Source: Massilia oculi
GTDB lineage: Bacteria; Pseudomonadota; Gammaproteobacteria; Burkholderiales; Burkholderiaceae_D
Direction: 5' to 3'
Length of the DNA: 64,000 nucleotides
NCBI RefSeq assembly: GCF_003143515.1
Contig: NZ_CP029343.1
Span: 5,208,001-5,272,000, forward strand
Within the stretch, counting starts at the first letter, position 1, and each line of letters starts with the position of its first letter. The notes under the pieces were generated by a model. The model ran no database searches and was not told the DNA's origin. It worked only from the letters and a program-made list of their open reading frames with translations. This document shows, piece by piece, positions 1-64,000 of the stretch. Made by a program: the position numbers and the translations under genes.

Positions 1-156
1 CAGGTCGAGGTCGGGAAAATTGCTGGCCAGCGCGCCGGTGGCGAGCAGGACGCGGCGCCGTGTGCGCGCTTGATGGGGATCGGGATGGGCGGGCAGGGCG
101 CGGTCGGCGAGTTCGCCCAGCGCCAGGCCCACCAGGGAGTGAGTGAGATTGTCCAT
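1..156 (-). CDS. Metal-dependent hydrolase family membrane protein (YdjM/DUF457-like), truncated by window edge
   Basis: Only the first 52 residues are in the window; the gene continues past base 1. The N-terminus MDNLTHSLVGLALGEL is typical of the DUF457 (YdjM/LexA-regulated) inner-membrane hydrolase family, where conserved His and Asp residues near the N-terminus (here TH at residues 5-6 and PDLD at 48-51) are proposed metal ligands. The start ATG is at 156 on the minus strand. The gene is divergent from the chemoreceptor at 323, and the AT-richer gap between them carries an FNR-like site. The family assignment rests on the short N-terminal signature only. Confidence 0.7.
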   Translation of the reverse strand, partial: MDNLTHSLVGLALGELADRALPAHPDPHQARTRRRVLLATGALASNFPDLDL

Positions 157-184
157 CCCACAAGTTTACCGTGAAAGCAAGATA

Positions 185-198
185 TTGAAGTAAATCAA
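185..198. promoter_or_regulatory. FNR/ANR-like box (one mismatch)
   Basis: TTGAA-GTAA-ATCAA matches the FNR consensus TTGAT-N4-ATCAA at 9 of 10 positions. It lies in the divergent gap between the truncated hydrolase gene and the chemoreceptor, 125 bp before the chemoreceptor start. An fnr-type gene and two further boxes occur in this window. Function is inferred from the match alone. Confidence 0.5.
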
Positions 199-322
199 GA
201 TTCTCTTGGTTACATACCACGGTGGACCATCGCATTTTTGATGCAGGTCATATTTTTCGCATTTCCTCGTCGTTAGAATGCAAGAAATTATATTTTCTTA
301 CAAGCAATAACAGGAGAGCACA

Positions 323-1882
323 GTGCGCAACAACCAGCCAGTCACCGGGAACGAATACGTGATGGGGGCGGGACAGTCGATCGTCTCGAAGACCGATACC
401 AAGGGTCGCATCACCTACGTCAACCCGAGCTTCGTCGACGTCAGCGGATTCAGCGAAGGCGAGCTGCTGGGCAAGGCCCACAATATGGTGCGCCATCCCG
501 ACATGCCGCCCGAGGCCTTCGCCGACATGTGGGCGACTCTGCAGGCGGGCGACCCCTGGACCGGCCTGGTCAAGAACCGCCGCAAGAACGGCGATTTCTA
601 CTGGGTGGTGGCGAACGTGGTGCCGATCCAGGAGCGCGGCCGCGTGACCGGCTATATGTCGGTGCGCACCGCGCCCACCCGCCAGCAGATCGAGCAGGCC
701 GACCGGCTGTACCGTCAGATCCGCGCCGGGCAGGCGCGCGGCCTCGGCATCGTGCGCGGCCAGGTGGTGCGCACCGGCTGGCGCCGGCGTCTGAATCTGC
801 TGGCCGCCCTGCGCGAGCTGCCGCTGCGCCAGCGCCTGGGCTGGATGATGGGCGGGCAGGCCCTGGTGTTGTCAGCGCTCGGGGCCGCCGCGGATGGCCC
901 GGCCTGGCGCATGCTGGCCGGCGCCGGCGTGCTGGCCTCGCTGGCGGTCTGGTATGAGCTCAACCGCAGCATCGCGCGGCCTCTGCAGGATGCCGTCGCG
1001 ACCGTCTATGCACTGGCCGGCGGCGACCTCGCGCGTCCCGTCCCGGCGCCTGGCGGCGGGGAGATCGGCCGCCTGCAGCTGGCGCTGCGCCAGCTGAACG
1101 TCAACCTGACGGCAATCATGGGCGACGTGCGCGACAACGTCAGCTCGATCGAACTCGCCACCCGCGCGATCGCCGCCGGCAATGCCGACCTGGCCAGCCG
1201 TACCGAAGCCCAGGCCGCCAGCCTGGAGCAGACCGCGAGCAGCCTGGGTAATATCGCGCGCGCCGCCGGCCGCAATACCGACAGCGCGGTGCAGGCCGAC
1301 GGCATGGTGCTGGCCGCCACCACGGTGGCCGGCCAGGGCGGCCAGGCGGCCCAGCGCATCGGCCAGACCATGGAACGGATCAGCGGCTCGGCCAACCGCA
1401 TCGGCGACATCATCGGTCTGATCGACGGCATCGCCTTCCAGACCAATCTGCTGGCGCTGAACGCAGCGGTCGAGGCGGCCAGGGCAGGCGAGCAGGGACG
1501 CGGCTTCGCCGTCGTGGCCGGAGAGGTGCGCAGCCTGGCCCAGCGCACCGCCGGCGCCGCAAAGGAGATCAAGGGACTGATCGAGGTCTCCAGCGGCCAC
1601 GTGGGAGAGGGCGCCGAACTGGTCGGCCAGGCCGGCCAGACCATGCGCGCGGTGGTCGACCAGGTGGCCGAGGCGGCCGCCATCATGAGCGCGATCACTG
1701 CCGCCAGCCGCGAACAGGCCCGGGACATCCTGGGCGTCAATGCCGCCATGAGCGAGCTGGACGCGATCACGCGGCAGAACGCCGCCCAGGTCGAGGAATC
1801 GGCCGTCTCCTCCAGCAGCGTGGCCGATGAAGCGGCCCGCCTGTCGCTGGCTTTGTCGGTGTTCAAGTTCAAGGCGCTGTAA
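323..1882 (+). CDS. PAS-domain methyl-accepting chemotaxis protein (Aer-like)
   Basis: A 519-residue chemoreceptor. It has an N-terminal PAS domain (about residues 18-118) rather than a periplasmic ligand domain, a short hydrophobic segment (about 170-205), a HAMP-like stretch and a long C-terminal signalling coiled coil. The hairpin tip carries the standard MCP signature ([20 protein letters not shown], about residues 371-390). This layout is that of Aer-type energy or redox taxis transducers, which signal to CheA/CheW from the inner membrane. Whether the PAS domain binds FAD cannot be read from the sequence. The start is GTG, placed by AGGAGA about 5 bases upstream. An IS element begins only 7 bases after the stop codon. 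Confidence 0.88.
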
Positions 1883-1889
1883 TCGTTAG

Positions 1890-2979
1890 ATATGGATGAG
1901 CATTGAACTGCCGAGCTGACCCGCGGTCCAATCCCGGTCGCCATCGACTGGGAGCGCACGATGAAAGCGCCGAACTTAACAAAGCTGTGCGATCGACTGT
2001 CTCAACTGAACCAGCCGCAGCGCCAACAGGTGCTGGCCGCCCTGCATCCGGCTGCCGGGCTCGACCGGGTGGTCGTCCTCATCGGCGAGATCCGGTCAAT
2101 GGGGCGCTGCTGCCCGGATTGCGGCTGCGAGCGTTGCCACCGCCATGGCCAGGCAAACGACCTGCAACGCTATCGCTGCCGCGCGTGCGGCCGCACCTTC
2201 AATGACCTGACCGGCACGCCGCTGGCGCGGCTCAGGCACAAGGGCAAGTGGCTCGATTACCTGGAAGCGGTGCTCGATTCCCGCACGGTCCGTTCTGCTG
2301 CCAAACGGGTAGGCGTGCACCCGAACACGACGTTTCGCTGGCGCCACCGCTTCCTCGACCGGGTCAAGGACGACCGGCCCGAGCGCCTGGTCGGCATCGT
2401 CGAGGCCGACGAAACGTTCCTGCTCGAATCGCAGAAGGGTTCACGCAAGCTCGATCGCCAGCCGCGCAAGCGCGGCGGCAGTGCCGCCCTGCGCGGTATT
2501 TCGCATCATCTCGATTGCATCCTGGTGGCGCGCGACCGCAGAGGGCAGACCATCGACGCCGTTACCGGCCGCGGCCCCTTGAAGGTGACCCAACTGATCA
2601 AGCACCTGCTGCCGAAACTCGATTCGCAAGCGCTGCTGGTCACCGACGCCAATGCCGCCTATCGCGCCTTCGCCCAAGCGCATGGCATTGCGCACCAGGC
2701 TGTCAATCTCGGCGCCGGCAAACGGGTCCGCAGCGGCGCCGAGGGCGCCATCCATGTGCAGAACGTGAACGCCTACCACCGGCGTTTCAAGGAATGGCTG
2801 TTGCGCTTCCATGGCGTGGCGTCGCGCTGGTTATCCAACTATCTCGGCTGGCAGTGGGCGCTCGATGGCGGGCGAGTCTCTTCTGTCGAGCAATTGCTGC
2901 GAATCGTATTCGGAGTCATCAACAGATAACGAGAACAGCGCCAAGTTCAAACATGGCGGCTAGGTCAACTCTTCCATAT
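1890..2979 (+). mobile_element. IS1595-family insertion sequence, about 1.09 kb
   Basis: One transposase gene lies between short imperfect inverted repeats: ATATGGATGAG at 1890-1900 and the complement of ATATGGAAGAG at 2969-2979 (10 of 11 positions). With a small gap the similarity extends further inward (TTGA..CT..GCCG). The size fits the IS1595/ISXO2 group. I find no 8-bp target duplication at these ends, so the boundaries are tentative or the insertion is old. The right end abuts the FNR-type box before hemN. Confidence 0.65.
1961..2929 (+). CDS. IS1595 family transposase
   Basis: A 322-residue protein with an N-terminal zinc ribbon (CPDCGCERC and CRACGRTF, about residues 50-80), a helix-turn-helix-like region (about 100-130) and the DDE-type catalytic core of ISXO2/IS1595 transposases. 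Visible core motifs are EADETF (first Asp, about residue 149), VTDANAAY (second Asp) and HVQNVNAYHRRFKEWL, which holds the third catalytic Asn/Glu position of this family. The start ATG is preceded by GGGAG with 6-base spacing. The frame is intact and full length, so the protein is probably functional, although the inverted repeats are imperfect. Confidence 0.9.
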   Translation: MKAPNLTKLCDRLSQLNQPQRQQVLAALHPAAGLDRVVVLIGEIRSMGRCCPDCGCERCHRHGQANDLQRYRCRACGRTFNDLTGTPLARLRHKGKWLDYLEAVLDSRTVRSAAKRVGVHPNTTFRWRHRFLDRVKDDRPERLVGIVEADETFLLESQKGSRKLDRQPRKRGGSAALRGISHHLDCILVARDRRGQTIDAVTGRGPLKVTQLIKHLLPKLDSQALLVTDANAAYRAFAQAHGIAHQAVNLGAGKRVRSGAEGAIHVQNVNAYHRRFKEWLLRFHGVASRWLSNYLGWQWALDGGRVSSVEQLLRIVFGVINR

Positions 2980-2993
2980 TTGATGCATGTCAA
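2980..2993. promoter_or_regulatory. FNR/ANR box upstream of hemN
   Basis: TTGAT-GCAT-GTCAA matches the FNR consensus at 9 of 10 positions. It sits 90 bp before the preferred hemN start and directly next to the right end of the IS element. hemN is a classical FNR/ANR target in proteobacteria, which supports the call. Confidence 0.65.
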
Positions 2994-3082
2994 GGATTCG
3001 CGTGAAGCAGATCAATAAACTGACAGCTAATCGTGCCACTTTGCATTTCCGCAAATTGGCCAGCAGCTGGAGTACCTCAGTC

Positions 3083-4543
3083 ATGTTCGCAGAAGTGCAA
3101 GCGGCGCCCCCCGTGCCGGTCCCCGCGCAGGTCCCGTCCCAACCCGCCATCGTGCTCCACCCGGTCGTCGAATTCGATGGCGACCTGCTGGCCCGGCTCG
3201 GCAAGTCCGGCCCCCGTTATACTTCCTATCCGACGGCCGATCGCTTCAGCCCTGACTTCGGCTACCGCGACTACCTGCACGCGGTGGCCAGCGTGCGCAC
3301 CCGCGGCAAGCGTCCGCTGTCGCTGTACCTGCACATTCCATTCTGCGAAAGCGTCTGCTACTACTGCGCCTGCAACAAGATCGTCACCAGGCGCCGCGAC
3401 AAGGCGGCGACCTACCTGTCCTACCTGAAGCGCGAGGTCGAGATGCAGGGTCTGCTGTTTGCCGGCATGAACGAGGTCGAGCAGCTGCACTTCGGTGGCG
3501 GCACCCCCACCTACCTGTCGGACGAGCAGATGGGCGAGCTGATGAACCACCTGCGGCGCTGCTTCAGCTTCGCGCCCGACGAGCGCGGAGAGTACTCGAT
3601 CGAGGTCGACCCGCGCACCGTCTCAACCGAACGCGTGCACAGCCTGCGGCGCCAGGGTTTCAACCGGATCAGCCTGGGCGTGCAGGATTTCGACCCGGAC
3701 GTGCAGAAGGCGGTCAACCGGGTCCAGCCCGAGCTTGAAACGGTGGCGATCATCGACGCCGCGCGCGCCGCGGGTTTCCGTTCGGTGAGCATCGACCTGA
3801 TCTACGGCCTGCCGAAGCAGAACTTGGCCAGCATGACGCAAACCCTGGACAAGGTGATCACGGCCAGCCCGGACCGCATCTCGGTCTACCACTACGCCCA
3901 CATGCCGCACCTGTTCAAGCCCCAGCGGCGCATCCAGCAACAGGACATGCCGGACAGCGACACCAAGCTCAGGATGCTCCAGCTGTGCATCGAGCGCCTC
4001 GGGGCGGCCGGCTACGTGTACATCGGCATGGACCATTTCGCCAAGCCGGACGACGACCTCGCCGTGGCCCAGCGCCAGGGCCGCCTGCACCGCAACTTCC
4101 AGGGCTACTCGACCCATGCCGACGCCGACCTGGTGGCGTGCGGCGTGTCGAGCATCGGCGCGGTGGGCGCAACCTACAGCCAGAACGTCAAGACGCTCGA
4201 CGAATACTACGACCTGATCGACCAGAACGAGTTGCCGGTACAGCGCGGCATCCGCCTGTCGATGGACGACGCGCTGCGCCGCGCGATCATCCAGAAGCTG
4301 ATGTGCCAGTTCGAACTGTCGATCCCGGCCATCGAGCAGGCGTTCCCGATCGCCTTCGACCAGTATTTCGCCGGCGAGCTGGCGCTGCTCCTCAAGATGC
4401 AGGACGATGGCCTGGTCCAGGTGGGGCCGGAGTGGCTTACCGTCACGATGAAGGGTCGCCTGTTGATCCGTAATGTGTGCATGGTGTTCGACCGCTACCT
4501 TGCCCGGCCGGGCGAGGGCCCGCGCCATTCACAAACCGTGTAA
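3083..4543 (+). CDS. hemN: Oxygen-independent coproporphyrinogen III oxidase
   Basis: A radical-SAM enzyme that decarboxylates coproporphyrinogen III to protoporphyrinogen IX when oxygen is scarce, supplying haem, including for the cbb3 oxidase encoded downstream. The protein has 486 residues from ATG 3083. The radical-SAM CxxxCxxC cluster is at Cys88, Cys92 and Cys95, followed by Cys97 as usual in HemN, then a GGGTP motif and a C-terminal HemN domain. The frame is open from 2987, but ATG 3083 has GGAG ten bases upstream and gives a typical HemN length. It is the first gene of hemN-tauE-ccoI-ccoS and is preceded by an FNR-type box. Confidence 0.95.
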   Translation: MFAEVQAAPPVPVPAQVPSQPAIVLHPVVEFDGDLLARLGKSGPRYTSYPTADRFSPDFGYRDYLHAVASVRTRGKRPLSLYLHIPFCESVCYYCACNKIVTRRRDKAATYLSYLKREVEMQGLLFAGMNEVEQLHFGGGTPTYLSDEQMGELMNHLRRCFSFAPDERGEYSIEVDPRTVSTERVHSLRRQGFNRISLGVQDFDPDVQKAVNRVQPELETVAIIDAARAAGFRSVSIDLIYGLPKQNLASMTQTLDKVITASPDRISVYHYAHMPHLFKPQRRIQQQDMPDSDTKLRMLQLCIERLGAAGYVYIGMDHFAKPDDDLAVAQRQGRLHRNFQGYSTHADADLVACGVSSIGAVGATYSQNVKTLDEYYDLIDQNELPVQRGIRLSMDDALRRAIIQKLMCQFELSIPAIEQAFPIAFDQYFAGELALLLKMQDDGLVQVGPEWLTVTMKGRLLIRNVCMVFDRYLARPGEGPRHSQTV

Positions 4544-4553
4544 AAGGCCAGCC

Positions 4554-5333
4554 ATGAGCGGCGCCAGCCTGTTTCCCGTGTTCCTGGTCGGCCTGGCCGG
4601 CAGCGTGCACTGCGCCGGCATGTGCGGCGGGATCGTCGGCGCGCTGTCGCTGCCGCGCCCGCACCCGACTGCCCCGGCCTTGCGGGAACCGGCTTTCCCG
4701 CTGCCGGTGCGCAGCAGCGCCGCGAGCGCGGGCGCCTCGCTGACCTGGGTCGGGGCCTATAACGCCGGGCGCATCGCCAGCTACATGACGGCTGGCGCAC
4801 TGGCTGGGGGACTGGCCGGCAGCGCGGCTTCGCTGGCCTCGTTGCCGGCCTTGCAGGCGGGCTTCTACTGGGCCGCGAACCTGATGCTGGTGGCGCTGGG
4901 GCTGTTCCTGATGGACGCCTGGCGCGGCCTGGTCCGCGTCGAGCAGGCCGGCCAGGCCTTGTGGCGCCATCTCGCCCCGCTGCTGCGGCGGGTGAACGGC
5001 GCCAGGGCTGGCGCCGTGCGCATGTTCGCGCTCGGCGCGCTGTGGGGCTGGCTGCCGTGCGGGATGGTGTACAGCGTGCTGGTGACGGCCATGCTGAGCG
5101 GCTCGGCGCTGGGGGGCGCCGGCGTGATGCTGGCGTTCGGCCTGGGCACGCTGCCGATGCTCGCCGCGCTCGGCCTGGCGGGCGGCCGGCTGCGCGTCCT
5201 GATGGCCCGGCGGACCGTGCGCCTGTGCTGCGGGTTGGCGATCCTTGCCTTCGGCATCCTCGGCCTGGCACGCGCTGCCGGCGGCCTGCCGGCCGGCTGG
5301 ATGCACGAGCTGTGCCTTGGGGGCCCGGCATGA
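4554..5333 (+). CDS. Sulfite exporter TauE/SafE-family membrane protein of the cco maturation cluster
   Basis: A 259-residue polytopic membrane protein with several hydrophobic helices. The N-terminal GLAGSVHCAGMCGG motif (about residues 10-23) is shared by TauE/SafE-like proteins found beside ccoI and hemN. In that setting they are thought to assist copper or thiol handling during cytochrome oxidase assembly; substrate and direction of transport are not known. The frame is open further upstream inside hemN, but ATG 4554 lies 10 bases after the hemN stop and gives the usual N-terminus. Its stop overlaps the ccoI start (ATGA), so the two are translationally coupled. Confidence 0.85.
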   Translation: MSGASLFPVFLVGLAGSVHCAGMCGGIVGALSLPRPHPTAPALREPAFPLPVRSSAASAGASLTWVGAYNAGRIASYMTAGALAGGLAGSAASLASLPALQAGFYWAANLMLVALGLFLMDAWRGLVRVEQAGQALWRHLAPLLRRVNGARAGAVRMFALGALWGWLPCGMVYSVLVTAMLSGSALGGAGVMLAFGLGTLPMLAALGLAGGRLRVLMARRTVRLCCGLAILAFGILGLARAAGGLPAGWMHELCLGGPA

Positions 5334-7804
5334 GCGCCGTCCTCAAGGAAGCGCTGCGCGATGCGGCCGGCGCGACCGCGGCGCGCGCACAGTCGGCCGC
5401 TTGCTTCCATTGCGGCCTGCCGGTGCCGCATGACAGCGCCTGGCAAGCCACGATCGGCGGCAATGTGGAGCGCATGTGCTGTCCCGGCTGCGCGGCGGCG
5501 GCCCAGGCCATCGTCGACGGCGGCTTCGCCGATTATTACGCGACCCGCAGCGCCTACGCCGCCCAGGCCGACCTCAAGGCCGCCAATGCGCCCGAGCTCG
5601 ACCTGGTCGACGACGGCGATGTCGATGGCTCGGCCAGCTTCACGGTGGAGGGGATCCGCTGCGCCGCCTGCGTGTGGCTGATCGAGCGCCGCCTGCAAAA
5701 CCTGCCCGGGGTGCTGGACGTCAGCCTGAACGTGGCCACCGAGCGCCTGTTCGTGCGCTGGGATCCGTCCGGCTGCCGCCCGAGCAGCATCCTGCGCAGC
5801 CTGGGCGCGATCGGCTACACCGCCTACCCCTACGATGCGCGGCGCCACGGCGAGCAGCTCGAGCGCGGGCGCAAGAAGCTGTTCCGCCAGCTGTTCGTGG
5901 CCGGCCTGTCGATGATGCAGGTGATGATGTATGCGGTGCCGGTGTACATGGCCGACGAGGGCACGATGGACGCCGCGATGACGGCGCTGATGCAGTGGGC
6001 CTCGTTCTTCCTGACCCTGCCGGCGGTGCTGTATTCGGCCCAGCCCTTCTTCAGCGGCGCCTGGCGCGACCTGCGGCGCGGCATGCCTGGCATGGACGTG
6101 CCGGTCGCGCTCGGGATCGGCGCCGCCTTCGGCGGCAGCCTGCATGCGTTGATATCGGGGCAGGGCGACGTGTACTTTGATTCGGTGACCATGTTCGTGT
6201 TCCTGCTGCTGGGCAGTCGCTACCTCGAACTGGGGGCGCGCCGCAAGGCGGCCGGCGCGCTCGAGCGCCTGCAGCAGGGATTGCCGCCGTCGGCGCTGCG
6301 CCTGCGCGGCGATCCGCGCTTGCGCAAGGGGGATGACGACATCGAGCTGGTGACGGCTGGCAGCCTGCGGGTGGGCGACCTGGTGCTGGTGCGCGCCGGC
6401 CAGGCGGCGCCGGCCGACGGCATGATCGTCGAGGGCGACACCGAGGTCGACCTGGCGCTCCTGACGGGCGAGAGCCGCACCCAGCGCCGCGGCGTGGGCG
6501 ACCTGGTGCCGGGCGGCGCGGTCAATGTGGCCGGCGCCATCGTATTGCGCGTCACCTCGACCGCCAACGACAGCCTGCTTTCGATGCTGGTGCGGCTGGT
6601 CGAACGCGCGGGGCAGGGTAAACCAGCGCTGGCCCTGTGGGCCGACCGGGTGGCAGCCTGGTTCGTGCTTGGCTTGCTGGTGCTGACCGTGCTGGCCTAT
6701 TTCGCCTGGCTGCAGGTGGATCCGGCCCGGGCCTGGCAGGTGGCAATCGCGGTGCTGGTGGTGTCGTGCCCGTGCGCGCTGTCGCTGGCCACGCCGACCG
6801 CGCTGGCCGCCGCCACCGACCGGCTGCTCAGGCGTGGCGTGCTGTCGGTGCAGCCGCACACGCTGGAAACTTTCGACCGCGCCACCCACGTGGTGTTCGA
6901 CAAGACCGGCACGCTCACCCATGGCCGCCCGGTGCTGCGCCGGACCCTGTCGGTGGGCCGCCTGGCCGGCTCCGCCTGCCTGCGCATCGCCGCCGCGCTG
7001 GAGGCAGACAATCCGCATCCGCTGGCGCTGGGGATCCGCGAGGCCGCCGTTTCAGTCACTGCGGCTTCGCCCGGCGAATCCGCCCGCGCCGAACGCACGC
7101 AATTCACGGTCGGGCAGGGCGTCGAGGGCTGGGTCGATGGACGTTACTATCGACTGGGCAGCGCCGCCTGGGTCGCCGGCGTGGCCGGCGGCGTGGCGCG
7201 CGCCGCCGCGCCGGTGGGCGCCACCTCGGTCTGGCTCGGCAACAGCGAAGGCTGGCTGGCGCGTTTCGACCTGGCCGACGGCCTGCGAGCCGACGCCGCC
7301 GACGTGGTGGGCCGCATCCGCGCCAGCGGCAAGACGGTGATCGTGCTCAGCGGCGACGAGCAGCACGCGGCGCAGGCCGTGGCGGCCCGCCTGGGCATCC
7401 CGATCGCCATCGGCGGCAAGCTGCCGCAGGAAAAGCTGGCCTATGTGCGGCGCCTGCAGCAGGACGGCGCGATCGTGGCGATGGTCGGCGACGGCATCAA
7501 CGACGCGGCGGTGCTGCGCGGGGCCGACGTCTCGTTCGCGATGGGCCGCGGGGCCGAACTGGCGCAACTGCATGCCGACGGCGTGCTGATGGGCGAGAGC
7601 CTGGCGCCGCTGGCCGACACGCTCGATACGGCGCGCCGCACCCTGGCGGTGATCCGCCAGAACCTGACCTGGGCCACGGTCTACAACGTGGCGGCGATTC
7701 CGGCGGCGGCGACGGGTTTGTTGAATCCCTGGCTGGCGGGGATCGGCATGGCGGCCAGTTCGGCCGTGGTCGTGCTCAATGCGCTGCGCTTGCGAAAGGA
7801 CTAG
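5330..7804 (+). CDS. ccoI: Cation-transporting P1B-type ATPase CcoI/FixI (copper export for cbb3 assembly)
   Basis: An 824-residue heavy-metal P-type ATPase. In order: an N-terminal cysteine-rich metal-binding region (from about Cys25, with a later CCPGC), an HMA domain with CAAC at residues 111-114, transmembrane helices, the CPC ion-channel motif at 480-482, the phosphorylation motif DKTGT at Asp524, and GDGIND near the C-terminus. CcoI/FixI proteins move Cu+ out of the cytoplasm to supply the CuB site of cbb3 oxidase. ATG 5330 overlaps the preceding stop, and ccoS follows 3 bases after the stop. An upstream extension of the frame lies inside the previous gene and is not coding. Confidence 0.95.
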   Translation: MSAVLKEALRDAAGATAARAQSAACFHCGLPVPHDSAWQATIGGNVERMCCPGCAAAAQAIVDGGFADYYATRSAYAAQADLKAANAPELDLVDDGDVDGSASFTVEGIRCAACVWLIERRLQNLPGVLDVSLNVATERLFVRWDPSGCRPSSILRSLGAIGYTAYPYDARRHGEQLERGRKKLFRQLFVAGLSMMQVMMYAVPVYMADEGTMDAAMTALMQWASFFLTLPAVLYSAQPFFSGAWRDLRRGMPGMDVPVALGIGAAFGGSLHALISGQGDVYFDSVTMFVFLLLGSRYLELGARRKAAGALERLQQGLPPSALRLRGDPRLRKGDDDIELVTAGSLRVGDLVLVRAGQAAPADGMIVEGDTEVDLALLTGESRTQRRGVGDLVPGGAVNVAGAIVLRVTSTANDSLLSMLVRLVERAGQGKPALALWADRVAAWFVLGLLVLTVLAYFAWLQVDPARAWQVAIAVLVVSCPCALSLATPTALAAATDRLLRRGVLSVQPHTLETFDRATHVVFDKTGTLTHGRPVLRRTLSVGRLAGSACLRIAAALEADNPHPLALGIREAAVSVTAASPGESARAERTQFTVGQGVEGWVDGRYYRLGSAAWVAGVAGGVARAAAPVGATSVWLGNSEGWLARFDLADGLRADAADVVGRIRASGKTVIVLSGDEQHAAQAVAARLGIPIAIGGKLPQEKLAYVRRLQQDGAIVAMVGDGINDAAVLRGADVSFAMGRGAELAQLHADGVLMGESLAPLADTLDTARRTLAVIRQNLTWATVYNVAAIPAAATGLLNPWLAGIGMAASSAVVVLNALRLRKD

Positions 7805-7807
7805 ACG

Positions 7808-7963
7808 ATGGAAGCCTTGTATTTGCTGGTGCCGCTCAGCGTGGTGGTGGTGGGGGTGGCCTTGTGGGTGTTCTTCGGGGCGGCCGAGAGCGGGCAGTTC
7901 GACGATCTGGAGGGGCCGGCGTATCGCGTCTTGCAAGACGATGATCGGGGTGGCGATGCTTGA
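7808..7963 (+). CDS. ccoS: cbb3-type cytochrome oxidase assembly protein CcoS
   Basis: A 51-residue protein (MEALYLLVPLSVVVVG...) with one N-terminal transmembrane helix, then FFGAAESGQFDDLEGPA, the conserved CcoS signature (FWAVRSGQFDDLEGPA type). CcoS is needed to insert haem and copper cofactors into CcoN. It starts 3 bases after the ccoI stop. It ends the hemN-ccoS transcription unit, followed by a strong hairpin and a convergent gene. Confidence 0.92.
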   Translation: MEALYLLVPLSVVVVGVALWVFFGAAESGQFDDLEGPAYRVLQDDDRGGDA

Positions 7964-7965
7964 CA

Positions 7966-7994
7966 CGGGATGGACGGCTTGGCCGTCCATCCCG
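7966..7994. terminator. Bidirectional hairpin between convergent ccoS and dksA-like genes
   Basis: The inverted repeat GGGATGGACGG / CCGTCCATCCC (7967-7977 and 7983-7993, extendable by one C-G pair) forms a perfect stem with a 5-base loop. It lies between two convergent stop codons (7963 and 8006). There is no clear T-tract on either strand, so termination may be inefficient or Rho-assisted. Confidence 0.6.
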
Positions 7995-8005
7995 GCGCCG
8001 GGAGG

Positions 8006-8404
8006 TCACATGGACGGACCGCGTCCGGTATGGGTTTCTTTCTCGATGCGGTCCTGGCATTCGATGCAGGTGCGCACCGTCGGGGTGGCCAGCAGGCGCG
8101 CGTCGGGAATCTCGCGACCGCACGACTCGCAGATGCCGGCGCCGCCAGCCTCGAGCTTGCCGAGGGCGACGTCGATCTCGTGCAGCTTGTTGGCATCGTG
8201 TTCGGCCAGGTGGACTTCGTCGTGGCCGATCATCTCGGCGGTATTGCGGTCGTCGCCTTGTGCTTCATGCGCGAGCGGGCCGATCGTCGGGGCGTCGCCC
8301 TCGTCGGCCGTGGTGCGCGCACGAACGGCGCCGAGCAGGTCTTCACGCGCTGCGTTCAGGCGCCTGGACATTTCTTCGTGAACGGATTGGGAAAGAGGCG
8401 GCAT
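8006..8404 (-). CDS. TraR/DksA-family C4 zinc-finger protein
   Basis: A 132-residue protein with an N-terminal coiled coil and a C-terminal C4 zinc finger (CESCGREI and CIEC, about residues 92-118), as in DksA/TraR proteins that bind the RNA polymerase secondary channel. It is shorter than housekeeping DksA (about 150 residues), and the coiled-coil tip is not obviously the DxxDxA of DksA, so it looks like a paralogue. It has a good AGGA site before ATG 8404. It separates the ccoI-ccoS and ccoN-ccoH units and is divergent from ccoN across the FNR site. Confidence 0.85.
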   Translation of the reverse strand: MPPLSQSVHEEMSRRLNAAREDLLGAVRARTTADEGDAPTIGPLAHEAQGDDRNTAEMIGHDEVHLAEHDANKLHEIDVALGKLEAGGAGICESCGREIPDARLLATPTVRTCIECQDRIEKETHTGRGPSM

Positions 8405-8579
8405 AGCGATTCCTTATTGGTTAGTGAGGAAAAGCCCCCCGGACTATGGCGGGCCGTCTAGTTTTGGACATGATTCATCTCAAAACGATACCCGTGGAAT
8501 CGTGGAGGAAAGCGTCGCAGCTCTGAGCACAACGAGGCAAAGACAGACGTTCCCTCCACTCTATCCATCAAGGAACATT

Positions 8580-8593
8580 TTGATACACATCAA
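8580..8593. promoter_or_regulatory. FNR/ANR box upstream of ccoN
   Basis: TTGAT-ACAC-ATCAA is a perfect match to the FNR consensus, about 80 bp before the ccoN start in the divergent gap with the dksA-like gene. cbb3 operons are standard FNR/ANR targets, and the window encodes an FNR-type regulator. Confidence 0.8.
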
Positions 8594-8660
8594 GGATTTT
8601 TGAGGTTCGTAAACGCACACTCCTGACTGTCACTCAATCGTGTCATTTCAGGAGAGCATC

Positions 8661-10121
8661 TTGGACAGAAGTCTAAACTATAACTACAAGATCGTGCGCC
8701 AGTTTGCCATTGCGACGGTGGTGTGGGGCGTGATCGGCATGGCGGCAGGGGTGTTCATCGCGGCCCAGCTGGCCTGGCCCGCGCTCAACTTCGACATCCC
8801 ATGGCTCAGCTACGGACGCTTGCGTCCGCTGCACACCAACGCGGTCATCTTCGCCTTCGGCATTTGCGGCCTGTTCGCCACGTCGTACTACGTGGTGCAG
8901 CGCACCTGCCAGGTCCGCCTTTTTTCGGACAAGCTGGCCTCGTTCACCTTCTGGGGCTGGCAGGCGGTGCTGCTGTGCGCCGCGGTCACGCTGCCGATGG
9001 GCTTCACGCGCGGCAAGGAGTACGCCGAACTCGAATGGCCGATCTCGATCCTGATCGCCATCGTCTGGGTCGCCTATGCCGTGGTGTTCTTCGGCACCAT
9101 CGTCAAGCGCAAGGTCAGGCACATCTACGTCGCCAACTGGTTCTTCGGCGCCTTCATCCTGGCGGTGGCCATCCTGCACATCGTGAACGGCATGACCTCG
9201 CCGGCCTCGCTGATGAAATCGTACTCGGTGTACTCGGGCGTGCAGGACGCCATGATCCAGTGGTGGTACGGCCATAACGCGGTCGGCTTCATCCTCACCG
9301 CCGGCTACCTGGGCATGGTCTATTACTTCATTCCGAAGCAGGCCGAACGTCCGGTGTACTCGTACCGCTTGTCGATCGTGCACTTCTGGGCCCTGATCTT
9401 CACCTATATGTGGGCCGGTCCGCACCACCTGCACTACACCGCGCTGCCCGACTGGACGCAATCGCTGGGCATGGTGTTCTCGATCATCCTGCTGGCGCCG
9501 TCGTGGGGCGGCATGATCAACGGGATCATGACCCTGTCGGGCGCCTGGCACAAGCTGCGCTCCGACCCGCTGCTGAAATTCATGATCGTCTCGCTGTCGT
9601 TCTACGGCATGGCCACCTTCGAGGGCCCGATGATGTCGATCAAGACCATCAACGCGCTGTCGCACTACACCGACTGGACCGTCGCCCACGTCCACGCCGG
9701 CGCCCTGGGCTGGGTCGGCTTCATCACCATGGGCTCGATCTACTACATCATCCCGCGCGTCGCCGGTAAACAACAGATGCACAGCGTCTCCATGGTTGAA
9801 ACCCATTTTTGGGTCGCCACCATCGGCGTCGTCCTCTACATCGCCTCGATGTGGATCGCCGGCGTGATGCAGGGCCTGATGTGGCGCGCTGTGAATGCCG
9901 ACGGCACCCTGACCTATACCTTCGCCGAGAGCGTCAAGGCCACCTGGCCGTACTACGTGATCCGCGTCACCGGCGGCGCGCTGTATCTGTGCGGCATGGT
10001 GCTGATGGCCTGGAATACCTGGATGACGATGCGCGGCACCAGGAGCGTCGACGTCCCGATCCCGCTCGGGCCGAAGAATCCGCGCGGCGTGATTGACACC
10101 GGGCACGTCGTCCCAGCCTAA
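8661..10121 (+). CDS. ccoN: cbb3-type cytochrome c oxidase subunit I
   Basis: The catalytic subunit of the high-affinity cbb3 terminal oxidase, with about 12 transmembrane helices. Conserved histidine motifs for haem b, haem b3 and CuB are visible: [37 protein letters not shown] and [13 protein letters not shown]. Two starts are possible. GTG at 8640 gives 493 residues. TTG at 8661 gives 486 residues and is favoured because AGGAGA lies about 6 bases upstream of it. It is followed after 18 bases by ccoO. Confidence 0.95.
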
Positions 10122-10139
10122 AGAAACCAGGAGTTTGCA

Positions 10140-10937
10140 ATGAAATTCACCCATGAGTGGATCGAGAAGAATGTGTGGCTGCTGATCGGCCTCGTCCTGC
10201 TGGTCATCTCCTTCGGCGGCCTGGTCGAGATCGTGCCGCTGTTCTTCCAGAAGTCGACCACCGAACCGGTCGCCGGCCTGAAGCCGTACTCGCCGCTGCG
10301 CCTGGCCGGCCGCGACGTCTACATCCGCGAGGGCTGCTACGGCTGCCACTCGCAGATGATCCGGCCGTTCCGCGCCGAGACCGAGCGCTATGGCCACTAC
10401 TCGGTGGCCGGCGAGTCGGTCTACGAGCACCCGTTCCAGTGGGGTTCCAAGCGCACCGGCCCCGACCTGGCGCGCGTGGGAGGCCGCTACAGCGACGAAT
10501 GGCACCGCACCCACCTCGACAATCCGCGCGACGTGGTGCCCGAGTCGAACATGCCGGGTTATCCATGGCTGGCCAGGACGAAGCTGGTCCCGGGCGAGAT
10601 CATGCCGAAGATGCGCGCGCTGCAGCGCGTCGGCGTGCCCTATACCGACGCCGAGATCGCGGAAGCACCGAAAGACCTGGTCGACAAGACCGAGCAGGAC
10701 GCGCTGGTCGCCTACCTGCAGGGCTGGGCACCCAGATCAAGACGAGGAACTGAGCTAGGAACCGATATGGCACTCCAACAACTATTCGACGACGCCAGCA
10801 GCGTCATGACCGTCATCAGCTTCGCGACCTTCATGGGCATCGTGGGCTGGACCTACCTGCTGCACAAGGGCAGCGACTTCGACGCGGCGGCGTATCTGCC
10901 GTTCGCCGACGACACCAACGAAGGCGGGGAGCATTGA
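10140..10937 (+). CDS. ccoO: cbb3-type oxidase subunit II, read as an in-frame CcoO-CcoQ fusion
   Basis: The mono-haem c subunit of cbb3 oxidase, with an N-terminal membrane anchor (about residues 10-35) and one c-type haem motif CYGCH at 66-70. The CcoO sequence runs normally to about residue 195 (AYLQG). After that the usual C-terminus ([13 protein letters not shown]) is found in another frame, ending at TGA 10751-10753. In the frame as given, translation passes through 14 unusual residues and continues in frame into the complete CcoQ sequence, giving 265 residues. One extra C near 10721-10726 would restore a normal CcoO of about 204 residues. This is either a real frameshift fusion or a one-base sequence error. 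Confidence 0.88.
10767..10937 (+). CDS. ccoQ: cbb3-type oxidase subunit IV CcoQ (own start inside the fused frame)
   Basis: A 56-residue protein from ATG 10767, with one transmembrane helix (about residues 14-35, [20 protein letters not shown]) and an acidic C-terminus, typical of CcoQ/FixQ, which stabilises the cbb3 complex. It has its own AGGA site at 10757-10760, so it can be translated separately even though its frame is open from ccoO. It ends one base before the ccoP start. Confidence 0.82.
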
Positions 10938-10938
10938 C

Positions 10939-11907
10939 ATGGCCGACTTCTTCAACGATTTCTGGCACTACTACGTTGCGGCGATAACGATCCTGTCGAT
11001 CGCCGGCTGCGGCATCCTGCTCTGGTCGCAGTCCAGGTTCAAGGTCAGGCTCGATGCCGACGGCAAGCCGCAGCAGACCACCGGCCACGTGTGGGACGAA
11101 GACCTCACGGAACTGAACACGCCGATGCCGCGCTGGTGGATCATCCTGTTCTGGCTGTCGATCCTGTTTGCTGTCTTCTATCTGGTGCTGTATCCGGGCC
11201 TGGGAGCCTGGCGCGGCACGTTGAAATGGAACCAGGTGGGCGAGTACCAGGCCGAGCTGAAGCAGGCGAAGCTTGAATACGGTCCGCTGTTCGAGCAGTA
11301 CAGGAAGCTCGACCTGAAAGCGGTGGCGGCCGATCCGCAGGCCCACGCGATCGGCGAGCGCCTGTTCCTGACCTACTGCTCGCAGTGCCACGGCTCGGAT
11401 GCGCGCGGCAGCAAAGGCTTCCCCAACCTGGCGGACAGCGACTGGCTGCATGGCGGCGAGCCGGACATCATCAAGACCACGATCATGAACGGCCGCACCG
11501 GCATGATGCCGCCGATGGGCGCGGCGCTGGGCTCGGACAAGGACGTCGAGAGCGTGGCCCACTACGTGCGTTCGCTGTCTGGCCTGTCGGCCGATCCGAT
11601 CAAGGTCGCCTTCGGCAAGCCGAAGTTCGCCACCTGCGTGGCTTGCCATGGCGCCGAAGGCAAGGGCAACACGATGCTGGGCGCGCCGAACCTGGCCGAC
11701 AAGACCTGGCTGTATGGCGGCAGCGTGGAGACCGTGATGGAGACGATCCGCAAGGGCCGCTCCAACACCATGCCGGCCTTCGGCGACTTCCTGGGCGAAG
11801 AGAAGGTCCACGTGCTGGCGGCCTATGTATGGAGCCTGTCGAATCCGACCGCGCCCGTATCTGCACACGTTGCCTCCAACGCGACGAAAGCGACGGCGGC
11901 AAAATGA
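10939..11907 (+). CDS. ccoP: cbb3-type cytochrome c oxidase subunit III (dihaem)
   Basis: A 322-residue dihaem cytochrome c. It has two N-terminal hydrophobic helices (about residues 10-30 and 65-90) and two periplasmic cytochrome c domains with haem motifs CSQCH (147-151) and CVACH (233-237). CcoP passes electrons from soluble cytochromes to CcoO and CcoN. It starts one base after the ccoQ stop, and its stop overlaps the ccoG start, so the operon is tightly coupled. Confidence 0.95.
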   Translation: MADFFNDFWHYYVAAITILSIAGCGILLWSQSRFKVRLDADGKPQQTTGHVWDEDLTELNTPMPRWWIILFWLSILFAVFYLVLYPGLGAWRGTLKWNQVGEYQAELKQAKLEYGPLFEQYRKLDLKAVAADPQAHAIGERLFLTYCSQCHGSDARGSKGFPNLADSDWLHGGEPDIIKTTIMNGRTGMMPPMGAALGSDKDVESVAHYVRSLSGLSADPIKVAFGKPKFATCVACHGAEGKGNTMLGAPNLADKTWLYGGSVETVMETIRKGRSNTMPAFGDFLGEEKVHVLAAYVWSLSNPTAPVSAHVASNATKATAAK

Positions 11908-13313
11908 CCGACCCTGCTGGAGCGCCGCGCGAAGCGATCGTTCGCATGTACGCGGCGCGGGAAGACATCTTCCCGCGCGAGATCAAGGGCCGCTATGCGA
12001 CGCTGCGCTGGGCCTGCGTCTGGCTGACGCAGCTCCTGTTCTACGGCCTGCCGTGGCTGAACATGAACGGCCGCCAGGCCGTCCTGTTCGACCTGGCCAG
12101 CCGCAAGTTCTACCTGTTCGGGGTGGTGTTGTGGCCGCAGGACTTCATCTACCTCGCGGCGCTGCTGATCGTGTGCGCCTATGGCCTGTTCCTGGTGACG
12201 GCGGTGGCGGGCCGCGTGTGGTGCGGCTTCGCCTGCCCCCAGACGGTCTACACCGAGATCTTCCTCTGGATCGAACGCAAGATCGAAGGCTCGCGCAGCA
12301 GCCAGATGCGGCTCGCGCGCCAGCCATGGAATGCGGAGAAGGTCGCCAAGCGCGGCGCCAAGCACCTGGCGTGGGGCGCGGTCGCGCTGTGGACCGGCTT
12401 TACTTTTGTGAGCTACTTCGCCCCGATCCGCTCGCTGGGCGGCGAGATCGCGGCCTTCGGCCTGGGGCCCTGGGAAACCTTCTGGACCCTGTTCTATTCC
12501 TTCGCCACCTACGGCAACGCCGGCTGGCTGCGCGAGCAGGTCTGCAAGTATATGTGCCCGTATGCGCGCTTCCAGAGCGCGATGTTCGACAAGGACACCC
12601 TGATCGTCACCTACGACGTCGCGCGCGGCGAGCCACGCAACGGCCGCAGGAAGGGCGAAGCCCAGGCGCTCGCCGGCAATAGCGGCGACTGCATCGATTG
12701 CAGCCTGTGCGTGCAGGTGTGCCCTACCGGGATCGACATCCGCAAGGGGCTGCAGTACGAGTGCATCGGCTGCGCCGCCTGCGTCGATGCCTGCAATATC
12801 GTGATGGACAAGGTCCAGAAACCGCGCGGCCTGATCCGCTATGCGACCGAGAACGGGCTGGCCCGGAAGCTCGGCGCGCCCGAGATCCGGCGCCGCATGC
12901 TGCGCCCGCGCGTGCTGGTCTACAGCGCGGTGCTGGCGATGCTGGTGGCGGCGATGGGCACCTCGCTGGCGCTGCGCAACCCGCTCAAGCTGGATGTGAT
13001 CCGCGACCGCGGCTCGATGGGGCGCGAAGTCGACGATGGCCGCATCGAGAACGTGTACCGGCTCCAGGTGATGAACACCAGCGAAGCGCCGCAGACGCTG
13101 CAGGTGAGCGTGAGCGGCATCCCCTCGGCCACGGTGGCGGACATTGGTGCGATCGCGATCGAGGGAGTCACCACGCGCGCGGTGCCGGTGCGGGTGCGCA
13201 TCGACCAGGGCGCCGGCAAGCCGGGGACGAACATGATCGAATTCACGGTGCGCTCGCTGAGCGATCCGGACCTGAGCGTGAGCGAAGGGGCGGCCTTTAT
13301 CGTACCTAAATGA
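11904..13313 (+). CDS. ccoG: Cytochrome oxidase accessory protein CcoG (RdxA/FixG-type ferredoxin)
   Basis: A 469-residue membrane protein with about five transmembrane helices, polyferredoxin-type CGFACPQ and CKYMCPYARFQ motifs, and two 4Fe-4S clusters (CIDCSLCVQVCP and CIGCAACVDAC, about residues 260-300). A C-terminal periplasmic Ig-like FixG domain follows. CcoG reduces Cu2+ for cbb3 assembly in characterised bacteria. ATG 11904 overlaps the ccoP stop (ATGA), and a longer open frame upstream lies within ccoP. Confidence 0.94.
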   Translation: MTDPAGAPREAIVRMYAAREDIFPREIKGRYATLRWACVWLTQLLFYGLPWLNMNGRQAVLFDLASRKFYLFGVVLWPQDFIYLAALLIVCAYGLFLVTAVAGRVWCGFACPQTVYTEIFLWIERKIEGSRSSQMRLARQPWNAEKVAKRGAKHLAWGAVALWTGFTFVSYFAPIRSLGGEIAAFGLGPWETFWTLFYSFATYGNAGWLREQVCKYMCPYARFQSAMFDKDTLIVTYDVARGEPRNGRRKGEAQALAGNSGDCIDCSLCVQVCPTGIDIRKGLQYECIGCAACVDACNIVMDKVQKPRGLIRYATENGLARKLGAPEIRRRMLRPRVLVYSAVLAMLVAAMGTSLALRNPLKLDVIRDRGSMGREVDDGRIENVYRLQVMNTSEAPQTLQVSVSGIPSATVADIGAIAIEGVTTRAVPVRVRIDQGAGKPGTNMIEFTVRSLSDPDLSVSEGAAFIVPK

Positions 13314-13334
13314 GCGTTTCGAAGTGAGGCCGAT

Positions 13335-13889
13335 ATGAGCAAGGAGAAGGATATGCAAGCGACCAACCCCAACTTCCCGCAGCAGACGGCGCCGTGGTAC
13401 AAGCACCGCTGGCCGTGGTTCCTGATGATCGGCCCGGTGGCCGTGATGATCGGCACCGGCGTTTCGGCCTGGCTCGGCGCGCAGCAGCCCGATGCGATGG
13501 TGGTGGCCGACTACTACAAGCAGGGCAAGGCCATCAACCAGGACCTGCGGCGCGACCGCGTCGCCACCGGGCTGGCGCTCAGTTTCGAGGCCAGCCACGA
13601 TGCGCAGGCGGGGCGCCTGAACGGCCGCCTGGCCAGCGGCGGCCAGCCGGTGGTGGCGCCATTCCACATCCGGCTGGCGCATCCGACCCTGCCCGAGCGC
13701 GACCTGGAGCTGGAGGCGCTGCCCGACGCCCAGGGCCGCTTCTCGGCCGCGCTGCCGGTCCTCGAGGCGACCCACTGGCAGGCGGTGGTGGAGGGCGCGG
13801 CGCGCGACTGGCGGCTGGCGCGCAGCTGGAGCCCGGCCAAGCAGGCGTCGCTCGTGATCGAGGCCGACGCTAGCCCAGACGCGCGATGA
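13335..13889 (+). CDS. ccoH: FixH/CcoH-family cbb3 assembly protein
   Basis: A 184-residue protein with one N-terminal transmembrane helix (about residues 30-52, preceded by PWYKHRWPW, a usual FixH signature) and a periplasmic domain. It includes the conserved VVADYYKQGKAIN stretch after the membrane segment. CcoH is a late assembly factor of the cbb3 complex. It is the last gene of the ccoNOQPGH unit, 21 bases after ccoG, and overlaps by 20 bases the convergent transporter gene. Confidence 0.92.
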   Translation: MSKEKDMQATNPNFPQQTAPWYKHRWPWFLMIGPVAVMIGTGVSAWLGAQQPDAMVVADYYKQGKAINQDLRRDRVATGLALSFEASHDAQAGRLNGRLASGGQPVVAPFHIRLAHPTLPERDLELEALPDAQGRFSAALPVLEATHWQAVVEGAARDWRLARSWSPAKQASLVIEADASPDAR

Positions 13890-14820
13890 GGCGCACGTAG
13901 ACCAGCTCCGCGACCAGCTCCACCAGCGTCTGCGTCACGATGATCGCCGGCAGCAGCGGCACCGCGCCCGGGACGGCCAGCGCCAGCGGCAGCACCACCA
14001 GCGAGTTGCGGGTGGCGCCGCTGAAGGCGACGGCACGGCCAGCGGGCGGCGCCAGCCGGAACAGGCGCGCCACCAGCCACCCGGCCAGGGGAGCCAGCAG
14101 CGCGAAGGCGGCATAGACCGGCGCCACCCGCAGCGCCGCATCGAGTGCCTGGCCGAGCTGCGGCAGCACCGACGCCACTACGATGAACAGCACCAGCGCC
14201 GTCGCCGGCACCGGCAGCAGGCCGAGCACGGTCGATGCGCGCGCGCCGGCCTGATTGCGTGCGGCCCAGAGCTGCAGCGCGACCGCCAGCAGCAGCGGTA
14301 CGGCGATCAGCCACACGAAGGCGTCGATGAATGGGCCCGGCTGGACCAGGCCGGCCGCGCCAATGCCGAGCAGGATGCGCAGATAGACTGGCAGCATCAG
14401 CATCTGCGCCACCAGCAGGACGGGCGTCGCCGCCAGCAGCAGGCGCGCATCGGCGCGGCCGAGGTGGGAAAACGTCACCACGTAATCGATGCAGGGCGCC
14501 AGCAGCACCAGCAAGACGCCCAGGCGAATCAGCGGATCGTCCGGCACGAACGGCAGCAGGCCGGCGACCAGCAGGGGAATGACGATGAAGTTCGTCGCCA
14601 GCAGGGCGCCGAGGAAGCGGGTGTTGGCGAAGGCGCGTCCCAACTCGGCCAGCGGCACCTGCAGGAAGGTCACGAACAGCATGAGGGTCAGGGCAGGATT
14701 GACCGCGGACTCCAGCGCCGTCGTCCCCGGCAGCGCCAGCGCTGCCAGCGCGGCCAACGCCACTGTCGCGAAATAGATGGCGATCTGATTGTTTTCCAGC
14801 TTGTCCCTGATGTGCTGCAT
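13870..14820 (-). CDS. Bile acid:sodium symporter / ACR3-like arsenic resistance transporter family
   Basis: A 316-residue membrane protein with about ten hydrophobic helices in the BASS fold. The segment LLAPCIDYVVTFSHLGRADA (about residues 107-126) resembles proteins annotated as arsenic resistance (ACR3-like) rather than true bile acid symporters. No arsR or arsC gene is adjacent, so the substrate is open. The start ATG is at 14820 on the minus strand, and the 3' end overlaps ccoH convergently. Confidence 0.8.
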   Translation of the reverse strand: MQHIRDKLENNQIAIYFATVALAALAALALPGTTALESAVNPALTLMLFVTFLQVPLAELGRAFANTRFLGALLATNFIVIPLLVAGLLPFVPDDPLIRLGVLLVLLAPCIDYVVTFSHLGRADARLLLAATPVLLVAQMLMLPVYLRILLGIGAAGLVQPGPFIDAFVWLIAVPLLLAVALQLWAARNQAGARASTVLGLLPVPATALVLFIVVASVLPQLGQALDAALRVAPVYAAFALLAPLAGWLVARLFRLAPPAGRAVAFSGATRNSLVVLPLALAVPGAVPLLPAIIVTQTLVELVAELVYVRLIARLG

Positions 14821-14954
14821 GTGGTGTCGTCGCTTTCTTCGTGGAGGATGGCAAGCCCGTGCAAACTCGCCAGGCGGGATTATACGGAGCGCGGGCCGAC
14901 CCCGAGGCGGTCGTGAGGTAAGATGCCGTCCAATGCGATTCAGCGGGAGAGGAA

Positions 14955-15326
14955 GTGCGGTATCGGAACCTGTTGTTGTACTGGCTGGCGATCGGCGTCC
15001 TCGGGATGCTGGCGTTTCGCGTGCCCTTCATCGGCTTTGCGCTGGGCATCGGCGCGCTGCTGTACTTCGTGTATGCGATTCCCTACTGGCTGCTGTTCGT
15101 GGTGTTCTTCCACCAGCGTCCCTACCGCGGCAAGGTGTTCGGCATGACGCGCCGCAGCTTCGCCATCAGGCTCGCCATCGGCGCCGCGGTGGTGTGCGTC
15201 GGCAGCCTGCTGCTGGGGTGGAAGGTGCTGGCCTGCCTTGGCGCGGCGGTGCTGTATTACTGCGGCGAGATCGAACTCAAGGACCGGATGATCGCCACGG
15301 CGCGCCTGGCCGGTACCGTCCGATGA
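14955..15326 (+). CDS. Small integral membrane protein of unknown function
   Basis: A 123-residue protein with about four hydrophobic segments (roughly residues 5-22, 24-53, 68-88 and 90-105), separated by a basic cytoplasmic loop (HQRPYRGKVFGMTRR). I do not recognise a family. The GTG start is supported by GAGAGGA directly upstream. It is divergent from the transporter at 14820 and lies alone before the DUF885 gene. Codon use matches the genome, so it is probably a native gene. Confidence 0.65.
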   Translation: MRYRNLLLYWLAIGVLGMLAFRVPFIGFALGIGALLYFVYAIPYWLLFVVFFHQRPYRGKVFGMTRRSFAIRLAIGAAVVCVGSLLLGWKVLACLGAAVLYYCGEIELKDRMIATARLAGTVR

Positions 15327-15480
15327 TTGAGCACGCCCTGTCCCTGTCGGCGCCGTACGTACGCCGCCGGACAACACCGGCGTTGTCGATCTGTTTACTT
15401 CCATGTTAGATTCCTTGCCGGCAATTGCCGCATCCATCAGCTGCGGCCGCAGATAATCAACTACAAGGAAGACACCCAAG

Positions 15481-17310
15481 ATGCCATCGATCCGCCAGCG
15501 CAGCCTGCGCGCCACCATCGCCGCCCTGTTCATCCCCGCCATGCTCGCCGGCGCGTCGCTGCCAGCCGTCGCCGCACCGGCCGCCACCCAGGCCGCCGCC
15601 GTCGCCCCCTATAAAGCCTTCGACGCGTGGAGCGACAAGTTTGCCGAGGACTGGGTGCGCCTGAGCCCGCAGCTGGCGACCTCGACCCAGTACTTCAGCG
15701 GCGCCGAGCAGGCCAGGCTGGACCGCGAACTGACTCCGCTGACCGCTGCGCACCGCAAGAAGTCGGTCGCCATGGCGCGCGAAGGGCTCAAGCGCCTCGA
15801 CGGCTTCAAGTCGCAGCCGCTGAACGAGACCCAGAAGATCTCGGCGGCGGTAATGCGCTGGTCGCTGCAGAACGTGATCGCCAACGAGCCGTTCGAAGAC
15901 CATTCCTTCGTGTTCTCGCAGTTCAGCGGTCCGCAGATCGGACTGGTCAACTTCATGACCAACACCCACCCGATGCGCAATGCCGCCGACGTCGACAGCT
16001 ACCTGGCCCGTCTGGACCAGGTCGGCACCCGTCTGGACGAGGCGCTGGTGCGCGCCAAGGGGGCGGCTGCCAAGCAGATGATCCCGCCGCGCTTCATCCT
16101 CGAGCGCGCCCAGTTCCAGGTCGATCACTTCCTCAAGCCTGCCGCCGCCGAGAACGTGCTGGTGACCACGCTGGCCCAGCGCACCGCCGAGATCAAGGAC
16201 CTGTCGCCGGAGGCGCGTACGGCCGCCATCGCGCGCGCGACCGGCATCGTCGAACAGAAGATCCGTCCTTCCTACACCCGCGTGCAGGCCTTCATGGCCG
16301 AGCTCCATCCGAAGACCGGCGACGTGGCCGGCATCTCGCGCCTGCCGAACGGCGCCGCCGCCTACAAGCGCGCGATCGAGAACTTCACCAGCACCCAGCT
16401 GACCGCCGACGAAATCCATACCATCGGCCTGCGCGAAGTGGCGCGCATCGAGGCCGAGATGGACAAGCATCTGCGCTCGCTGGGCCTGGCCGAAGGGAAT
16501 ATCGAGACGCGCATGAAGCAGCTCGACGCGCGCTTCCAGCCGAAGGGCGAGGGCGATCCGCGCCCGGCCATCATCGCCAGCTACAACGAGATGGTGCGCG
16601 ACGCCGAGCGCAGGAGCGCTTCGCTGTTCAACCTCAAGCCGCGCGCGCCGGTCGACGTGCGCCGCGTGCCGCCGCTGACCGAGCCGTCGGCCGCCGCCCA
16701 CTACACCCTGCCGGCGCCGGACGGCAGCCGTCCGGGCATCTTCTGGGTGCCGCTGCGCGGCCCGACCTTCGACATGATCCGCATGCGCAGCCTGGCCTAC
16801 CATGAAGCCGTGCCGGGCCACCACTTCCAGCTCGCCATCCAGCAGGAGATGAGCGACCTGCCGAAGTTCCGCAGCCAGCGCATCTTCAGCGGCGGCAGCG
16901 CGCACTCCGAAGGATGGGCGCTGTACACCGAGCGCCTGGCGGTGGAGCAGGGTTGGTATAAGGACGACGTCCCGGGCCTCCTGGGCGCCCTGGGTTCGGA
17001 ACTGTTCCGCGCCCGCCGTCTGGTGGTCGACACCGGCCTGCACACCAAGGGCTGGACCCGCCAGCAGGCGATCGACTACGGCATCGGCGCGCAGGAAACC
17101 GAGCGCTACGTCGTGTGGCCGGGCCAGGCCAACGCCTACATGATCGGCATGCTGCGCATCCTGGAATTGCGCGAGAAAGCACAGAAGGAACTGGGCGACA
17201 AATACTCGCTGCCGGCCTTCCATGACCTGGTGCTGGGCGCCGGCTCGGTGCCGCTCGACGTGCTGGGCGAGCTGGTCGATAACTGGATCGCGCAGCAAAA
17301 GAAGAGCTGA
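15481..17310 (+). CDS. DUF885-domain protein, exported peptidase-like
   Basis: A 609-residue protein with a signal peptide (about residues 1-32, ending in an alanine-rich stretch after SLPAVAAPA) and a DUF885 domain over nearly all the rest. The family resembles metallopeptidases: the motif YHEAVPGHHFQ (about residues 440-450) supplies an HExxxGH zinc-type signature, and a distal SEGWALYTE stretch supplies a further Glu. Substrates of the family are not established. It is followed by two hairpins, so it is likely a single-gene unit. Confidence 0.82.
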   Translation: MPSIRQRSLRATIAALFIPAMLAGASLPAVAAPAATQAAAVAPYKAFDAWSDKFAEDWVRLSPQLATSTQYFSGAEQARLDRELTPLTAAHRKKSVAMAREGLKRLDGFKSQPLNETQKISAAVMRWSLQNVIANEPFEDHSFVFSQFSGPQIGLVNFMTNTHPMRNAADVDSYLARLDQVGTRLDEALVRAKGAAAKQMIPPRFILERAQFQVDHFLKPAAAENVLVTTLAQRTAEIKDLSPEARTAAIARATGIVEQKIRPSYTRVQAFMAELHPKTGDVAGISRLPNGAAAYKRAIENFTSTQLTADEIHTIGLREVARIEAEMDKHLRSLGLAEGNIETRMKQLDARFQPKGEGDPRPAIIASYNEMVRDAERRSASLFNLKPRAPVDVRRVPPLTEPSAAAHYTLPAPDGSRPGIFWVPLRGPTFDMIRMRSLAYHEAVPGHHFQLAIQQEMSDLPKFRSQRIFSGGSAHSEGWALYTERLAVEQGWYKDDVPGLLGALGSELFRARRLVVDTGLHTKGWTRQQAIDYGIGAQETERYVVWPGQANAYMIGMLRILELREKAQKELGDKYSLPAFHDLVLGAGSVPLDVLGELVDNWIAQQKKS

Positions 17311-17357
17311 TGTCGGCAGGCATGCGGTGAGGCGCCGCATGCCGTACCGTCGAACAG

Positions 17358-17390
17358 CGTCCCCGCCATCAGCGGGGACGTTTGCTTTCT
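17358..17390 (+). terminator. Rho-independent terminator after the DUF885 gene
   Basis: A perfect 9-bp stem CGTCCCCGC / GCGGGGACG (17358-17366 and 17372-17380) with a 5-base loop is followed by the T-rich run TTTGCTTTCT. A second perfect 9-bp hairpin, GGCATGCGG / CCGCATGCC (17319-17327 and 17335-17343), lies just upstream. Confidence 0.8.
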
Positions 17391-17444
17391 GCTACTGGCA
17401 AAGGGTTGATGCGAACCCGGTCAAGAGTGTGGCGCGAACGCGAA

Positions 17445-17459
17445 TGATAATGATTATCG
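17445..17459. promoter_or_regulatory. Fur box upstream of the siderophore receptor
   Basis: TGATAAT-G-ATTATCG matches the 7-1-7 Fur consensus TGATAATnATTATCA at all but the last base. It lies 85 bp before the receptor start and predicts iron-repressed expression. Confidence 0.8.
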
Positions 17460-17543
17460 TTTACATGTAATGACGTTCTCGGTAGAATCATTGTTTTACT
17501 TGCAGTGTTTCACCACATATCACTTCTGAGAGACCGCCTCGCC

Positions 17544-19829
17544 ATGAAAGCAATAAAAAGCCGCAAGCACCCCATCACCCGCAGCCAGCTCGCGGGCACC
17601 GCCCTGGCCGCGGCCCTGCTGCCGCTTGGTGCGCACGCAGCCGACGATGCCACCGCTGCCGCCACCGCCACCGCAGCGCCGGCCACCATCGCCCCGCAAT
17701 CGACCGTCGAAGTCGTCGGCGCCTACGAGAATCCGTTCCGCGCCGAGAACGCCTCGTCGCCCAAGTACACCGAGCGCCTGGTCGACACCGCCCAGACGAT
17801 CCAGGTGATCAAGAAGGAGCTGTTCGAGCAGCAGGGCGCGCTGACCCTGACCGAGGCGCTGCGCAACACCCCCGGCGTCGGCGCCTTCTTCCTGGGCGAG
17901 AACGGCAACACGAATACCGGCGACGCGATCTTCATGCGCGGCTTCGACACCTCCAGCAGCATCTACGTCGACGGCGTGCGCGACATCGGCTCGATCTCGC
18001 GCGACGTGTTCAACCTGGAGCAGATCGACGTGCTGAAAGGCCCGGCCGGCACCGACAACGGCCGTAGCGCCCCGACCGGTTCGGTCAACCTGGTGACCAA
18101 GAAGGCGAACATGACCGACCTGGTGACCGCCGCGGTTACCGGCGGCAGCGGCGACCAGAAGCGCATTACGGCCGACGTCAACAAGGTGCTGGATGAACAG
18201 CGCGGCATCGCCGTGCGCCTGAACGTGCTGGCCCAGGATTCTGGCAGCGCGGCGCGCGACGTCGTCGAGAACAAGCGCTGGGCGGTGGCGCCGAGCATCG
18301 GCTTCGGCCTGAACGGCCCGACCCGCGTGCACCTGGACTACCTGCACGTCGACCAGAACAACATCCCGGATGGCGGCGTATTCGTGATCGGCCTGCCCGG
18401 CTACACCAGCCCGGACCGTACCCGGCCCTGGGTCGCCGATGCTCCCAAGGTCGACCCGAAGAATTTCTATGGCTCGGTCGACGACTACGACGACGTCAAG
18501 GCCGACATGGCCACCGTGCGGATCGAGCACGACTTCTCGCCGACCATGAAGCTGCAGAACACGAGCCGCTACGGCAAGACCAGCCAGGACTACCTGCTGA
18601 CCGCCTTCCTCACCAGCGCCGCCAACCTGGCGACGCCGGTGCAGGGCGATCCGGGCACCTGGACCCTGGCGCGCAGCATCCGTACCGGCAAGGACCAGGA
18701 AAACAAGATCCTCACCAACGTCACGACCCTGACCAGCCAGTTCAACACCGGCGCCGTGTCGCACACCCTGGTGACGGGCCTGGAGATCACCAGCGAACGC
18801 CAGACCACCTGGGGCCTGACCGGCCTGGGCACGCTGCCCGCCGCGAACATCTACCACCCCGATCCGAACCAGGCGCCGACCACGCCGGTCAACGTGCGCC
18901 GCACCGGCGCCTACAACGAGGGCGAGGTCGACACCCAGAGCGTCTACGTGTTCGACACCGTCAAGGTCGGCGAGCGCTGGATCTTCAATGGCGGCGTGCG
19001 CCTCGACCACTTCCGCGGCGATTATTCGGTGGTGGCATTGACCAATAACGTGCTGACCCCGACCCGCTTCAAGGTTGGTGAAAACCTCGTCAACGGCAAG
19101 CTGTCGGCGCTGTACAAGCCGACCGCCAACAGCAGCGTGTATGCGATGGTCGCCAGCTCCAAGCAGCCGCCGGGCGGCAGCTTCACCGTATCGGGCAACG
19201 CCAACAGCGCCCAGAACCCGATCTACGATCCGCAGAAGACGGTCACCACCGAGGTCGGCGGCAAGCTCGACCTGCTGAAATCGAAGCTGTCGCTGTCGGC
19301 CGCGCTGTTCCGCACCGACGTCGAGAACGAGGTCGAGCAGGATCCGGCCGACCTGCAGTACTACCAGACCGGCGAGAAGCGGGTGCAGGGCGTGGAACTG
19401 GGCGCCACCGGCGAACTGGCGCCGCACTGGCTGCTCAGCGCCGGCTACCTGTACATGGACACCAGCGTCGAGCGTGGCCGCAACGTCACCGCCGCCGGCG
19501 AGAACAGCCTGACCTACACGCCGAAGCAGTCGTTCACCGCCTGGACCTCGTACGACCTGCCATGGGGCCTGCGCATCGGCGGCGGCGCGCGCTTTTCCGA
19601 CAAGCTGGCGCGCGGCACCGACGGCGCGATCGGCACCCCGGCCTACACCGAGTCGTACTGGGTGTTCGACGCCATGGTCGGCTACAAGGTCAGCAAGAAC
19701 GTCGACCTGCGGCTGAACGTGTACAACATCGGCGACGAGAAGTACGTCTCGGCCATCAACAAGAGCGGCTACCGGTATACGCCGGGCACGCCGCGCTCGG
19801 CCAGCCTGACGGCGAACGTGCGCTTCTGA
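17544..19829 (+). CDS. fiu: TonB-dependent catecholate siderophore receptor (Fiu-like)
   Basis: A 761-residue outer-membrane receptor. It has a signal peptide (about residues 1-32, ending LLPLGAHA), a plug domain (about 60-210, with FMRGFDTSSSIYVDGVRD and QIDVLKGPAG) and a 22-strand beta barrel ending in ASLTANVRF with a C-terminal Phe. The plug resembles Fiu, which takes up ferric catecholates and their breakdown products. ATG 17544 is preferred because it gives a normal basic signal-peptide start; a GTG at 17505 would add 13 residues. A Fur box precedes it. No PiuC-type oxygenase gene, the frequent Fiu partner, is adjacent. Confidence 0.88.
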   Translation: MKAIKSRKHPITRSQLAGTALAAALLPLGAHAADDATAAATATAAPATIAPQSTVEVVGAYENPFRAENASSPKYTERLVDTAQTIQVIKKELFEQQGALTLTEALRNTPGVGAFFLGENGNTNTGDAIFMRGFDTSSSIYVDGVRDIGSISRDVFNLEQIDVLKGPAGTDNGRSAPTGSVNLVTKKANMTDLVTAAVTGGSGDQKRITADVNKVLDEQRGIAVRLNVLAQDSGSAARDVVENKRWAVAPSIGFGLNGPTRVHLDYLHVDQNNIPDGGVFVIGLPGYTSPDRTRPWVADAPKVDPKNFYGSVDDYDDVKADMATVRIEHDFSPTMKLQNTSRYGKTSQDYLLTAFLTSAANLATPVQGDPGTWTLARSIRTGKDQENKILTNVTTLTSQFNTGAVSHTLVTGLEITSERQTTWGLTGLGTLPAANIYHPDPNQAPTTPVNVRRTGAYNEGEVDTQSVYVFDTVKVGERWIFNGGVRLDHFRGDYSVVALTNNVLTPTRFKVGENLVNGKLSALYKPTANSSVYAMVASSKQPPGGSFTVSGNANSAQNPIYDPQKTVTTEVGGKLDLLKSKLSLSAALFRTDVENEVEQDPADLQYYQTGEKRVQGVELGATGELAPHWLLSAGYLYMDTSVERGRNVTAAGENSLTYTPKQSFTAWTSYDLPWGLRIGGGARFSDKLARGTDGAIGTPAYTESYWVFDAMVGYKVSKNVDLRLNVYNIGDEKYVSAINKSGYRYTPGTPRSASLTANVRF

Positions 19830-19835
19830 TGCGCT

Positions 19836-19861
19836 GGCGCCGCCTGAAGCCGGGCGGCGCC
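19836..19861. terminator. GC-rich hairpin after the siderophore receptor
   Basis: A perfect 9-bp stem GGCGCCGCC / GGCGGCGCC (19836-19844 and 19853-19861) with an 8-base loop lies 7 bases after the receptor stop. No T-tract follows, so it may act as a Rho-assisted terminator or mRNA stabiliser. Confidence 0.45.
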
Positions 19862-19880
19862 TGCTGTATACTCGGAGCCC

Positions 19881-20714
19881 ATGCGCATACAGCTTTTCTC
19901 CGACCTGCACCTCGAACGCTATCCCGGCTTCCAGCCGCACATCCTGCCGGACACCGACGTCGTGGTGCTGGCCGGCGACATCGGCTCCTACCAGCCCGGC
20001 TCGCGCCTGGAAACCCAGGATTTCGGACTCGAGCGCTTCTCTCCCGCGTTGCCGGCGCTGGCCGGCAAGCGGATGCTGTTCATTCCCGGTAACCACGAAT
20101 TCGATTCGCTCGACCACGACGCCACCCATGCGCGGCTGCGCGCCATCTGCGAACGGCTCGGCATCGTCTGGCTTGACCGTGAGATCGTCGTCATCGATCA
20201 CGTGCGCTTCATCGGCACCACCTTGTGGAGCGACTTCGATGCCCTGGCGCTGCGCGACACCGACCTCACCAAACAGATGCAGCAGCGTAGCAAGGCATTC
20301 CGCGCGGCGAATTACTACCTGAGCAAGAACACGACGCTGAAGGATGGCGAGCAGGTGCTGGCCGAGGGCATCCGCGCCATGTCGCTCGATTGCCAGGTCT
20401 GGTTGCGCGCGGCGCTGGCCACGCCCTTCGACGGCAAGACGGCGGTGGTCACCCATTTCGCGCCGAGCCTGATGAGCGCCGATCCGCGCTACGGCCTCAC
20501 GCCCGGCACGGCGGGCTTCTGCAATGCGCTCGACGGCCTGTTCAAGCACGCGCAGCTGTGGATGCACGGCCACCTGCACTGCCTGAACGATTACGTGGTC
20601 GAGGGCCGCGACGGCCCCCACTCCTGGTCGTGCCGCGTGGTGGCCAACCCGCTGGGCTACCTGAGCAAGGGCGAGCAGGAGGCCTTTCGTCCCGAGCTCG
20701 TGATCGAGCTGTAA
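19881..20714 (+). CDS. Metallophosphoesterase
   Basis: A 277-residue cytoplasmic protein of the calcineurin-like phosphoesterase fold. All metal-binding motifs are visible: DLHLE (residues 8-12), GDIG (about 33-36), GNHEFD (about 72-77), a THFAPS histidine (about 193) and HGHLH (about 229-233). The substrate is not predictable. It stands after the siderophore receptor hairpin and converges on the PBP gene with only 6 bases between stops. Confidence 0.87.
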   Translation: MRIQLFSDLHLERYPGFQPHILPDTDVVVLAGDIGSYQPGSRLETQDFGLERFSPALPALAGKRMLFIPGNHEFDSLDHDATHARLRAICERLGIVWLDREIVVIDHVRFIGTTLWSDFDALALRDTDLTKQMQQRSKAFRAANYYLSKNTTLKDGEQVLAEGIRAMSLDCQVWLRAALATPFDGKTAVVTHFAPSLMSADPRYGLTPGTAGFCNALDGLFKHAQLWMHGHLHCLNDYVVEGRDGPHSWSCRVVANPLGYLSKGEQEAFRPELVIEL

Positions 20715-20720
20715 GCACGA

Positions 20721-22991
20721 CTACTGCGTCGCCTCGTCGGCTGACGAGAAGGTGCCCATCAAGGCCTCGATTCCATCCGCCGCCTCGGGCGGATGTTCCT
20801 GTTCCGCATACTCCGCATACACCCAGTCGCCGCCGGCGCGCGCCACGCCGTCCGGCGGCAGCGGCTCATGCTGCGGCGTCTTCGCCAGCGCGACGCGCAT
20901 GAAATCGACCCACATCGGCAGCGCCAGGGTCGAGCCGAATTCGCGGCCGCCAAGCGAGCGCGGCTCGTCATAACCCATCCAGGCCACCGCCGCCACCTGC
21001 CCGCCATAGCCGGCGAACCAGCCGTCGACCGCATTGCTGGTGGTGCCGGTCTTGCCGGCCAGGTCGACTCGTTGCAACTGGCGCGAGGCCGCCGCCGCGG
21101 TGCCGACACGGGTGACGTCGCGCAGCATGCTGTCGACGATGAAGGCGTTGCGCTCGTCGAGCACCCGCGCGCTTGCCTGGCGTGGCGCCGGCGCCGCCTG
21201 CTCGAGCAGCACCGTGCCGTCGCCATCCTGGATGCGCGCGATCAGCCACGGTTCCACCCGGTAGCCGCCGTTGGCCAGCACCGCGTAGGCGCCGGCCATC
21301 TGCAGCGGCGTGACGGCGCCCGTGCCCAGGCCGAGCGTCAGGTTGCGCGGCTGGCGGGCGGCGTCGAAGCCGAAGCGCGCCAGATGCTCGCGGGCGTAGT
21401 CGACGTCCAGCGCGCGCAGCATGCGAACGGTCGGCACATTGCGTGAGCGCGACAGCGCGTGGCGCACCGTGACGGGGCCCTCGAACACATTGTCGTCGTT
21501 GCGCGGCGACCAGTTGGCATACGCCTTCTCGGCGCTGAAGTCGAGCGGCTCGTCGAGGATTTGCGTACCGGGAAAGAAACCGCGCTCCAGGCCGGCGGAA
21601 TAGACGAAGGGCTTGATGCTCGATCCCGGCTGGCGCCAGGCCTGCGTCACGTGGTTGAACTTGTGGACCGAATAATCGAAGCCGCCGACCAGCGCGCGGT
21701 AGGCGCCGGTCCCCGTGTCGAGCGCCACGAAGGCGGCGGCCACCTCGGGCAGCTGGGCGATCGACGGGGCGCCGTCGGCGGCCCTGGCAAGCCGGATGAC
21801 GGCGCCGGGCGCCAGCTTCGTCGCGGACCTGGCCTTGCTTGAGAGGGCGCCGGCGGCAAAGCCGAGCCCCGGGCCGGTGATCTCGACCGCGTCGCCGTTG
21901 GCGAGCTGGGCGCGCACCCGTTTGGGCGATGCGGCGACGATCACCGCGGGCACCAGACCGTCAACCGCAGGGCGTTTCTGCAGGGCCACCGCGATGGCGT
22001 CCTCTCGTTCTGCGGTGTCGGCCGGCAGCGCGATGCGCGCTTCCGGGCCGCGGTAGCCGTGGCGGCGGTCGTAGGCGAGCACGTTGCGGCGCACCGATTC
22101 ATAGGCCGCATCCTGCTCGGCGGCCACGATGGTGGTGGTGACCGTGATGCCGCGTTCGTAGGCCGCCTGGCCGTAGCGGGCGTGCACGGCCTGGCGCGCG
22201 ATCTCGGCGACCCAGGCCGCGCGCGGATTCAGCGTGGCGCCATAGCTGCGCACCTGCAGGCGTTCGGCCACGGCGCGGCGGTACTGGGCTTCGGTGATCA
22301 TCGCCAGTTCGCGCATGCGCCTGAGCACCACCTGCTGGCGCTTCCTGGCCGCCTGGGGATTGGACACCGGGTTGCTGCTGGAGGGGTTCTGCGGCAGGCC
22401 GGCCAGCATCGCGATCTCGGCCAGGGAGAGTTCCGGCAGCGGCTTGCCGAAGTAGGTGCGCGCCGCGCTGGCGAAGCCGTAGGCGCGCTGGCCGAGATAG
22501 ATCTGGTTCAGGTAGACCTCGAGGATCTGGTCCTTGGAGAGCGCCTTTTCGATCTTCCAGGCGAGGGCGACTTCAAGCAGCTTGCGCGGCATTGTCTTGT
22601 CGCGCGACAGAAAGAAGTTGCGCGCGACCTGCATCGTGATGGTGGACGCGCCCTGGCTGCCGAAGTCGCCGATATTGGCCTTGGCCGCACCAAGCGCGCG
22701 GATCCAGTCGACCCCGCCGTGCTCGTAGAAGCGGGTGTCCTCGATCGCCAGCACGGCCGACTTGAGCAGCGCCGGCACCTTGGCGATCGCGACGAACTCG
22801 CGCCGCTCGGCGCCGAATTCGCCGATCAGGACCTTGTCGGCGGTGTACACACGCAGCGGGATCTTCGGGCGATAGTCGGTGACGGCCTTGATGTCGGGGA
22901 CGTCCGGCAGGATGGAGGCGCCGGCCACGTGCGGGGTGGTCGCGAGCAGCAGGGTGGAGAAGAGGATGACGAGGGAGCGACGTGGTTTCAT
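20721..22991 (-). CDS. Class A penicillin-binding protein (PBP1A type)
   Basis: A 756-residue bifunctional peptidoglycan synthase. It has an N-terminal signal anchor (about residues 8-25) and a GT51 transglycosylase domain with IEDTRFYEHGGVD (catalytic Glu) and GASTITMQVARNFF. The transpeptidase domain has the nucleophile in SSIK (Ser457), then the SRN and KTGTT motifs. In E. coli-type PBP1A the glycosyltransferase polymerises lipid II and the transpeptidase crosslinks stems. A PBP1A of this size lacks long accessory inserts. It may be a second, non-essential copy, since no pilM-Q or argB neighbours typical of mrcA are seen. Confidence 0.9.
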   Translation of the reverse strand: MKPRRSLVILFSTLLLATTPHVAGASILPDVPDIKAVTDYRPKIPLRVYTADKVLIGEFGAERREFVAIAKVPALLKSAVLAIEDTRFYEHGGVDWIRALGAAKANIGDFGSQGASTITMQVARNFFLSRDKTMPRKLLEVALAWKIEKALSKDQILEVYLNQIYLGQRAYGFASAARTYFGKPLPELSLAEIAMLAGLPQNPSSSNPVSNPQAARKRQQVVLRRMRELAMITEAQYRRAVAERLQVRSYGATLNPRAAWVAEIARQAVHARYGQAAYERGITVTTTIVAAEQDAAYESVRRNVLAYDRRHGYRGPEARIALPADTAEREDAIAVALQKRPAVDGLVPAVIVAASPKRVRAQLANGDAVEITGPGLGFAAGALSSKARSATKLAPGAVIRLARAADGAPSIAQLPEVAAAFVALDTGTGAYRALVGGFDYSVHKFNHVTQAWRQPGSSIKPFVYSAGLERGFFPGTQILDEPLDFSAEKAYANWSPRNDDNVFEGPVTVRHALSRSRNVPTVRMLRALDVDYAREHLARFGFDAARQPRNLTLGLGTGAVTPLQMAGAYAVLANGGYRVEPWLIARIQDGDGTVLLEQAAPAPRQASARVLDERNAFIVDSMLRDVTRVGTAAAASRQLQRVDLAGKTGTTSNAVDGWFAGYGGQVAAVAWMGYDEPRSLGGREFGSTLALPMWVDFMRVALAKTPQHEPLPPDGVARAGGDWVYAEYAEQEHPPEAADGIEALMGTFSSADEATQ

Positions 22992-23259
22992 GGCGTTTTT
23001 CGTGGACGGTTGGTCGAACGCGGCCGATCTTACGGTCGCGCTGCGGCCGGGTCATGTGAAAAGCCCGAGGTAGCGCGACGTGCCCCGGCGCGGCGCGGCT
23101 GGCGCTCCCTTGGCTTGCCGTGGCGGCGCAGCCGGCCTTGCGCAAGTGGCCGGCGCTACCCGTGAAGCGGGCAACTGCGCAACGACAGCGTAGAATGGCC
23201 GGGGTGCGATGGCCGGTTCGGCCTTCGCTTGCCACGTTCATTCTTGTCCATCCAATCGT

Positions 23260-24081
23260 ATGATTTTTCCGCCACCCCCACCCCTCACGTGCCTGCGCCG
23301 TCAGGCAGCTCTCCTGATGCTGGCTTGCGGCGCCCAGTTCGCCCACGCCGATGACGGCGACGCCATCAATCCCGATCGCCCCAACGTCGCCAACTCCAGC
23401 CAGGTGGTCGGGGACGGCCGCCTGCAGCTCGAGATTGGCGTCAACTGGGATCGCCAGCGCAACGACGACCTGCACGTGCGCAGCTTGAGCACGCCGGCGC
23501 TGCTGCGTATCGGCGTGGGCGACACGACCGAACTGCGCGTCGAGACCGAGGGCCGCAGCATCGAGCACGAGCGCGATCCGGCTACCCGTGCGCACACCAC
23601 GACTGCGGGCTGGAATGCCGCGTCGGTCGGGTTCAAGCGGCGCTTTGCCGACGGGGAGGGAGTGCATCCGGCCCTGGGGCTGATCGGCACAGTGGCGCTG
23701 CCAAGCGGTAGTTCGGCGCTGCGGGTCAAGGGCGTCCTGCCCCAACTGGTGCTGGCGGCCGAGTGGGAGCTGCCGAAAGGCTGGTCGTTGGCCGTGACGC
23801 CGGGCGTCGGAGCCGACGTGGACGATGAAGGCGCGCGCTACCGCTACGGCATCCTGGCGGCGTCGCTGGGCAAGAAATTCACCGAACGCCTCCAGGGATT
23901 CCTCGAAGTGGCGGCGCCGCAGATCGCTTCCGCATCGCATGGCGGCGATCGGGTGCAGGCAGACGCCGGCGTGAGCTGGCGACTGAACAGGAACTGCCAG
24001 GTCGATGCGATGGTGGTGCGTGGGCTGAATGGACATACGCCCGATCTGGGCCTGGCGTTCGGGCTGTCGGTGCGGCGCTGA
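23260..24081 (+). CDS. Outer-membrane beta-barrel protein, transporter/phenol-degradation MetA-like
   Basis: A 273-residue exported protein with a signal peptide (MIFPPPPPLTCLRRQ, then a hydrophobic core ending FAHA). The mature part alternates short amphipathic strands (LQLEIGVNWDRQ, TELRVETEGRS, GLIGTVALPSG) and ends in the barrel-like LAFGLSVRR. This is the pattern of the 'transporter' family with a putative MetA-pathway phenol-degradation domain. An in-frame ATG at 23209 would add 17 residues. Neither start has a clear ribosome site, and the later one gives the better signal peptide. Function unknown. Confidence 0.65.
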   Translation: MIFPPPPPLTCLRRQAALLMLACGAQFAHADDGDAINPDRPNVANSSQVVGDGRLQLEIGVNWDRQRNDDLHVRSLSTPALLRIGVGDTTELRVETEGRSIEHERDPATRAHTTTAGWNAASVGFKRRFADGEGVHPALGLIGTVALPSGSSALRVKGVLPQLVLAAEWELPKGWSLAVTPGVGADVDDEGARYRYGILAASLGKKFTERLQGFLEVAAPQIASASHGGDRVQADAGVSWRLNRNCQVDAMVVRGLNGHTPDLGLAFGLSVRR

Positions 24082-24137
24082 ACCCGGAGCGCCCGACATG
24101 CGCACTGCCTATGAGGCGGATGCCTGATTTCAGGCGC

Positions 24138-25076
24138 TTAATGCGTGTCCCGGTGCGCGGAGGCGCATGAGATGACGCCCGCCATCAGCAAGGCCAGCGC
24201 AGCCGTCTCGAACCCGGTCGGCCAGCGCGCTTCCCACAAAAAGCCATACAGGGCCGCGAAGATCGTCTCGAACACGATCATCTGGCCCATCAGGCTCAGG
24301 GGCAGCGCGCGGCTGGCGTGGTTCCACAGGGCGTTGCCGACCACCGAGCACAGGATGGCGACCGCGCTGACCAGCGCGCCGAACTCCAGCCAGGCCGGCA
24401 GGGTATGCTGGCCCGGCGCCAGCACGAAGGCCGGCACCGCCAGCGCCAGCGCCATCAGCCCGGTCACCACGCCCACCAGCAGATTCCACTCATGCGACGA
24501 AATCCCCTCGATGCGCGCCAGCCAGCGGCTGTTGTGCACCGCGAAGATGGTCCACGACACCAGCGCGCCGAAGGCGCAGGCCAGGCCGGCCAGCGAGCCG
24601 GGCCCGGACGCCGACAGCGACTCCCAGCCGATGCAGGCGAGACCCGCGCCGCTCAGCAGGAGTGACGGCAACAGACGGCGCAGCGGCACGGCATGACGGT
24701 CGCGCGATCCCACCAGGGTGACCGCGATCGGCAGCAGGCCGATCACGATCGAGGCCATGGCGACGCCGCCCAGCTGCACCGCATTGGCGAGGAACAGGTA
24801 ATAGACGATGTTGCCGGTGAGGCTGAGCCAGATCAGGGTGCGCCAGGCCGGCCAGCCGAGGTGGCGGCGCAGCCGTCCCAGGCTCGGGGCGATCAGGATG
24901 GCGGCGACCAGGCCATAGGCCAGGTAGCGTCCGGCCGAGAGCTGGATCGGCGGGAATTTGGGCGCCAGTTCCGGGGCCAGGAAGACCAGGCCCCAGAGCG
25001 CGCCGGCGGCGATCCCGGCGCCGATGCCGGGCAGGGTGGAGCGGGACAGGCCGCCCGCGCCAGTAGCGGTGTACAT
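24138..25076 (-). CDS. EamA/DMT-superfamily exporter
   Basis: A 312-residue inner-membrane protein with ten hydrophobic helices and two tandem EamA repeats (about residues 14-145 and 165-300). It is a member of the drug/metabolite transporter superfamily, whose substrates are often amino acids or small metabolites and cannot be told here. It lies 61 bp downstream of the AraC-type regulator in the same orientation and may be controlled by it. Its Shine-Dalgarno site is within a short hairpin. Confidence 0.85.
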   Translation of the reverse strand: MYTATGAGGLSRSTLPGIGAGIAAGALWGLVFLAPELAPKFPPIQLSAGRYLAYGLVAAILIAPSLGRLRRHLGWPAWRTLIWLSLTGNIVYYLFLANAVQLGGVAMASIVIGLLPIAVTLVGSRDRHAVPLRRLLPSLLLSGAGLACIGWESLSASGPGSLAGLACAFGALVSWTIFAVHNSRWLARIEGISSHEWNLLVGVVTGLMALALAVPAFVLAPGQHTLPAWLEFGALVSAVAILCSVVGNALWNHASRALPLSLMGQMIVFETIFAALYGFLWEARWPTGFETAALALLMAGVISCASAHRDTH

Positions 25077-25080
25077 GATG

Positions 25081-25102
25081 AATCTCCTTTTGAGTGGAGA
25101 TT
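25081..25102 (-). promoter_or_regulatory. Hairpin covering the DMT exporter ribosome site
   Basis: AATCTCC (25081-25087) and GGAGATT (25096-25102) are perfect inverted 7-mers with an 8-base loop. On the minus-strand transcript the proximal arm is the AAGGAGATT ribosome site of the exporter gene, so the stem could mask translation start. Confidence 0.4.
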
Positions 25103-25137
25103 TTCTGATGTGGACATGCGCCCGGTCTTGGCCGGGA

Positions 25138-25884
25138 CTACTGCGGTTTTGGCGGATTCTCCCGAGCTGCGCGCCGACACGCGGCGGGCGTGGTATCGAG
25201 CACCCGGCGCATCGCCCGCGTCAGGCTGGCCTGGTCCGAGAAGCCGCAGGCGAGGGCGATGTCGGCCACGCTGCGCGCGCTGTGGGTCAGCAGGCCGCGT
25301 GCACGGTCGAGGCGGCAGTTCAGCAACCAGGCATGCGGTGTGCTGTCCAGTTCTTCGCGAAACAGCGCGTGCAGGCGGCTGACGCTCAGGTTGGCGGCGC
25401 GCGCCATCGATTCGGTGCTCCAGGCCAGTCCGGGCGCGGCCTCGATGCGCGCCAGCAGAGCGGCCAGGCGCGAGGTGGCGCGCGGCGCGTCCAGGCTCAG
25501 GGTGTCGAGCAGCAGCGGCACCCAGCCCCGCACCAGCGAATGGGGCGGGGCGGACTCCCGGGCCATCAGTCCCATGAACTCGACCAGCTTGCGCGGGGCG
25601 GGGCCGAGGGTGACGAAGGGCTGTTCCAGCAGGCGCTGCCAGGGGCCGTTGTCGAAGGCGGCGCCGTCGAGGTCGACGATCAGGGAGCCGTTCGCGCCCG
25701 GGCTCGATTGCGCATGCCAGGCGCCAGGCGCGACCAGCGCGCCATGCAGGGGATCGAGCCGGCCGCGCCGCTCCTCGATGTCGAGCATGACTTCGCCGTG
25801 CACCGGCAGCACCAGCTGGGCGAAGTCATGGCGGTCGCCCCAGTGCACGCGGTCGTAGCTGCGCAGGTGCAGGTCGGGCGTCAT
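25138..25884 (-). CDS. AraC-family transcriptional regulator
   Basis: A 248-residue protein with an N-terminal cupin-like sensor domain (about residues 10-95) and a C-terminal AraC/XylS double helix-turn-helix (about 150-240, with SVADIALACGFSDQASLTRAMRR as second helix region, in line with the family). The ligand is unknown. It starts 6 bases after the fnr stop in the same direction, so it is probably cotranscribed with fnr. The DMT exporter follows and is the most likely target. Confidence 0.87.
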   Translation of the reverse strand: MTPDLHLRSYDRVHWGDRHDFAQLVLPVHGEVMLDIEERRGRLDPLHGALVAPGAWHAQSSPGANGSLIVDLDGAAFDNGPWQRLLEQPFVTLGPAPRKLVEFMGLMARESAPPHSLVRGWVPLLLDTLSLDAPRATSRLAALLARIEAAPGLAWSTESMARAANLSVSRLHALFREELDSTPHAWLLNCRLDRARGLLTHSARSVADIALACGFSDQASLTRAMRRVLDTTPAACRRAARENPPKPQ

Positions 25885-25890
25885 GCCGTA

Positions 25891-26652
25891 TCAGGCCATC
25901 GGGCTGCACGCATCGGTGCCGGCCGCCAGCGCCTTCAGCTTGACCGGATCGAGCAGGGTCACTTCGCGCTTGTCGACCTCGAGCCAGCCCTGCTTTTTGA
26001 AACGCGACAGCAGGCGGCTGATGCTCTCGATGGTCAGGCCCAGGTAGTTGCCGATGTCTTCGCGCGACATGCGCAGCTGGAAGCGGTTGGCGGAATAGCC
26101 ACGGGTGGCATAGCGCGCCGACAGATTGACCAGGAACACGGCGAAGCGCTGCTCGGCGCGCATATTGCCGAGCAGGAGCATGACGTTCTGCTCGCGCGTG
26201 ATTTCCTGGCTCATGATGCGGTGGAAGTGGCGCAGCAGGGTCGGCACTTCGCCGAACAGGTCTTCCAGGCGCGCGAACGGGATCTCGCACACCTCGGAAT
26301 CTTCCAGCGCCACCGCGTCGCAATGGTGGGTGCCGCTGATCGCGTCCATGCCCAGCAGCTCGCCGGCCATCTGGAAGCCGGTGATCTGCGCTTCACCGGC
26401 GGCGTTCACCTGGTAGGTCTTGAAGTGCCCGAAGCGCACCGCATACAGGTTGCGGAACGGCTCGCCCACGCCGTACAGGCGCTCGTCGCGCTCCATGCGG
26501 CGGCGACGGCCGATGATCTTGTCCAGGCGGTCGATCTCGGCGTCTTCCAGTCCCATCGGCAGGCACAGCTGGTGCATGCTGCACTGGCCGCAGGACTTGA
26601 GCGCGTGGATATTGAGAGGCGGCCCGGATTGCCGGGACAGGGAGTGGCTCAT
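25891..26652 (-). CDS. fnr: FNR/ANR-type oxygen-responsive transcriptional regulator
   Basis: A 253-residue CRP/FNR protein. The four cysteine ligands for an oxygen-labile 4Fe-4S cluster are present: Cys21, Cys24, Cys30 and Cys111. A cyclic-nucleotide-like fold (about residues 40-150) and a C-terminal helix-turn-helix follow. The recognition helix TIESISRLLSRF carries the E-x-x-S-R contacts that read TTGAT half-sites. It should activate the cbb3 operon and hemN under low oxygen, consistent with the boxes at 8580 and 2980. It is divergent from the formate dehydrogenase operon; the shared gap has no clear FNR site but does have a 10-bp palindrome GAAATATTTC at 26743-26752. Confidence 0.94.
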   Translation of the reverse strand: MSHSLSRQSGPPLNIHALKSCGQCSMHQLCLPMGLEDAEIDRLDKIIGRRRRMERDERLYGVGEPFRNLYAVRFGHFKTYQVNAAGEAQITGFQMAGELLGMDAISGTHHCDAVALEDSEVCEIPFARLEDLFGEVPTLLRHFHRIMSQEITREQNVMLLLGNMRAEQRFAVFLVNLSARYATRGYSANRFQLRMSREDIGNYLGLTIESISRLLSRFKKQGWLEVDKREVTLLDPVKLKALAAGTDACSPMA

Positions 26653-26884
26653 GAGGGATCGTCGCTTGGTTCGGTTACAGCGGGATTATAGACGTGTTGA
26701 GACGTTTATCTCGGCAAACTGATGCCATTTATTTGCGTATAAGAAATATTTCGTTGCGTTACAGTCCGTCGGCGCCCTGGGCTACCCCGGCTGCATCGGT
26801 TGGCCGTGCGGGCAACTGTGCGCACGCGATATGCTGCGAGGTCTACACTCCCCCATATAAATTGAACAACTGGAGTGTTCCCCA

Positions 26885-27571
26885 GTGTCATCGACAAGCA
26901 CGAGCCTACCCGATCGCAGCGCCATTGCCACCGTCATCGTGCGCCCGGAGATGCCGCCGGGAGCAGAAGACCAGGCCAGGGCGGACCTGTATGCCTTGCT
27001 CTCCCGCCTGCTGCTGGCCGCGCCCGACGCCGCGCTGCTCGATGCGCTCGCGTCCAGCGATCCCATCCTGGCCGAGGGCGGTGACCCGGCGCTCGAACGC
27101 GCCTGGGACCAGTTGACCGTGGCGTCCGGCGTCATGGATGCCCAGGTCGTCCACGATGAATTCAGCGCGCTGTTCGTCAGCATCGGCACGCCGCCGGTCG
27201 ACCCGTACGGCTCGCGCTACCTGGCCGGCTACATGAACGACACGCCGCTCGCGCAGTTGCGCGCAGACCTGGCCCGGCTCGGCCTGGCGCGCATCCGGGG
27301 CAGGGGAGAGTTCGAGGACCACCTCGGCGCGCTGTGCGAGACGATGCGCGTGCTGGTGGCCGGCGCACCCGGCGTCCGGCGCCAGCCGCTGGCGGTGCAG
27401 CGGCACTTCTTCGAGGTCCACGTCGGCAGCTGGTGCATGCGCGCGCTGGACGACATCGCCGGTGCCGAAGGCGCCAATTACTACCGCCTGGTCGCGCGCT
27501 TCGCCCAGGCATTCCTGGCAATCGAGGCGGAAAGCTTTGGAGTAGGAGAGGAAACCGATGAGCAAGCATGA
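26885..27571 (+). CDS. TorD/DmsD-family molybdoenzyme chaperone
   Basis: A 228-residue all-helical TorD-like protein, with the family's ExPxDxxGxE-like stretch seen as GTPPVDPYGSRYLAGYMND (about residues 101-119). Such chaperones bind the Tat signal of a molybdoenzyme until cofactor insertion is complete; here the client is surely the formate dehydrogenase alpha subunit three genes on. The start is GTG with GGAG nine bases upstream. The 3' end overlaps the next gene by 14 bases, and this is the first gene of the fdh operon. Confidence 0.85.
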   Translation: MSSTSTSLPDRSAIATVIVRPEMPPGAEDQARADLYALLSRLLLAAPDAALLDALASSDPILAEGGDPALERAWDQLTVASGVMDAQVVHDEFSALFVSIGTPPVDPYGSRYLAGYMNDTPLAQLRADLARLGLARIRGRGEFEDHLGALCETMRVLVAGAPGVRRQPLAVQRHFFEVHVGSWCMRALDDIAGAEGANYYRLVARFAQAFLAIEAESFGVGEETDEQA

Positions 27572-27773
27572 TCCACAAGTCCATGACCGGCCCGACCCGG
27601 CGCGTCGCGGCTTCCTGAAAGCCGCGCCGCTGGGCGCGCTGGTGGTGGCCGCCGCCGCCCCGGCGGCCGCTGCGCCCGAGGCCGCCCCGGCCGCGCCGGA
27701 CCCCAAGGCCAAGCGCGGCTACCACGAGACGGATCACATCCGCCGTTACTACGAGACCGCCGCCTACTGGTAG
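27558..27773 (+). CDS. Formate dehydrogenase-region Tat-signal small protein
   Basis: A 71-residue protein with a twin-arginine signal (RRGFLK, residues 17-22, followed by an alanine-rich hydrophobic stretch) and a short mature part ending HIRRYYETAAYW. This is the known 'formate dehydrogenase region TAT target' family, always found beside fdh genes and without a defined role. ATG 27558 has AGGAGAGG upstream. Confidence 0.87.
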   Translation: MSKHDPQVHDRPDPARRGFLKAAPLGALVVAAAAPAAAAPEAAPAAPDPKAKRGYHETDHIRRYYETAAYW

Positions 27774-27791
27774 GCAAGCAGAGGAATCCCC

Positions 27792-30611
27792 ATGTCACTG
27801 GTCAAGTCCACGCGCGACAACGCCTTGAAACGGCGCCGCTTCCTGGTCGGCGCCGGCGTCGCCGCCGGCGCCGGCGCCCTGGCGCGCCAACTGCCGCTGA
27901 ACGTGATCGAACCGGCACAGGCCGATCCGGTCGCGGAGTCCCCGGTGCCCACCGAGGTCAAGCGGACGGTATGCAGCCACTGCTCGGTCGGCTGCTCGGT
28001 CGATGCCGTCGTCGCCAACGGCGTCTGGGTGCGGCAAGAGGCCGCCTTCGATTCGCCGATCAATATGGGCGCCCATTGCGCGAAGGGCGCCTCGGTGCGC
28101 GAGCACGCCTTCGGCGAGCACCGCCTGCGCTATCCGATGAAGCTGGTCAATGGCAAATACCAGCGCATCTCCTGGGACCAGGCGATCGACGAGATCGGTG
28201 ACAAGCTCCTGCAACTGCGCAAGGAAGCCGGGCCCGATGCGCTGATGGTGATCGGCAGCTCCAAGCACAACAACGAGCAGGCCTATCTGCTGCGCAAATG
28301 GGTATCGTTCTTCGGCACCAACAACTGCGACCACCAGGCCCGCATCTGTCACTCGACCACCGTTGCCGGCGTGGCCCAGACCTTCGGCTACGGGGCGATG
28401 ACCAACTCGTTCAATGACCTGCACCACAGCAAGGCGGTGCTGTTCATCGGCTCCAACCCGGCCGAGGCGCACCCGATCTCGATGCTGCACTTCCTGCACG
28501 CCAAGGAGCTGGGCGCCAAGATGATCGTCATCGATCCGCGCTTCACACGCACGGCGCGCTTCGCCGACCACTATGTGCGCGTGCGGCCCGGCACCGACAT
28601 CCCGCTGGTGTGGGGCATCCTGTGGCATATCTTCCATAACGGCTGGGAAGACAAGAAGTTCATCGAAGAGCGCACCTGGGGCATGGAGGACGTGCGCGCC
28701 GAAGTCATGAAATGGACGCCAGATAAAGTGTCGGACGTCACAGGTGTACCGGAATCGGCGGTGCGCATGGCGGCCGAGATGCTGGCCACCAACCGTCCAT
28801 CGTCCGTGGTCTGGTGCATGGGCATCACCCAGCACCACGTCGGTACCGCCAATGTGCGCGCGCTGTCGATCCTGCAACTGGCGCTGGGCAATATCGGCAT
28901 TCCCGGCGGCGGCGCCAATATCTACCGTGGCCACGACAACGTCCAGGGCGCCACCGACGTCGGCCCCAACGGCGATTCGCTGCCCGGCTACTATGGCCTG
29001 GCCGAAGGCGCCTGGAAGCATTTCGCCGCGGTCTGGGGCGTCGACTACGAGTGGATCAAGTCGCGCTTCGGCTCCAAGGAGCTGATGGAAAAGCCCGGCA
29101 TCACGGTGTCGCGCTGGTTCGATGCGGTCAACGAGGAAAACCAGTTCATCGACCAGCCGAGCAATCTGCGCGCCGTGTTCTACTGGGGCCACGCGCCGAA
29201 CAGCCAGACCCGCCTGCCGGACATGAAGGCGGCGATGCAAAAGCTCGACATGATGGTGGTGATCGACCCCTATCCGAGCATGACGGCGGCGATGCATGGC
29301 CGCAGCGACGGCGTCTACCTGTTGCCGGCCGCCTCGCAGTTCGAGACCCAGGGCTCGTGCACGGCCTCCAACCGCTCGATCCAGTGGCGCGAACGGGTGA
29401 TCCAGCCGCTGTTCGAGTGCAAGACCGACCACGAGATCATGTACCTGTTCGCGCGCAAGCTGGGCTTCGCCGACGAACTGGTGAAGAACATCAAGGTGGT
29501 GCACAACGAGCCGGTGGTCGAGGACATCCTGCGCGAGATCAACCGCTCGTGCTGGACCATCGGCTACACGGGCTGCTCGCCCGAGCGGCTCAAGCTGCAC
29601 ATGGAAAACAAGCACACGTTCAACCCGACGACCCTGCGCGCCGATTCCGGCCCGTGCAAGGGCGACTACTACGGCTTGCCGTGGCCCTGCTGGGGCACGC
29701 CGGAGATGAAGCATCCCGGCACGCCGATCCTGTACGACCTCAACAAGAGCGTGGCCGAGGGCGGGCTGCCGTTCCGCGCCAACTGGGGCGTCGAGCACAA
29801 CGGTTCGAGCCTGCTGGCGGCCGACGGCTCGACCACCAGGCACAGCGAGCTGGACTTCGGCTACCCCGAGTTCGACCACGTGTTCCTGAAAAAACTGGGC
29901 TGGTGGGCCGAGCTGACCCCGGCCGAGCAAGCCATGGCCGAGGGCAAGAACTGGAAGACCGACCTGTCGGGCGGCATCATCCGGGTCGTCATCGCTCATG
30001 GCTGCGCACCGTTCGGCAATGCGCGGGCGCGCTGCAACGTCTGGAACTTCCCCGATCCGGTACCGGTCCACCGCGAGCCGCTGGCCACGCCGCGGCGCGA
30101 CCTGGTGGCCCAGTACCCGACCTACGACGACAAGGCCAACCACTGGCGCCTGCCGACGCTGTTCAAATCGGTGCAGGCGGTCGACTATTCGAAGGACTTC
30201 CCGCTGATCATGACCTCCGGCCGCCTGGTCGAGTACGAGGGCGGCGGCGAGGAGACACGTTCGAACCCCTGGCTGGCCGAGCTGCAGCAAAACATGTTCG
30301 TCGAAATCAACCCGCGCGACGCGGTCCAGATCGGCGCCAGGCTGGGCGAATACGTGTGGCTCGAGACCCCGACCGGCGCGCGCATGAAGATGATGGCGAT
30401 GGTCACCGAGCGGGTGCCGGTGGGGCTGGTGTGGGCGCCGTTCCACTTCGGCGGCTGGTGGATGGGCGAAGACCTGGAGCGCCACTATCCCGAACATGGG
30501 GCGCCGATCGTGCGCGGCGAGGCCATCAATACCGGCTGGACCTATGGCTACGACGCCGTGACCATGATGCAGGAAACCAAGGTGTCGCTGTGCCGCGTGG
30601 TGCGCGCCTGA
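27792..30611 (+). CDS. fdhA: Formate dehydrogenase catalytic (alpha) subunit, Tat-exported
   Basis: A 939-residue molybdopterin oxidoreductase that oxidises formate to CO2 in the periplasm. A Tat signal (RRRFLVG, residues 14-20) precedes a 4Fe-4S motif (Cys61, Cys64, Cys68 and a Cys near 97). The active-site metal ligand is cysteine (Cys186 in RICHSTT), not selenocysteine, and the next residue is the conserved catalytic His. The molybdopterin-binding and C-terminal dinucleotide-binding domains follow. Electrons pass to the beta and gamma subunits encoded next and then to quinone. The metal could be Mo or W. Confidence 0.93.
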   Translation: MSLVKSTRDNALKRRRFLVGAGVAAGAGALARQLPLNVIEPAQADPVAESPVPTEVKRTVCSHCSVGCSVDAVVANGVWVRQEAAFDSPINMGAHCAKGASVREHAFGEHRLRYPMKLVNGKYQRISWDQAIDEIGDKLLQLRKEAGPDALMVIGSSKHNNEQAYLLRKWVSFFGTNNCDHQARICHSTTVAGVAQTFGYGAMTNSFNDLHHSKAVLFIGSNPAEAHPISMLHFLHAKELGAKMIVIDPRFTRTARFADHYVRVRPGTDIPLVWGILWHIFHNGWEDKKFIEERTWGMEDVRAEVMKWTPDKVSDVTGVPESAVRMAAEMLATNRPSSVVWCMGITQHHVGTANVRALSILQLALGNIGIPGGGANIYRGHDNVQGATDVGPNGDSLPGYYGLAEGAWKHFAAVWGVDYEWIKSRFGSKELMEKPGITVSRWFDAVNEENQFIDQPSNLRAVFYWGHAPNSQTRLPDMKAAMQKLDMMVVIDPYPSMTAAMHGRSDGVYLLPAASQFETQGSCTASNRSIQWRERVIQPLFECKTDHEIMYLFARKLGFADELVKNIKVVHNEPVVEDILREINRSCWTIGYTGCSPERLKLHMENKHTFNPTTLRADSGPCKGDYYGLPWPCWGTPEMKHPGTPILYDLNKSVAEGGLPFRANWGVEHNGSSLLAADGSTTRHSELDFGYPEFDHVFLKKLGWWAELTPAEQAMAEGKNWKTDLSGGIIRVVIAHGCAPFGNARARCNVWNFPDPVPVHREPLATPRRDLVAQYPTYDDKANHWRLPTLFKSVQAVDYSKDFPLIMTSGRLVEYEGGGEETRSNPWLAELQQNMFVEINPRDAVQIGARLGEYVWLETPTGARMKMMAMVTERVPVGLVWAPFHFGGWWMGEDLERHYPEHGAPIVRGEAINTGWTYGYDAVTMMQETKVSLCRVVRA

Positions 30612-30630
30612 GCTGACGAAGGAGACCGAC

Positions 30631-31314
30631 ATGCCAGCAAGAATGAAATTTATCTGCGACACGGAGCGCTGCATCGACTGCAACGGCTGCGTGACCGCCT
30701 GCAAGAACGAGCACGAACTGGCCTGGGGCATCAACCGGCGCCGGGTGGTGACGATCAACGACGGCATCCCGGGCGAGCGCTCGGTGTCGGTCGCCTGCAT
30801 GCATTGCACCGACGCGCCGTGCCTGGCCGTGTGTCCGACCAACTGCATCTACCACACCGAGGACGGCATCGTCCTGCACAGCAAGGACCAGTGCATCGGC
30901 TGCGGCTACTGTTATTACGCCTGTCCGTTCGGCGCGCCGCAATTCCCCGAGACGGGCCTGTTCAACCACCGCGGCAAGATGGACAAGTGCACCTTCTGCG
31001 CCGGCGGTCCGGAACCGGACACCTCGGAAGCCGAGTTCAAGAAGTATGGCCGCAACCGCATCGCCGAAGGCAAGCTCCCGGCCTGCGCCGAGCAGTGCGG
31101 CACCAAGGCGCTGCTGGGCGGCGACGCCAACATCATCGCCGACATCTATCGCCAGCGGGTCGAGACGCGTGGTTACGGTCCGCAGCTGTGGGGCTGGAAG
31201 ATCGCCTACGGCAAGCCCAAGCGCGGCGGCGAGTACAAGGCCAAGGGCGACTCTCCGCGCGTCAACCAGGACGTGCGCGATTCGCAGAACCATTCCGGGA
31301 GGTTCCCGACATGA
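30631..31314 (+). CDS. fdhB: Formate dehydrogenase iron-sulfur (beta) subunit
   Basis: A 227-residue ferredoxin-like subunit with four cysteine groups (CIDCNGCVTAC; CMHCTDAPCLAVCP; CIGCGYCYYACP; CTFC with a later CAEQC), enough for four 4Fe-4S clusters. Unlike E. coli FdnH it lacks a C-terminal transmembrane anchor, as in the shorter Fdh3B type. It links the molybdenum site of the alpha subunit to haem b of the gamma subunit. It starts 19 bases after fdhA, and its stop overlaps the next gene (ATGA). Confidence 0.93.
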   Translation: MPARMKFICDTERCIDCNGCVTACKNEHELAWGINRRRVVTINDGIPGERSVSVACMHCTDAPCLAVCPTNCIYHTEDGIVLHSKDQCIGCGYCYYACPFGAPQFPETGLFNHRGKMDKCTFCAGGPEPDTSEAEFKKYGRNRIAEGKLPACAEQCGTKALLGGDANIIADIYRQRVETRGYGPQLWGWKIAYGKPKRGGEYKAKGDSPRVNQDVRDSQNHSGRFPT

Positions 31315-31529
31315 AGCTCATCAAGCCATGCGCACTGATCCTGCCGGCGCTGCTGCTGGCCGGCTGCCTCGAAGTGGACCAGCATCCGCCATGGCTCCAT
31401 GGCGAATACGCCGGCAAGAAGGACGACCGCCATTATCACCGCCGCTTCCACGACGACCGCCTGGCCTGGTGGGCCACGGTCGAGAACCGCAACGGCAAGC
31501 AGAACGAATACAACCGGGCCAATCCCTGA
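31311..31529 (+). CDS. Small lipoprotein of unknown function in the fdh operon
   Basis: A 72-residue protein with a lipoprotein signal (LLLAGC, lipidated Cys19). The mature part is rich in His, Asp, Arg and Trp (HPPWLHGEYAGKKDDRHYH...WWATVENR). ATG 31311 overlaps the beta-subunit stop, and the gamma-subunit gene starts 9 bases after its end, so it is translated with the complex. I do not recognise a named family. It could stabilise the periplasmic FdhAB head, but that is inference from position. Confidence 0.75.
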   Translation: MKLIKPCALILPALLLAGCLEVDQHPPWLHGEYAGKKDDRHYHRRFHDDRLAWWATVENRNGKQNEYNRANP

Positions 31530-31538
31530 GGAGGCGAC

Positions 31539-32618
31539 ATGCGAGCGAACCTGAATGTGCTGCGCGCCATGCTGCTCCTGGTGACGGCCCTGGGCTTGAG
31601 CAGCAGCTGGGCCGGCGTCAAGAACCAGAACGCCACGCTGGCCTATGCCGAAGAACAGACCATGCTGCAGATCGAGGCCGACTCGGTGGTGCCCGATCCC
31701 GGCATGACCAGTTCCGCCTCGGGCCGGGTGCACATGGACCGCCACTACCTGGGCCAGTACGGCGCCAAGGAGGGCAACGTCATCGTCCAGCGCGGCGGCA
31801 ACACCTGGCGCCACCTGCGCAACGGGCCGCTGGCGACGATCGCCGGCTTCATCCTGCTGGCGGTGCCGCTGGCGATCTTCGTGTTTTACCGGACCATCGG
31901 CCCGGCCAATCAGGTGGCCGAGGCCGGCCGCAAGATGCAGCGCTTTAACCGCTGGGAGCGCCAGGTGCACTGGGCCACGGCCTTCAGCTTCATTGCCCTC
32001 GGCATCACCGGCATCGTCATCATGTACGGCAAGAACATCATGCTGCCGTGGATGGGGCACGACCTGTTCTCCTGGGTGGCGATCGTCTCGAAATACCTGC
32101 ACAACTTCGTCGGGCCGCTGTTCATCCTGTGCTCGATCCTGATGTTCTTCACCTTCTTGAAGCGCAACTTCTACAACCGCGCCGACTGGCAATGGGTCAA
32201 GCAGGGCGGGGGCATCGTCAGCCACAAGCACGTCCCGGCCGGCTTCTTCAATGCCGGCGAAAAAACCTGGTTCTGGGGCGGCGTGGCGCTGCTCGGCCTG
32301 ATCATGTCGGTCACCGGCCTGGTGCTCGACTTCGCCGTCGGCCAGACCCGCTACGTGATGCAGGTGGCCAACGTGCTGCACGTGGGGGCTGCGGCGCTGT
32401 ACATGGCGGCCGCGATGGGCCACGCCTACATCGGCACTGTGGGCACGCCCGGCGCCTATGATGCGATGCGCTACGGGACGGTGGACGAGAACTGGGCCAG
32501 GGCCCACCACCAGCTGTGGTACGAACAGATGAAGACCGGCGTCCCGCCCGGCATGGACAAGGACGGCAAAATGGTGCCTGGCCAGGGTGGCCGGCCACAA
32601 CCCGGCCCTGCGCACTGA
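31539..32618 (+). CDS. fdhC: Formate dehydrogenase cytochrome b (gamma) subunit
   Basis: A 359-residue membrane subunit. It has a cleavable-looking N-terminal signal (about residues 1-25), an exported N-terminal extension of about 80 residues, and then four transmembrane helices of the FdnI/FdoI cytochrome b556 fold with haem-ligand histidines in ERQVHWATAF, KYLHNFVGP and GAAALYMAAAMGHAYIG. It anchors the complex and passes electrons to quinone. The N-terminal exported extension is longer than in E. coli FdnI, as is common in betaproteobacterial Fdh. Confidence 0.9.
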   Translation: MRANLNVLRAMLLLVTALGLSSSWAGVKNQNATLAYAEEQTMLQIEADSVVPDPGMTSSASGRVHMDRHYLGQYGAKEGNVIVQRGGNTWRHLRNGPLATIAGFILLAVPLAIFVFYRTIGPANQVAEAGRKMQRFNRWERQVHWATAFSFIALGITGIVIMYGKNIMLPWMGHDLFSWVAIVSKYLHNFVGPLFILCSILMFFTFLKRNFYNRADWQWVKQGGGIVSHKHVPAGFFNAGEKTWFWGGVALLGLIMSVTGLVLDFAVGQTRYVMQVANVLHVGAAALYMAAAMGHAYIGTVGTPGAYDAMRYGTVDENWARAHHQLWYEQMKTGVPPGMDKDGKMVPGQGGRPQPGPAH

Positions 32619-32627
32619 GGAATGGTG

Positions 32628-33068
32628 ATGAGACGACGCACTGCATCGATCCTGGGCCCCGTGGCGCTGCTGGCTTGCTCGCTGGCCGGCTGCGACCGCG
32701 GCCAGGCGCCCGCCGCCAACGGCGTGATCCAGACCAGGTACCCGGGGCAGGTCTCGGCCGGCGGCATGACGAGCGGCCAGATCATGGCGCGCACGGCGCG
32801 GCCGGAAACCGACGCCACCTATGCCGGCGGCACGCCGGGCACAGCCGGCGGCTCGGGCGGCAATACCAGCGGCGCCGAGACCGGCGGCGCGACCCGGGAA
32901 ACCGGCCAGGGGCCGTCCAGCGGCGTCACCCAGCCGTCCAGCTCCGGGCGTGAAGGCGGCACTGTGCCGTCGGGCGAGAATCGTCCCGCCGCGCCGGCGC
33001 CGGGGACTACCGAAGCCCCGGCGGCCAATAATGCCGCGCCCCAGGGGCAATCAGGAGGAACACGATGA
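32628..33068 (+). CDS. Gly/Pro/Thr-rich lipoprotein of unknown function in the fdh operon
   Basis: A 146-residue protein with a lipoprotein signal (LAGC, Cys22), then a low-complexity mature part rich in Gly, Thr, Ser, Ala and Pro that looks disordered. ATG 32628 lies about 6 bases after GAGGA; an in-frame ATG at 32622 is possible. The stop overlaps the start of the next gene. I see no known domain. The position within the formate dehydrogenase operon suggests a cell-envelope accessory role only. Confidence 0.65.
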   Translation: MRRRTASILGPVALLACSLAGCDRGQAPAANGVIQTRYPGQVSAGGMTSGQIMARTARPETDATYAGGTPGTAGGSGGNTSGAETGGATRETGQGPSSGVTQPSSSGREGGTVPSGENRPAAPAPGTTEAPAANNAAPQGQSGGTR

Positions 33069-33619
33069 CGACCATGCGATTGCGCTCTCTGTCCGCACTG
33101 GCGTTGGGCCTGGGCCTGGCAGGCGCGTCCTGGGGGGCGCTGCCGCCGCCATCGCCGGCGCAAGCCCAGGCCGCGGCGGCCAAGAAGGCCGAGGCCGACG
33201 CCAAGGCGGCCAGGGAAAAGGAAGCCTTGAGCGCGTCGATGGACCGGATCAGCGGTCAATGGCGCGAGCGCGCCGCGCAGGAGGGGTGGACCATCAAGCC
33301 GCCGCCGCCCGTGAGCGGACCAACGGGTGTCGCCGCATCCGATCCGACTCCGGCAGGCGCCGGCGTGCCGGCGCCTGCCCCTGCCGGCGGCGCCCCGGGC
33401 ACTTCGGGCGCCGCGCCCGCCACGGCTGCCGCGCCGCTCGGCGCGCGTGCGCTGCACGCGGCCAATGTGCCGGTCAAGAGCGAGAAACTGGGTACGGCGC
33501 GTCCAAGCGAGGACGTCAAGCAGGGCCCGACCCGCGCCGAGCCGCCCGGCACGCCGCAGACGATGAACAAGAAAGGCGTCCCTGCAAACGCCCCCGCACA
33601 AATGAAGGCAGAGCGATGA
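33065..33619 (+). CDS. Exported Ala/Pro-rich protein of unknown function in the fdh operon
   Basis: A 184-residue protein with a signal peptide (about residues 1-24, ending ASWGA), a charged helical stretch (AAAAKKAEADAKAAREKEAL) likely to form a coiled coil, and a long Pro/Ala/Gly-rich tail. ATG 33065 overlaps the stop of the preceding lipoprotein gene, and its own stop overlaps the DUF3305 gene start. No domain is recognised. It is clearly cotranslated with the fdh genes. Confidence 0.65.
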   Translation: MTTMRLRSLSALALGLGLAGASWGALPPPSPAQAQAAAAKKAEADAKAAREKEALSASMDRISGQWRERAAQEGWTIKPPPPVSGPTGVAASDPTPAGAGVPAPAPAGGAPGTSGAAPATAAAPLGARALHAANVPVKSEKLGTARPSEDVKQGPTRAEPPGTPQTMNKKGVPANAPAQMKAER

Positions 33620-34059
33620 AAATGGGAAGCATGCCGGTCGCCATCATCATGCAGCGGCGCGCGGTGCAGCACCGCTGGGGCGATATGGACAGCTGGGCCG
33701 CGGTGGGCGTCGTGCCGGACCGCGGTGAGCTGCCGCGCCTGTCGGTGCTGAGCGAGAGCGCGGAACGCGACTATTACCTGGTCTCCGGCCTCGCGCTCGA
33801 ACTGTACACCGACGAGCACGAAGGCTATTACGAGAACATCATGGCGCCGGAATCGAAGGTGTTCGTCCTGTGGCGGATGGAAGACGGCCGCGCGATGCCG
33901 GCCCGCGCGTCGGTGAGCTACGTGGAGGGCACGCGCATGTTCGATTCGGGCGAGTCGGCCGACGGCGTGACCATGCCGGCCGAGATCTACAGCTGGGTCG
34001 CGGGCTACCTGCGCGAGCACTTCACGCCGCGCCCGCGCAAGGGAAGGCAGCACGGATGA
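33616..34059 (+). CDS. DUF3305-domain protein
   Basis: A 147-residue soluble protein of the DUF3305 family (early MPVAIIMQRRAVQHRWGDMDSW-type core, shown here in part). DUF3305 and DUF3306 genes recur as a pair beside formate dehydrogenase and a ferredoxin gene in betaproteobacteria, suggesting an assembly or maturation role; the biochemical activity is unknown. The start overlaps the stop before it, and the stop overlaps the DUF3306 start. Confidence 0.85.
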   Translation: MKMGSMPVAIIMQRRAVQHRWGDMDSWAAVGVVPDRGELPRLSVLSESAERDYYLVSGLALELYTDEHEGYYENIMAPESKVFVLWRMEDGRAMPARASVSYVEGTRMFDSGESADGVTMPAEIYSWVAGYLREHFTPRPRKGRQHG

Positions 34060-34502
34060 GCGCTGACGTCATGCTGGATGAAGGATTCCTGCGCCGCTGG
34101 GCGCGCCTCAAATCGACGCCGGAGCCGGCGGAGCAGCCCGTGGCCGTCGAGGCGCCGCCTCCCGCCGTCCAAGTGGCGGTGGAGGAAGAGGCAAGGCCGC
34201 AGCCGACCCTGGACGACGTGGCCCGGCTCACGCCGGAATCCGATTACTCTGCCTTCGTCGCCAAGGGCGTCGACAAGGCCGTGCAGCGCATGGCGCTCAA
34301 AAAACTGTTCGCCGATCCGAACTTCGCGGTGATGGACGGCCTGGACATCTATATCGCCGACTACAACAAGGCCGCGCCGCTCACCGACGCCATGCTGGCT
34401 GCGCTCAAGCACGCACCGGGCGTGCTGGAGCGCCTGCTGGATGAGGACGCCGACGATCCGGCAGTCGAGGGCGGGGGCGCGCCGATGCAAGGGACCACAT
34501 GA
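34056..34502 (+). CDS. DUF3306-domain protein
   Basis: A 148-residue protein with EGFLRRWARLK near the N-terminus and a C-terminal DUF3306 core (ALKKLFADPNFAVMDGLDIYI, about residues 85-105; the family marker is the F..NVMDGLD-type segment). A Pro/Glu-rich linker lies between. It is the partner of DUF3305 in fdh operons, with unknown activity. ATGA overlaps join it to both neighbours. Confidence 0.86.
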   Translation: MSADVMLDEGFLRRWARLKSTPEPAEQPVAVEAPPPAVQVAVEEEARPQPTLDDVARLTPESDYSAFVAKGVDKAVQRMALKKLFADPNFAVMDGLDIYIADYNKAAPLTDAMLAALKHAPGVLERLLDEDADDPAVEGGGAPMQGTT

Positions 34503-36187
34503 ACATCCGATTCAATGACGGGGCGGCTTCCGACCCCGTCCAGGACGGCCGCGACCGGGCCGCCCGCCTGGCCGCGCTGCAGGCCGTTCGCGACCTTCCC
34601 GACTTCGACGCGGCCGCCACGGTCGACTACCGTTCGCACGGGCGCACGCTGGTGGTGGGGCGCGCGTGTGACGCGCTGCCGCTGGCCGACCGGCTGGCCG
34701 GCACGCTGTCGGTCACCGTGCTGCTGCTGGACGAGCCGGACGCATCCGACCGCCCGCAGCCGCGCCTGTATCCGGTGCACAGGGCGCAGAAGGTGGCCGT
34801 GGCCGGCTGGCTGGGCGCCTTCGAGGCGCGCTGGCGCGCGGCGGGCGAGCCAGTGGGCGAGGGCAGGTTCGACCTGGTGCTCGACCTGTGCCCGGCGCGC
34901 CTGATCGCCAGCCATCAGCGCCCGCACGGCTATTACGCGCCCGGCGAGGACCAGGCGGCGCGCCTGGCTGCGGTCGAGGCGCTGCTCGACATGGTCGGCG
35001 ACTTCGAGAAACCGAAGTACTTCAGCTACAAGGAGCGCATCTGCGCCCACGGCCGTAACGGCATCCAGGCCTGCACCGCCTGTGTCGATATCTGTTCGGC
35101 GCAGGCGATCGTGAGCGACGGCGACCGCGTGAAGGTCAACCCGTATCTGTGCGCCGGCTGCGGCGCCTGCGGCACCGTGTGCCCGACCGGGGCCATGAGC
35201 TACGCCTACCCGCCGGTGCCGTTCACCGGCAGGCGCATCCAGGCCGCCTTGCGGGCCTTCCGCGAGGCGGGCGGCGCGCATCCGGTGCTGCTGCTGCACG
35301 ATGCGCAGGCGCTGGACGTGGTGAACCGCCTTGGCGACAGCGTCCCGGGGCGCATCCTGCCTTTCCCGCTGCACCACGTCGCCTCGACCGGCATCGACGT
35401 CTGGCTGGCGGCGCTGGCCTATGGCGCGGCCGGCATCGCCGTGCTGGCGACGGGCGACGAAGCGCCGCAATACGTGCAGGCGCTCGGCGAGCAGATGGGC
35501 ATTGCCCAGGCCGTGCTCGATGGCCTTGGCTATGCCGGGCCGCACTTCCAGTTGCTCCAGTTGGGGAATGCTCCACTGGAGGCGGCCCGGGAACTGGCGC
35601 TGGCCCTGCGCCATGCGCCGCGGGGCGACACGCCGGCCACGCCCGCCGTGTTCCACCTGTCGGTCGAGAAGCGCAACACCCTGGATTACGCCCTCGACCA
35701 CCTGCACCGCCACGCCCCCCAGCAGCCGCCGCACATCGGCCTGCCCGTCAAGGCGCCGTTCGGCGCGCTGCTTGTGGACCGCCAGGCCTGCAGCCTGTGC
35801 ATGTCCTGCGTCGGCGTCTGCCCGGCCAATGCGCTGCAGGACGGGCAGGGCGCGCCGCAGCTGCGCTTCATCGAGAAGAACTGCGTCCAGTGCGGCCTGT
35901 GCGCGAATACCTGTCCCGAGAACGCGATCGTGCTGGCGCCGCGCATCTCGTTCGCGCCCGAGCGCATGACGGCAGTCGTGCTGAACGAATCGCAGCCCTT
36001 CCACTGCGTCCGCTGCAGCAAGCCGTTCGGCACGCTGCAGATGGTCGAGAACATGCTCGGGCGCCTGGGTTCGCACCCGGCGTTCGCGGCCAACCTCGAT
36101 CGCCTGCGCATGTGCGGCGACTGCCGCGTGATCGACATGATGGTGCCCGCCGACGAGATGCAGGTGATGCCTTTGCGCCGCAACTAG
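34499..36187 (+). CDS. Multi-cluster 4Fe-4S ferredoxin-like protein of the fdh operon
   Basis: A 562-residue soluble protein with at least four 4Fe-4S-type motifs: CTACVDIC with CAGCGACGTVCP in the middle (about residues 190-230), and CSLCMSCVGVCP with CVQCGLCANTCP towards the C-terminus (about 430-480). A further pair (CVRC, CGDC) follows near the end. It resembles ferredoxins found after DUF3305/DUF3306. It may deliver electrons for, or receive them from, formate dehydrogenase, or serve cofactor maturation. It is the last gene of the operon. Confidence 0.83.
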   Translation: MNIRFNDGAASDPVQDGRDRAARLAALQAVRDLPDFDAAATVDYRSHGRTLVVGRACDALPLADRLAGTLSVTVLLLDEPDASDRPQPRLYPVHRAQKVAVAGWLGAFEARWRAAGEPVGEGRFDLVLDLCPARLIASHQRPHGYYAPGEDQAARLAAVEALLDMVGDFEKPKYFSYKERICAHGRNGIQACTACVDICSAQAIVSDGDRVKVNPYLCAGCGACGTVCPTGAMSYAYPPVPFTGRRIQAALRAFREAGGAHPVLLLHDAQALDVVNRLGDSVPGRILPFPLHHVASTGIDVWLAALAYGAAGIAVLATGDEAPQYVQALGEQMGIAQAVLDGLGYAGPHFQLLQLGNAPLEAARELALALRHAPRGDTPATPAVFHLSVEKRNTLDYALDHLHRHAPQQPPHIGLPVKAPFGALLVDRQACSLCMSCVGVCPANALQDGQGAPQLRFIEKNCVQCGLCANTCPENAIVLAPRISFAPERMTAVVLNESQPFHCVRCSKPFGTLQMVENMLGRLGSHPAFAANLDRLRMCGDCRVIDMMVPADEMQVMPLRRN

Positions 36188-36227
36188 CGCGTCACCGCCC
36201 GCCGAATCAGTGGCAGAATGGTCGCAA

Positions 36228-36250
36228 GGCGGGACGTCACGCATCCCGCC
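36228..36250 (+). terminator. Possible terminator after the fdh operon
   Basis: A perfect 7-bp stem GGCGGGA / TCCCGCC (36228-36234 and 36244-36250) lies 40 bases after the ferredoxin stop. There is no T-tract, so termination is uncertain. It also lies just before the ligase ribosome site. Confidence 0.35.
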
Positions 36251-36281
36251 ATCCACATGGCATAGCGACCAGGAGACACCC

Positions 36282-37970
36282 ATGACGCCAACCCAGCGCT
36301 TCGTGCAGGCGCGCGACTTCCTCCAGCGACACCGGCTCGACTACGACACGGCCTACCGCGATTTCGAGCAGCCCGAACTCGATCGCTTCAACTGGGCGCT
36401 CGATTTCTTCGACCACCAGGCCCGGGACAATCACGCTCCCGCCCTGTGGGTGGTCGAGGAAGACGGCAGCGAACGCAGGATCTCCTTCGCCGACATGGCT
36501 GCGCGCTCGAGCCAGGTGGCCGAATACCTGCGCAATCTCGGCGTGCGGCGTGGCGAGCGGGTGCTGCTGATGTTGCCGAACCGGGTCGAGCTGTGGGAAA
36601 TCATGCTGGCCGGGATCAAGCTCGGCGCCGTGCTGGTGCCGACCACGATGGCGCTGTCGGGCGACGACCTGGCCGACCGCCTGGAGCGTGGACAGGTAAG
36701 CCACATGATCGCCCAGGCCAGCGAGACCCACAAGTTCGAGGCGATGGCCGGCAGCTACACCCGGATCGCGGTCGGCGGCGCGGGGGGCGCGCCGGCCGGC
36801 TGGCACGACTACGCGGACAGCGGGAACGTGGCCAGCGTGTTCGTCCCCGAAGGCGAAACCCGCGCCCTTGACCCGCTGCTGCTGTACTTCACCTCCGGCA
36901 CCACCGCCAAGCCGAAGCTGGTGCTGCATACCCACCAGAGCTATCCGGTCGGCCACCTGTCGACGATGTACTGGATCGGCCTGCAGCCGGGCGACGTCCA
37001 CTGGAATATCAGCGCGCCCGGCTGGGCCAAGCATGCCTGGAGCTGCTTCTTCGCACCGTGGAACGCGGGCGCCACCGTATTCGTGTACAACTTCGAACGC
37101 TTCAGCAGCCGCGCCGTGCTCGACACGATCGTACGCTGCGGCGTGACCTCGCTGTGCGCGCCGCCGACCGCCTGGCGCATGCTGATCAAGGAAGACCTGG
37201 CGGCCTGGAAGCCCGTGCTGCGCGAGCTGGTCGGCGCCGGCGAACCGCTCAATCCCGAAGTGATCGAGCAGGTCGAGCGCGCCTGGGGCATCCGCATCCG
37301 CGACGGCTTCGGCCAGACCGAGTCGAGCTGCCAGATCGGGAATTCGCCGGGCCAGCCGATCAAGCCGGGCTCGATGGGCCGTCCGCTGCCGGGCTACCGC
37401 ATCGCGCTGCTCGACCTCGACGACCGGCCTGCGGCGGAAGGCGAAATCTCGGTGGAACTTGCGTCGAATCCGATCGGTCTCATGGTCGGCTACGAAGGCA
37501 ACGAGGAGAAGACGCGGGAGGTGATGCGGGCCGGCCACTACCACACGGGCGACACGGCGAGCATGGACGGCGATGGTTATTACTTCTATGTCGGCCGCAA
37601 CGACGACGTGTTCAAGTCGTCCGACTACCGTATCAGCCCGTTCGAGCTCGAGAGCGTGCTGATCGAGCACGAGAGCGTGCTGGAGGCGGCCATCGTGCCC
37701 AGTCCCGACCCGCTGCGCCTCGCCGTGCCGAAGGCCTTCGTGACCCTGCGCGCCGGGGTGGAGCCGAGCCGCGAGATCGCCGCCGCGCTGTTCGCTTTCA
37801 GTCGCGAACGCCTGGCGCCCTACAAGCGGATCCGGCGCATCGCCTTCCGCGAGCTGCCCAAGACCATCTCGGGCAAGATCCGGCGCGTCGAGCTGCGTCG
37901 CGAGGAAGCGGGGCGCGACGCCGGGGCCGCGGATGCGTTCGAGTACCGCGCTGAGGATTTCCCCGGCTAA
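36282..37970 (+). CDS. AMP-binding acyl-CoA synthetase (acetyl/medium-chain type)
   Basis: A 562-residue ANL-superfamily ligase that activates a carboxylic acid via an acyl-adenylate to its CoA thioester. Visible motifs: the P-loop YFTSGTTAKPKLVLHTH (about residues 205-221), FGQTES (A5-type motif), TGD of the hinge region, and the C-terminal catalytic lysine in KTISGKIRR. Sequence features resemble the MACS and acetyl-CoA synthetase-like group. The substrate could be a short or aromatic acid; it could feed the aryl-CoA cluster at 52.4 kb, but that lies 14 kb away. AGGAG precedes ATG 36282. Confidence 0.88.
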   Translation: MTPTQRFVQARDFLQRHRLDYDTAYRDFEQPELDRFNWALDFFDHQARDNHAPALWVVEEDGSERRISFADMAARSSQVAEYLRNLGVRRGERVLLMLPNRVELWEIMLAGIKLGAVLVPTTMALSGDDLADRLERGQVSHMIAQASETHKFEAMAGSYTRIAVGGAGGAPAGWHDYADSGNVASVFVPEGETRALDPLLLYFTSGTTAKPKLVLHTHQSYPVGHLSTMYWIGLQPGDVHWNISAPGWAKHAWSCFFAPWNAGATVFVYNFERFSSRAVLDTIVRCGVTSLCAPPTAWRMLIKEDLAAWKPVLRELVGAGEPLNPEVIEQVERAWGIRIRDGFGQTESSCQIGNSPGQPIKPGSMGRPLPGYRIALLDLDDRPAAEGEISVELASNPIGLMVGYEGNEEKTREVMRAGHYHTGDTASMDGDGYYFYVGRNDDVFKSSDYRISPFELESVLIEHESVLEAAIVPSPDPLRLAVPKAFVTLRAGVEPSREIAAALFAFSRERLAPYKRIRRIAFRELPKTISGKIRRVELRREEAGRDAGAADAFEYRAEDFPG

Positions 37971-38001
37971 GCCTTACGTAAAGCCTGACAGGAGAACGAT
38001 C

Positions 38002-38493
38002 ATGCAACTGCACGCGCCGATCCAGCCCTGCCTGTGGTTCGATACCCAGGCCGAGGAAGCGGTCAAGCACTATATCTCGATCTTTCCCGACTCGCGCATC
38101 ACGCACGTGTCGCACTACAGCGCCGCCGGCCAGGACGCGCACCGCATGACGCCGGGCAGCGTGATGGCGGTGCAGTTCGAGGTCGACGGCCAGCCTTGCA
38201 TCGCGATGAACGGCGGACCGCTGTTCCACTTCACCGAAGCCGTCTCGTTCATGGTGTTGTGCGACAGCCAGGAGCAGATCGATTATTACTGGGAGCGCCT
38301 GGGCGAGGGCGGGGACGAGGCGGCGCGCCAGTGCGGCTGGCTGAAGGACAGGTTCGGGCTGTCGTGGCAGGTGACGCCGACCGAGATCATGTCCTTGATG
38401 GCCGGTCCGCAAGCCGATGCCGTCATGACGGCGCTGCTGCCGATGAAGAAGATCGACGTCGCCGCCCTGCGCGCCGCGGCCGGACTTTCTTGA
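38002..38493 (+). CDS. VOC-family protein (PhnB-like, 3-demethylubiquinone methyltransferase-like fold)
   Basis: A 163-residue protein of the glyoxalase/VOC fold, with the PhnB-like pattern LWFDTQAEEAVKHYISIFPDS at the N-terminus and GWLKDRFGLSWQVTP (about residues 112-126). Many relatives are labelled 3-demethylubiquinone-9 3-methyltransferase without evidence of that activity. AGGAG lies before ATG 38002. It is probably a stand-alone gene. Confidence 0.85.
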   Translation: MQLHAPIQPCLWFDTQAEEAVKHYISIFPDSRITHVSHYSAAGQDAHRMTPGSVMAVQFEVDGQPCIAMNGGPLFHFTEAVSFMVLCDSQEQIDYYWERLGEGGDEAARQCGWLKDRFGLSWQVTPTEIMSLMAGPQADAVMTALLPMKKIDVAALRAAAGLS

Positions 38494-38577
38494 CGAAGCG
38501 TGCGGACAGGGCGCGCCGATTGCCGCCATAATGGATGCATTCCTTCCATCCCGCATTTATCGTCCATTCGGCACCAG

Positions 38578-39120
38578 ATGACCAACAAGAAAAGCTCCAC
38601 CGAGGGCGGCAGCAAATCCGCCGACAAAGACCGCATGTATGAAGTGCGCCAGTCGCCGGTCCACGGCAACGGTGTCTTCGCGCGCCGCCCAATCGCTGCC
38701 GGCGAGCGCATCATCGAGTACAAGGGCCAGCGCATCAGCTGGGACAAGGCGACCCGGCGCGCCGAGAAGGCGGGCGGGCCGATCAACCATACCTTTTATT
38801 TCAGCCTGGCCGACGGCCGCGTGATCGACGGCGGCCGCGACGGCAACGACGCGCGCTGGATCAACCACGCCTGCACGCCCAATTGCGAAGCCTTCGAGGA
38901 CGATGGAAAGGTCTATATCCACGCCATGCAGGACATCGAGGCCGGCGAAGAGCTCAACTACAACTACGCGCTGATCTACGACGAGCGGCACACACCCGCA
39001 CTCAAGAAGCTGTTCGCCTGCCGCTGCGGCACCCCCGCTTGCACCGGCACCATGCTGGCGCCGAAGCGGGCTTCAAATCGGGCGTCAAAGCCGACGTCAA
39101 AGCGCGCCGCCACGAAGTAG
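38578..39120 (+). CDS. SET-domain protein with basic histone-like tail
   Basis: A 180-residue SET-domain protein, a putative lysine methyltransferase. Motifs: HGNGVFARRPIAAGERIIEY (start of SET), RWINHACTPNCEAF (the NHxCxPN cofactor motif), EELNYNY (active-site Tyr region) and a post-SET CRCGTPACTGTM that supplies Zn ligands. It ends in a Lys/Arg/Ala/Ser-rich tail (residues about 160-180) like histone H1. Bacterial SET proteins may modify histone-like or ribosomal proteins; the target here is unknown. Confidence 0.85.
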   Translation: MTNKKSSTEGGSKSADKDRMYEVRQSPVHGNGVFARRPIAAGERIIEYKGQRISWDKATRRAEKAGGPINHTFYFSLADGRVIDGGRDGNDARWINHACTPNCEAFEDDGKVYIHAMQDIEAGEELNYNYALIYDERHTPALKKLFACRCGTPACTGTMLAPKRASNRASKPTSKRAATK

Positions 39121-39168
39121 GCGACAATACAGCCTGCCGCGCCCGTTGCGCAGATGCCTGGAGCCTTG

Positions 39169-40365
39169 ATGAAACCCGTAGTCCGCAGCCTGCTGGAGAC
39201 CGATCTTTACAAGTTCACGATGTGGCAGGCCCTCCTGCACAGCCATCCCGGCGCCATCGGCGAATACGAATTCCGCTGCCGTAACGAGCCGGCCTATCCG
39301 CTGGCCGAACTCAAGGAAGACGTCGAGCGCGAGCTCGACTACCTGTGCGGCATGATGTTCACCGAGGGCGAGGTGGCCTACCTGCGCAACCTGCGCTTCA
39401 TCAAGAGCGACTTCGCCGACTTCCTCACCCTGTTCCGCTTCCAGCGCAAGTTCATCCGGGTCGATACCGACGGCCCGCACCTGACGATCCGCGCCAGCGG
39501 GCCGCTGGTGCACGTGATGGGCTTCGAGATCTTCGTGCTCTACATCGTCAACGAGCTGTACTTCCGCCGCTTCGACCAGGAGGAAGCCCTGCTCGAGGCG
39601 CGGCGCCGCCTGCAGCAGAAGATCGACGAGCTGCGCGCCTTCGGCAACGAGGCGCCGCGCGCCAATCCTTTCGAGTTCTTCGACTTCGGCGTGCGCCGCC
39701 GCTATTCCGGCGAATGGCACGACGAGGTGGTGGCGACCATGGCGCGGGAGCTGCCCCAGTACTTCAAGGGCACCTCGAACGTCTATCTCGCCTATAAGCT
39801 CAAGCTGACGCCGATCGGCACCATGGCCCACGAATACCTGCAGGCCCACCAGTCCTTCGGCACCCGCCTGCGCGACTTCCAGAAAGCCGCGCTCGAGAAC
39901 TGGGTGCAGGAATACCGCGGCGACCTGGGCACGGCCCTGACCGACGTGGTGGGCATGGATGCCTTCCTGGCCGACTTCGACCTGTATTTCGCCAAGCTGT
40001 TCGACGGCCTGCGCCAGGATTCGGGCGACCCGGTCGTGTGGGGCGAGAAGGCGCTGGCGCACTACGCCAGGCTGCGCATCGACGCGCGCACCAAGCGCCT
40101 CGTGTTTTCCGACTCGCTCACGGTGCCCAAGGCGCTCGAGCTGTACCGCCATTTCGCCGACCGCGTGATGACCGGATTCGGCATCGGCACCAGGCTGACC
40201 AACGACACACCGCATAAACCGCTGAACATCGTCATGAAGCTGGTGCGCTGCAACGGCCAGCCGGTGGCCAAGCTGTCCGACACCAAGGGCAAGTCGCAGA
40301 GCACGGACGAGACCTTCATCGCTTACCTGCGCCAGGTGTTCAACAAGTACGATGCGGGCGACTGA
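39169..40365 (+). CDS. pncB: Nicotinate phosphoribosyltransferase
   Basis: A 398-residue enzyme of the Preiss-Handler NAD salvage route; it converts nicotinate and PRPP to nicotinate mononucleotide. Family motifs include [13 protein letters not shown] at the N-terminus, [27 protein letters not shown] and [14 protein letters not shown] with the later GIGTRLTND loop. ATG 39169 has GGAG five bases upstream. An in-frame ATG at 39154 has poorer spacing. The stop codon lies inside a 10-bp tandem repeat. Confidence 0.94.
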
Positions 40366-40418
40366 GGGGCGATTGAGGGCGACTGAGGGCGACTGAGGGC
40401 GACTGAGGAGCGACTGAG
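40360..40418. repeat. About six copies of a 10-bp tandem repeat at the pncB stop
   Basis: The unit GACTGAGGGC is repeated head to tail with minor variants (GACTGAGGGGC, GATTGAGGGC, two exact copies, GACTGAGGAGC, GACTGAG). The first copy contains the pncB stop codon, so copy-number change would alter only downstream DNA in most cases. Confidence 0.85.
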
Positions 40419-40498
40419 CCGCGAAATTGTGTGAGCTCGTGCGGCGCGGCGACGCGCTATGCTGTCGGCTTTCGATCCCTTGCCAGACGGAGTCCGCC

Positions 40499-40921
40499 AT
40501 GAAGCAACTCGCACCGATCGCCCTCGCCATGATGTTCGCCATGCCCGTCGCCGCCGTGCATGCGCAGGAAACCGGACACACCAAGGCCGGGGTGGCGGCC
40601 GCCGAGCAGTGGCTCAAGCTCGCCGACGCGAGCAATGGCGTCGAAAGCTGGCGCAGCGCCGGCACGGTGTTTCGCAGCGCCGTCAGCGCCGAGCAGTGGA
40701 ACGGCATGCTGGCCGGCGCCCGCGCGCCGCTGGGCGAACTGAAATCGCGTTCCCTGGCCAATGCGCGCTATACCCGTACGCTGCCGGGCGTACCGGAAGC
40801 CGACTATGTGGTGATCCAGTACGGCGCCGTGTACGCCAAGCGCCCGGGCGTGACCGAGACCGTGGTCACGTCGCTCGAGGCCGAGGGCGGCTGGAAGGTG
40901 ATTACTTACCTGATCCAGTAA
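40499..40921 (+). CDS. DUF4019-domain exported protein
   Basis: A 140-residue protein with a signal peptide (about residues 1-23, ending PVAAVHA) and a DUF4019 domain: AAEQWLKLADASNGVESWRSAG and RTLPGVPEADYVVIQY are typical conserved blocks. The family has no known function. ATG 40499 gives the correct signal peptide; the open frame extends upstream without one. The 3' end overlaps the convergent SMP-30-like gene by 20 bases. Confidence 0.82.
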   Translation: MKQLAPIALAMMFAMPVAAVHAQETGHTKAGVAAAEQWLKLADASNGVESWRSAGTVFRSAVSAEQWNGMLAGARAPLGELKSRSLANARYTRTLPGVPEADYVVIQYGAVYAKRPGVTETVVTSLEAEGGWKVITYLIQ

Positions 40922-41957
40922 GCTTCCATAGTTCGGTCGGCAGCGCCGCCGGTGCGTCCGGCTTGAAGAAGCTCGAGTCCTGGATGTGCGAGGTCGTCAC
41001 GTAGACGGTGCCGTCCGGCCCCTGGGTGAAGGTGTCGGGCCAGCGCAGGCGTTCGTCCTGTACGACCACACGCAGCTCGGCTCGCGGTCCTTCGTCGAGG
41101 TCGCGCATCTTGATCGCATCGTCCTGCACCGCGGTCAGGAACATGCGGTTGCTGCCGCGGTCGAACAGCAGGCCGTCGTTGACGCCGTTGTGGCCAAACT
41201 CCTCGACCGCGTCGCCGACATCCTCGCCTTTCAAGCCGCGTTCGATCAGCACTTGCGTGGAGATGCGGTACAGGGTATCTCCCTTGATCGCCTGCCAGTA
41301 CAGCCAGGCGCCATCGCCGGACAGTTCGATGCCGTCGGCCGAGAACTCGACCCCGCGTCCGTCCGGCCGGCGCAGCACGTCGCCGTCGGCTGTCACGTTC
41401 AAGCCCTTCTTCATCTGGGTCGACGGGTGGCCGTCGAGCAGGCGCACCGTCCTGTCGTGCTCGAGGTCGACCACCAGGATGGCGCCGACCACGCCCGAGT
41501 CGGTGATGTAGGCATACTTGCCGTCGTTCGAGAAGCGCACGTCGTTGAGGTAGGATCCCTGCGGCGCCGCGTCCTCGTCGAAGGCGATCGTGCGCACGAC
41601 CTTGTCGCCGGCCAGGTCGACCTGCACCAGCTTGGCGCCGCCGGAGACCAGGTGGGCCTGGGCCGGCGCCGCCGGGTCGAGCACCCACAGGCTGCCGCGG
41701 CCGTCGGCCACCACGCTCTGCACGCAGACCCAATGGTCGTTTGGCGACACCTCGTCCTTGCGCGCATTGCGCCAGGCATTCCATTCCTGGTCGGGGTAGG
41801 GGAGCAAGGCGCCGTCCGCTTTCAACTCGGCCACCGAGACCGCGCTGTCCTCGGTCCAGCGCGGGAAGTTGACGAACATGCGGTTGTCCCCGGATACCGA
41901 GACGCCGGTGACCTGGTGTTCGAAACGGGCGACGAGTTCGATCTTGTATGCGCTCAT
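40902..41957 (-). CDS. SMP-30/gluconolactonase-like beta-propeller, L-dopachrome tautomerase-related (major royal jelly type)
   Basis: A 351-residue protein without signal peptide that resembles the MRJP/yellow beta-propeller group. Blade motifs include VSVSGDNRMFVNFPRW at the N-terminus, NDVRFSNDGKYAYITDSG in the middle and GVEFSADGIELSGDGAWLYW. The reaction is unknown; lactone hydrolysis is one possibility in the superfamily. The frame is open a further 520 bases upstream, but that stretch lies in the next gene's region and only ATG 41957 starts this family's N-terminus. It ends convergent with the DUF4019 gene. Confidence 0.8.
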   Translation of the reverse strand: MSAYKIELVARFEHQVTGVSVSGDNRMFVNFPRWTEDSAVSVAELKADGALLPYPDQEWNAWRNARKDEVSPNDHWVCVQSVVADGRGSLWVLDPAAPAQAHLVSGGAKLVQVDLAGDKVVRTIAFDEDAAPQGSYLNDVRFSNDGKYAYITDSGVVGAILVVDLEHDRTVRLLDGHPSTQMKKGLNVTADGDVLRRPDGRGVEFSADGIELSGDGAWLYWQAIKGDTLYRISTQVLIERGLKGEDVGDAVEEFGHNGVNDGLLFDRGSNRMFLTAVQDDAIKMRDLDEGPRAELRVVVQDERLRWPDTFTQGPDGTVYVTTSHIQDSSFFKPDAPAALPTELWKLTGSGK

Positions 41958-41976
41958 GACTGTCCTTTCGTGATGC

Positions 41977-43167
41977 TCAAGCGGCCGCGCGGGCGGCCGT
42001 GCGCGATCGTTTGCGGGTCGCGGCCTTCGCCGGCGCACGCTTCTTGCGTGGCGCCGGAGGCCGTGGACGATCCTGCAACTGAGCCTGTTCGCGGCGCAGG
42101 CGCTGCTGCAGCATGGCCAGCACCGCCGCTTCCTCAGGCTGCAGGGCATGCAGGTCTTCCTGCAGCGTCTCCTCGGTGCGCTCGCGCAGCACCTCGAGCG
42201 CGGCGCCGTCGAGATAGGCGTCCAGCACCGCCGGGTGCACATAGCACTTGCGGCAGATCGACGGCGTATTGCCGAGCTTTTCGGCCACCGACTCGATCGC
42301 GCGCACGATGTTCTTCTTGGCCTGGGCCTCGGAATCGAAGGTCTCGAACTCCTGCAGGGCCAGCGCGGCCAGCACCGTGCCCGACCAGGTGCGGAAATCC
42401 TTGGCCGTGTAGTCTTCGCCGCTGATGGCGCGCAGGTAGTCGTTGACGTCGCTCGAATCGATGGCGTGGGTCTCGCCATCCTCGTCCACGTACTGGAACA
42501 GTTCCTGGCCCGGCAGGTCGCGCGAGCGCGCGACGATACGCGCCAGGCGCCGGTCGTGCACCTTGACCTTGTGATAGACGCCGCTCTTGCCGCGGAAGCT
42601 GAACTCGACGTCGCTGCCGTCGACCTTCGCGTGGCGGTTGCGCAGCGTCGTCAGCCCGAAGGATTTGTTGGTGCGCGCATATTCCTCGTTACCGACGCGC
42701 ATCATGGTCGCTTCGAGCAGGTAGACGATGGTGGCCAGCACTTTTTCGCGCGGCAGGCCGGGCAGTTTCAGGGCGCGGTCGACTTCGGCGCGGATGGCCG
42801 GCAGCGCCTCGCCGAACTTGAGCATGCGCTCGTACTTGACCTCGTCGCGCGCCGTGCGCCACTTTGGGTGATAGCGGTATTGCTTGCGGCCGCGGGCGTC
42901 GCGCCCGGTGGCTTGCAGGTGGCCGTTGGCCTGGGGGCAGATCCAGACCTCGCTCCAGGCGGGCGGCACGACCAAACTCTTGATGCGAGCCAGCGTCGCT
43001 TCGTCGGTCACCGGTTCGCCGCGGGCGTCGAGATAGCGAAAGCCATCCTTGACGGCTTCGCGCCGGATGCCGGGCCGGTCGTCATGGACGTAACGCAGGC
43101 CGGCCGCGCGGGCGGCGGTGGGGGGATCGCTGGGAACGGCGTCGGCGCTTGGCTTTTCACTGGGCAT
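41977..43167 (-). CDS. DNA topoisomerase IB (poxvirus/bacterial type)
   Basis: A 396-residue type IB topoisomerase that relaxes supercoils through a 3'-phosphotyrosyl bond. The N-terminal domain (about residues 25-105) is followed by the catalytic domain, with MRVGNEEYARTNKSFGLTTL, KVKVHDRRLARIV, YTAKDFRTWSGT, and the likely nucleophile Tyr in CRKCYVHPAV near residue 315. The last about 35 residues form a Lys/Arg/Ala/Pro-rich tail, which probably binds DNA. It is followed by the SMP-30-like gene with a 19-base gap. Confidence 0.92.
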   Translation of the reverse strand: MPSEKPSADAVPSDPPTAARAAGLRYVHDDRPGIRREAVKDGFRYLDARGEPVTDEATLARIKSLVVPPAWSEVWICPQANGHLQATGRDARGRKQYRYHPKWRTARDEVKYERMLKFGEALPAIRAEVDRALKLPGLPREKVLATIVYLLEATMMRVGNEEYARTNKSFGLTTLRNRHAKVDGSDVEFSFRGKSGVYHKVKVHDRRLARIVARSRDLPGQELFQYVDEDGETHAIDSSDVNDYLRAISGEDYTAKDFRTWSGTVLAALALQEFETFDSEAQAKKNIVRAIESVAEKLGNTPSICRKCYVHPAVLDAYLDGAALEVLRERTEETLQEDLHALQPEEAAVLAMLQQRLRREQAQLQDRPRPPAPRKKRAPAKAATRKRSRTAARAAA

Positions 43168-43272
43168 GGCAGGTTCGCTGATAGGTGGATCTTCCAGCCG
43201 ATCCTACCTATAGCTTCCCCCGCTCACTGTACGCGAAGTAACTTAGGCGCAGTCCGAACCAGTTCGCCCGGC

Positions 43273-44931
43273 TCAGCGATAACGTGCCTCGACCAGGTCG
43301 ATCTCGCGCAGCAGCTTGCGCGCGATCTCGTCCGACAGCTGGTTCTGGCGCGTCATGCGCAGCAGCACCGCGCGCTCCTGCTCGAGCGCGGCCAGGCGGT
43401 AGTGGCGTTCGGCGCTTTCGGCTGCCCGCGCGCGCGCCGGGTCGATGTCGGTGCCACCGACGTTGCCCAACCAGCCGTCGAGCCGGTACTGGTACAGGCT
43501 GCGCACCTGGTCGGCCGCGCTGGCGTGCATCTCGGCTGCGCCTTCGGCGTCGCAGCCCATGGTCGGCGGCGGCGGCGGGGCCGTGGCGATCGCCGCCAGC
43601 GCCGCCAGCGCGGCGGCATGGCGCGCCTGGTCTTCCTCGCTCTCGTGGGCCGCCTCGGCCGGCAGTTCCAGGCCGCGCAGCACGCGGGGCAAGCCGACGC
43701 TGGCCAGCACCAGCGACACCACGATCACCGCGCTGGCCAGGAAGATCACCAGGTCGCGCCCCGGAAATGGCGTCCCGTTCGGCATCGCCAGCGGCAAGGT
43801 CAGCACGCCGGCCAGGGTGATCGCGCCGCGCACGCCGGCCAGCGAGGTGGCCAGGATCAGGCGCGGATTCGGACGGTAGACGGCCTGCTGCTGGCGCCGC
43901 GCGGCCAGCAGGGTCAGGCGCAGCGAGATCCAGACCCAGATGAAGCGCAGCAGGATCAGGCCGACGCTGATGGCCAGCGCATTGCCCACCAGCCACCAGA
44001 CGTCATGGGCCGCCGGCAGCTCGGGCGCAACCAGCGCCGCTTTCACGATATTCGGCAACTGTTCGCCCAGCAGCACGAACATGATGCCGTTGAGCGCGAA
44101 CTGGACGGTGTCCCAGACCACGGCGCGGCGCACCCGGGTGGTGGCCAGCGCGCGGCCGCTCAGCTCGACGTAGCTCATGGTGATGCCGGCCGCCACCGCC
44201 GCCAGGATGCCCGAGGCTTGCAGGTGTTCGGCCGCCAGGTAGGCGCCGAAGGGGAGCAGCAGGTTGATCAGGATCGGCGAGCCGCTTTCCTCGCCGATGC
44301 GCGCCGCCAGGATGCGCTGGGCGGCGCTGACGGCCACCGTCAGTCCCACGCCGATCGCGATGCCGGCGAGCGCCACCCACAGGAAGGTGAGGGTGGCGTC
44401 GCCCAGCGAAAAGGTACCGGTGAGCGCGGCCGCCACGGCGAAGCGGAAGCACACCAGGCCGCTGGCGTCGTTGAGCAGCGACTCGCCCTCGAGGATGTGC
44501 ATCAGGCGCGGTGGAATCGGCACGCGCGCCGCGATCGACGACACCGCCACCGGATCGGTGGGCGCCAGGATCGCCGCCAGCGCGAACGAGACGGCCAGCG
44601 GCAGGGAAGGAATCAGCCAGTGGATCAGGAAACCGGCGCCGATGACGGTGAACAGCACCAGGCCGAGCGCCAGCTCGAGGATGGTCGAGCGGTCGCGGAA
44701 CAGGCCGACCTTGGGAATGCGCCAGCCGTCCAGGAACAGCAGCGGCGGCAGGAACACGAGGAAGAAGATGTGCGGCTCGAGCCGCACGCCATGGCTGGTG
44801 GTGCTGGAAATGGCGGCGCCGAGCGCGATCTGGACCAGTGGCAGGGGGACGGCGAACGGCAGCATCCGCACCAGGTAGCCGCTCGCGACCACCGCCAGCA
44901 GCATTGCCAGTACGATTCCTACCTCATCCAT
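43273..44931 (-). CDS. Na+/H+ antiporter (CPA1/NhaP type)
   Basis: A 552-residue membrane protein with about 12 transmembrane helices (residues 1-410) and a cytoplasmic C-terminal helical tail (about 140 residues). The family core LAPTDPVAVSSIAARVP and HILEGESLLNDASGL, with the ion-binding Asp residues, is intact. It exchanges Na+ or K+ for H+ across the inner membrane. It lies after the S41 peptidase gene with a GC-rich hairpin between, so it is likely transcribed on its own. Confidence 0.9.
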   Translation of the reverse strand: MDEVGIVLAMLLAVVASGYLVRMLPFAVPLPLVQIALGAAISSTTSHGVRLEPHIFFLVFLPPLLFLDGWRIPKVGLFRDRSTILELALGLVLFTVIGAGFLIHWLIPSLPLAVSFALAAILAPTDPVAVSSIAARVPIPPRLMHILEGESLLNDASGLVCFRFAVAAALTGTFSLGDATLTFLWVALAGIAIGVGLTVAVSAAQRILAARIGEESGSPILINLLLPFGAYLAAEHLQASGILAAVAAGITMSYVELSGRALATTRVRRAVVWDTVQFALNGIMFVLLGEQLPNIVKAALVAPELPAAHDVWWLVGNALAISVGLILLRFIWVWISLRLTLLAARRQQQAVYRPNPRLILATSLAGVRGAITLAGVLTLPLAMPNGTPFPGRDLVIFLASAVIVVSLVLASVGLPRVLRGLELPAEAAHESEEDQARHAAALAALAAIATAPPPPPTMGCDAEGAAEMHASAADQVRSLYQYRLDGWLGNVGGTDIDPARARAAESAERHYRLAALEQERAVLLRMTRQNQLSDEIARKLLREIDLVEARYR

Positions 44932-45000
44932 CGACGTCCCTCCCGTTCAAAAAAAGCATGATAAGGGATACGGGACGATTGCGCTGGACGGGAGTTTCCT

Positions 45001-45025
45001 GCGCCGGGCCTGGAGCGCCCGGCGC
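45001..45025 (-). terminator. Possible hairpin terminator between the S41 peptidase and antiporter genes
   Basis: A perfect 9-bp stem GCGCCGGGC / GCCCGGCGC (45001-45009 and 45017-45025) with a 7-base loop lies 15 bases after the peptidase stop. There is no T-tract on the minus strand. Confidence 0.4.
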
Positions 45026-45039
45026 AAGCGCTCGCTCGG

Positions 45040-46134
45040 TCAGCTCTCTCCCCGGAGCGTGTAGACCGGCTTCTCGGTTTCGCCTTTCTCGACCATTGCA
45101 AGCACGCGCTGCAGGTTCTTGCGCTCCTTGTCATCCTTGGCCGACGAAACCAGGCTGCGCAGGATGGCGACATGCGCCATCTGCAGCGCTTGCGCGGCCG
45201 GCACCGCGATGTCCGGTTTCACGCCGACGTGCTCCCAGTTGGTCTTGGTGACGGGATTGGTCGCGCGCGCGGTAGGGACCGCGACCACGATGCCGTGCCC
45301 GGCGCTGAACCAGGTGACGGGATTGGAGCCGCCACCGGTGGTCTCGCCGACCAGCGTCCCGCGCTTCTGCGCCTGGAAATCGTAGGCGCAATGCTCGCCG
45401 CCGGAGAACGTGCGGGCAGAGGTCAGCACGTATACCGGCCGGTCGTAACGCAGCGCGACGGTCGGCACGGTCCAGAACTGCGTCGTTGTATTCTCGGGGC
45501 GATTGTAGATGTCGAGCAGGTGACGCTGGTCGCCGAGCGGGAAGAAATGGCTCATCAGATAAGCGACGCTGGCCGGACTGCCGCCACCGTTGCGGCGCAG
45601 GTCGAGGATCAGCGCCTCCGTTCCTTCCATGAGCCCCATTGCAGCCGTGTACGCCGGACCGGAGAATTCGGTAGGTCCGAAACCGCGCAAGTCGATGTAG
45701 CCGACGTTGCCGGGGAGGCGTTCCACCTTCTCGATGCCATAGCCCCGGCGTGTGGTCCAGTCCCGCACCTCTTCCATTTCGGCCCGGGTGGGTGCCTGGT
45801 TGCTGCCGGTTCGCTCACGAAAAGCGTCGTTGACGTGGGCGCCGAAATGCTTGTCGCCGCTCAGTTCGCGCAAGTCCGTGGCCAGCGCGGTGCTGAACGC
45901 CTTCACGCTGGTGGCCGACGCATAGCCGCCATCGGCATGTTTTGCCGCGATCGCGCGGCCGACGCGTTCTGCCACGGCGGGATCAATGTAGTTCGCATTC
46001 AGTTTGATCGCCAGCGTCTGCACGATCGCAGCGCGATCGGACGCCTTCAGCAGGGCATCCTCCCCGGCGAAAGCGGAAAACGACAACAGGGCTCCCGATA
46101 CGACGCCTGCAACAAACTTCTTCTTGACTGACAT
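45040..46134 (-). CDS. S41-family (C-terminal processing-like) serine peptidase, exported
   Basis: A 364-residue protein with a signal peptide (residues about 1-23, ending SFSAFA), an N-terminal helical part and an S41 protease domain. The catalytic Ser lies in SARTFSGGEHCAYDF (about residues 238-252), and the following QKRGTLVGETTGGG is the family's conserved glycine loop. It has no PDZ domain, as in interphotoreceptor-retinoid-binding-like S41 members, and is shorter than CtpA. The target is unknown. Confidence 0.85.
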   Translation of the reverse strand: MSVKKKFVAGVVSGALLSFSAFAGEDALLKASDRAAIVQTLAIKLNANYIDPAVAERVGRAIAAKHADGGYASATSVKAFSTALATDLRELSGDKHFGAHVNDAFRERTGSNQAPTRAEMEEVRDWTTRRGYGIEKVERLPGNVGYIDLRGFGPTEFSGPAYTAAMGLMEGTEALILDLRRNGGGSPASVAYLMSHFFPLGDQRHLLDIYNRPENTTTQFWTVPTVALRYDRPVYVLTSARTFSGGEHCAYDFQAQKRGTLVGETTGGGSNPVTWFSAGHGIVVAVPTARATNPVTKTNWEHVGVKPDIAVPAAQALQMAHVAILRSLVSSAKDDKERKNLQRVLAMVEKGETEKPVYTLRGES

Positions 46135-46209
46135 ATTTGCCTCCAGGTTGTATTACTCAGCGGTTGAAAGTCTCGTGGAAAAGTGTGCGTGGCGCGCCTT
46201 CGGCCGGCG

Positions 46210-46701
46210 TCATCGAATCGGCTTGGGCGGCTGGCCGTCGTGCAGGCGCAGGTTGGCATCGCGGATACGCGCGCTGAAAGAACGCTTTTCGAGTGCGGCG
46301 GTTGCCTGTTCGAGGCAGGCGGACAAGGGAAACGCCAGTTCCGCATCCAGGCCGTCGGCCGCGGATTTGGTCGCCTGCCAGCAGGCCCTGAGCTGCGGCA
46401 CAAGCGCTTCGCCGGCGGCGCTGAGACGCACCACGCGCTGTCTGCCGTCTTCGCCGCAGGCGGCCACCGTCAACAGACCCTTTTTGACCATCAAGGCCAC
46501 CGTCTGGGTGGCGGCGGGCTGCGTGATCTTGCCGAGGGTCGCCAACTCTCCGATCGTCGCGCTCGGCCGCTCGGCTAGCACCCGCATCACTGGGGTGTAG
46601 CGCGGCCGGTAATCCAGCCCCGCGTCTACATAGGCCTGCTCGACCGCGCCATCGAGCAGTTCAATCAAATGTCGTAATTGCGTGCCAAGGCCAGGTTTCA
46701 T
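46210..46701 (-). CDS. MarR-family transcriptional regulator
   Basis: A 163-residue winged-helix protein. RPSATIGELATLGKITQPAATQTVALMVKKGLL (in parts, residues about 50-85) is the MarR helix-turn-helix and VVRLSAAGEAL the wing. The ligand is unknown. It reads away from a palindromic AT-rich operator just upstream, so autoregulation is likely. The S41 peptidase gene is 75 bases downstream in the same direction and may be in its regulon. Confidence 0.87.
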   Translation of the reverse strand: MKPGLGTQLRHLIELLDGAVEQAYVDAGLDYRPRYTPVMRVLAERPSATIGELATLGKITQPAATQTVALMVKKGLLTVAACGEDGRQRVVRLSAAGEALVPQLRACWQATKSAADGLDAELAFPLSACLEQATAALEKRSFSARIRDANLRLHDGQPPKPIR

Positions 46702-46720
46702 GAAGGCATAATATCATGCC

Positions 46721-46740
46721 TTATATAAGTTCTTATATAA
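46721..46740. promoter_or_regulatory. Perfect palindromic operator upstream of the MarR gene
   Basis: TTATATAAG-TT-CTTATATAA has two perfect inverted 9-mers separated by two bases, 19 bases upstream of the MarR start. The nearer sequence GGCATAATATCATGCC (46705-46720) also has 5-bp inverted arms. Such AT-rich dyads are typical MarR binding sites. Confidence 0.65.
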
Positions 46741-46787
46741 ATATGATCTGCTCGGCAGAGCCGATCTCCTCAGCTCTGGTCAGCGAC

Positions 46788-48656
46788 TCAAGTTGATGTG
46801 CGCAGATGATCGAGCAGATCGTCCAGCGGCATCGGCCGGTGGAACAGGAAGCCCTGCATGCTGGCGTTGCCGTGGCGCGCGAGATACCCTGCCTGGGCCT
46901 CGGTCTCGACGCCTTCTGCGACCACGCGCAGGCCCAGGTGGCCGGCCATCGACAGGATCGACTGCACGATGGCGGTGCCGTCCATGTCGTGCGGGGTGTC
47001 GCGGATAAAACTCTTGTCGATCTTGAGTTCGTACAGCGGCATGCGGGTCAGGTAGGCCAGGCTCGAGTAGCCGGTGCCGAAATCGTCGACCGAGATGCGC
47101 ACGCCCAGCGCCGCCAGTTCGTGCATGCGCGCGACGGTCTGGTCGAGGCGGTCGACCAGCAGGCCTTCGGTGATCTCGAACACCAGCTGGCCGGGCGGCA
47201 CGCCGGTCTCCTGCAGGATGCTTTCCACCCGCGCCACGAAGTCGGGCTGGCGGAACTGCATCGGGCTGACGTTGACCGACAGCGGCAGCCGATGGCCGAC
47301 GCGCACCAGCGCGTGCCAGGCCAGGCAGGCTTCGCGCAGCACCCACTCGCCCAGCGGCACGATCAGGCCGCTCGACTCGGCGACCGGGATGAACTGGTCG
47401 GGCGGCACGCTGCTGCCGTCCTTGCGGCGCCAGCGCATCAGGAGTTCCGCTCCGGTCGGGCGCCGCGCGCCGTCGACCTGCAGTTGCAGGTGCAGCGACA
47501 GCTCGCCATGTTCCAGCGCCAGGCCCAGGTCGCGCTCGAGGGTGAGGCGGCGTTCGGCGTCGCGCAGCATGCCGGGCTCGAACAGGGCGACGCCGTTGCG
47601 GCCGCGCGCCTTGGCGTGGTACATGGCGGTATCGGCCTCGCGCAGCAGGTCGTGCACCTGGGCCGGCGAATTGGCCGCCCTGGTCAACGCGACGCCGATG
47701 CTGGCGGTGGCGTAATAGCGCTGGCCCTCGATGATCGTCTTTTCGCACAAGGCGCCGCGGATCTCCTCGGCCAGCGCCAGCGCGCGCGCGGTGGCGGCGT
47801 CGGCGTCCGGGCCCAGGTCGTCCAGCAGCACCACGAACTCGTCGCCGCCCAGGCGCCCCACGCAGGACCGCGCCCCGGCCACCGAAGCCAGGCGTTCGGC
47901 CGCCTGGCGCAGCAACTGGTCGCCGACGGCATGGCCGCGCGCATCGTTGACGTTCTTGAAGTTGTCGAGGTCGACGTACAGCACCGCGCCCAGGGTGCTG
48001 CCGCAGCGCGTGCCTTCGACAAGTTCGGCCAGGCGGTCCATCAGCAGGCGCCGGTTCGGCAGGCCTGTCAGCATGTCATAGAATGCCAGGCGGTTGACGG
48101 TGTCGGCGGCGGTGCGCGCTTCCTGCACCGACCTCGCCAGGCCCTTGAGCAGGGTGCCGGCGGTGAAAGTGACGAGGGCGCCGACGCAAGCGAAGTTGAT
48201 CGCCACCACCAGCGAGGAAAGCAGCGGATCGGTCTCCAGCCCCGGCACGTACAGCCGCGCATAACCGTTCATGCCGAACCCCACGATGCACAGCGCGCCG
48301 ACCGCCAGCGTGAGGATGCCGGCCCGGTTGCCGAGCAGGATCACGGCCATGATCGGCGGCGCCATCAGATAGTTCAGGCTCACCGGTCCCACCGCCAGCA
48401 TCAGTCCGATCGCGATCATGAACAGCACGGCCAGGAAGTTCAGCACGCGGAAGGTATGGGGCAGGCGGTCGAGGCGCCAGATGGCGAAGATCCAGGCCAG
48501 CGCCACCGCATCCATCACTGCGATCTGCCAAAGGCCCTGGCGCAGCGCCAGGGCGACGCTCGGCAAGGCGGTGCTGGTGCCCAGCACCAGCACGATCGGC
48601 AGCAAGGTGGAGAAAACACGTGCGCGCCATTGCGCGATATCGTCAGTGGGAATCAT
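46788..48656 (-). CDS. GGDEF-EAL cyclic-di-GMP protein with membrane N-terminus
   Basis: A 622-residue protein with about five or six N-terminal transmembrane helices (residues 15-165), a GGDEF domain with intact GGDEF (RLGGDEFVVLL), and an EAL domain. The EAL signature is ELL (GAELLMRW), keeping the catalytic Glu, and the other EAL motifs (NVSPMQF, FEITEG, DDFGTGYSSL, VAEGVET) are present, so phosphodiesterase activity is likely. No RxxD inhibitory site is seen before GGDEF. The net effect on c-di-GMP is unknown. Confidence 0.9.
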   Translation of the reverse strand: MIPTDDIAQWRARVFSTLLPIVLVLGTSTALPSVALALRQGLWQIAVMDAVALAWIFAIWRLDRLPHTFRVLNFLAVLFMIAIGLMLAVGPVSLNYLMAPPIMAVILLGNRAGILTLAVGALCIVGFGMNGYARLYVPGLETDPLLSSLVVAINFACVGALVTFTAGTLLKGLARSVQEARTAADTVNRLAFYDMLTGLPNRRLLMDRLAELVEGTRCGSTLGAVLYVDLDNFKNVNDARGHAVGDQLLRQAAERLASVAGARSCVGRLGGDEFVVLLDDLGPDADAATARALALAEEIRGALCEKTIIEGQRYYATASIGVALTRAANSPAQVHDLLREADTAMYHAKARGRNGVALFEPGMLRDAERRLTLERDLGLALEHGELSLHLQLQVDGARRPTGAELLMRWRRKDGSSVPPDQFIPVAESSGLIVPLGEWVLREACLAWHALVRVGHRLPLSVNVSPMQFRQPDFVARVESILQETGVPPGQLVFEITEGLLVDRLDQTVARMHELAALGVRISVDDFGTGYSSLAYLTRMPLYELKIDKSFIRDTPHDMDGTAIVQSILSMAGHLGLRVVAEGVETEAQAGYLARHGNASMQGFLFHRPMPLDDLLDHLRTST

Positions 48657-48705
48657 CAGGCAGCATCCAGGTCAGCATGCCCACAGAATTTCTCCGGAGT
48701 GCATA

Positions 48706-48725
48706 AATTTGCTTGTCGGCAAATT
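48706..48725. promoter_or_regulatory. Inverted repeat upstream of the GGDEF-EAL gene
   Basis: AATTTGC-TTGTCG-GCAAATT: perfect 7-bp arms, 6-base spacer, about 50 bases upstream of the GGDEF-EAL start in the gap after the histidine kinase gene. It could be an operator or a weak terminator of the kinase gene. Confidence 0.3.
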
Positions 48726-48842
48726 CTATGTAGGCGGCATGCCGCGTGTCACGCGATATTTACCGCAATGTTGTTTCGAAACGACCAAAGGTGAAACGGC
48801 AACAGGTCTGCGTCGACACGATGCAGACCTGGAAATCATGGT

Positions 48843-51092
48843 TCAGCGCGCAGCGGCGACGGCCAGCAGCTCGCCCAGCTGCAGCGTGTTGACCGGCTTG
48901 ACCAGGTAATGGTCGAAGCCGGCCTGGTCGGCCGCCTCGCGGTCTTGCTGGCGCCCGTAACCGGTGGCGGCGACCAGGGTGGCGCCGCTGGTCTGCGGCA
49001 GGCGGCGCAGGCGGCGCGCCAGCTCGTTGCCGTCCATGTCGGGCAGGCCGATGTCGAGGATGCAGACCTGGGGCGCGAACGCCTTGGCGATCTCGATCGC
49101 GTCGACGCCGCAGTAGGCGATCTCGACGTCGTGGCCGGTGGCGCGCAGGAACAGGTTGAGCGTGTGGGCGGCATCGAGGTTGTCGTCCACCACCAGGATG
49201 CGCAGCGCGTTCGGCGGGGTCGCATCCAGGATCTGGCTGCCCGCTGGCAGGTGGCCCGGCAAGTGGGCGGGCAGGGGCAGGCTTTCCTGGCGGTGGCGCG
49301 GCAGGCGCACGGTGAAGGTGCTGCCGTGGCCCAGGCCGGCGCTGCGCGCGCCGACGCTGCCGCCATGCAGCTCGACCAGGCTCTTGGCCAGCGCCAGGCC
49401 CAGGCCCAGGCCGCCCTGCGAACGGTCCGGAGTACGTTCGGCCTGGGTGAACAGGTCGAACACGCGCTCGACCAGGTGCGCCTCCATGCCGATGCCGTCG
49501 TCGCTCACGCTCAGTTCCCAGTCGTCGCCGGCCTCGACCAGCTGGAGCTGGATGTGGCCGCCCTCCGGCGTGTACTTGGTGGCGTTGCCCAGCAAATTGG
49601 CCACCACCTGCACCAGGCGCTTGTGGTCGCCCTTGACGTGGGCCGGGCCGGTCGGCAGATCGAGCACCACCTTGTGGCGTCGCGCGCCGATCAGGGGGCG
49701 GATCTGCTCGGCGGCGTCGTCGACCACGTTGCGCAGGTCCAGCACCTGGGTCGACAGCGACACCAGGCCGCGCGTCACGCGCGACACGTCGAGCAGGTCG
49801 TCCACCAGGCTGGTCATGTGCTCGACCTGGCGCGCGATGATGGCGCAGGTCTGGGTGATCTGGGCATTATCCGAGTGCAGCAGCTTGAGCAGGTGGGCGC
49901 CGGTGCTGATCGGCGCCAGCGGATTTCTCAGCTCGTGCGCCAGCATCGCCAGGAATTCGTCCTTGCGCTGGTCGGCGGCGCGCAGCTCGCGCTCGGCCTG
50001 CCCGCGCGCGGCTTCCTTCTTCTGCAGGTTCTCGGCCATCTCGTCCAGCGCCGCCGCCAGCCGCCCGATCTCCTCGTTGCCGTATTCGATCCGGGTGCGC
50101 GTATCGAGCTCGCCGGCGGCGATGCGGCGCGCGACCGTGGTCAGGCCGCGCACTCGCTGCACGATCAGTTTTTCGCCGGCCAGCCAGGCTGCCAGCAACG
50201 CCAGCAGGGTGGTGGCGCCAAGGCCGAGCAGGGACATGAACTGGGCGTCGCGGGCGACCTGGGTGATCAGGTCGGTCGGCACCCCGATGGTGATGGTGTA
50301 GTCGGTGAGGGTCGGCGAGCCGACGCGGGCGAAGGCGTGCAGGCGCTCGATCCCGTCCTCGCCGCGCACCACCAGCGCGCGGTCGTGCGGCCCGCGCATC
50401 GCGTCCAGCATCTCGCCGGTGACGCGCTTGCCGAACCAGCGCTCGGGGTCGGGCCGGCGCGAGATCAGGTTGCCCGAGGCGTCGGCCGTCTCCAGGATCG
50501 AACCGGGCGGCATGCTGATGTCGTTGACGAAGGTGTCCAGGCCGGCCAGGTCCATGGCCGCGAACACCACCGCCACCACGTCGCCCGAGCGGTCGATGAC
50601 GGGATAGGTGAGATTGATCGTGTGCTTGCGGATCACGCGTCCGAACACGTAGTCGCTGGCGATGAAGCGGCGCTCGGCGAGCGCGCGCTTGAAGTGGCTG
50701 CGGTCGCCCAGGTTCACCGGATGCAGCATCGGCACCGCGCTGCAGGTGACGTCGCCGTTCAGCTGGATCAGGCCGAAATTGACGTAGCCCTCGTTGCGGT
50801 CGAGGACATTGGCCAGCAGGGCATTGCAGCCGGCGGTGTCGCCCATCAGGTCGGGCACGCTGACCAGGTCGACCAGGATCTGGCGCGCGCGGTCGATCGA
50901 TTGCGCCTCGTTGGCGGCCGCCAGCGCGGTGAGGCGCTGGAGGTTTTCTTCCGAGGCGCGGATCGCCGCCTCGCGCTCGCGCAGGCCGCCCAGTACGGTG
51001 ACGACGGCAATCGGTGCGATCGCCAGCAGGACCAGCAGCATCAGGCGGCTGCGCAGGCTATTCAGGCGAAAGCGCCCCAGCAAACGGCTCAT
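48843..51092 (-). CDS. Hybrid sensor histidine kinase with Cache-like sensor, HAMP and receiver domains
   Basis: A 749-residue membrane kinase. It has two transmembrane helices (about residues 15-35 and 275-300) around a periplasmic dCache-type domain, a HAMP linker (about 300-355), then HisKA with the phospho-accepting His386 in AHELRNPLAP. A HATPase domain (with SDDGIGM and GGLGLGLAL) and a C-terminal receiver with Asp680 in LDIGLPDMDG follow. No output regulator is adjacent, so phosphate must leave via an Hpt or another partner. ATG 51092 overlaps the aminotransferase stop (ATGA), so the two genes are coupled. Confidence 0.9.
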   Translation of the reverse strand: MSRLLGRFRLNSLRSRLMLLVLLAIAPIAVVTVLGGLREREAAIRASEENLQRLTALAAANEAQSIDRARQILVDLVSVPDLMGDTAGCNALLANVLDRNEGYVNFGLIQLNGDVTCSAVPMLHPVNLGDRSHFKRALAERRFIASDYVFGRVIRKHTINLTYPVIDRSGDVVAVVFAAMDLAGLDTFVNDISMPPGSILETADASGNLISRRPDPERWFGKRVTGEMLDAMRGPHDRALVVRGEDGIERLHAFARVGSPTLTDYTITIGVPTDLITQVARDAQFMSLLGLGATTLLALLAAWLAGEKLIVQRVRGLTTVARRIAAGELDTRTRIEYGNEEIGRLAAALDEMAENLQKKEAARGQAERELRAADQRKDEFLAMLAHELRNPLAPISTGAHLLKLLHSDNAQITQTCAIIARQVEHMTSLVDDLLDVSRVTRGLVSLSTQVLDLRNVVDDAAEQIRPLIGARRHKVVLDLPTGPAHVKGDHKRLVQVVANLLGNATKYTPEGGHIQLQLVEAGDDWELSVSDDGIGMEAHLVERVFDLFTQAERTPDRSQGGLGLGLALAKSLVELHGGSVGARSAGLGHGSTFTVRLPRHRQESLPLPAHLPGHLPAGSQILDATPPNALRILVVDDNLDAAHTLNLFLRATGHDVEIAYCGVDAIEIAKAFAPQVCILDIGLPDMDGNELARRLRRLPQTSGATLVAATGYGRQQDREAADQAGFDHYLVKPVNTLQLGELLAVAAAR

Positions 51093-52261
51093 CGAGGCTC
51101 CGCCATCTCCGCCGCTTCCGCCAGCCGCGCGCCGAATGCGATGATGCGGCGCACGCCTTCCATCAGGGTGTCTTCGTCGTCCGAGATATAGCCGATGCGG
51201 ATGAAGCCGGGTTGGCCGAGCGCGTCGCCCGGCATCAGCGCCACCCGTTCCTCGTCCAGCAGGCGCTCGGCGAAGCCGATCGTGTCCATGGTGAGCCCGC
51301 GCACGTCGCCCCACAGATAGGGGCCGGAGGCCGGCGCGTGCATGGTGATCCAGGGCGTGCCGGCGAACAGGCCCACCACCAGGTCGCGCCGCGCGCGGTA
51401 GTCGCGCAGCAGCGCTTGCGGGCTGCCGGTGGCGAAGGCGGCCACCGCCGCCACCTGCGACAGGTGCGGCGCGGCGGCCGTGATCGGTCCCTGCAGGGTC
51501 TGCATCGCATTGACCAGCGCGGCCGGGGCGAGGGCGAAACCGATGCGCCAGCCCATCATGGCATAGCTCTGCGAGGCCGAGAACAGGGTGACCACGCCCA
51601 GTTCGCGCCAGTCGCACAGCGCCGCCAGCGTGACGTGCTCGCCGTCATAGACCAGGTGTTCGTAGCTCTCGTCGACGATCACGTGCACGCCGCCCGCCGC
51701 CGCCCAGTCGCGCACCAGTTCCAGCTCGCGCCGGCTGAATACCTTGCCGGTCGGGTTATGCGGATTGTTCAACACCAGCGCCTTGACCTTGCCGAAAGCC
51801 GCCAGGGAGGCTTCGGTCAGCGTCTGCGGCAGGTCGGCCAGCACCAACTCGAGTCCCAGCAGCTCGGCGGTGGCGAGATAGGCCGGCCAGTGCGGACGGA
51901 ACACGGCGATGCGGTCGCCCGGGTCGGTCATCGCGTACAACGCCTGGTAATACGCCTGCTTGCAACCGTTGGTCACGATGATCTCGTCCACCTGCGCCTC
52001 GATCCGGTTCTCGGCCGCGAGCTTGGCGCGCAGCGCCTCGCGCACCTTCAGCGCGCCGCCCACCTCGGTATACGGCAACGTGCGATCGCGCCCGATGGCG
52101 CCCGACACCGCGTCCAGCACGCTGGCCGGGGCCGGGAAGTGCGAAATCGCGATCGAGAAATCGATGACGCGCTCACCCGCATTGCGCAGCGCTTCGGCGC
52201 GGCCGTGCATGGCGGTGGTGGCTAGGGGACGGGAATGCGCGATTCGGTCTGAGATCTTCAT
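51089..52261 (-). CDS. Class I/II aminotransferase-like protein lacking the PLP lysine
   Basis: A 390-residue fold-type I aminotransferase-like protein. Most family motifs are there: GCKQAYYQAL, NNPHNPTGK, VDESYEHLVYDG and the arginine in GWRIGF. In the position of the PLP-binding lysine (SKxYAMxGWR in relatives) this protein reads SQSYAMMGWR, with Gln231 (CAG) instead of Lys. A single A-to-C change from AAG would give this. Without the Schiff-base lysine normal transamination is not expected. Either it is a degenerate enzyme, a binding protein, or the base is an error. It is cotranscribed with the sensor kinase. Confidence 0.85.
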   Translation of the reverse strand: MKISDRIAHSRPLATTAMHGRAEALRNAGERVIDFSIAISHFPAPASVLDAVSGAIGRDRTLPYTEVGGALKVREALRAKLAAENRIEAQVDEIIVTNGCKQAYYQALYAMTDPGDRIAVFRPHWPAYLATAELLGLELVLADLPQTLTEASLAAFGKVKALVLNNPHNPTGKVFSRRELELVRDWAAAGGVHVIVDESYEHLVYDGEHVTLAALCDWRELGVVTLFSASQSYAMMGWRIGFALAPAALVNAMQTLQGPITAAAPHLSQVAAVAAFATGSPQALLRDYRARRDLVVGLFAGTPWITMHAPASGPYLWGDVRGLTMDTIGFAERLLDEERVALMPGDALGQPGFIRIGYISDDEDTLMEGVRRIIAFGARLAEAAEMAEPR

Positions 52262-52448
52262 CGTGTCGGTGTCGCTTTATCCAGATTGGGTGGCCGGCTG
52301 CGCATCATCCGGGCTGTCGGTACGTTCTTTCTCGATTGTACTAAAAACTGGCGTTCTCCATAGGAGGATTCTTACATGTGCAACAAGAGATTGACACCTC
52401 AAGCACATGGGCGGGTAAACTGTCCCCATACCAGCACCGGGAGGGGAA

Positions 52449-54830
52449 ATGAACATCGTTTGCGTGGGCGGCGGCCCGGCCGGTCTCTACTTCGGCCTGC
52501 TCATGAAACTGCGCCAGCCGACGCGTGCGGTGACCGTGATCGAGCGCAACCGGCCAGGAGACACCTTCGGCTGGGGCGTGGTGTTCTCGGACCAGACGCT
52601 GGGCCACCTGGCCCGGGCCGACGAGCCGAGCGCGCGCGCCATCCTGCAGTCGTTCAATCACTGGGACGCGATCGACGTCCACATCAAAGGCGCCACCGTC
52701 ACCTCGCGCGGCCACGGCTTTTGCGGCATCGGGCGCAAGCGCCTGCTAGACATCCTCTCGGCGCGCTGCCGCGCGCTGGGCGTGGACCTCGTGTTCGAAA
52801 CCCGGGCCCTGGACGTGCCCGAGCTGGCGCGCCGCTACGGCGCCGACCTGGTGGTGGCGGCCGACGGCGTGAACAGCGTGGTCCGCCAGCAGTACCGCGA
52901 GGCGTTCCAGCCCGAGGTCGAGGAGCGCCTGTGCCGCTTCGTGTGGCTGGGCACGCGCAAGCGCTTCGACGCCTTCACCTTCGCCTTCGAGGAAACCGAA
53001 CACGGCTGGTTCCAGGCGCACGCCTACCAGTACGACGGCGACACCTCGACCTTCATCATCGAGACGCTGGATTCAACCTGGCGCGCGAGCGGCCTGGCCG
53101 ACATGAGCCAGGCCGATGCGCTGGCATTCTGCGAGCGCCTGTTCGCGCGCCACCTGGACGGCCAGCCGCTGATGGCGAACGCCGCCCACCTGCGCGGATC
53201 CGGCATGTGGATCCGCTTCCCGCGCCTGGCCTGCCGCCAGTGGGTGCATCCGATCGAGGTCGATGGGCGTCAGGTGCCGCTGGTGCTGATGGGCGACGCC
53301 GCCCACACCGCGCATTTCTCGATCGGCTCCGGCACCAAGCTGGCGCTGGAAGATGCGATCGGGCTCGCTGACGAACTGGACAACGAAAACGAGCTGTTCG
53401 CCGCACTCGCGCGCTACCAGGAGGCGCGCCTGGTCGAGGTGCTGAAACTGCAGAGCGCCGCGCGCAACTCGATGGAATGGTTCGAGAACGTGGCGCGCTA
53501 TACGGAGATGGAGGCCGGGCAGTTCGCCTATTCGCTGCTCACGCGCAGCCAGCGGCTGTCGCACGAAAACCTGCGCCTGCGCGACCCCGCCTATGTCGAC
53601 GGTTTCGAGCGCCGTTTCGCCAGCGCGGCGGCGCGGGACGCCGGCGTGGCGTCGCCTTCAAGGGCGGTTCCGCCGATGTTCACGCCCTACAAGGTGCGCA
53701 GCGTGCTGCTGAAGAACCGAGTGGTGGTCTCGCCGATGGCGCAATACTCGGCCGTGGATGGCGTGGTCGGCGATTTCCACCTGGCCCACCTCGGCGCGCG
53801 GGCGCTGGGCGGTGCGGCGCTGGTGATGGCCGAGATGACCTGCGTCTCGGCCGACGCCCGCATCACGCCCGGCTGCCCAGGGCTGTACACGCAAGAGCAG
53901 ATGCTGGCCTGGCGCCGCATCGTCGACTTCGTACACACGGCCAGCGATGCGAAGATCGGCATCCAGCTCGGCCATGCGGGCGCCAAGGGCTCGACCCGGC
54001 CGATGTGGGACGGCATCGACCTGCCTTTGGCAAGCGGCAACTGGCCGCTGCTGTCGGCCTCCCGCCAGCAGTACATCGAAGGGGTCTCGCAGACCGCGCG
54101 GGAGGCGACGCAGGATGACCTGGAGCGCATCAAGGACGACTTCGTGCAGGCCACCCGGTCTGCCTTTGACGCCGGCTTCGACTGGCTCGAGCTGCATTGC
54201 GCGCATGGCTACCTGCTGTCGAGTTTTATTTCTCCCCTGACCAACCAACGCCAGGATGCCTACGGCGGCAGCCTGGAAAACCGCTGCCGCTATCCGCTCG
54301 CGGTGTTCGCGGCGGTGCGTGCGGCCTGGCCGGCCCACCTGCCGATCAGCGTGCGCATCTCGAGCCACGACTGGGTCGAGGGCGGCATCACGCCGCAGGA
54401 CGCGGTGCAGATTGCGCGCCTGTTCCGCGCGGCGGGCGCCGACATGATCGACTGTTCCTCGGGCCAGGTCAGCAAGCGGGAAAGGCCCGTGTTCGGCCGC
54501 ATGTACCAGGCCCCGTTCGCGGACCGGATCCGCAACGAAGCCGGCATCCCGACCATCGCCGTCGGCGGTATTCATGAGGCCGACCATGTGAACGGCATCA
54601 TCGCCGCCGGCCGCGCCGACCTGTGCGCGGTGGCGCGCCCGCACCTGGCCAACCCGGCCTGGACGCTGATGGAAGCGGCGCGCATCGGCTACACTGGCGC
54701 CGCCTGGCCACGCCAGTATGGGGCCGGCAAGCAGCAGCTGGAACGCAACCTGGAGCGCGAACGCCAGCTGCAGGCGGCTTCCAGCGGCCTGTCGCCTCAG
54801 CAGGTGGCGGCGCGCCTGCTCGAAGGCTGA
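52449..54830 (+). CDS. Bifunctional aryl-CoA monooxygenase/reductase (salicylyl-CoA 5-hydroxylase or 2-aminobenzoyl-CoA monooxygenase type)
   Basis: A 793-residue fused flavoprotein. Residues about 1-380 are an FAD monooxygenase with GGGPAG at 7-12 and [14 protein letters not shown] near 280. Residues about 410-780 form an old-yellow-enzyme-type FMN reductase with [23 protein letters not shown] and VRISSHDW. The same fusion is known from aerobic CoA-dependent breakdown of 2-aminobenzoate and salicylate. The enoyl-CoA hydratase, acyl-CoA dehydrogenase and RidA genes next to it fit this pathway, and RidA (enamine deaminase) favours the aminobenzoyl substrate. ATG 52449 has GGGAGG upstream. Confidence 0.88.
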
Positions 54831-54853
54831 TCATCATCCATCAGGAGTCACAC

Positions 54854-55708
54854 ATGCATTATCTACCGGGCCAGCCGCACCACTTGCCGGGCAGCCGCCA
54901 CAGCCTCGCCGCCTACCAGGGCAGGCATGTCGGATTCGCTTTGGATGCCGGCGTCGCGACCATTACCCTTGACCGGCCCGAGCGCAAGAATCCGCTGACC
55001 TTCGACTCCTATGCCGAGCTGCGCGACCTGTTCCGCGCGCTGGCATATGCCGACGACGTGAAGGCGGTCGTGATCGCCGGCGCCGGCGAGAACTTCTGCT
55101 CCGGCGGCGACGTGCACGAGATCATCGGCCCACTGACGAAGCTGGACATGCCCGGCCTGCTGGCCTTCACCCGCATGACGGGCGACCTGGTCAAGGCGAT
55201 GCGCGCCTGTCCGCAGCCGGTCGTGGCGGCGGTCGACGGCGTGTGCGCCGGCGCCGGAGCGATCCTGGCGCTGGCCTCCGACATCCGCTACGGCACGGCG
55301 CGCAGCCGCACCGCTTTCCTGTTCACCCGGGTCGGCCTGGCCGGCTGCGACATGGGCGCCTGTGCGCTGCTGCCGCGCGTGGTCGGCCAGGGCCGCGCCG
55401 CCGAGCTGCTGTACACGGGGCGCTCGATGGACGGTGAGGAAGGCGAGCGCTGGGGCTTCTTCAACCGCCTGTGCGCGCCCGAGCAGCTGCTGGGCGAGGC
55501 CGCCGCTTTCGCCGCCACCCTGGCAGGCGGCCCGACCTTCGCCCACGGCATGACCAAGAAGATGCTGCAGCAGGAGTGGAATATGGGCGTGGACGAGGCG
55601 ATCGAGGCCGAGGCCCAGGCCCAGGCGATCTGCATGGCGACCAATGATTTTCACCGCGCCTACCACGCCTTCGCGGCCAAGGAACGGCCGCGCTTCGAGG
55701 GGGATTGA
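54854..55708 (+). CDS. Enoyl-CoA hydratase/isomerase family protein
   Basis: A 284-residue crotonase-fold protein. It has [16 protein letters not shown] early, the oxyanion-hole segment [13 protein letters not shown] (about residues 81-93), and [17 protein letters not shown] (about 133-149). It likely hydrates or opens the ring-derived acyl-CoA made by the monooxygenase. AGGAG precedes ATG 54854. Its stop overlaps the dehydrogenase start (TGATG). Confidence 0.9.
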
Positions 55709-56862
55709 TGGACTACCTGGACTGGCCTTTCTTTGAAGAGTGCCATGGCGCGCTGGCGCGCGAACTCGATGCCTGGGCGGCGGACAATCTGATCGACGCG
55801 CATGGCAGCGACGTCGATGCGATCTGCCGCGCGCTGGTGGCGCGCCTGGGCCGCGACGGCTGGCTGCGGCACGCGGTCGGCAGCGATGGCGGGGCGATCG
55901 ACACCCGCGCCATCTGCCTGATCCGCGAAACCCTGGCGCGCCATGCCGGCCTGGCCGACTTCGCCTTCGCGATGCAGGGGCTGGGCAGCGGGGCGATCTC
56001 GCTGTTCGGCACGCAGGCCCAGAAGCGGCGCTGGCTGCCGCCGGTGGCCAGTGGAGAAGCGATCGCCGCCTTCGCCTTGTCCGAACCGGAAGCCGGCTCC
56101 GACGTCGCCGCCATGCAGTGCGCGGCGCGGCGCGACGGCGACGACTGGGTGCTCGATGGCGAGAAGACCTGGATCTCGAATGGCGGCATCGCCGATTTCT
56201 ACCTTGTCTTCGCCCGGAGCGGGGATGGCGGCGGCGAGGGCGGACGTGGCTCGAAGGGTATCTCGGCCTTCATCGTCGACGCCGCGACCCCCGGCCTGGA
56301 GATCGCCGAGCGCATCGACGTGATCGCGCCGCATCCGCTGGCGCGCCTGCGTTTCACCGGGTGCCGGGTGCCGGCCGACTGCCTGGTGGGCGCGGAAGGC
56401 CAGGGCTTCAAGGTGGCGATGGCGACACTGGACGTATTCCGCACCTCTGTCGCCGCCGCGGCGCTGGGCTTCGCGCGGCGAGCCATGGAAGAAGCATTGG
56501 CGCGCGCCCAGGCGCGGCCCATGTTCGGCAAGACCCTGGCGGACTTCCAGCTCACCCAGGCCAGGCTGGCCCAGATGGCGTTGGAGATCGACGCCGCCGC
56601 GCTGCTGACCTACCGCGCCGCCTGGCTGCGCGACAGTGGCAAGCGGGTGACGAAAGAGGCGGCGATGGCCAAGCTGGCGGCCACCGAATCGGCGCAGCGC
56701 GTCATCGACGGCGCGGTGCAGCTGTTCGGCGGCCAGGGCGTGCAGAGCGGGCAGGTGGTGGAAAGCCTGTACCGCGAAATCCGCGCGCTGCGCATCTACG
56801 AGGGAGCGAGCGAGGTGCAGCTCCTGATCATCGCGCGCGAGCTGCTCGCGGCGAAGGTTTAA
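55708..56862 (+). CDS. Acyl-CoA dehydrogenase family protein
   Basis: A 384-residue flavoprotein with the acyl-CoA dehydrogenase motifs [16 protein letters not shown] (about residues 125-140), [14 protein letters not shown] and [14 protein letters not shown] near the C-terminus, followed by [17 protein letters not shown], where the catalytic Glu is expected. It introduces or removes a double bond in the aryl-derived acyl-CoA. Translationally coupled to the hydratase gene; ridA follows after 19 bases. Confidence 0.9.
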
Positions 56863-56881
56863 CCCAAGGTCTGGAGCAGGA

Positions 56882-57274
56882 ATGGACATTCTTCAACCGC
56901 CGCTCTGGCCGCGACCCAGGGGCTATGCGAATGGGGTGGCCTGCCGTGGACGCCAGGTTTTTGTCAGCGGCATGATCGGCTGGGATGCCGAAGGGCGCTT
57001 CCACACGGACGACTTCGTCGGACAGGCACGGCAGGCGCTGGAAAACATCGTCGCCGTGTTGCGCGAAGCGGGCGCCGGGCCGGAGCACATCGTGCGCATG
57101 ACCTGGTATGTGGTCGACAAGCGCGAATATCTCGGCGCGGGGCGCGAGCTCGGCGCCGCCTACCGCGAGGTGCTGGGGCGCCATTATCCGGCCATGAGCG
57201 CGGTGCAGGTGGCGGGGCTCATGGAGGATCGGGCGCGGGTCGAGATCGAAGTGACCGCGGTAATACCTGACTAG
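56882..57274 (+). CDS. RidA family enamine/imine deaminase
   Basis: A 130-residue YjgF/YER057c/RidA protein, trimeric in the family, that hydrolyses reactive enamines and imines to ketones and ammonia. Landmarks are the N-terminal GYANGVACRGRQVFVSGMIGW, the central LENIVAVLREAGAGPEHIVRM and the C-terminal HYPAMSAVQVAGLMEDRARVEIE-type segment. It fits the aminobenzoyl-CoA pathway around it. Its last 167 bases are repeated, with about 94% identity, at 58461-58627 beyond a low-GC insert, so its 3' end seems to have been replaced. Confidence 0.9.
   Translation: MDILQPPLWPRPRGYANGVACRGRQVFVSGMIGWDAEGRFHTDDFVGQARQALENIVAVLREAGAGPEHIVRMTWYVVDKREYLGAGRELGAAYREVLGRHYPAMSAVQVAGLMEDRARVEIEVTAVIPD
57108..57274 (+). 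repeat. Direct repeat copy 1 (ridA 3' end)
   Basis: This copy aligns to 58461-58627 without gaps over 154 bases (57108-57261) with about 9 mismatches, mostly synonymous third-position changes. The last 13 bases differ. The two copies bracket the low-GC insert. Confidence 0.85.
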
Positions 57275-58460
57275 CATATGGCGTTGTATAGGCAACCATT
57301 TTAAGTAGTTTTGCCGCTCGTTTCAGATATATAGGTTGGCGCTTAGCCTTCACTGCTAATTTAATGGGCGCGCCAATCCTGTTTCCGCATGCTTTTTGAA
57401 TCTTGGAAGACTAAGCCGTGAAGGTGTTAATGCAGCTCTCTCGTTATAGAATAGTTGGTTCGCAGAAGTTATAGGATTCTTAAATGCAATCGATATCTAT
57501 TCCTGATTACCGCTGGCTCCGCGAAGCATGGAGTCGCAAAACATCAGTAATTGGAGGAGTTCTGGCCGTCATATCGCTTTCCCTCGCGCACTACGCCGGT
57601 TTTTTGATGCAAGTTCCCTTGCAGATTGTGGCGGTTGCTGGTATGCCGCTGGCCCAAGGTGTGACTGCGACCTTTCTCTTTTATGTGTTTTTTTGTGCAG
57701 TAGTCGCGCGAGTGTTTACGTCAATTCTGCAGCTTATTTGTCTCCCGTTCCTAGCAATCAGCGATCGGCTTGATCCCGGGTTTCGTAGAAAAATGGACTG
57801 GAAACACCAGCGCCGCTTCGTTCGAACGCACAGCCAGACTATAAAGTGGGAGGGATTTGCTTGGATTATCTTTCAAGCCGCTATGTTCCTATTCATGATG
57901 TTGGCGATATACGTGAAATTCGCTATTACGTGGGTTTCTGGGGTTGGGCTTGTTATATCTGTAGTACTTATCGTCCTATCTGGCCTTGTCCGCGCTGGGT
58001 TCTTTCTTCAGCCAAAACCCCGGATTTTTATTCGCAAGATGAAAATGCGGCGCGCGCGTTCTGCACGCGCCGCATCTGCAGCATTTGTTACCATCACTGC
58101 CGCGTTAATTGTTGTTGCGTTTTTCATGGGAAGCATGCGTGCGAGTTTGTTGCGAGATCAGGGTGCTCATGCGGTTGTGACAAAAGAGTTCACTGGTAAC
58201 GCCACTGTTATTGCAAGCTCTGAGGGCGCGCTTTTGTTGTTTCAGAAGCTGGGTGATGAACGCCGATATATCTATTCCTCACCCGAGTTTACTGCGTCGA
58301 TGGAGAGTAAAAACGTATTCACCCCAATCGGAGTCGAAAAGGATCGCTAGCAGGGCAGGGCCTAGAAGACTCTCCGTTCGGGTATATGAGCTCTGCATGG
58401 AATTACAATCAAGTGTTGGGCGCTGACCACTAAGCAGTAAAGTCCAACAGGTACCGGCAA
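57275..58460. other. Low-GC insert between ridA 3'-end copies
   Basis: A segment of about 1.2 kb, clearly richer in A and T than its neighbours. It has one long gene (57484-58350) and AT-rich flanks, and is bounded by two ridA 3' ends. No integrase, transposase, inverted terminal repeats or tRNA site is visible. The original order was probably ridA then the ASCH gene, which lies 13 bases after the second copy. Confidence 0.6.
57484..58350 (+). CDS. Unknown multi-pass membrane protein in a low-GC insert
   Basis: A 288-residue protein with about five hydrophobic helices (roughly residues 22-43, 50-85, 125-150, 152-172 and 200-222), a basic cytoplasmic loop (FRRKMDWKHQRRFVRTH) between, another (KPRIFIRKMKMRRARSARAA), and a C-terminal soluble domain of about 65 residues. 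I do not recognise a family. AGGA lies seven bases before ATG 57484, with possible TATAGA/TATAGG promoter elements upstream. Codon use is AT-rich and unlike its neighbours, which suggests recent transfer. The role could be anything from transport to defence or immunity; none can be assigned. Confidence 0.7.
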   Translation: MQSISIPDYRWLREAWSRKTSVIGGVLAVISLSLAHYAGFLMQVPLQIVAVAGMPLAQGVTATFLFYVFFCAVVARVFTSILQLICLPFLAISDRLDPGFRRKMDWKHQRRFVRTHSQTIKWEGFAWIIFQAAMFLFMMLAIYVKFAITWVSGVGLVISVVLIVLSGLVRAGFFLQPKPRIFIRKMKMRRARSARAASAAFVTITAALIVVAFFMGSMRASLLRDQGAHAVVTKEFTGNATVIASSEGALLLFQKLGDERRYIYSSPEFTASMESKNVFTPIGVEKDR

Positions 58461-58627
58461 ATGTGTTCGACAAGCGCGAGTATCTCGGCGCGGGGCGCGA
58501 GCTCGGCGCCGCCTACCGCGAGGTGCTGGGGCGTCACTATCCGGCCATGAGCGCGGTGCAGGTGGCGGCGTTGATGGAGGACCGGGCGCGGGTCGAGATC
58601 GAGGTGACCGCGGTCATCCACGAATGA
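58461..58627 (+). pseudogene. Displaced ridA 3' end (direct repeat copy 2)
   Basis: An in-frame fragment encoding the last about 54 residues of a RidA protein (DKREYLGAGRELGAAYREV... ending AVIHE-stop). It matches the 3' end of the intact ridA at about 94% identity. It has GC-rich codon use (GAG, GAC, CAC) like the genome, and the downstream ASCH gene starts 13 bases on, so this is likely the native 3' end displaced by the insert. No start codon context is present. Confidence 0.78.
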
Positions 58628-58640
58628 CGAGGCAGAAGCG

Positions 58641-59033
58641 ATGCAGAGATTGAAACGCCTGACCTTCTGGGGCGCCGACGAGAACGACGACAGTCTGCCG
58701 CGCGCTGTGATAGCGAGGCGCAAGACGGTCACCGCCGACACGGTCGAGGATTACTACAAGCCCTATGGCGAATACGGCGACGGCAGCTATGAAGCCGGTG
58801 ACCTGATCGAAGTGTACGACCTGAAGCAGCGCCTGCGCTGCCTTATCCGCGCCGTCGACGTCCAGACCATCCGTTTCGGGGACATCCCGGAAGCGGTGTG
58901 GCGGGGCGAGGGATTCGCCAGCGCCCGTGAGTTCCAGGACGTCCACGTTCGCTGCCTGCCGCAATACCGACTGCATGACGACTTCGAGTTCGTCACCCTG
59001 CATTTCGAGCTGGTCGACGTGATCGAGCGCTGA
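58641..59033 (+). CDS. ASCH-domain protein
   Basis: A 130-residue protein of the ASCH (PUA-like) fold: LTFWGADENDDSLPRAVIARRKTVTAD at the N-terminus (in parts) and EAGDLIEVYDLKQRLRCLIRAVDVQT, with the family's E-[x]-D-I pattern. ASCH proteins bind RNA or act on nucleotides or nucleosides. It was probably once linked to ridA. ATG 58641 has a weak GAGG site upstream. Convergent small gene 58993-59184 overlaps its end. Confidence 0.8.
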   Translation: MQRLKRLTFWGADENDDSLPRAVIARRKTVTADTVEDYYKPYGEYGDGSYEAGDLIEVYDLKQRLRCLIRAVDVQTIRFGDIPEAVWRGEGFASAREFQDVHVRCLPQYRLHDDFEFVTLHFELVDVIER

Positions 59034-59184
59034 CCCAGGGCTTGCTCAATGCGAGCCTGTCCTGCCTGCCCTGTTTGTTCAGCTGATAGAACAGGTAGGC
59101 CATCGTGGTGGTGGCAATCAACAACACCACGCTGGCGGCATCGACCGTCACATTGACGCGGACGTCTACTTTTACATCTTTCAT
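58993..59184 (-). CDS. Possible small single-pass membrane protein
   Basis: A 63-residue reading frame from ATG 59184 with CCGGAG upstream. It has a charged N-terminus (MKDVKVDVRVNVTVD), one helix (ASVVLLIATTTMAYLFYQL) and a basic tail. Its last 41 bases overlap the ASCH gene end convergently. No family recognised; it may be real because of the ribosome site and the clear membrane segment. Confidence 0.5.
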   Translation of the reverse strand: MKDVKVDVRVNVTVDAASVVLLIATTTMAYLFYQLNKQGRQDRLALSKPWVSARSRRPARNAG

Positions 59185-59339
59185 GGGATGCTCCGGATGC
59201 ATGGCAAGTGTTGGCGCTGGACGGAAGCCAGTGTTGTCGCGAGCATAACGTGGTGCGGTGCTGAGCTGCGCTATCGACCGAGCGCCATAGCCCCGGCCAT
59301 TCTGGTAAGTTGGCTCATTAGTGAACCGAGGAGCAACAC

Positions 59340-59678
59340 ATGAGCACTCCCATCGTCCACGTCATCCAGGATTTCGCGATCGCCGAGCAGTTGCGGTCCG
59401 ACCTGCTGGCCGCCGGCCTGTCCCAGGACAGCGTCGCCCTGTCGCCCATCGGCGACGAGGCGGGCCCGGGCCAATCCAACTTCACGGTCGGGGACTCGCC
59501 ATCGGCCAAGGGAGGTACCGACTATAACGACGTCTATCGGCCGGAAGGCGATATACACGGCGCCTGCATCCTCAGGGTGTTGGCCCAGGATGCGCGCGAG
59601 GAAGAGTTGGCGCGGGCCGTCATCGAACGCCATCGCACGGCGAACCCGCACGCGCTGAGCGAACAGCGCGCACCGTAA
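59340..59678 (+). CDS. Hypothetical 112-residue protein
   Basis: A soluble protein with an N-terminal HVIQDFAIAEQLRSDLLAAG, a Gly/Asp-rich middle and a C-terminal charged helix (AQDAREEELARAVIERHR). The pattern of a short alpha/beta ligand-free domain resembles small stress proteins that begin with a 'fluctuating identity' segment, but no family is certain. GAGGAG lies before ATG 59340. The gene stands between divergent and convergent neighbours. Confidence 0.6.
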   Translation: MSTPIVHVIQDFAIAEQLRSDLLAAGLSQDSVALSPIGDEAGPGQSNFTVGDSPSAKGGTDYNDVYRPEGDIHGACILRVLAQDAREEELARAVIERHRTANPHALSEQRAP

Positions 59679-59720
59679 CAGTCGTTGTTCTGCCTCGGGC
59701 AGCAATGACGTGCTGGCGTG

Positions 59721-61964
59721 CTAGCTCCAGCTCAGATCGACCTTGCTGAGCGGGAGCTCGCGCACCCGCTTGCCCGTGGCGGCGAAGATCGCATTGCACA
59801 CCGCCGGCGCCAGCGGCGGCAGCGGCGGCTCACCCAGGCCCGTCACCGGTTGATCCGACTTCACGAAGTGCATCTCGATCCTGGCCGGCGCGTCGCCGAT
59901 GCGCAGCAGCTGGTAATCGTGGAAGTTGCTCTGCACGATGCGGCCGTTCTCCAGGTTCAGCTCGGGGAACATCAGGGTCGACAGGCCGTCGATCACCGCA
60001 CCCTCGACCTGGTTCTCGGCGCCCGACAGGTTGACGATGGTCGGCCCGACGTCCGACGCCACCACCACGCGGTCGACTTTCACCTTGCCGTCCTTCGAAA
60101 CGGTCACCTCGGCCACCTGCGCCACGTAGCCGCGATGGCTGAAGTGGAAGGCGATGCCTTGCCCCTGGCCGCGCGCGAACTTCTTCCTGCCCCAGCCGGC
60201 CTTGTCGGCGGCGGTCTGCAGCACCGCGCGCATGCGCGCCACGTTATAGGGCTGGCCGCGCTCGACGCTCGGCGCCACGATGTCCTTGTCGCCCAGCAGT
60301 TCGAGGCGGAAGGCCAGCGGATCGCGCCCGCCCGCATGGGCCAGCTCGTCGATGAAGCTGTGGAAGGCCCAGGCGAACACGCAGCTGCCGGGCGCGCGCC
60401 ACGGTCCCATCGGCACGCTGCATTCCAGCGCGGTTTGCTCCAGCTGGCAGTTGGCCAGCCAGCGGCCCGGGAACTCATCGGGCGACAGGCTGCCGCCGCT
60501 GCCGTTGCGCAGCGTGCTCTTGCCGTCCTGATCCACCCGGTTGGCGAAGGTGACGAAGTGATTGTGCCATCCCACGACCTTGCCGGCCTTGTCGACGCCG
60601 CCGCGCAGGAAGTGGAAGCCGCCCGGACGGAAGTGGTCGTGCTGCAGGTCGTCCTCGCGGGTCCAGGTCAGCTTGACCGGCGCCTTGTCCTTGATGCGCT
60701 GGGCGATCGCGGTGGCTTCGACGATGAAGTCCGAGCTCAGGCGCCGGCCGAAGCCGCCGCCGCTGCGGATGATGTGCATCGTGATCTTCTCCCTGGGGAT
60801 GCCGCAGGTGCTCGACACGAGCGCCTGGCCCGCATTCGGGTTCTGGGTCGGGGCCCACAGTTCGAGGGTGCCGTCGGGCTTGATCCAGGCGGTGCAGTTC
60901 TGCGGCTCCATGCTGGCATGCGAGATGAAGGGATAGCTGTAGGCCGCTTCGACCTTCTTCGCGGCGCCCTTGAGCGCCCCGGCGACGTCGCCATCCTTGC
61001 GCAGCACGGTGGCGCCGGGCTGCCTGGCGGCCGCCCTGGCCTGGGCCGTGAAGTCGGCCCAGCTGTGCCTGGCGGCGCCGCCTTCGTCCCATGTCACTTC
61101 GAGTGCGCGGCGGGCGCGGATCGCGGCCCAGGTCGAGGTGGCGACGATCGCCACGCCGGGACGCAGGCCGTTCAGGTTGTCGGTTCCTTCGATGATGAAG
61201 ACATCCTTGACGCCGGGCAGGGCGCGCACCGCGTCCAGGTTGGCGCGCAGCGGCTTGCCGCCGAAGACCGGACACTTGACGTATTGCGCGTGCAGCATGC
61301 CGGGCAGCTGGACGTCGATGCCGAACAGCGGCTTGCCGCTGACGATGGCGGGGTTGTCGACGCCGCCGATGCGCTTGCCCAGCAGTTTGAAGGTGGCCGG
61401 GTCCTTCACGGCCACGCTAGCCGCTTCCGGCAGCGGCAGCTTCGCCGCCGCATCGACCAGCGCGCCGTAGGCCAGGCGCCGTTGACTGGCCGCGTGCAGG
61501 ACATGGCCGCCGTCGGTCGTGCATTCGGCGGCCGGCACGTTCCACGACTGCGCCGCGGCCCGGACCAGCACGGCGCGCGCGGTGGCGCCAAGGCGGCGGA
61601 AGTTCTCGTAGTTGTTCGGGGTCGAGTTCGAGCCGCCCGCACCCTGGCTGCCATAGGCTTCCAGGTTCAGGTCGCCCTGGACCACGCGCACGCTTTCCCA
61701 GGCGACGTCGAGTTCCTCGGCGATCACCATCGGCAGCGAGGTCTTGATGCCCTGGCCGATCTCGGGCTGCTTGGAGATCAGGGTCACGCTGCCGTCGCGC
61801 GCGATGCGGATGAAGGCGTTCGGCACGAAGTCCGCGCGGGCGGCGCCGGCCCTGGTATCGTTCACGGCGGCGAGCACGCCTTGCGCCGACATGCCGATCA
61901 GGAAGGCGCCGCCGGCGGCGCCGGCGCGCAGGAAACCGCGGCGGGAGGTCGAAGCGAGCGTCAT
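59721..61964 (-). CDS. iorB: Molybdopterin-binding subunit of an aldehyde/xanthine-type hydroxylase (IorB-like)
   Basis: A 747-residue large subunit of the xanthine dehydrogenase family, isoquinoline 1-oxidoreductase beta type. A Tat signal is present (SRRGFLRAG, residues 7-15), so the enzyme may act in the periplasm. The two molybdopterin domains follow, with [12 protein letters not shown] and [21 protein letters not shown] near the C-terminus. It oxidises an unknown aldehyde or N-heterocycle. ATG 61964 overlaps the small-subunit stop (ATGA); a longer open frame upstream is the small-subunit gene in another frame. Confidence 0.88.
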
Positions 61965-62440
61965 GCCTGTTTCCCTTCGGTCGATGCGATTTCGGCCGCG
62001 CGGTGGATGCCCTTGCGGATCCGCATATAGGTGGCGCAGCGGCACAGGTTGCCGGCCATGGCCTCGTCGATCTGGGCGTCGGTCGGTTTCGGATGCTGCT
62101 TGAGCATGGCGCAGGCGCTCATGATCTGCCCGGACTGGCAGTAGCCGCATTGCGGCACGTCGAGCTCCTGCCATGCCACCTGCAGCGGATGGCGGGCATT
62201 GGCGTCCAGGCCCTCGATGGTGGTGATCTTCGCATTGCCGATGCTGGAGACCGGCAGCACGCAGGCGCGGGTCGCCACGCCGTCGAGGTGGATGGTGCAG
62301 GCGCCGCACTGGCCCAGGCCGCAGCCATACTTGGTGCCGACCAGGCCGAGGGTATCGCGCAAGGCCCACAGCAGCGGGGTGTCGGCTTCGACGTCGACGG
62401 CCTGCGCCTTGCCGTTGACATTCAGGGTGTATGTACTCAT
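61961..62440 (-). CDS. iorA: 2Fe-2S subunit of the aldehyde/xanthine-type hydroxylase (IorA-like)
   Basis: A 159-residue protein with a plant-type 2Fe-2S motif ([15 protein letters not shown], about residues 40-54) and a second C-terminal cluster ([10 protein letters not shown] and [13 protein letters not shown]). It is the electron-transfer partner of the molybdenum subunit encoded next. No FAD subunit is present, as in isoquinoline oxidoreductase, so the electron acceptor is probably a cytochrome c or another periplasmic carrier. Confidence 0.9.
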
Positions 62441-62633
62441 GACGCTCCTTCAAGGCGGTCCGAACAGGCCGACAATCCTAGCTGATATTTCACATTTTCA
62501 ACAGTATTGCAAGCGGATTGCCAGGAGCGCGATGTTGCCGTTCGAGTACTAAACATGCCGATTCGTCCAGCCTTCTTGGCCGGCACGGCGTAATATGTAA
62601 TACTTTGTAGCGTTGCGGTCGACAAAGATAGAT

Positions 62634-64000
62634 ATGGTTAAACGCGGTCTGCGCCTGATGCCGGCGACCTTGAAGCTGCGCATGGCCTGCGTTGCCGCCC
62701 TCCTGGTATTCGTGGCCACCTTGCTCGTTACGCTGGCCACCCTTGCGGTGGCCGAACGCGGCATGAAGTCGGTGATCGGCGACCAGCAGTATGCGATGCT
62801 GGTCGGCGCCGCGTCCTTCATGGACGACCGCATCGCGGCGCGTGTGACACAGGTGGAGACGCTTGCGGCCGACCTGCCGCCGAAGGCAGCGGCCGACCCG
62901 CTCGGCACGCGCCGTTTTCTCGAAGCCGAGGCTCGGCTGTGGGAACGTGAATACCTGAACCTGCTCCTGCTCGATGCCCGGGGCCAGCAGGTGGTATCGG
63001 TGCGGTCCTTCGGCAACGACAAGCCGCTCGATGCAGCCGGCCGCGATTACTTCGAACGTCCAAAGGCGACCTTGCGAGGGCATATGTCGCAGCCATTGCT
63101 TAGCCGGGTATCGGCGCGCGAGGTGGTCATCGTCAGCGCCCCCGTGCTCGACGACGGCGGCAACCTGACCGGCGTGCTGACTGCCAGCATGGACTTGCAG
63201 GACTCCGGATTCTTGCGCCAGGTCAGCGCGCTGCGGCCGGGCGCCACGGGCTATCTGTTCCTGATGACCGCCGACGGCACCATGATCGACCACCCAGACC
63301 GGGGGCGCGTGCTGCAGCCCGCAACCAAGGCCGCGTACGTCAAGGTCAGCACCGACCCGGCGCTCAACGGCTTCGAGGGCTGGCTCGAAGCCACGGACCG
63401 CGACGGACGGCAGTATATCTACACCTACAGGCGCCTGCGCACGACCGGATGGATATTGGGTGCGCGCTATCCCACCACGGAAGCATTCGAGCCGCTGGCC
63501 CAGATGCGCCGCAATGCCTTCTTCGGAGCGCTTGCGTTCGCGCTCGCATCCGGCGTGGTCGCTTGGGCGCTGGTGTTTCGGTTGCTCTCACCGCTTCAGG
63601 CATTACGCGACCGCATCCGCGCGATCCGCCACGATGGCGCCGACATCGCGGTGCTGCACGACACCCGGCGCGACGAGATCGGGGAACTGGGCAATGCCTT
63701 CTACCAGCTGATGGCCGAGCGCGAGAACGTCGAAGGCCTGCGCGCGGCCAGCGAGAAGCGCCTGCGCCTGATTACCGACAACCTGCCCGTGCTGATCGCC
63801 TACGTCGATCGCGAGCATCGCTTCAGGTTCGGGAACGCGACATTCGAACGCTGGTTCGGGGTCACGCCCGAGCGGTTGGTCGGCATGTCGATAGCCCGGC
63901 TGATGGGCGAGGATGCCGCGCGCCAGGGCGCCCAGGGCCTGGACGAAGCGTTCGCCGGCCATGCCACCACCTGCCAGATGCGGCTGCCGATCGGGGGCGC
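62634..64000 (+). CDS. Cache-HAMP-PAS membrane sensor, truncated by window edge
   Basis: The first about 455 residues of a sensor protein. An N-terminal transmembrane helix (about residues 18-42) precedes a periplasmic dCache_1 domain (about 45-290, with YLFLMTADGTMIDHPD and GWILGARYPTTEAFEP). A second helix (about 302-322), a HAMP-like linker (LQALRDRIRAI...DEIGELGNAF) and a PAS domain (from about 375, LRLITDNLPVLIAYVDREHRF) follow. The output domain lies beyond the window; GGDEF or histidine kinase are both plausible. ATG 62634 was chosen for the basic MVKRGLRL start before the first helix. Confidence 0.85.
   Translation, partial: MVKRGLRLMPATLKLRMACVAALLVFVATLLVTLATLAVAERGMKSVIGDQQYAMLVGAASFMDDRIAARVTQVETLAADLPPKAAADPLGTRRFLEAEARLWEREYLNLLLLDARGQQVVSVRSFGNDKPLDAAGRDYFERPKATLRGHMSQPLLSRVSAREVVIVSAPVLDDGGNLTGVLTASMDLQDSGFLRQVSALRPGATGYLFLMTADGTMIDHPDRGRVLQPATKAAYVKVSTDPALNGFEGWLEATDRDGRQYIYTYRRLRTTGWILGARYPTTEAFEPLAQMRRNAFFGALAFALASGVVAWALVFRLLSPLQALRDRIRAIRHDGADIAVLHDTRRDEIGELGNAFYQLMAERENVEGLRAASEKRLRLITDNLPVLIAYVDREHRFRFGNATFERWFGVTPERLVGMSIARLMGEDAARQGAQGLDEAFAGHATTCQMRLPIGG

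Follow-up and report, generated by a model that had tools for sequence, protein, structure and literature searches.

An old insertion behind ridA in Massilia oculi with a repaired target gene and an uncharacterised membrane-protein gene as cargo

The window analysed here is a stretch of 64,000 nucleotides from the genome of Massilia oculi (contig NZ_CP029343.1, positions 5,208,001 to 5,272,000), and all coordinates without a locus identifier refer to it. On the forward strand it contains an intact ridA gene (56882..57274), an ORF encoding a 130-aa protein of the Rid/YjgF family whose full-length product matches the Pfam profile Ribonuc_L-PSP at 83.8 bits. The region upstream of ridA (52449-56859) scores over the respective cut-offs both for a bifunctional salicylyl-CoA 5-hydroxylase/oxidoreductase (NF006101, 1319 bits) and for an enoyl-CoA hydratase family protein (NF006107), and since these genes precede ridA, the RidA protein of the window may serve aromatic acyl-CoA breakdown. 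The 3' end of ridA carries the proximal copy of a direct repeat (57108..57264, forward strand), the distal copy of which, a 54-aa fragment of the ridA end, is found in the same orientation at 58461..58627. A repeat search aligned 57108-57264 with 58461-58617 over 157 nt without gaps, at 94% identity and with an offset of 1,353 bases, the second-longest direct-repeat family within 55.5-60 kb measuring 29 nt. In the four-copy alignment described below, the homology of the proximal copy continues approximately to the stop codon at 57274, and the right edge of the repeat is the ridA stop codon. The 54-aa distal ORF matches the Ribonuc_L-PSP profile at positions 81-121 only, with 27.5 bits for a cut-off of 27.3. 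Over these 54 codons, 14 nucleotide differences were counted between the proximal and distal copies, 9 of them synonymous and 5 nonsynonymous. The end of the distal copy (58627) is separated by 13 bases from the start of a forward-strand ASCH-domain gene (58641..59033; Pfam ASCH, 33.4 bits), behind which lies a gene encoding a 112-aa protein (59340-59678). A 69-aa ORF with one hydrophobic stretch is present on the reverse strand at 58993-59202 and its DNA is conserved in Massilia timonae.

The two copies enclose a segment of 1186 bases (57275..58460), which occurs once in its own genome, a single contig of 5.84 Mb. Measured in 300-base windows, the GC content of this segment is 0.47-0.51, as against approximately 0.59-0.76 outside. 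Its longest ORF (57484..58350, forward strand) encodes an uncharacterised membrane protein of 288 aa, labelled MEMB in this analysis, and the remaining ORFs are shorter and overlap either MEMB or the segment edges. Neither a recombinase or integrase gene nor a transposase gene was found within the insert by examining its ORF list and by Pfam scan, no inverted pair of at least 14 nt links the two ends of 57275-58460, and a scan for promoters and terminators gave a result no better than that obtained with shuffled sequences. These observations agree with an initial annotation of the locus, which had described a duplicated ridA 3' end around about 1.2 kb of low-GC DNA, a single membrane-protein gene between the copies, a predominance of synonymous differences, a ridA gene kept intact and the lack of any visible recombinase.

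The same arrangement exists in another species. When genomes were scanned with the MEMB alignment, 37 pattern stretches were returned, 7 of which were confirmed as MEMB loci, and one of these, in M. timonae CCUG 45783 (genome G084, locus L053), is situated behind ridA. The order in M. timonae is ridA, MEMB, an insertion sequence (IS), a ridA 3' copy, an ASCH remnant and the 112-aa gene, and its MEMB protein shares 90% amino acid identity with that of the window. The distal ridA copy (L053:8484-8655) contains two 1-base indels and is decaying. The IS (L053:6948-8452), which encodes an integrase-core transposase and which we take to be IS481-like, lies beside MEMB and is flanked by two copies of ACTAAG, a motif found once in the window. 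A stretch of 215 bases is repeated in this region, and the assembly has a gap (N) there.

The DNA downstream of ridA was inspected in 38 relatives (29 loci and 9 more) with flanks of 1.5 kb in some cases and longer ones in others, 20 genomes being read with longer flanks. An acyl-CoA dehydrogenase gene is located upstream of ridA in all 38 (at a distance of 467 bases in locus L029), and 27 of the 29 loci of the first set also contain a match to enoyl-CoA hydratase. The 112-aa gene directly follows ridA, 55-124 bases off, in 13 of the 38 relatives. In the genome G020, ridA runs directly into an ASCH remnant and the insert is absent; from ridA codon 130 to ASCH codon 4 there are 24 bases in G020 and 25 bases at the distal copy of the window. 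This empty site is not a pristine junction: the ASCH remnant comprises approximately 27 codons with a broken start, and the G020 ridA reads through its usual stop. Among the relatives, ASCH was found behind ridA only in G020 and, as a shorter remnant detected by blastn, in M. timonae. In the genus, ASCH is present in 20 of 62 genomes, G020 and M. timonae, which carry remnants only, falling outside these 20, and it lies elsewhere than at ridA in every genome whose ridA place was listed for comparison. The ridA-ASCH order is thus native only to a small clade comprising the window species, M. timonae and G020, and it is the distal ridA copy that remains attached to the native downstream DNA of this clade. 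An open frame with no matching DNA in the window separates the ASCH remnant from the 112-aa gene in both G020 (L032:4486-5330) and M. timonae (L053:9027-9870); we take these frames to resemble aminoglycoside phosphotransferases.

The initial annotation had considered the 13 bases between the distal copy and ASCH to be the native spacing, which is correct for this small clade and not beyond it. It had also suggested that relatives might display an empty site, as G020 indeed does, the next conserved gene following ridA directly in the 13 relatives mentioned above. Finally, it had named two findings that would speak against an insertion, namely an arrangement fixed in all relatives or a distal copy forming part of a complete second ridA. 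The arrangement is not fixed: MEMB is present in only 2 of the 62 genus genomes, although these two carriers inherited it jointly, and a second, complete ridA was seen at this position in none of the 38 inspected relatives. At the level of the family, a ridA 3' end of the window type was matched in 207 of the 392 genomes searched, and a second match at E ≤ 1e-8, a search that shorter repeats would escape, was obtained in four of the 207. Two of these (G000 and G084) correspond to the ridA-MEMB-ridA' arrangement and the other two (G137 and G188) to frames of full-length size, so that these 392 genomes, 207 of them with a ridA end, furnished no further case of the same ridA site being used by related elements.

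Comparison of the MEMB genes of the window and M. timonae gave a dS of 0.37 and a dN/dS of 0.145, which indicates that MEMB is under purifying selection. For ridA, dS is 0.341 between the window and M. timonae and 0.356 between the window and G020. Since MEMB is about as diverged as ridA, the insertion appears to be about as old as the species split and to have been inherited by both carriers. That two of three near-equally related species have the insert and the third lacks it could also result from introgression, but the dS values argue against a recent event of this type. A flank tree of 10,501 columns, built from the 11 of 26 chunks for which all four relatives gave matches (with an identity of only 77-79% in one chunk), grouped the window with G020 with a support of 100 and placed M. 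timonae outside, the derived sites favouring this grouping numbering 80 versus 33 and 43 for the alternatives. As the window and G020 are grouped by derived sites, parsimony suggests that the insert was more likely lost in G020, the alternative being that G020 never carried it.

In order to compare the repeat copies, the four sequences (two species, two positions each) were aligned and gapped columns were skipped. Within columns 4-158 there is no site splitting proximal from distal copies, 2 sites split by species and 3 are crossed, and of the proximal/distal differences, 4 fall within the last 13 columns and another 3 to the left of the junction. This distribution suggests that the two copies probably exchanged sequence, or else were identical at formation. 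With no paralog-type sites in columns 4-158, the import of a foreign, already diverged ridA end is not demonstrable, and the lack of old copy differences gives no sign that one of the ends stems from a different lineage. The final codons of the proximal copy, GTA ATA CCT GAY TAG, are AT-rich in both species and encode the family consensus VIPD-stop; such codons would suit a ridA end borne by an element, but do not prove it.

When a circle that carries a gene end recombines once with the chromosome, the outcome is an intact gene, foreign DNA enclosed by direct copies of that gene end, and a native junction displaced to the distal side. We favour, as the reading with the better chance of being correct, an old insertion of a circle that carried MEMB together with a ridA end and recombined once within the ridA 3' end. 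Circular DNA bearing MEMB and a copy of the last ~157-170 bases of ridA would have reached an ancestor shared by M. timonae and the window species, and we infer that one reciprocal exchange within the 3' end of ridA, a Campbell-type event, inserted it there. The end that came in would have replaced the original end of the chromosomal ridA, which would thus have remained intact, and the original end would have been displaced 1.35 kb downstream with ASCH still attached to it. MEMB has since been maintained by selection, the repeat copies have probably exchanged sequence, and a crossover between them may have cleanly removed the insert in G020. The initial crossover could have been catalyzed by a site-specific integrase that has since been lost, in the manner of e14 in icd, or could have resulted from RecA-type recombination, and we give these two possibilities about equal weight; for RecA-type recombination, MEMB would already have had to adjoin a ridA end in the donor. 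We identified no recombinase, crossover core or donor circle for the ridA-MEMB locus, and nothing was seen in it that now mobilises the insert. Neither the MEMB protein nor the insert DNA matched the plasmid and phage records searched, collections in which the donor need not be represented. RidA gave 15 matches in phage records, all at ≤36.5% identity, and 27 pattern stretches in IMG/VR viral contigs, none of which was confirmed.

Insertions of this kind are known from the icd gene of E. coli, in which phage 21 integrates as well as e14. The e14 element (15.2 kb) leaves a 163-bp pseudo icd' upon insertion (PMC6379469), and the ridA locus resembles it in that the insertion hit a metabolic protein gene in its 3' part, with an end that would be supplied by the element and a distal pseudo copy left behind. 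Both have a 3'-end direct repeat with the target gene intact, and an uninterrupted site exists here in the relative G020. Unlike e14, which excises, the ridA insert is only 1.2 kb long, contains one gene and no integrase, and has no second ridA case in the family genomes searched. Elements that replace a gene end, in icd and in many tRNA genes, likewise keep their target functional and share an extended identity block with it, of up to ~250 bp for attP replacement sequences (PMC10111431); however, these islands use tyrosine integrases, none of which was seen in the ridA insert. A homologous single crossover of a circle, on the other hand, produced lacZ duplications of 109-950 bp (PMC3240628), a range that includes the 157-nt ridA duplication, and it similarly gave a partial gene-end duplication around inserted DNA without a site-specific recombinase. 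The circle was in that case a plasmid constructed in the laboratory to contain a homologous segment, whereas no donor of the ridA insert was found in the plasmid and phage records. A limited literature search, in which sources were available in part, revealed no description of the ridA 3' end as an attachment gene.

Other routes to the same arrangement have to be weighed. Foreign DNA might have been joined into a staggered break, the overhangs of which, about 160 bases apart, were filled in to yield a long target duplication without the incoming DNA having any homology. We consider this unlikely: it would explain the absence of old copy differences over columns 4-158 and would be in keeping with an insert devoid of DNA matches in plasmid or phage records, but it makes a coincidence of both the right edge at the ridA stop and the AT-rich VIPD-stop of the proximal end. 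Somewhat less likely still is a tandem duplication of ridA followed by the arrival of MEMB DNA between the copies and the loss of the 5' part of the second one. In its favour, G137 contains two ridA-like matches 0.7 kb apart, in frames of 222 and 130 aa (of full-length size as judged by frame length), but this route requires two events and a deletion, and the 38 relatives inspected with flanks of 1.5 kb or longer have only a single complete ridA at this place. An artefact of sequencing or assembly, to which we attach a negligible probability, was rejected since the same arrangement, ~10% diverged, is present in the assembly of another species, M. timonae.

We also consider it very improbable that MEMB arrived as an integron gene cassette which IntI inserted immediately downstream of ridA, at a non-classical site. 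Like cassettes, the insert is a single low-GC gene with a patchy distribution, and one MEMB relative, that of Methylobacter (L055), is located between attC-like palindromes with GTTGGGC and GCCCAAC cores and fold z-scores of -2.1 and -2.8, the downstream one lacking a clear closing GTTRRRY. Additionally, of 8 genomes tested, 3 have an IntI over the cut-off, namely those of the carriers from Methylobacter, Methylophilus and Cellvibrio (none from the family studied here), a result obtained at the genome level and not placed near MEMB. Unlike cassettes, the window copy is accompanied by a target duplication of 157 nt, it has no detected attC, and its genome has no IntI over the cut-off; we know of no cassette integration that duplicates 157 target bases. 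IntI did not exceed the TIGR02249 cut-off in G000, G084, G020, G171 or G424 and no attC-like site was found beside MEMB in the window or in M. timonae. Two attC scans that included the window detected no site in 10 of 11 and in 9 of 10 loci, the one hit, in L054, being near the background of 0.2 per locus, but the scan is insensitive, as the visible palindromes of L055 were missed too.

MEMB itself has 91 homologous proteins at E ≤ 0.001, the window's own counted, most of which are unnamed; the named sources include Massilia, Pseudoduganella, Janthinobacterium, Cellvibrio, Delftia, Methylophilus and Shewanella. In the family sample, 3 of 392 genomes carry it, and its closest metagenomic counterpart (P0001) is 89% identical and comes from a contig of 1,383 bases. 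No family name could be assigned from Pfam, NCBIfam, PHROGs or PADLOC, the best Pfam match (DUF7940, E 0.028) being below the cut-off, and MEMB is an unnamed family of patchy distribution. The best of five AlphaFold2 models, which span pLDDT values of 55.8 to 77.1, predicts six helices followed by a small C-terminal sheet of five strands (pLDDT 77.1, pTM 0.70), and a fold search with the predicted structure against PDB and BFVD gave no match at E ≤ 0.001. At other MEMB loci, repeats of at least 22 nt within ~1.2-1.6 kb on each side of the gene (L054-L059) and repeats of at least 40 nt over whole loci (L054-L059, L064 and L066, with L065 left out) included none that is the end of an adjoining gene. 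The initial annotation had asked whether MEMB is always bounded by host-gene 3' repeats, and none was found beside it at these 8 other loci. The proposal in that annotation of an element integrating at a gene 3' end stands as far as the insertion is concerned, but not for a particular integrating element, given the lack of a recombinase, of recurrence at ridA and of repeats at these loci. One repeat pair in L055 (47 nt, 89% identity, 9.4 kb apart) flanks MEMB on both sides and by eye lies between genes. In L059 (6828-10608, Gallionellales), repeats of 46-88 nt that are 72-83% alike and spaced by 1.8-1.9 kb are all situated downstream of MEMB, a pattern that would suit a cassette array or a dispersed family of repeats.

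The Duganella MEMB site was compared with relatives (74 genomes, with stretches of G418 and G390 read) and appears to be an insertion spot, G418 displaying no empty site. Opposite L056:5913-6937, the place of MEMB between the same flanks is held in G418 (L138) by another segment of 1.3 kb and 50% GC. In Pseudoduganella aquatica (L054:6920-9271), the low-GC DNA behind MEMB encodes two unnamed proteins without Pfam hits. Elsewhere, the neighbours of MEMB include HNH nucleases, a NOV_C protein (also PADLOC PDC-S36) and a TIR-domain protein, as well as the ordinary genes for thioredoxin, VF530, a copper chaperone and flavin reductase. MEMB was also found in 3 viral contigs, two of which were read and by eye contain tail- and lysis-type genes. 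A protective role for MEMB would be a guess from these neighbours, drawn from few loci and without statistics. A more far-reaching proposal, which has in our opinion little chance of being correct, is that MEMB would define a so far undescribed family of mobile cargo consisting of one gene for a host-protective membrane protein (acting for example in phage exclusion), that it would move between integron-like arrays, phage genomes and chromosomal spots of Proteobacteria, and that it would have been fixed in Massilia by a lost element that attached at the 3' end of ridA.

We conclude that the ridA locus underwent a real and old insertion with repair of the target gene, an event of a kind already known, of which it is a clear but modest example. 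It provides a two-species record of a target-preserving insertion, together with an empty-site relative and repeats that apparently have exchanged sequence, and for these reasons the ageing of such scars can be followed at this locus. A further point of note is its uncharacterised cargo, an unnamed membrane-protein family that appears to spread as a single gene and is kept by selection.
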